16,939 nucleotides of DNA, from contig JAJXUC010000080.1 in NCBI GenBank assembly GCA_021783435.1, positions 1 to 16,939 of the forward strand, read 5' to 3'. Under the pieces are notes generated by a model. It was not told where the DNA came from, did no database searches, and saw only the letters and a list, made by a program, of their open reading frames with translations. This document shows positions 1 through 16,939 of this stretch, in pieces (within the stretch, counting starts at the first letter, position 1; every line of letters starts with the position of its first letter). The DNA is from Pseudomonadota bacterium (GTDB taxonomy: Bacteria; Pseudomonadota; Gammaproteobacteria; Burkholderiales; Burkholderiaceae). Made by a program: the position numbers and the translations under genes.

Positions 1-151
1 GCGCCGTGGCACTGGTGGGCAGGCGCGAGGCGATGCCGGCGTCGGGAATCATGTGCAGCGTCACCATGATGAAGAACACCAGCAGGAAAAACATGATGTC
101 GATCATCGGAATGATCTCGATGCGGGCTTTCTTGACTTCGAAATACTTCAT
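1..151 (-). CDS. exbD: ExbD-type proton-channel subunit (N-terminal 50 residues, cut by window edge)
   Basis: This is the start of a biopolymer transport protein of the ExbD/TolR family, which works with ExbB to pass proton-motive force to TonB for outer-membrane uptake. The visible N-terminus is short, cytoplasmic and basic (MKYFEVKKARIEIIP). It is followed by one transmembrane helix at about residues 16-33 with the family's key aspartate at residue 18 (PMIDIMFF). In known ExbD proteins this Asp lies in the proton path. The reading frame stays open to base 1, so the periplasmic domain lies outside the window. It follows exbB on the same strand after a 136-base gap, which is wider than usual for this pair, and a weak GAG lies just upstream of the ATG. 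TolR is the main alternative, but the neighbouring TonB-dependent receptor favours ExbD. Confidence 0.88.
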   Translation of the reverse strand, partial: MKYFEVKKARIEIIPMIDIMFFLLVFFIMVTLHMIPDAGIASRLPTSATA

Positions 152-287
152 GGGGGCTCAAGGAAAAATGCCGCAGCGCGACGGCGCCGCGGCGCAAGCG
201 CACGGAGAATGCGCGCCTGCTTGAAGAACGGGTGAGCGGAGCGAATCGGCTCGTGGATCCGAGGTCTGGAACGACACCATGCCGAGG

Positions 288-1019
288 TCAGGCCGTTTTT
301 TGTTGCAGCGCCGGACCCAAGCCCCCGGCAGGGATGGCGCGGCTGGGGTTGACGGGCGTGACGGCCGGATGCCGCGCCGGGCTGCGCACGCCACCCTCGC
401 GGTAATGCGGCAGCATGCGGTTGACCAGCATGAGCTTGATGCGCTCCAACTGGTGCATCAGCAGGCGCACGCGCTGGTTGAGCGCGTTGAACGCCACCAG
501 GCCGAGCACGGCGATGAACAGCCCGGCGGCCGTGGCCACCAGCGCCTCGCCCACGCCGCCGGTGACGGCCTGCGAAGCCGCCCCGGGATGGGCCAGCGCC
601 GAGAAGGTGTTGAACATGCCGATGATGGTGCCCAGCAGGCCCAGCAGCGGCGCCAGGGTGACGATGGTGTCGAGCACCCACAGCCCGCGGTCGATGCGCG
701 GCGCCTGGTCCATCACGGCCTCTTCCAGGCGGCTGGAAAAGTGCTCGACGGCGTCGCCCAGATCGTGATGCAGCGCCACGGCCACCACCTGCGCTGCCGG
801 TGTCTCGGCGTTCGCCTCGACCAGGCCCTTGAGCAATTTGGTGTCGACATGCGCTTGGCCCTTGAGTTCACGTCCCCAGGACTTGGCCGCGTCCAGCATG
901 CGCGAGAGGGTCCAGAAGCGCTCCACGGTCACGGCCAGAGCCACGAACAGCAAGACCAGCATGATGTAGAGAATGCCGCCCGAAGTCCGGGCGATGTGGG
1001 TGAGGGTATCGAGCGACAT
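288..1019 (-). CDS. exbB: ExbB-type MotA/TolQ/ExbB proton-channel protein
   Basis: This inner-membrane protein (243 aa) energises TonB-dependent transport as the pentameric channel partner of ExbD. Three membrane segments are visible: about residues 13-34, 115-138 (the family core TLAPLLGLLGTIIGMF) and 155-182 (GVGEALVATAAGLFIAV, with the conserved Glu at 158). The length matches the ExbB family. The start at 1019 is supported by a GGAG about seven bases upstream. The last roughly 35 residues are a Pro/Ala/Arg-rich tail beyond the conserved part. The gene lies 53 bases downstream of a TonB-dependent receptor and upstream of exbD, so the three probably form one transcript. I see no gene in the 136 bases between exbB and exbD. 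TolQ is the alternative family member, but no tol-pal genes are present here. Confidence 0.93.
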   Translation of the reverse strand: MSLDTLTHIARTSGGILYIMLVLLFVALAVTVERFWTLSRMLDAAKSWGRELKGQAHVDTKLLKGLVEANAETPAAQVVAVALHHDLGDAVEHFSSRLEEAVMDQAPRIDRGLWVLDTIVTLAPLLGLLGTIIGMFNTFSALAHPGAASQAVTGGVGEALVATAAGLFIAVLGLVAFNALNQRVRLLMHQLERIKLMLVNRMLPHYREGGVRSPARHPAVTPVNPSRAIPAGGLGPALQQKTA

Positions 1020-1072
1020 GAGAAAACTCCAGGAAGTGGTCGATCAGGGCGCGATCGAGGAGCGCGCGAGCA

Positions 1073-3421
1073 TCAGAAACTCGCGCTGAGGCTGGCGTAC
1101 AGCGTGCGCGGCGCGCCCGGCAAGCCCAGCACCTGGCCCTGCGAGTTGCCGCCGAGCAGGCCGCCGCTGGTCACTTCCTCGAACGGGTCGTATTGCTTGT
1201 TCAACAGGTTCAGCACGTCCACGCTGAAGCGCACGTCGTGCATCACGGCATGGCGCACGGGCAACTCGCCGTCGAGGCCGACATTGAGCAGTCCATAAGC
1301 CGGGATGGTTTTCTGGCTGGGCGCACCGAGGTTGTTGTCGAACATATGCTGCTGGCCCACATATTGATACCAGACGCGAGGGGTCACCAGGATTCCGCTC
1401 AGGTACTTCTCATAAGCCAGGCCGACATTGAAGGTTTTGTCCGGGACATTCGACACGGGCAGTCCGGCATAACTCACGCCGCCAGTCGTGTAATTGTTGA
1501 AATTGGCGCGCTGGAAATTTAGGTTGGCGAAGGCGTGCAGGTTGTACGCAATATCGTCAGCCACGGCAATATTGAAACCCTTGTAGACCGAATCGCCATT
1601 GGCGTCACCCAGGAAATTGCCGTTGGCATCCGACAGGGGAATGTACTGGTTCGTGTAATGCAGGTGATAATACGAGACGCTCAGCAGGAAGTTGCGCAGC
1701 ATGCCCTCGTTCTTCATGTGCATTTTGAATCCGAGGTTGTAGTCCGCGCTTTTCTCCAGGTTGTAAATGGGGGGCGTGGATTGGTAAATTCCGCCGCCGC
1801 CACCAACCTGGGGTTCCTTGTAAGCCGTGGCGTAGTTGCCGAAAACTGCCAGAGACGGCGTGATTCTCCAGTTGGCGGCGATGGAGGGCTCCGTTTCCCG
1901 ATGGGTGACGTTGGCGGCAGGCAGTTTGCCCTGGTCGTTCTGCGGATACAGGGCATAGGCCTGGCTGAAATCGCTGGGCGCGGCGGGATAATAATTCGTC
2001 TGGTAGTTAATAAATCGAATGCCGGGCGTCACGTCGACATTGGCGGCGGGGCTGATCTTATCTTGCAGAAAGACTGCGAGGTCGGTCTGATCCCAATAAT
2101 CGCTGCGATATTTCGCATTGGGCACCTGCTGGCTACCGAAATACGGCGCATTAGTGTTGTAGAACGCGTTTCTGGAGTTGTAGTGGCTTTTCAGGAAAAA
2201 GCCGCCCACGCTCACCAGGTTATGCGGCAAAGAAAGGTCGGCCCATGCCTTGTCGCCATAAACCTGTGTGCTGGGGTTGTTGTACTCGTAGAGATTCCCC
2301 GGGTTGCTCAGGCCATAATTGTTATAGTGATAATGCAGACGCTTTCCCTGGCGATACCACACCAGGTTGTGCAGCGACAAGGTGTCGTCCACCTGGATAT
2401 TGGCCTTGCCGTCAATGATGCGGGTCTTGTTGGTGTCGTCTTTGAACCAGACCGTGGCGGGCAGCGAGCTGTAATAGCCGGAGGTCGACTGACTGTACTG
2501 CGGCGAGTTGGGCGTGCCGTCCAGCGTCACGCCGTTGATGGGCTGCAGCGGAATCGGCACGGGGCGATAGCCCTGGCCCTCGGCCTGATAGAAGCCGAGC
2601 GAGAAATCGCCGTTCTCGAAGGTCTTGCGCGTCTTCAGAAACCAGGCGTAGTTGTGGCTGTGGTTCTTGAAGCCGTCGCTGCTGGTTCGGTAGCTGTCGG
2701 CCGAACCCACGCCGCCGGCCAGCACGGTGGCCCAGCCGTCGTGCATGCCCGTCTGCAGGCTCAGGGAGAGATTGCGTGCGCCGTAGCTGCCGACGCTCAA
2801 GCCGATGGTGCCGCCGGCCTTGGCCGTGGGCTGCAAGGGCACGAAGGCGATTTCACCGCCGATGTTGTTGTACCAGCGGTCCAGGGGATTGCCCGGGCCA
2901 TAAGTGACGCCGATGCCTTGCAGCAGACCGAGTTGCGGCACTTCCGGCGACTGCCACAGACCGGTGGACGGGTTGGCCATGGGCACGCCGTCGAAGGTCA
3001 CGGCAATACTGCCGTCGTCGATCTGGCCGCCGGAAAAGCCGCCCCAGCCCTGCTTGATGCCGTTGATGCTGATGGAGGTCTTGGTTGAGCCGGTGTTGCC
3101 ATAGCCCGTGACCCCGACGCCCGGGGCCAGAGACAGCGCCTGCGCGCTGCCGCCGACGGGTCCGGCCGTTTTGAGCTCCGTCTTCGTGATGACTTTGGTT
3201 GCTTGTCCTGACTTGAACACATGAGCAGCCTCGAGCTTTTTTTGCTCGTGGCTCTTCTTGGCGACGGCGCCCTGGGAGCCGGCCTGCACGCTGCCGAGGT
3301 CGGTCGGCGCGGTCTGGGCCTGGGCCGCGATGGGAGCTGCCAGCAGAGCGGCGAACAGCGCCTGCGCGAGCAGGTTGGGTTTGAACGCGGGATGCGCGGT
3401 TGGCGTGATCGGGTGCTGCAT
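1073..3421 (-). CDS. TonB-dependent outer-membrane receptor, substrate unknown
   Basis: This is a 782-aa outer-membrane receptor. An N-terminal signal peptide (hydrophobic stretch about residues 18-33, likely cleaved after AQA near 36) is followed by a TonB-box-like segment (TDLGSVQAG, about 40-48). A plug domain spans about 68-215, containing VITKTEL, a LAPGV segment and a VTFDGVPM strand. The rest is a 22-strand-type barrel rich in Tyr, Asn and Gly. The C-terminus ends in alternating hydrophobic residues and a final Phe (LYASLSASF), the usual outer-membrane assembly signal. I chose the ATG at 3421, not the more upstream ATG in frame, because a GGAGG lies six bases before it and the signal peptide starts there. 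The exbB-exbD pair downstream should energise it. The substrate (siderophore, metal chelate, other) cannot be read from the sequence. GC falls from over 70% at the ends to roughly 50% in barrel parts. Confidence 0.93.
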   Translation of the reverse strand: MQHPITPTAHPAFKPNLLAQALFAALLAAPIAAQAQTAPTDLGSVQAGSQGAVAKKSHEQKKLEAAHVFKSGQATKVITKTELKTAGPVGGSAQALSLAPGVGVTGYGNTGSTKTSISINGIKQGWGGFSGGQIDDGSIAVTFDGVPMANPSTGLWQSPEVPQLGLLQGIGVTYGPGNPLDRWYNNIGGEIAFVPLQPTAKAGGTIGLSVGSYGARNLSLSLQTGMHDGWATVLAGGVGSADSYRTSSDGFKNHSHNYAWFLKTRKTFENGDFSLGFYQAEGQGYRPVPIPLQPINGVTLDGTPNSPQYSQSTSGYYSSLPATVWFKDDTNKTRIIDGKANIQVDDTLSLHNLVWYRQGKRLHYHYNNYGLSNPGNLYEYNNPSTQVYGDKAWADLSLPHNLVSVGGFFLKSHYNSRNAFYNTNAPYFGSQQVPNAKYRSDYWDQTDLAVFLQDKISPAANVDVTPGIRFINYQTNYYPAAPSDFSQAYALYPQNDQGKLPAANVTHRETEPSIAANWRITPSLAVFGNYATAYKEPQVGGGGGIYQSTPPIYNLEKSADYNLGFKMHMKNEGMLRNFLLSVSYYHLHYTNQYIPLSDANGNFLGDANGDSVYKGFNIAVADDIAYNLHAFANLNFQRANFNNYTTGGVSYAGLPVSNVPDKTFNVGLAYEKYLSGILVTPRVWYQYVGQQHMFDNNLGAPSQKTIPAYGLLNVGLDGELPVRHAVMHDVRFSVDVLNLLNKQYDPFEEVTSGGLLGGNSQGQVLGLPGAPRTLYASLSASF

Positions 3422-3562
3422 GCAATCCTCCGGGGTGGGTCGGGTTCGGCTTGTCCGCGAGGTTGTCTGGCCCACGGGTTCAGGGCGCTATTGCAGCCAG
3501 GGCGCGTGACACCCCGGTTGCATCAACCTGACGAAGATCTGACCGCCGGCGTCAAACTTGTA

Positions 3563-3581
3563 CGCAAACGTTGACGTTGCG
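3563..3581. promoter_or_regulatory. Operator-like inverted repeat upstream of the TonB-dependent receptor
   Basis: CGCAA and TTGCG arms flank a nine-base centre that itself contains two copies of CGTTG. The repeat lies about 140 bases upstream of the receptor start, in the gap before the upstream regulator gene. This symmetric site could bind a dimeric regulator. No Fur-box-like AT-rich palindrome was recognised in this gap, and no convincing -35/-10 pair could be assigned. The site is short and could be chance. Confidence 0.25.
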
Positions 3582-3667
3582 AACGCCAATCGACATCAGG
3601 AACAGAGGCGGCGGGTGGCGCCGGTCGGCAGGTCTGCTGCGCGGCGGGCGTCGACAAGCCAGTGCTC

Positions 3668-4543
3668 TCAGGTTTGTCGAGGCGCAGCGTCGTCCGCGCT
3701 GGTCGTCGTTTGCATCGGTGGCCAGGTTCGGTGCCAGCGGTAGCCCACACCATGCACCGTCTGCACATGCTCGTGCAGCCCGAGTGGGCGCAGCGCACGT
3801 CGCAGGCGACCCACGGCGGTGTGCACCGTGTCGGCCTGGGCTTGGGCAGGAATGTCCATCGCCAGGCGCAGCGCCTGGGGACCAAGCACATGCCCAGCCT
3901 GTGCTGCGAGGGCCCGGAGCAGTTGGAAGAGTTGAGGCGGCAGCACCAATGACCGCATGCCTTCAGGGTGGAGCGCGCCGAGATCTCTCTGACCGCCTTG
4001 GGGGGAGTTCGCCGGTGCATGGAGGAGGGCGCTCCCCGGGAGACGCAGGGCCGCTCCCAAGCTTCCTGGCCCTGCCTGGGGGGAGTCCGCTGGCGGACGG
4101 ATGCTGGCGCTCAAGTCAAGGCGTCTGGCCTGCCCATCCAGCGCCAGGTCGTCATCCAACTGCAGCCAGCCGTCGGGCTGCGGAGCCACGCGCTCGCGCA
4201 GCCGGCCGAGTTGTGCGCGGATCAGGGCGGCGGTGCTGGTCATGTGCAGCACGGCATCGGCGCCGGCGCGCAGTGCCGCCAGGGCACCGGGGTCGGCGAC
4301 GTCGGGCAGCAGCGCCAGCGCGCCCGGCAGGCGTCCGCCGGGCTGGTGGCGCAGCAGCATGAGCCAGTCCGTCATGTCGCGCACGTCGTGGCCGCTGCTG
4401 AGCAGCGCTGCCCAGGCATCACCTTCGCGCAGGCGCAACAACGCATCGCCGGGTGCGATGGGCTCGGAATGGGTATCGCTGCAATCCGCCGTGGCCGAGG
4501 CGAAACGCACGCGCAGGACCGGGTGTTTGACCGTGTGCGTCAT
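3668..4543 (-). CDS. Atypical OmpR-type winged-helix regulator with degenerate receiver
   Basis: This is a 291-aa transcription regulator. The C-terminal part (about 129-145 plus 197-270) matches the Trans_reg_C winged helix of OmpR-type response regulators. It has a recognition helix with DTVHTAVGRLRRAL and the ending QTVHGVGYRW, the standard wing. The N-terminal 118 residues resemble the back half of a receiver fold: LAALRAGADAVLHMTSTAALI mirrors the usual AGADDYL-KPF-ELL pattern. However, the acidic pair, the phosphoacceptor Asp and the conserved Lys are absent, so phosphorylation control is unlikely. About 50 residues (147-196, rich in Pro, Gly and Ser) interrupt the winged helix between its first strands and LVLPPQLFQLL, where family members normally continue directly. 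The shine-dalgarno is weak. It sits upstream of the receptor on the same strand and may regulate it, which is inference. No partner kinase is adjacent. Confidence 0.75.
   Translation of the reverse strand: MTHTVKHPVLRVRFASATADCSDTHSEPIAPGDALLRLREGDAWAALLSSGHDVRDMTDWLMLLRHQPGGRLPGALALLPDVADPGALAALRAGADAVLHMTSTAALIRAQLGRLRERVAPQPDGWLQLDDDLALDGQARRLDLSASIRPPADSPQAGPGSLGAALRLPGSALLHAPANSPQGGQRDLGALHPEGMRSLVLPPQLFQLLRALAAQAGHVLGPQALRLAMDIPAQAQADTVHTAVGRLRRALRPLGLHEHVQTVHGVGYRWHRTWPPMQTTTSADDAAPRQT
3995..4093. repeat. Structured GC-rich repeat inside the regulator gene
   Basis: Two near-identical copies of the segment GCCT(T)GGGGGGAGTYCGCYGG lie at about 3995-4014 and 4074-4093. Between them is a perfect seven-base inverted repeat (CAGGGCC at 4046-4052, GGCCCTG at 4068-4074) and a CTCCCCGGGAG palindrome at 4032-4042. 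The cluster coincides with the Pro/Gly-rich insertion in the winged-helix regulator and keeps the frame open. It looks like a small interspersed REP/MITE-like element of the sort found in Burkholderiales genomes. Family membership is my inference and needs a genome search. Confidence 0.5.
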
Positions 4544-4604
4544 GGGGTTGGGTGATGTCGCGTGGGTTGGCGCCGGGGCGCAGCCCGAATCTCGCCCATG
4601 TCGG

Positions 4605-4620
4605 TGTCAGGCTGATGACA
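4605..4620. promoter_or_regulatory. Inverted repeat in the regulator/GNAT divergent region
   Basis: Perfect arms TGTCA and TGACA flank GGCTGA. The site lies 62 bases upstream of the winged-helix regulator and about 85 bases upstream of the candidate GNAT promoter, so it could be an operator for either gene, including autoregulation. There is no supporting comparison in this window. Confidence 0.3.
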
Positions 4621-4703
4621 GGCGGCGGGGCGCGATGCTTGCGCATGGCGCCTGCCCTGCCGTGGAGTCGATGGCGCCGTTGGCGCCGCCATGGCCCTCG
4701 GAC

Positions 4704-4731
4704 TTGTATTCCGGCTCGATGGGCCTATATT
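4704..4731 (+). promoter_or_regulatory. Candidate sigma-70 promoter for the GNAT gene
   Basis: TTGTAT (4704-4709) and TATATT (4726-4731) are separated by 16 bases in otherwise GC-rich DNA. The -10 element is a five-of-six match, while the -35 is only three of six. Transcription would start near 4738 and give a leader of about 40 bases before the ATG at 4778. This placement also argues against the longer upstream start at 4691, whose codon would precede the promoter. Confidence 0.45.
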
Positions 4732-4777
4732 TGGTGCATTGCAACATCACGATGCGCCACTCCACGGACGCAAACAC

Positions 4778-5437
4778 ATGATGCCCATCCATGAGCCGGG
4801 TTTTTTGGCGCCATCCGACTCGCCGCCCGAGGCCAATGCGCAGGTTCTGCCGTATTTCAACCAGCAAGGCCAGGCGACGATTCCCATCCGTGCCATCGGC
4901 CAGGAACACCTGGCTGAACTGCGGGCGCATTTCCTCGCGCTGGGCGAAGACGATCGTTACCTGCGCTTCGGCTATGCCGCGAGCGATGCGCAGATTGCTG
5001 CCTATGTAGACCGCATCGATTTCCTTCGCGATGAGATCTTCGGAGTCTTCAGTCGCAAGCTGGAGCTGATCGCGGTGGCGCACATCGCCATATCCTGCGA
5101 CCCGGTGCAGCTATGCCAGGCCGAGATCGGTGTGTCAGTGCTGCAAAGCGGACGCGGCAAGGGCATCGGCACGCGCTTGTTTCAGCGCGCGGCGATGTTC
5201 GCGCGCAACCACGGCATTGAAACCCTCACCATGCAATGCCTGACGCAGAACGCGGCGATGATGCGCATCGCCCGCCGCGCCGGCATGGAGGTGCATGTCG
5301 CCGGCAGCGAAACCGAGGCTTGCCTCAAGGTGCCGCACCACAACGTGCTCAGTCATCTGGACGAGTGGGTGGAAAACGCCACGGGCCAGCTCGACTTCGC
5401 CATCAAGCTCGGCCTGCATCGTCCTCAGCCGGTCTGA
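4778..5437 (+). CDS. GNAT-family N-acetyltransferase
   Basis: This is a 219-aa GNAT acetyltransferase, which should transfer an acetyl group from acetyl-CoA to an unknown amine. The acetyl-CoA pyrophosphate-binding motif is clear (QSGRGKGIG, about residues 123-131), preceded by the strand AEIGVSV. It is followed by the helix TRLFQRAAMFARNHG and the strand/helix pair TLTMQCLTQNAAMMRIARRAGM, typical of motifs A and B. The N-terminal half has the GNAT pattern LRAHFLALGEDDRYLRFG, seen in acetyltransferases that act on small molecules or proteins. I prefer the start at 4778 because the candidate promoter at 4704-4731 would cut off the earlier ATG. ATG at 4781 is equally possible, and no strong ribosome-binding site decides between them. 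It converges on the Lrp gene with a 31-base gap. The substrate is not recognisable. Confidence 0.87.
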   Translation: MMPIHEPGFLAPSDSPPEANAQVLPYFNQQGQATIPIRAIGQEHLAELRAHFLALGEDDRYLRFGYAASDAQIAAYVDRIDFLRDEIFGVFSRKLELIAVAHIAISCDPVQLCQAEIGVSVLQSGRGKGIGTRLFQRAAMFARNHGIETLTMQCLTQNAAMMRIARRAGMEVHVAGSETEACLKVPHHNVLSHLDEWVENATGQLDFAIKLGLHRPQPV

Positions 5438-5468
5438 AGCCGCGCCGCACCCATCGCGTCGACAGGCC

Positions 5469-5957
5469 CTACAGGGCGATGCCCGCATAGGGCTTGATCT
5501 GGGCCAACACGAAGCTGGATTTCACGTCCTCCACGCTCTCGTGCTTGAGCAGGGTCTGCAGCACGAAATGGGCGTAATGCTCCATGTCCTGCACATGCAC
5601 CCGCAGCAGGTAGTCCATCTCCCCGGTCAGCGCCAGGCACTCCACCACCTCGGGCCAGGTCTGCACCGCGGCGCGAAAGCTTTCCAGGGGCGCGCGCTGG
5701 CTCTCGGCCCGGTGCTTTTCCAGGCGCACGCTGAGCATGGCGCTCAGACCCAGGCCCAGTCGGCGCGCGTCCACCGCGGCGTGGTAGCCCTGAATGATGC
5801 CCGCCTGCTCCATGCGCCTGACGCGGCGCTGCACGGCCGACGCGGACAGCCCGACCTGCTCGGCCAACTGTTCCTGGGTCAAACGCGCGTCACGCTGGAG
5901 CTGGTTGAGCAGGGTGCGATCAATACGGTCAAGAGTATCAAGGCTGATGGTTTGCAT
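5469..5957 (-). CDS. Lrp/AsnC-family transcriptional regulator, probably of aromatic amino-acid catabolism
   Basis: This is a 162-aa regulator of standard Lrp/AsnC length. Residues about 7-58 form the N-terminal helix-turn-helix (LDRIDRTLLNQLQRDAR, then LTQEQLAEQVGLSASAVQRRV and MEQAGII). Residues about 75-150 form the RAM effector domain, including the LTGEMDYLLRV segment that lines the amino-acid-binding interface in this family. I took the ATG at 5957 because the family begins a few residues before LDRIDR; the upstream in-frame ATG would add an atypical extension. No clear Shine-Dalgarno is present. The gene is divergent from hppD across 138 bases that hold an inverted repeat. By context it likely senses phenylalanine or tyrosine and controls hppD-phhA and itself; this role is inferred, the family is certain. 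Confidence 0.92.
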   Translation of the reverse strand: MQTISLDTLDRIDRTLLNQLQRDARLTQEQLAEQVGLSASAVQRRVRRMEQAGIIQGYHAAVDARRLGLGLSAMLSVRLEKHRAESQRAPLESFRAAVQTWPEVVECLALTGEMDYLLRVHVQDMEHYAHFVLQTLLKHESVEDVKSSFVLAQIKPYAGIAL

Positions 5958-5989
5958 GATGCATGCGTGTTTGATGGATGGTGCGCAGA

Positions 5990-6015
5990 TTATTCGCGTG
6001 TATCCACCAGAATAA
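5990..6015. promoter_or_regulatory. Candidate Lrp operator between the regulator and hppD
   Basis: A perfect inverted repeat TTATTC-N14-GAATAA lies in an unusually AT-rich patch of the divergent intergenic region. Lrp-family dimers bind AT-rich dyads of about this size. The position, 33 bases from the lrp start and 80 bases from hppD, suits repression of lrp and control of hppD. Direct binding is inferred. Confidence 0.4.
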
Positions 6016-6095
6016 GCCAAAGAACGCCAGAAAAGTGCGTCTGAGCCGGCTTACAGTGCATGGCACAAAACGGATATGTATTCATGGAGATGCGC

Positions 6096-7199
6096 ATGAC
6101 CGCTGCGACTGCAAGCAACCCGATGGGCACCGACGGCTTCGAGTTCGTCGAGTACGCCGCGCCCGAGCCCGAAAAGCTCGGGGTGCTGTTCGCCCAACTC
6201 GGCTTCAGGGCCATCGCCCGTCACCGGCACAAGCATGTCACGCTGTGGCGCCAAGGCGGCATCAACTTCATCGTCAACGCCGAGCCCGATTCCTTCGCCC
6301 AGCGCTTCGCCCGCTTGCACGGACCGAGCATCTGCGCCATTGCCTTTCGCGTCGATGATGCAGCCGCCGCCTACAAGCGCGCGCTCGACCTGGGCGCCTG
6401 GGGCTTCGACGCCCGCAGCGGACCGATGGAGTTGAACATCCCGGCCATCAAGGGCATCGGCGACAGCGTCATTTACTTCGTCGACCGCTGGCGCGGCAAG
6501 GACGGACGCCAGGGCGGCATCGGCGACATTTCCATCTACGACGTGGACTTCGTGCCGCTGGATGGCGCCTCGGCCGAACACGCCGGCGCGGGACTGATCG
6601 AGATCGATCACCTGACGCACAACGTGCACCGCGGCCGCATGGGCGAGTGGGCGGACTTCTACACGCGCCTGTTCAACTTCCGCGAAATTCGCTATTTCGA
6701 CATCGAGGGGCAGGTCACCGGCGTGAAAAGCAAGGCCATGACCAGCCCTTGCGGCAAGATCCGCATCCCCATCAACGAGGAAGGCCAGGAGAAGGCCGGC
6801 CAGATCCAGGAGTATCTGGACCTCTACCACGGCGAGGGCATCCAGCACATCGCCCTGGCCAGCGACGATATCTATGCCACGGTGGAAGGTCTGCGCGCCG
6901 CCGGTGTGCAGTTCCTGGGCACTCCCGACACCTATTACGAGCTGCTCGACAAACGCCTGCCGGGGCATGGCGAACAGGTCGAGCGGCTGCGGGCCGACCG
7001 CATCCTGCTGGACGGCACGACCGCGCCGACCAAGCGCCTGTTGCTGCAAATCTTCACCCAGACCGTGATCGGCCCGATCTTTTTCGAGATCATCCAGCGC
7101 AAGGGCGACCAGGGGTTCGGCGAGGGCAACTTCAAGGCCCTGTTCGAGAGCATCGAACTCGACCAGATGCGGCGTGGCGTCCTGCCCAGTGCCGCCTGA
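6096..7199 (+). CDS. hppD: 4-hydroxyphenylpyruvate dioxygenase
   Basis: This non-haem Fe(II) enzyme (367 aa, normal length) converts 4-hydroxyphenylpyruvate to homogentisate in tyrosine breakdown. It has two vicinal-oxygen-chelate domains. The C-terminal one carries the three iron ligands: His172 in EIDHLTHNV, His251 in GIQHIALASDD, and Glu331 in GPIFFEIIQRKGD. The hallmark C-terminus QGFGEGNFKALFESIE distinguishes it from hydroxymandelate synthase. The start at 6096 is chosen because GGAG ends six bases before it; two earlier in-frame ATGs (6084, 6090) overlap that ribosome-binding site. It is divergent from an Lrp regulator and is followed by a small ORF and phhA, which feeds tyrosine into the same route. 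The later genes (hmgA, maiA, fahA) are not in this window. Confidence 0.96.
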   Translation: MTAATASNPMGTDGFEFVEYAAPEPEKLGVLFAQLGFRAIARHRHKHVTLWRQGGINFIVNAEPDSFAQRFARLHGPSICAIAFRVDDAAAAYKRALDLGAWGFDARSGPMELNIPAIKGIGDSVIYFVDRWRGKDGRQGGIGDISIYDVDFVPLDGASAEHAGAGLIEIDHLTHNVHRGRMGEWADFYTRLFNFREIRYFDIEGQVTGVKSKAMTSPCGKIRIPINEEGQEKAGQIQEYLDLYHGEGIQHIALASDDIYATVEGLRAAGVQFLGTPDTYYELLDKRLPGHGEQVERLRADRILLDGTTAPTKRLLLQIFTQTVIGPIFFEIIQRKGDQGFGEGNFKALFESIELDQMRRGVLPSAA

Positions 7200-7242
7200 T
7201 CGATTCGCCCAAACATCGACGGCCGACAGCAGGTGAACCAGC

Positions 7243-7392
7243 ATGACGACGATGCAAGCGTGGCGGCGGCTGACAGTCCGCATGGCGGCGGTCCTGGCTG
7301 CCGGCTTGGGGTTCAGCGCGGCGACCGCTGCCGCTGCCCAAACCGGCTCGACTGAAGGCGTGCACGCGCATGAAACCCTCTCCCGGACGTGA
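7243..7392 (+). CDS. Small ORF: signal peptide with a 15-20-residue tail, possible truncated secreted-protein gene
   Basis: A 49-codon ORF lies in the gap between hppD and phhA and overlaps the first 23 bases of phhA in another frame. It has a good ribosome-binding site (AGGTGA, seven bases upstream). It encodes a textbook export signal: basic start (MTTMQAWRRLTVR), hydrophobic core (MAAVLAAGLGF), and an Ala-rich cleavage region before QTG. The mature part would be only about 17 residues (ends HAHETLSRT). It may be a remnant of a deleted periplasmic-binding-protein gene, a short secreted peptide, or a coupling ORF that helps ribosomes reach phhA, whose own Shine-Dalgarno is poor. No family can be named. 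Confidence 0.5.
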   Translation: MTTMQAWRRLTVRMAAVLAAGLGFSAATAAAAQTGSTEGVHAHETLSRT

Positions 7393-8269
7393 CCAAGTCG
7401 CAGCCGCAACCACGCCAGTGATCTATGGCGAGGCCAGCATCACGCCGCGGGGCGACTATGCCCAGGCCCATGCGGACTACACCTGCGATCAGCATTGGGA
7501 GCGCTACACGCCGGCCGAGCATGCGCTGTTCGCGCGGCTTTACGCGCGGCAGATGGCGCTGGTGCCTGGCCGGGCTTGCGAGGAGTTTTTGCATGCCCTC
7601 GGACATCTGGTCGCGGCCGCAGGCATCCCGCGGTTTGCCGACATCAACCCGCGGCTGCGCGCCGCCACAGGCTGGGAGATCGTGGCGGTTCCCGGTCTGA
7701 TTCCCGAGCATGCGTTTTTCCGGCTGCTCAGCCAGCGGCGATTCCCGGTGACGGTCTGGCTGCGCAAGCCCGAGGAGTTCGACTACATCGTCGAGCCCGA
7801 CTTGTTTCACGACCTGTTCGGCCATGTGCCGCTGCTGTTCGAGCCGGCTTTCGCCGACTACATGCAGGCCTTCGGCGCCGGAGGCCTCAAGGCCGAGGGC
7901 CTGGACGCCTTGCAGTACCTTGCCCGCTTGTATTGGTATACGGTGGAGTTCGGACTGGTCCGCTCGGCACAGGGCCTGCGCATTTACGGCGCGGGCATTT
8001 TGTCGTCTGGCGGCGAGGTGGAGTACAGCCTGCACAGCCCGAAGCCGCGGCGTCTGCCCTTCGATGTGCCGCGGCTGTTGCGCAGTCGCTACCGCATCGA
8101 CGACTACCAGGCCACCTATTTCGTCATCGACAACTTCGCGCAGTTGTTCGACGCCACCGCGCCCGACTTCGCGCCGCTGTACCTGCAGGCCGCGGCTCAG
8201 GCCGAGATCGCGCCCGGAGCCGTGCTGCCGGGCGAGCACGACATCGCGCCGGACGTTGCAGACGCATGA
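7370..8269 (+). CDS. phhA: Phenylalanine-4-hydroxylase
   Basis: This is a 299-aa monomeric bacterial-type aromatic amino-acid hydroxylase. It turns phenylalanine into tyrosine using O2, tetrahydrobiopterin-type cofactor and Fe(II). The iron triad is visible: His147 and His152 in DLFHDLFGHVP, and Glu193 in YWYTVEFG. Other family landmarks are GWEIVAVPGLIP, FFRLLSQRRFPVTVWLR, the FDYIVEPD lead-in and GAGILSSGGE. It lacks the regulatory ACT domain of animal enzymes, as is normal in bacteria. The ATG at 7370 has only a weak GAAGG upstream, and translation may be coupled to the overlapping small ORF. It ends in hairpins. No phhB (pterin carbinolamine dehydratase) follows, although it often accompanies phhA. 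The product feeds the hppD route just upstream. Confidence 0.96.
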   Translation: MKPSPGRDQVAAATTPVIYGEASITPRGDYAQAHADYTCDQHWERYTPAEHALFARLYARQMALVPGRACEEFLHALGHLVAAAGIPRFADINPRLRAATGWEIVAVPGLIPEHAFFRLLSQRRFPVTVWLRKPEEFDYIVEPDLFHDLFGHVPLLFEPAFADYMQAFGAGGLKAEGLDALQYLARLYWYTVEFGLVRSAQGLRIYGAGILSSGGEVEYSLHSPKPRRLPFDVPRLLRSRYRIDDYQATYFVIDNFAQLFDATAPDFAPLYLQAAAQAEIAPGAVLPGEHDIAPDVADA

Positions 8270-8277
8270 GAACGGTT

Positions 8278-8299
8278 GGCGTCATCCCGCGATGACGCC
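8278..8299 (+). terminator. Hairpin terminator after phhA
   Basis: A perfect nine-base-pair stem (GGCGTCATC / GATGACGCC) with the four-base loop CCGC begins nine bases after the phhA stop. There is no U-tract after it, so it may stabilise the 3' end or work with Rho rather than act as a classic intrinsic terminator. Confidence 0.6.
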
Positions 8300-8324
8300 C
8301 TCGGCCGCCCCCGGTTTGCCTGCC

Positions 8325-8341
8325 CCCCGCGGAGTGCGGGG
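8325..8341. terminator. Second GC-rich hairpin between phhA and the convergent hydrolase
   Basis: CCCCGC and GCGGGG pair around a five-base loop (GGAGT). It lies 24 bases beyond the stop codon of the minus-strand hydrolase and downstream of the phhA hairpin, so it could serve both convergent transcripts. No T-run is present on either side. Confidence 0.4.
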
Positions 8342-8364
8342 CGGTGAACCGACCCTGGGGCTGC

Positions 8365-9384
8365 TCAGATGTTCTCATGTTCATCCGGGGCCGTTCGACC
8401 GGACATGAACGCACCGACACGGCCTTCACGCGCGTGCTGCAAGGCCGTTTGCAGCGCGTCCCAGGTGGCCGGATGGAAGGCCAGGGCCAGATGCCCGGTG
8501 CCAGGCAGCCGCAAGGTCTGTGCACCCGGCAGCAGGGCGGTCTGGGGCGGGTAGACGAGCTGGTCGCAATCGCCGGCAATGCAGTGCATGGGCGGCTGTC
8601 GCTGCCGGCTTTCCATGCCCAGCAGTGCCCGCAACCAGGCACTGCCCGGTCGCATCTGCACGGCATTGATGGTGTTGGCGTAGCGCGCGGTCCATGCGCC
8701 GGCATGCGGTGAGCCGATGGTGATGACACTGGCCACGCGCGCGGCGTTGGCCGAACTCGACGCCAGCCAGGCGCGCACCGCCAACCCGCCCATGCTGTGG
8801 GCCAGCAGCACCGGCGGTCGGCCGGTGGCGGTCGCAAGACGCGCCACCGCGGCATCGATGCCGGGTGCGTAGTCGCCGATGGCGCGCAACGTCGGCTCCA
8901 GGTTCACCGCGATGAAGGGCGTGCCTTCAGCCTGCAGCCGCGCCAGCACGGGGTTCCAGAAGGCGCGGTTGCACAAGTAGCCATGCACCAGCACCACACC
9001 GGCCTCGTGCGGCGCATTGCCGGGGGGATGCCCGGATGCAGGGCCGCTTGGCCGATCCCTTGCAGCGGGCGCGTTCAGCGCGTCGGGCCACGCTCGTTCA
9101 CGCCAGGGCTGCAGCCAGATGAAGGCGCGCATTTGCAAGCCCGCTTCCGTCAACCAGACACGCCAGCGGACCATGGCAGGGCAAGCGGGCGTCTCGTGGC
9201 GGGCGCACCAGGCAGCTTGCAGCAGGACATGCGCGCCGGTGAGCAGCAGGTGGCCGGCAGGCAGACCGAGCAGGACCAGCACCAGCGCCAGCCGGGGGTA
9301 ACCGAACCAAGCCAACACGCCGCCCAGAACCAACAGCGTGGCAAGCTGCGCAAGCAGAAGGCGACGCAGCCAGCGGGCTGTCAT
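8365..9384 (-). CDS. Membrane-anchored alpha/beta hydrolase (lipase/esterase-like)
   Basis: This is a 339-aa serine hydrolase. Two hydrophobic segments at the N-terminus (about residues 9-28 and 31-57) likely anchor it in the inner membrane, which is unusual next to ordinary cytoplasmic esterases. The hydrolase core starts near 128: oxyanion segment VVLVHGYLCN (about 130-139), nucleophile elbow LLAHSMGG with Ser197, acid candidates in GDCDQLV (Asp272 or Asp274), and His298 in LPGTGHLALAF. The motif order matches lipase class alpha/beta proteins, and IGSPHAG after the elbow is seen in triacylglycerol-lipase-like members. The substrate is unknown. The upstream neighbour on the same strand is an aldehyde dehydrogenase 80 bases away, so they may share a transcript. 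The start has no strong ribosome-binding site. Confidence 0.86.
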   Translation of the reverse strand: MTARWLRRLLLAQLATLLVLGGVLAWFGYPRLALVLVLLGLPAGHLLLTGAHVLLQAAWCARHETPACPAMVRWRVWLTEAGLQMRAFIWLQPWRERAWPDALNAPAARDRPSGPASGHPPGNAPHEAGVVLVHGYLCNRAFWNPVLARLQAEGTPFIAVNLEPTLRAIGDYAPGIDAAVARLATATGRPPVLLAHSMGGLAVRAWLASSSANAARVASVITIGSPHAGAWTARYANTINAVQMRPGSAWLRALLGMESRQRQPPMHCIAGDCDQLVYPPQTALLPGAQTLRLPGTGHLALAFHPATWDALQTALQHAREGRVGAFMSGRTAPDEHENI

Positions 9385-9396
9385 GGACGCAGGCTC

Positions 9397-9427
9397 ATGC
9401 CGGGTTGTGTCGGTTCCGCACCGGCAT
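9397..9427. other. Inverted repeat between the aldehyde dehydrogenase and hydrolase genes
   Basis: Perfect seven-base arms ATGCCGG and CCGGCAT surround a 17-base loop in the 80-base gap between the two minus-strand genes. It might form an mRNA hairpin that tunes expression of the downstream hydrolase or partly ends the upstream transcript. The function is not shown. Confidence 0.3.
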
Positions 9428-9464
9428 TCCTGCGCGCTGCATCGACCATGGCATGGGTCGCGGG

Positions 9465-10883
9465 TCAGCGCTTCATCAGCGCCATCAGGCGCGAGAAGGT
9501 TTTGCCATAGGGCGGGCGGATCAGCGCAGTGCCTGCCAGGCGCGGCTGGCGCAACACGGGCTTGAGCTTGCTGAACGTGTCGAAACCCCAGCGGCCGTGG
9601 TAGTGGCCCATGCCGGAGGGGCCGACGCCGCCGAAGGGCAGGTCGTCCTGCGCCACATGCATGAGCACGTCGTTCACCGTGACGCCGCCGGCGTGGGTGG
9701 CGCGCAGGGCGTGGGCGATGCGGCGCTTGTCACGATCGAACCAGTAGAGCGCCAGCGGGCGCGGGCCGGCGTTGACCAGGGCCATCGCCTGCTCCAGCGT
9801 GTCGTAGGGCAGCACCGGCAGCCAGGGGCCGAAGATCTCGTCCTGCATCAGCGCGAGGTCATGCGGCGGATCGATGAACAGCATGGGTGCGAGACGATGC
9901 CGCAGGTCCATGCGCTGCGCGCCGTCGAACAGCGCATGCGACTTGACCCCCGCGGTATGCGCCTGAGCCTGCAGGCTGGTGAGTCGGCTGTAGTGGCGCA
10001 GGTCGACGATGCTGCAGTAGTCCGGGCTATCGAGGCCCGCGGGGTAGAGGCGGCGCGCCGCCTCGCCGCAGGCGCGGACGAAGGCATGCATCTCGGCGCG
10101 CGGCACCAGCACATAGTCGGGCGCGACGCAAGTCTGCCCGGCGTTCACCAGTTTGCCGTAAACGATGCGCCCGGCGGCCAGGGCGAGGTCGCATCCGGGC
10201 GTCAGCACCGCGGGCGATTTGCCGCCGAGTTCCAGCGTCACCGGCACCAGATGGGCGCTGGCGGCGGCCATGACGCGACGCCCCACCGCGGTGGAGCCGG
10301 TGAACAACAGGTGATCGAAGGGCAGGGCGCTGAATGCCGCGGCCTCGTCGGCGTCGCCGGTGAAGATGACCAATTCGGCGGGATCGAACGCCGCGCGCAC
10401 CAGGCGCGCGAACTGGGCGCCGAAGGCGGGGCTGAACTCGGAGAGCTTCACCATCGCGCGGTTGCCCGCCGCGAAGGCCGAGGCCAGCGGACCCACGGCC
10501 AGATACAGCGGATAGTTCCACGGCACGATGATGCCCACCAGGCCCAGAGGTTGCGGCAGGACCTGGGCGCGAGCCGGCCAGAACCAGATGGACGTGGACG
10601 CGCGGCGCGCACGCATCCAGCCGGCGCCATGGCGCAGCGCATGGCGGATGGCTTCGAGCGACGGCACGATGTCCAGCACCTGCGTCTCGGCCCGGGCGCG
10701 GTGGCCGAAGTCGTCGGAGATGGCGTCGCACAACAGGGCTTCGTGATCCTGGATCAGGGCGGCCAACCGCTTGAGCCGATCGCGCCGCGCCGGCCAGTCG
10801 GGGTAGGGGTCCGCGCGGCTGGCGGCGTGCAGGTGCTCGTAGGCGGCGCGCAAGTCCGAGGAGAACAACGAGGGTCTGTCCAT
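9465..10883 (-). CDS. NAD(P)-dependent aldehyde dehydrogenase, coniferyl-aldehyde-dehydrogenase type
   Basis: This 472-aa enzyme of the aldehyde dehydrogenase superfamily oxidises an aldehyde to the acid with NAD(P)+. Core motifs are present: PWNYPLYL (Asn123), the LFTGSTAVGR cofactor loop, general base Glu218 in LELGGKSP, and catalytic Cys252 in NAGQTCVAPDYVL. The short length and the GQTCVAPDYVLV context match the coniferyl-aldehyde/CalB-like branch, which also includes long-chain and terpene aldehyde enzymes. The C-terminal PFGGVGPSGMGHYHG segment is standard. I chose the start at 10883 because GGAG lies eight bases upstream and family members begin there. The frame is open a further 93 codons upstream, but that stretch is unlike ALDH. 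It is divergent from an MBL-fold gene. The true substrate is unknown; coniferyl aldehyde is only a family label. Confidence 0.92.
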   Translation of the reverse strand: MDRPSLFSSDLRAAYEHLHAASRADPYPDWPARRDRLKRLAALIQDHEALLCDAISDDFGHRARAETQVLDIVPSLEAIRHALRHGAGWMRARRASTSIWFWPARAQVLPQPLGLVGIIVPWNYPLYLAVGPLASAFAAGNRAMVKLSEFSPAFGAQFARLVRAAFDPAELVIFTGDADEAAAFSALPFDHLLFTGSTAVGRRVMAAASAHLVPVTLELGGKSPAVLTPGCDLALAAGRIVYGKLVNAGQTCVAPDYVLVPRAEMHAFVRACGEAARRLYPAGLDSPDYCSIVDLRHYSRLTSLQAQAHTAGVKSHALFDGAQRMDLRHRLAPMLFIDPPHDLALMQDEIFGPWLPVLPYDTLEQAMALVNAGPRPLALYWFDRDKRRIAHALRATHAGGVTVNDVLMHVAQDDLPFGGVGPSGMGHYHGRWGFDTFSKLKPVLRQPRLAGTALIRPPYGKTFSRLMALMKR

Positions 10884-10973
10884 GCCACGATCTCCGGTTG
10901 CGATTCGCCTTATGCTAAATCTGCCCGAAAGCCACCGCCACTCCAGGCTTGTGGCCCCTGCGCGGCCCAAGCG

Positions 10974-10992
10974 CTGCACCTGTGTGGTGCAG
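10974..10992. promoter_or_regulatory. Inverted repeat in the ALDH/MBL divergent region
   Basis: Perfect seven-base arms CTGCACC and GGTGCAG flank TGTGT. The site lies about midway between the two divergent start codons (10883 and 11054), as expected for an operator shared by both genes. No regulator gene is adjacent, and no firm -35/-10 pair was assigned. Confidence 0.35.
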
Positions 10993-11053
10993 ATTGCGGC
11001 ACCAGGGCCGGCCGCGACTGGCTGCACCCGGCTGTATCGACCTTGCCTCCACC

Positions 11054-12079
11054 ATGCTGATTCAATCCCCGTCTCCGCCCGCTCGACCGTCTTCGCCATC
11101 CATGCACAGCACGCCCATGTCCGCCGAGCTTTCCACGCCCACATCGCCCTTGCCGCGTTCAATGCGGCTGCTCGAGCGCGGCTGGCTGTCGGCCAACAAC
11201 ATCGTGTTCCTGGACGACGACCACAGCGCCAGCGTGGTGGACACGGGCTACGTGCTGCATGCTGCGCAGACGGTGGCGTTGGTGCGGCATGCGCTGGACG
11301 GGCGGCAGCTCACGCGCATCGTCAACACCCATCTGCATTCGGACCATTGCGGTGGCAATGCCGCGTTGCAGGCGGCATATGGCGGCGCCGCGCACTGCGC
11401 CGTCACCGTGCCGGCCGGCGAACTGCAGGCGGTGAACAACTGGGACGAAGACGCGCTCTCCTTTCGCTCCACCGGCCAGCAGGCGGCCGGCTTCAGCGCG
11501 GCGGCCGGCATGGCAGTCGGCGATCTGCTGCAGTTGGGCGGGATGCCTTGGCGGGTACATGCCGCGCCGGGCCACGACCCGCATGCGCTGATGCTGTTTC
11601 AGCCCGAGGCGCGCCTGCTCATCAGCGGAGATGCGCTTTGGCAGCATGGCTTCGGCGTGGTCTTTCCCGAAATGGTGGGCGAGAGCGGCTTCGCGGCAAC
11701 GCGCCGCACGCTGGACGCCATCGCGGCCCTCGCTCCCGCCGCCGTCATCCCCGGCCATGGCGCCGTTTTCACGGACGTGGCCGCGGCACTGGCGCGTGCG
11801 CGCTCGCGCCTCGGCGTCTTCGAGGCCAACCCCGAGCGCCATGCCCGCCACGGCCTGCGCGTGCTGCTCAAATTCCAGTTGCTGCAACAGCCCGAAGGCG
11901 TGGCCTGCGACGACTTGCGTGGCTGGTTTTGCGATGCCGCACTCGTGGCGCGCACGGCATGCCACTTCTGGCCGAACCTGACCCTGGATGCGCTGTTTTC
12001 CGAAACCCTGGACGCGCTGTTGCTGGCCGGTGCCGCAAGCCGTCGCGATCACCTGGTGGGCAACGCCGATCCGGCCTGA
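11054..12079 (+). CDS. Metallo-beta-lactamase-fold hydrolase
   Basis: This is a 341-aa MBL-fold metal hydrolase (start at 11054). The dinuclear-zinc motif NTHLHSDHCGGN supplies His93, His95, Asp97 and His98. Other ligands are His174 in AAPGHDPH, Asp193 in LISGDALW and His235 in IPGHGAVF. The C-terminal 100 residues form an extra helical domain (LRVLLKFQLLQQPEG onward), seen in lactonase/glyoxalase-II-like and similar MBL proteins. It is divergent from the aldehyde dehydrogenase. The start is uncertain: none of the ATGs at 10949, 11054, 11102 or 11117 has a good Shine-Dalgarno, and the conserved fold begins only near SMRLLERGWL. The first 35 residues of my model are Pro/Ser-rich and could be non-coding. 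The substrate (lactone, thioester, phosphodiester) is unknown. Confidence 0.88.
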   Translation: MLIQSPSPPARPSSPSMHSTPMSAELSTPTSPLPRSMRLLERGWLSANNIVFLDDDHSASVVDTGYVLHAAQTVALVRHALDGRQLTRIVNTHLHSDHCGGNAALQAAYGGAAHCAVTVPAGELQAVNNWDEDALSFRSTGQQAAGFSAAAGMAVGDLLQLGGMPWRVHAAPGHDPHALMLFQPEARLLISGDALWQHGFGVVFPEMVGESGFAATRRTLDAIAALAPAAVIPGHGAVFTDVAAALARARSRLGVFEANPERHARHGLRVLLKFQLLQQPEGVACDDLRGWFCDAALVARTACHFWPNLTLDALFSETLDALLLAGAASRRDHLVGNADPA

Positions 12080-12082
12080 GTC

Positions 12083-12111
12083 GCCAGCGCATCGGTATCG
12101 GAAGCGCTGGC
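12083..12111. terminator. Hairpin between convergent MBL and Spy-like genes
   Basis: Perfect eight-base-pair arms GCCAGCGC / GCGCTGGC with a 13-base loop lie four bases after the MBL stop and 24 bases beyond the stop of the minus-strand Spy-like gene. This is a plausible bidirectional terminator, although no T-run follows in either direction. Confidence 0.5.
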
Positions 12112-12134
12112 GCAACTCGTGCCTTGAACCGGGT

Positions 12135-12713
12135 TCACTCGGTATGAGCGCTCATGCCCATTCGCTGTTCGCCCATCATGCTCAGGCGCTGATTGGCGAT
12201 GGTCCTTTGCTCGGGGCTCAGCGCGGTGTAGAGGTGCTTCAAGGCCTTGGTCATGGCCTCCATGCCGCTCAGGCGTTGCTGCAAGAACTGCGTGCGTGCC
12301 TGCATGCGATCGGGTGCGGTTGCGTTCGTGTCCGCGCCCTGCAGCTTGCCGCGCATGGTTTGCATGGCCCCGGCTTGTTGCTTCGCCTGGGTGGCGAAGG
12401 CTTGCCAGGCGGGTTCCTGCGCGGCGGTGATGTGCAGCGCGGCCTTGGTATCGGCCAGATGGCGGTCCACCATCGCCGCGGAATCACCCCCATGCATCAT
12501 GCCTTCGGCCATGCCGCGCTGACGCATGTCGCCCTCACCCATCATGCCCCCACCCATCATGCCTCCACCCATCATGGACCCCGACTCCATGCCGGCGGCG
12601 CTGCCCGACATGCGATATGCGCCCATGCCGCCGGATTGCGCAAAGGCCGTGCCGATGGCGGCGGCGGACAAGACGGCGGCGATGCCGACGATGACTTTCT
12701 GATTGCGTTTCAT
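12135..12713 (-). CDS. Met-rich Spy/CpxP-like periplasmic protein (LTxxQ family)
   Basis: This is a 192-aa exported protein. Its signal peptide (MKRNQK, then a hydrophobic core about 7-22) is likely cut after AFA at 25. A methionine-rich linker follows (about 30-73, with 13 Met including three MMGGG/MMGEG-like units and an MMH). The rest is helical, with two LTxxQ-type motifs (ITAAQ at 95-99 and LSPEQ at 165-169), the signature of Spy/CpxP chaperones and related metal-stress proteins such as CnrX/ZraP. Met clusters of this kind bind Cu(I) or Ag(I) in other periplasmic proteins; here that is inference. The start at 12713 has AGGAG seven bases upstream. The gene is divergent from an OmpR/EnvZ-type two-component system whose kinase also has a Met-rich periplasmic loop, and it is probably a target of that system. 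Confidence 0.85.
   Translation of the reverse strand: MKRNQKVIVGIAAVLSAAAIGTAFAQSGGMGAYRMSGSAAGMESGSMMGGGMMGGGMMGEGDMRQRGMAEGMMHGGDSAAMVDRHLADTKAALHITAAQEPAWQAFATQAKQQAGAMQTMRGKLQGADTNATAPDRMQARTQFLQQRLSGMEAMTKALKHLYTALSPEQRTIANQRLSMMGEQRMGMSAHTE
12536..12580. repeat. Three 15-bp tandem repeats coding the Met-rich linker
   Basis: Three copies of a unit beginning CACCCATCATG follow one another without gaps (12536, 12551, 12566). On the coding strand they give the MMGGG-like Met pairs of the Spy-like protein. The unit length is a multiple of three, so copy number can change without breaking the frame. Confidence 0.75.
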
Positions 12714-12813
12714 GGTGCTGCTCCTGTCTGAATTGGGCGAATGGTCCGTGGGACGATCCCGCCGGGCCCGATGGAAGGAAGTCCTTCGCAACGGTTCCCA
12801 TTGCAGCCCCGGC

Positions 12814-12833
12814 ATGTAAGCGCGCCATGTCAA
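12814..12833 (-). promoter_or_regulatory. Regulatory box facing the Spy-like gene
   Basis: Read on the minus strand this is TTGACATGGCGCGCTTACAT: two TKACAT half-sites in tandem, about 100 bases upstream of the Spy-like start. OmpR-family regulators bind tandem half-sites of this type. An almost identical box faces the opposite gene 40 bases away, which supports a shared regulator. TTGACA could also act as a -35, but no good -10 follows. Confidence 0.45.
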
Positions 12834-12873
12834 CGAAGCCCTTTTTTGTATCGCACTGCGCGCAATCCTGGCG

Positions 12874-12892
12874 TTGACATGCTGCGTTACAT
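12874..12892 (+). promoter_or_regulatory. Regulatory box facing the two-component operon
   Basis: On the plus strand this reads TTGACATGCTGCGTTACAT, matching the divergent box in all but three bases and one gap. It ends 42 bases before the response-regulator start, a suitable place for autoregulation. The TTGACA may double as a -35 element. The region downstream (ATTGTTTTTTCC) is AT-rich, but no clear -10 was assigned. Confidence 0.5.
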
Positions 12893-12934
12893 TGTTTTTT
12901 CCTGAGCACCCGGCCCGCCGGCCAAAATCGGCGC

Positions 12935-13657
12935 ATGGAAACCTCCGACCATATCCTGATCGTCGACGACGACGCCGAGATTCGCCACCTGCTGAGCGCT
13001 TATCTGCAGAAGAACGGCTTGCGCGTGACGGCTGTTGGCGACGGCAAGGCCATGGAACGCGCGCTGCTGGCCTCCGGCGTCGACCTAATCGTGCTCGACC
13101 TGATGCTGCCTGGCGACGACGGCCTGACCCTGTGCCGCAAGCTGCGCGCCAAGTCCGACATCCCCATCCTCATGCTGACGGCACGCGGCGAGGAAACCGA
13201 TCGCATCGTCGGCCTGGAAATGGGCGCCGACGACTATCTGCCCAAGCCCTTCAGCGCGCGCGAGTTGCTGGCGCGCATCAAGGTCATCCTGCGTCGCGCC
13301 CGCAGCCTGCCGCGCAATCTTCAGCCGGAAGAGGCGCGCCAGGTGCGCTTCGCCGGCTGGACCCTCGACACCGCGCATCGCCACCTGGTTTCGCCCGCCG
13401 GCGTGGTGGTCGCGCTGAGCGGCGCCGAGTACCGGCTGCTGCGGGTTTTTCTGAGCCATCCGAACCGGGTGCTCAACCGCGACCAGTTGGTCGATCTGAC
13501 GCAGGGCCGCGAGGCCGACCCGCTCGATCGCAGCATCGACGTGCAGGTCAGCCGATTGCGCCAGCGCCTGGGCGACGACCCGCGCGACCCCGCCCTGATC
13601 AAGACCGTGCGCGGCATCGGCTATGTCCTGTCGGCCCCGGTCGAGGCAATGGCCTGA
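12935..13657 (+). CDS. OmpR-type response regulator
   Basis: This is a 240-aa DNA-binding response regulator, close to the OmpR branch. The receiver domain (about 5-120) has the acidic pocket at Asp11/Asp12, phosphoacceptor Asp55 in LIVLDLMLPGDDGL, the switch Thr82 in LMLTARGEE, and Lys104 in DYLPKPFSARELL. The winged helix (about 140-235) contains LSGAEYRLLRVFL, the recognition helix RSIDVQVSRLRQRL and the wing IKTVRGIGYVLS. No clear Shine-Dalgarno precedes the ATG at 12935, but the receiver starts directly after it. Its stop codon overlaps the start of the kinase gene (TGATG), so the two are translationally coupled. The divergent Met-rich Spy-like gene and the two mirrored boxes upstream suggest that it controls that gene and itself. 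Confidence 0.95.
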   Translation: METSDHILIVDDDAEIRHLLSAYLQKNGLRVTAVGDGKAMERALLASGVDLIVLDLMLPGDDGLTLCRKLRAKSDIPILMLTARGEETDRIVGLEMGADDYLPKPFSARELLARIKVILRRARSLPRNLQPEEARQVRFAGWTLDTAHRHLVSPAGVVVALSGAEYRLLRVFLSHPNRVLNRDQLVDLTQGREADPLDRSIDVQVSRLRQRLGDDPRDPALIKTVRGIGYVLSAPVEAMA

Positions 13658-15102
13658 TGCGCCTGCTGCCGGCCTCGCTGTTCGGGCGGATGATGCTGAT
13701 CCTGTTCAGCGGCCTGGTGCTCGCCCAGATCCTGAGCGCCTCGATCAATTTCGCCGAGCGCGATCGCCTGCTGTTGCGCAGCAGCGGCATGCAGTCGGCG
13801 CAGCGCATCGCCGACATCGTCAAGCTGCTCGATTCCCTCGACCCTGCCGAGCAGCAGCGCATCGTCACCATCCTCAGCGTGCCGCCGCAGGTGGTGAGGC
13901 TGGAGGCAGCGCCGCGTGCCGCGGCGCTGGACAACCCCCATGCCGCCATGTTCTCGGCCGCGCTGCATGCCGCGCTGGGTGATGCGCGGCCGCTGCGGGT
14001 CTCCGTCCTGCAGGCCGCGCCGGGCGCCAGGCCATCCGGGCTCGAGTCCGGCCGCCAGGACATGATGGGTGGACATGGGGGCATGGCAGCGGCCATGTCG
14101 GCCGCGATGCCGGGCATGTCGGCTATGCCGGCGATGAGATCCGGCATGGCATCGGGTCTGATGTTCCTGACCCAGGTGCAACTGCGCGACGGCCGCTGGG
14201 TCGCTTTCGACACCCAGTTGCCGCAAGGCCCGGCCAGCACGCCGTGGCGACTGCTGCTGACCCTGCTGGTGCTGCTGCTGACGGTGCTCGTCCTGTCGTA
14301 TGCGGCGGTGCGCTGGATGACCCGGCCGCTGGCGGTCCTGGCCTGCGCCGCCGATGCCCTGGGCAAGGACATCAACCGGCCGCCGCTGCCCGAGACCGGG
14401 CCGACCGAGGTGAGGCGCGCCGCGCATGCGTTCAACATCATGCAGTCCAGCCTGGTGCGTTTCATTCAGGACCGCACCCGCATTTTCGCCGCCATGTCGC
14501 ACGACCTGAAAACGCCCATCACCCGCATGCGCCTGCGCACCGAACTGCTGGAAGACGCCGATTTGCGCCAGCGCTTCGACAAGGATTTGCGCGAGATGGA
14601 ACTGATGGTGACGCACACGCTGGATTTCATGCGCGGGCTTGAGCAGCCCCAAGTCGCCCGGCCGATCGACATCACGGCGCTGCTCGAAAGCCTGCAGGCG
14701 GACAATCAGGACATGCAGCGCGAAGTCCTCATCGAAGGCCGCGCACTGGTCCCCTATGTCGGCGACCCCGAACGGCTCAAACGTTGTGTCTCCAACCTGA
14801 TCGACAACGCCATTCTCTACGGCAGGCAAGCGCGCATCATCGTCGAAGACAGTCCCGCAGCCCTCACCCTTCGCATCCGGGACCAGGGGCCCGGCATCGC
14901 GCCAGACGAACTCGACAAGGTGTTCGAGCCGTTCTACCGGCTCGAAGCATCACGCAGCCGCGAGACCGGCGGCACCGGCCTCGGCCTCGGCATCGCCCGC
15001 AACATCGCGCGCGCGGCCGGTGGCGATGTGACCTTGCGCAACCACCCGGATGGCGGCCTGGAGGCCACCTTGCACCTGCCGCGCAAGCCCGGTTTTTCAT
15101 GA
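13657..15102 (+). CDS. EnvZ-type sensor histidine kinase with a Met-rich periplasmic loop
   Basis: This is a 481-aa membrane sensor kinase. TM1 spans about residues 10-30 and TM2 about 197-219, followed by a HAMP region (220-270). The phosphoacceptor His282 lies in AAMSHDLKTPITRMRLRTE, an EnvZ-like H-box. The ATPase domain has the N-box (CVSNLIDNAILYG, 377-389), G1 (DQGPGIAP) and G2 (GGTGLGLGIA). The periplasmic part (31-196) contains a stretch at 135-169 with ten Met and one His in 35 residues (DMMGGHGGM onward), a composition typical of Cu(I)/Ag(I)-binding segments. It overlaps the response-regulator stop by one base. I infer that it senses a thiophilic metal or an envelope condition reported by the Met-rich Spy-like protein encoded divergently. 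The signal is not proven. The frame stays open upstream of 13657, but that part is only a shadow of the regulator gene. Confidence 0.94.
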   Translation: MRLLPASLFGRMMLILFSGLVLAQILSASINFAERDRLLLRSSGMQSAQRIADIVKLLDSLDPAEQQRIVTILSVPPQVVRLEAAPRAAALDNPHAAMFSAALHAALGDARPLRVSVLQAAPGARPSGLESGRQDMMGGHGGMAAAMSAAMPGMSAMPAMRSGMASGLMFLTQVQLRDGRWVAFDTQLPQGPASTPWRLLLTLLVLLLTVLVLSYAAVRWMTRPLAVLACAADALGKDINRPPLPETGPTEVRRAAHAFNIMQSSLVRFIQDRTRIFAAMSHDLKTPITRMRLRTELLEDADLRQRFDKDLREMELMVTHTLDFMRGLEQPQVARPIDITALLESLQADNQDMQREVLIEGRALVPYVGDPERLKRCVSNLIDNAILYGRQARIIVEDSPAALTLRIRDQGPGIAPDELDKVFEPFYRLEASRSRETGGTGLGLGIARNIARAAGGDVTLRNHPDGGLEATLHLPRKPGFS

Positions 15103-15209
15103 GCCGCGATGGCGAACCGTCGACGAGCCGCTTGGTGGCTTGGCTGGCGTCAATCGCCGGGTCGATGGCGCCGTGGGCATGGTCCTGTGGCCGGCCATCG
15201 CCAAGCGCA

Positions 15210-15662
15210 TCACCCCCGTTGGCCCTGCACTGCAGGAGGTTCCGCGTGGCATTCGCAGGGCTCGCCAGCCGCAGCCTGCTGCAGGTTCTGCAGGATGCCG
15301 CATGCGCTCGCTGTCTGATTGACCTGGCAGGTTTCGCGTAGCGCGTGCAACTGCTGCTCCAGCAGGCGCAGCGATTCGACCTGACGGTGGATGCGCGCGA
15401 TCTGCCGGTCGATCAACTGGTTGATGGCGTCGCACGCCGATTCAGGATGCTGCTGAAAGCTGCGCAACACGCGCACGTCCGGCAATCCCATGCCCAGCGA
15501 GCGGCAGTGGCGAATGAAGTTGAGCTGCACCAGGTGGTCGCTGCTGTAGTTGCGATAGCCGTTGCCCTCGCGGGCGGGCGCGTCCAGCAAGCCCTCGCGT
15601 TCGTAAAAACGCACCGTCTCCACGTCGCAGTGGCCGCGCTGCGCCAATTCCCCGATTCGCAT
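15210..15662 (-). CDS. MerR-family Cd/Pb/Zn-responsive regulator (CadR/PbrR type)
   Basis: This is a 150-aa MerR regulator. The N-terminal winged helix (MRIGELAQRGHCDVETVRFYE, then GYRNYSSDHLVQLNFIRHCR) is followed by a long dimerisation helix (about 80-112). The metal-binding cysteines known from CadR and PbrR are in register: Cys77 (ESACDAIN), Cys112 (RETCQV) and Cys121 (SACGILQ). An extra CECH (136-139) near the C-terminus could be a second metal site, as in CadR variants. A purine-rich GAGGGG lies upstream of the ATG. It is divergent from a P-type ATPase across a MerR-type promoter, so it should activate that pump when metal binds and repress it otherwise. Whether it prefers Cd, Pb or Zn cannot be read with certainty. 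It converges on the kinase gene with 107 bases between, in which I see no gene. Confidence 0.94.
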   Translation of the reverse strand: MRIGELAQRGHCDVETVRFYEREGLLDAPAREGNGYRNYSSDHLVQLNFIRHCRSLGMGLPDVRVLRSFQQHPESACDAINQLIDRQIARIHRQVESLRLLEQQLHALRETCQVNQTASACGILQNLQQAAAGEPCECHAEPPAVQGQRG

Positions 15663-15690
15663 CTTGCATTCCCCTCTCGTGCAAAGGCAC

Positions 15691-15721
15691 TTGACCCTGT
15701 AGCAGGTACAGGCTGTTCAAT
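15691..15721 (+). promoter_or_regulatory. MerR-regulated promoter of the metal ATPase
   Basis: A -35 TTGACC (15691-15696) and a -10 TTCAAT (15716-15721) are separated by 19 bases, the over-long spacer that defines MerR-activated promoters. The spacer holds the dyad CCTGTA-GCAGG-TACAGG (15696-15712), the operator where the CadR/PbrR-type regulator should bind and untwist the DNA. The layout closely follows known cadA and pbrA promoters. Transcription would start near 15728, about 23 bases before the ATPase ATG. Confidence 0.92.
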
Positions 15722-15750
15722 GATGGCACTGTTCACCGAGATCCGCCATC

Positions 15751-16939
15751 ATGAGCCAGCACGACCCCACCGGCACAGCGTTACGCCTGCCTGTCCAGGC
15801 GCAAGACCATGGGCCCGCCTGTGACCACGATCATGCGCACGATCATGGCCAACGAGACGACCCTGATTCGCGCGTCCATGCCCGCGCGGCGGCCGATGCC
15901 TGCTGCGCTGCGACGACACGGGTCGACGGCCTGACGGGGGTTTGCATAACCAATCCGGCACCCGACGGGACCAGCCGGGTGCGCTACCGTATCGACAAAA
16001 TGGACTGCCCCACCGAGGAGCGCCTGATCCGCAACAAACTGGAGGCCATGCCCGGGGTGGTCCAACTCGACTTCAACCTGCTGCAACGGGAACTCACGGT
16101 GTATCACCGTCTGGAGCGGCCGCAGGAGATTGCCGCGGTGCTGAACAAGCTGGACATGGCACCCAATTTGCTGGAAGCCAATGCGCCGGTGTCTGTGCTT
16201 CCCCCGGCCCTGAGCCGACGGCAAAAAGGTCTGCTCGCCGTGGCTGGCGTCGCAGCCGTCGCAGCCGAGGTCATCGCCTGGTCGAGCGGGCGGGAGACCT
16301 CGTGGATGGTCATGGCGCTTGCCGCCGTGTCCATCCTCAGCGCCGGCCTGCCGACCCTCAAAAAGGGCTGGGTCGCGCTCAGAAACCTGACCCTCAACAT
16401 CCACTTCCTGATGTCCATCGCGGTGGCCGGGGCCGTGGCGCTGGGCAAGTGGCCGGAGGCGGCGATGGTGGTGTTCCTGTTCGCCGTGGCCGAGGCGATC
16501 GAGGCGCTGTCGCTGGAGCGTGCCAGGAACGCGATCAAGGCGCTCACGGCCATCGCGCCGGAAACCGCCGAGGTCAAGGCCGGCGAAACCTGGCAGGCCA
16601 AGCCGGTGGCCGAGGTGGCCGTCGGCAGCCGCATCCGGGTGCGCACCGGCGCGCGGGTGCCGTTGGACGCACGCGTCGACTCCGGCCGCGCGGCGCTGAA
16701 CCAGGCGCCGATCACCGGCGAAAGCCTGCCTGTGGACAAGCAGGCGGGCGACTTGCTGTATGCCGGCAGTATCGTGGCCGATGGCGTGGTGGAAGCCACC
16801 GTCACGGCCTCGGCCAGTGACAGCACCTTGGCCCGCATCGCCCTGGCCATCCAGAGCGCGCAGTCCCAGCGCGCGCCGACCCAGCGTTTCGTCGACCAAT
16901 TCGCGCGGTACTACACCCCCGCGGTGGTCGTCTTCGCCA
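15751..16939 (+). CDS. P1B-type heavy-metal-exporting ATPase (N-terminal 396 residues, cut by window edge)
   Basis: This is an inner-membrane pump of the Cd/Pb/Zn type (ZntA/CadA/PbrA). The N-terminus begins with a His/Asp/Cys cluster (CDHDHAHDH, about 24-32, then CC at 51-52). It continues with a metal-binding HMA domain (about 76-145) holding the family motif MDCPTEE (84-90, Cys86) in place of the usual GMTCxxC. Four membrane segments follow between about 160 and 255. The actuator domain has TGES at 322-325. The frame is open to the last base, so the CPC metal site, the DKTGT phosphorylation site and the nucleotide-binding domain lie beyond the window. The ATG at 15751 has a weak GAG upstream, but it is placed well after the MerR promoter. 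It exports metal ions from the cytoplasm at the cost of ATP. PbrA, CadA and ZntA cannot be separated here. Confidence 0.94.
   Translation, partial: MSQHDPTGTALRLPVQAQDHGPACDHDHAHDHGQRDDPDSRVHARAAADACCAATTRVDGLTGVCITNPAPDGTSRVRYRIDKMDCPTEERLIRNKLEAMPGVVQLDFNLLQRELTVYHRLERPQEIAAVLNKLDMAPNLLEANAPVSVLPPALSRRQKGLLAVAGVAAVAAEVIAWSSGRETSWMVMALAAVSILSAGLPTLKKGWVALRNLTLNIHFLMSIAVAGAVALGKWPEAAMVVFLFAVAEAIEALSLERARNAIKALTAIAPETAEVKAGETWQAKPVAEVAVGSRIRVRTGARVPLDARVDSGRAALNQAPITGESLPVDKQAGDLLYAGSIVADGVVEATVTASASDSTLARIALAIQSAQSQRAPTQRFVDQFARYYTPAVVVFA

Follow-up and report, generated by a model that had tools for sequence, protein, structure and literature searches.

A divergent LTXXQ gene and a Met-rich sensor kinase recur as a unit in Burkholderiales and may form a circuit around a shared soft ligand

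A single pair reveals little of what accessory proteins of the CpxP and ZraP type have in common with their sensor, and the locus described here raises this question in a specific form: does a sensor kinase with a Met-rich periplasmic loop read the same ligand as the Met-rich exported protein encoded divergently from its operon? The window analyzed (the whole stretch of 16,939 nucleotides of contig JAJXUC010000080.1) comes from a bacterium close to Thiomonas. An LTXXQ gene is divergent there from a response regulator-histidine kinase operon (Table 1), in which the ATG of the kinase shares one base with the stop codon of the regulator (TGATG). The likely starts were used rather than the longest open reading frames (ATG 12713 for the LTXXQ gene, ATG 13657 for the kinase), and the start codon of the LTXXQ gene is common to close homologues. 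Among the titles and abstract openings listed by literature searches, with most subscription journals outside their coverage, no description of this circuit was found.

Table 1. Coordinates of the features of the divergent unit, given as positions in the window.
Feature	Position	Strand	Evidence
LTXXQ (Spy/CpxP-type) exported protein, 192 aa	12135..12713	-	PF07813
N-terminal Met-rich arm, LTXXQ protein residues 26-79 (predicted disordered)	12477..12638	-	13 Met; residues 1-74 with pLDDT <50
Helical LTXXQ core, residues 80-182	12168..12476	-	Predicted helices
Putative regulator box toward the LTXXQ gene, TGACATGGCGCGCTTACA	12815..12832	-	0.00 expected in shuffled window
Conserved middle element TTTTTTGTATCGCA	12842..12855	+	Consensus TTTTGTAnCGCA, alignment of 30 intergenic regions
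Putative regulator box toward the regulator-kinase operon, TGACATGCTGCGTTACA	12875..12891	+	Conserved intergenic pattern
OmpR-class response regulator, 240 aa	12935..13657	+	PF00072, PF00486
EnvZ-class sensor histidine kinase, 481 aa	13657..15102	+	HAMP, HisKA, HATPase_c
Predicted-disordered sensor-domain insert, kinase residues 124-165	14026..14151	+	pLDDT <50
Met-rich sensor-loop segment: 10 Met, 1 His, 34 residues	14062..14163	+	In-frame sequence

The first-pass annotation, made from the sequence alone, had counted ten Met and one His in the kinase loop and 13 Met in about 44 residues after the signal peptide of the LTXXQ protein, and both counts were confirmed. The loop segment reads MMGGHGGMAAAMSAAMPGMSAMPAMRSGMASGLM in frame; ten Met in any 35 residues were reached in 2 of 5000 shuffles of the kinase protein, and a spacing of 3 or 4 accounts for six of the nine Met gaps. 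The 13 Met of the LTXXQ protein lie within a 44-residue stretch starting at residue 30, immediately past a signal peptide of approximately residues 1-25 (judged by eye), with a binomial tail of 4e-11 against a 2.5% Met background, while 119 of 5000 shuffles of the protein's own Met-rich mature chain reached the same count. Both segments are predicted to be disordered: the kinase insert sits between the predicted sensor-domain strands 113-119 and 168-175, and the low-confidence N-terminus of the LTXXQ model precedes helices 78-93, 97-126, 133-164, 167-177, and 179-182, which are mostly of high pLDDT. PF07813 matched the LTXXQ protein at E 9.1e-16 (58.9 bits, above the cut-off of 24.3). Foldseek returned nothing at E<0.001 for this model, its weak matches including NccX, CnrX, and Spy, and a PDB sequence search with the sensor and the LTXXQ profile gave no matches.

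The best NCBIfam models were EnvZ for the kinase (197.8 bits, below the cut-off of 415) and OmpR for the regulator (264.3 bits, below 331), and the window pair further differs from EnvZ-OmpR by its Met-rich insert and its divergent LTXXQ gene. PF00072 and PF00486 place the regulator in the OmpR class and not among sigma54-dependent (NtrC-type) regulators; D55 is its probable phospho-acceptor, as read from the sequence, and kinase residue H282, in MSHDLKTPITRMR, is invariant across an alignment of 64 sequences. The cut-offs of CpxA and CpxR were not reached (kinase 154 of 486 bits, regulator 171 of 341), nor were those of the kinase models for the Cu(+)/Ag(+) sensors CusS, CopS, and SilS (NF007345, 74.6 of 423 bits; TIGR01386, 104.2 of 292.55 bits). 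Comparison of the kinase structure model with solved structures ranked the cytoplasmic core of CpxA first.

Co-occurrence in relatives, which had been proposed as a check on the pairing of the two genes, was evident across the kinase family. Of 51 places in relatives, 50 were fetched and one (G001) was already in the set; before counting, L075, L077, and L086 were dropped as duplicates of L046, L070, and L068, L041 and L083 for contig edges, and L114 and L119 because no kinase was found. The divergent position was occupied by an LTXXQ gene in 41 of the 87 informative loci and by a TPEER-type gene, encoding a different Met/His-rich protein, in another 11, both classes being defined by home-made profiles; L057 and L087, among the nine pieces that seeded the TPEER profile, were badly trimmed. 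A weak LTXXQ-like match at L078 was counted as no partner, and the weak L051 and L054 were counted as LTXXQ. Of the 44 named relatives at E<1e-20, 28 have a divergent LTXXQ gene immediately upstream. As a control, 20 other OmpR/EnvZ-type loci were taken from family-bearing genomes, 19 of them with kinase and regulator both in view; these contained one strong LTXXQ gene, adjoining a close paralogue of the window kinase, and two further weak matches (1e-4 and 8e-4). An LTXXQ gene near two-component genes is not rare in itself, since 9 of 30 measured LTXXQ paralogues had a kinase or regulator open reading frame nearby. The plasmid search returned 12 records, every one below 60% identity.

The pairs were then compared for composition, using 39 loci plus the window (40 pairs, without L051 and L054). 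After correction for the tree, Met density of the loop varied together with Met density of the arm (r 0.43, p 0.0026), as did His density (r 0.38, p 0.007), while Met of the kinase domain showed no covariation (r 0.06) and Met of the LTXXQ core did not follow the match. The loop-arm match was not significant for Pro, Ala, Gln, Arg, Glu, Tyr, or Asn in the same pairs. The match was closer for Gly density (r 0.53) than for Met, and part of the match may therefore reflect a general low-complexity character. The Met correlation was weaker with Thiomonas left out (r 0.34, p 0.023) and not significant in the subset of 15 genomes that also served for the paralogue comparison (rho 0.26, p 0.35); outliers were L124 (loop 0, arm 6), L116 (loop 4, arm 1), and L036 (loop 6, arm 3). 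Cognate arms were richer in Met than the arms of the LTXXQ paralogues found elsewhere in each genome (median 5 vs 1, p 0.002; 15 genomes and 21 paralogues, which remained of 37 loci fetched after dropping 7 without a core and 9 with an unresolved arm; p 3e-5 with all 30 measured), and in genome L047 another paralogue outnumbers the cognate protein in arm Met. Spacing was also non-random, with Met gaps of 3-5 in the loops and of 4, 5, and 8 in the arms, and adjacent Met pairs in both, above shuffles.

The joint variation of loop and arm Met suggests that both proteins handle the same chemical signal. The earlier proposal that they share a ligand thus gained partial support: the matched Met density persisted after phylogenetic correction, and density is kept among orthologues, whereas no single Met position of the loop is conserved and in 38 of the 87 loci the loop contains 0-1 Met, both points counting against the proposal. 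Fixed Met positions were considered and rejected, as no Met falls in invariant or nearly invariant columns of residues 112-172 in the 64-sequence alignment. Because loop and arm tend to change together among these naturally occurring pairs, the shared-ligand question becomes testable by loop/arm swaps.

The 221-bp intergenic region between the LTXXQ and regulator genes carries two head-to-head boxes. The box pattern toward the LTXXQ gene was found in 26 of 40 intergenic regions (20 of TGACA type and 6 of TTACA type, the latter in Met-poor relatives) and boxes in both directions in 10 of 40, compared with 0.12 and 0.0 expected from shuffles preserving base content only and not dinucleotides. 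A TACACTGC.(T/A)TACA-like core also precedes most of the 13 regulator genes read with other partners. The two window boxes are the only strict matches in each of four Thiomonas-group genomes. Across the 17 genomes searched, all 18 strict matches lay at the kinase-LTXXQ locus, from whose sites the pattern had itself been derived; the reversed-pattern control gave 0, and four of the 17 genomes lacked the strict box altogether. Conservation of the head-to-head boxes provides good support for the LTXXQ gene as a probable target of the kinase pathway, controlled by the adjacent regulator, which was one of the two roles suggested for the Spy-like protein by the first-pass annotation. The best reading of the box distribution is that the circuit is mostly private, with its putative targets at its own locus. 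For this recurrent, uncharacterized envelope circuit of Burkholderiales, a promoter box can now be defined and a small regulon is to be expected.

A wider regulon was also considered and not retained, since relaxed searches yielded few matches, slightly above the reversed control. One box form gave 5 two-mismatch matches beyond 4 perfect ones (control 0) and the other gave 20 three-mismatch matches beyond 4 perfect ones (control 11); weaker targets may exist.

We give roughly even credence to the reading that the locus is a largely self-contained feedback circuit in which Met segments of the kinase and the LTXXQ protein share a soft ligand, perhaps, and in this reading most likely, Cu(I)/Ag(I). 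The disordered Met/His segment of the periplasmic domain would bind Cu(I) or Ag(I), as the likeliest ligands, and binding would favor transfer of phosphate from the kinase to the OmpR-class regulator. Once phosphorylated, the regulator would occupy the two head-to-head boxes and switch on both the operon that encodes it and the LTXXQ gene opposite. After export, the LTXXQ protein, with an arm of like Met chemistry, may buffer the same ligand, and/or dock on the kinase and damp signaling in the manner of ZraP and CpxP.

The design is best read as feedback like that of CpxP-CpxRA or ZraPSR, built on an OmpR/EnvZ-class pair with a Met-rich loop resembling that of CusS. The gene cpxP is divergent from the cpxRA operon, as the LTXXQ gene is here, and CpxA ranks first among solved structures for the kinase core; the window pair differs by its scores below the CpxA/CpxR cut-offs, its other box, its Met-rich loop, and the lack of an evident broad regulon. 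CnrX and NccX are metal sensors among the top fold matches of the LTXXQ model, although these are weak, and CnrX is coupled to an ECF sigma/anti-sigma pair rather than to a kinase. ZraP-ZraSR of Escherichia coli resembles the window unit in having a Spy/CpxP-type periplasmic partner of a two-component pair; its very small set of direct targets, named as zraP, zraSR, and mgtA (PMC7657598), may have a counterpart here, and zinc-bound ZraP is described as repressing the system (PMC10848872). Its ligand is zinc and ZraR is described as sigma54-dependent (PMC7657598), whereas the window regulator is OmpR-class and both window partners have Met-rich disordered segments. In the disordered periplasmic loop of CusS, reported to matter for function, M133, M135, and H145 are named as Ag(I)-binding (PMC10100754). 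The window kinase resembles CusS, CopS, and SilS by Met and His in a predicted-disordered periplasmic loop, and differs by its scores below their cut-offs, by an LTXXQ partner, and by the absence of a copper efflux or cusF gene among the neighbors scanned.

An unlikely alternative is an oxidant circuit, in which the kinase would respond to Met oxidation in its loop (by HOCl, chlorite, peroxide, or Cu-driven reactive oxygen species), with the LTXXQ arm acting as a sacrificial Met sponge that protects the envelope and the chaperone core. The N-terminal Met hotspot of E. coli Spy is described as dispensable for function and suspected by its authors to be an oxidant sponge (PMC12503329), MrpX, a peptide rich in Met, is described as a sink that scavenges HOCl (PMC8550376), and Met density without fixed positions would suit a sponge. 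The non-random Met spacing and the covariation of His fit metal binding better, however, and MsrP/MsrQ were found neither among the scanned window proteins nor among the matches listed for the flanks of relatives. The same low probability is assigned to a Cpx-like misfolding sensor operating without metal, in which the LTXXQ chaperone holds the kinase off until misfolded clients titrate it and the Met/Gly segments are flexible hydrophobic surfaces, the loop mimicking or docking the arm. The gene order, the first rank of CpxA in the structure comparison, and the covariation of Gly with Met agree with such a sensor, and some members with Met-poor loops retain LTXXQ partners with Met-poor arms and have GTAAA-like boxes, which resemble the CpxR site. 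Against it are kinase and regulator scores that miss the CpxA and CpxR cut-offs by a wide margin and the restriction of the strict box to this locus in the genomes searched, so that no regulon of proteases or folding factors is evident. Slippage expanding Gly/Met repeats in both genes of the same lineages, leaving a non-functional Met match in a unit that senses something unrelated to Met, would account for the variable number of GMMGG-type repeats in the arms, the Gly match at least as good as that of Met and the unconserved loop positions, but is quite improbable: the window loop is not a repeat, the cognate arms exceed those of the remaining LTXXQ paralogues of their genomes in Met, and the match extends neither to Met of the kinase domain nor to Met of the LTXXQ core.

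A broader form of the shared-ligand reading can be proposed tentatively, and we consider it doubtful, only slightly less so than the oxidant and misfolding alternatives. Disordered ligand-binding chemistry would be common to a sensor kinase and to the exported protein from the small regulon under its control, so that competition between the two for a single ligand fixes how much of it is free. The partner scaffold would be exchangeable, provided that the divergent gene still encodes a ligand-binding exported protein (an LTXXQ protein with a Met arm, a TPEER-type Met/His-rich protein, or an EF-hand protein). An EF-hand (calcium-type) protein occupies this position in one clade with a Met-poor loop.

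The neighborhood was also searched for metal functions. Among the window neighbors scanned, no copper efflux, cusF, or copper/silver chaperone gene was found, and no efflux pump under evident control of the circuit was seen. No copper/silver family was among the matches listed for the flanks of relatives, which were 25 of 171 families for 148 proteins (of 154 open reading frames) and 25 of 67 families for 80 further proteins (of 84), families matched once being only partly included; most of the remaining frames run antisense to the kinase or were taken to be spurious. A metal operon defined by neighborhood was thus unsupported in relatives, as judged from the flank families among these matches. 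The metal genes that neighbor the unit in the window are CadR/PbrR-like and ZntA-like (Zn/Cd/Pb), and not copper genes; the MerR-type regulator and the P-type ATPase that adjoin the kinase in the window lie approximately 2.9 kb away in L031 and L033.

The gene unit comprises a regulator-kinase operon, in which the regulator stop and the kinase start share one base, and a divergent gene encoding an exported LTXXQ protein. The top curated NCBIfam models were EnvZ for the kinase (197.8 bits, under the cut-off of 415) and OmpR for the regulator (264.3 bits, under the cut-off of 331), and the kinase was also under the CpxA cut-off (154 of 486 bits). The first-pass annotation had described Met-rich segments in the kinase and the LTXXQ protein and proposed that both read or buffer the same ligand, noting that Met clusters bind Cu(I)/Ag(I) in other periplasmic proteins. 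Its counts were reproduced: ten Met and one His at 14062-14163 of the kinase, a density per 35 residues that 2 of 5000 shuffled versions of this protein reach, and 13 Met in the 44 residues after the signal peptide of the LTXXQ protein. In a structure predicted from 64 aligned kinases, the kinase segment (the loop) fell within an insert at residues 124-165 that was modeled as disordered (pLDDT below 50). The insert separates two strands of a small alpha/beta domain, itself flanked by two long membrane helices. The LTXXQ protein, modeled with 27 LTXXQ sequences, was predicted to be disordered at residues 1-74, including its Met-rich N-terminal stretch (the arm), and helical at residues 78-182.

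Coordinates of features in the window and of an exported family at relatives' loci (L handles)
Feature	Position	Strand	Remark
Exported LTXXQ protein, 192 residues	12135-12713	-	PF07813, 58.9 bits (cut-off 24.3)
Putative LTXXQ-facing box	12815-12832	-	Regular expression; none expected by chance
Putative operon-facing box	12875-12891	+	Regular expression; none expected by chance
OmpR-class response regulator	12935-13657	+	
EnvZ-class sensor kinase	13657-15102	+	
CadR/PbrR-like MerR regulator	15210-15662	-	142.0 bits (cut-off 151.45)
ZntA-like P-type ATPase	15751-16939	+	HMA domain and His-rich N-terminus
LPDGI.TVTES-region exported family	L061:4374-5054, L066:3887-4564, L071:2892-3524, L072:3847-4707		

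The co-occurrence anticipated by the first-pass annotation was borne out in relatives: when named genomes were scanned with the N-terminal part of the kinase, 44 loci were found, in 28 of which a strong divergent LTXXQ gene adjoins the regulator. The kinase family was present in 44 of 399 drawn Burkholderiales genomes, at 51 places. Removal of duplicates, contig ends and loci without the kinase gave 87 informative loci, with LTXXQ partners in 41, TPEER-type partners in 11, and other or no recognized partners in 35. One of the first two classes accompanied 41 of 49 loops with at least two Met and 11 of 38 with none or one (Fisher 2.5e-7, relatedness not corrected for). Among 20 other OmpR/EnvZ-type loci from family-bearing genomes (kinase and regulator both visible in 19), a strong LTXXQ gene occurred at one, adjoining a close paralogue of the window's kinase, and weak matches at two. 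Elsewhere in these genomes, 9 of 30 measured LTXXQ paralogues adjoin other two-component genes.

Conservation of the Met residues, the lack of which the first-pass annotation had listed among findings that would count against its proposal, was not observed in the loop, as no individual Met position is kept among kinase-family loops. Met gaps of 3-5 in loops, gaps of 4, 5, and 8 in arms, and adjacent Met pairs in both were above shuffles, while gap 2 was depleted in loops and arms alike. The Met densities of loop and arm were correlated across 29 pairs (28 loci and the window; rho 0.78; phylogenetic contrasts r 0.57, p 0.0005) and across 40 pairs that add relatives with Met-poor loops (rho 0.61; contrasts r 0.43, p 0.0026). 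Of twelve residues tested in the 40 pairs (p values one-sided, uncorrected), Gly (r 0.53) and His (r 0.38) were also matched, Asp weakly (r 0.31, p 0.03) and Ser at the borderline (r 0.26, p 0.05), with no match for Pro, Ala, Gln, Arg, Glu, Tyr, or Asn. Both controls were flat: arm against kinase-domain Met (r 0.06) and LTXXQ-core against loop Met (r 0.10). The Met covariation was weaker without Thiomonas (r 0.34, p 0.023), and loci L124, L116, and L036 were outliers. In 15 genomes, median arm Met was 5 in the LTXXQ proteins of the unit and 1 in 21 other paralogues (p 0.002); within this subset, loop and arm Met were not significantly correlated (rho 0.26).

The TPEER-type protein is small and Met/His-rich, with the motif TPEERQQIA...EMQKRA.EKGITLP, and had no Pfam match in the five scanned (L062, L064, L066, L071, and L072). 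Small exported proteins with this motif occupied the LTXXQ position at these five loci and at L057, L060, and L079. At L081:1940-2659 and L082:1915-2634, the divergent partner resembles an EF-hand protein (PF13202, E 1.3e-14 in L082, the one scanned) and carries 14 Met after its signal peptide; the kinase loop there has one Met, which does not fit a simple loop-partner Met match. A further exported family is Met-rich at its N-terminus and shares a conserved LPDGI.TVTES region, with no Pfam match in the two scanned (L061 and L066).

Alignment revealed a common plan, aTGTAAgcgcngnATGTCA ... TTTTGTAnCGCA ... tTGacAcacTGcGtTACa, in 30 of 40 intergenic regions (those of Met-bearing loops and L037), consisting of an LTXXQ-facing box and a mirror copy toward the operon; in several Met-poor relatives, GTAAA-like repeats replace it. 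By regular expression, the LTXXQ-facing box was found in 26 of the 40 regions (20 TGACA-type), the operon-facing box in 11, and both in 10, compared with 0.12, 0.10, and 0.0 expected from base shuffles, respectively. The strict pattern, itself derived from sites of this unit, matched exactly twice in each of four Thiomonas-group genomes, both times at the unit's locus; in 13 further genomes, it gave 10 matches in nine, all at that locus by contig and position, and none in four. Relaxed searches gave few matches elsewhere, slightly above control. Of 13 regulators whose partner is of the TPEER, EF-hand, or another type, most are preceded by a related operon-facing core, and an operon-facing box is present at the EF-hand loci. 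Since boxes face both genes and all strict matches lie at the locus, it is very probable that the regulator acts on its own operon and on the LTXXQ gene, with perhaps few other targets; weaker ones may exist, given that the pattern came from these sites themselves and that relaxed matches slightly exceeded control. A TATAAA/TATAAG-like element about 6-10 bases before the regulator ATG was seen in L036, L039, L082, and other relatives, and so near the ATG would suggest a leaderless transcript there; it was not evident in the window.

By its anatomy, the unit would form a feedback circuit of the CpxP-CpxRA or ZraPSR type; ZraR likewise has few direct targets (PMC7657598). Cu(I)/Ag(I) is favored as ligand, with modest confidence, because the predicted-disordered Met/His loop resembles that of CusS, for which PMC10100754 names M133, M135, and H145 of a disordered loop as Ag(I)-binding residues and describes the loop as important for function. 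Against copper, no copper family appeared among those listed for relatives' flank proteins, and the neighboring CadR/PbrR-like regulator and ZntA-like ATPase, encoded by divergent genes, point to Zn/Cd/Pb. In the window, 107 bp separate this gene pair from the kinase; in L031 and L033, the distance is about 2.9 kb. Other metals can also induce LTXXQ-type genes: in a Desulfomicrobium, the two genes with the strongest induction by molybdenum were Spy/CpxP-like and ZraP-like (PMC12724210). The main rival to metal binding is Met oxidation, in favor of which the Met hotspot at the N-terminus of Spy from E. coli is described as dispensable and a suspected oxidant sponge (PMC12503329). As CusF is inactive when oxidized and is repaired by MsrP (PMC9302797), the metal and oxidation readings may be compatible.

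Every element of the unit has a precedent. As far as the literature search showed, what is apparently new is an OmpR/EnvZ-class unit that recurs with an LTXXQ partner, together with Met-rich segments that covary and a partner scaffold that is exchanged. Judged by named homologues, the window belongs to Thiomonas or its vicinity. Within the genus, the unit appears to be an accessory one, since a close kinase copy (93-96%) occurs in 4 of 28 same-genus genomes, compared with 27 of 28 for a relative of the neighboring metallo-beta-lactamase-fold gene.
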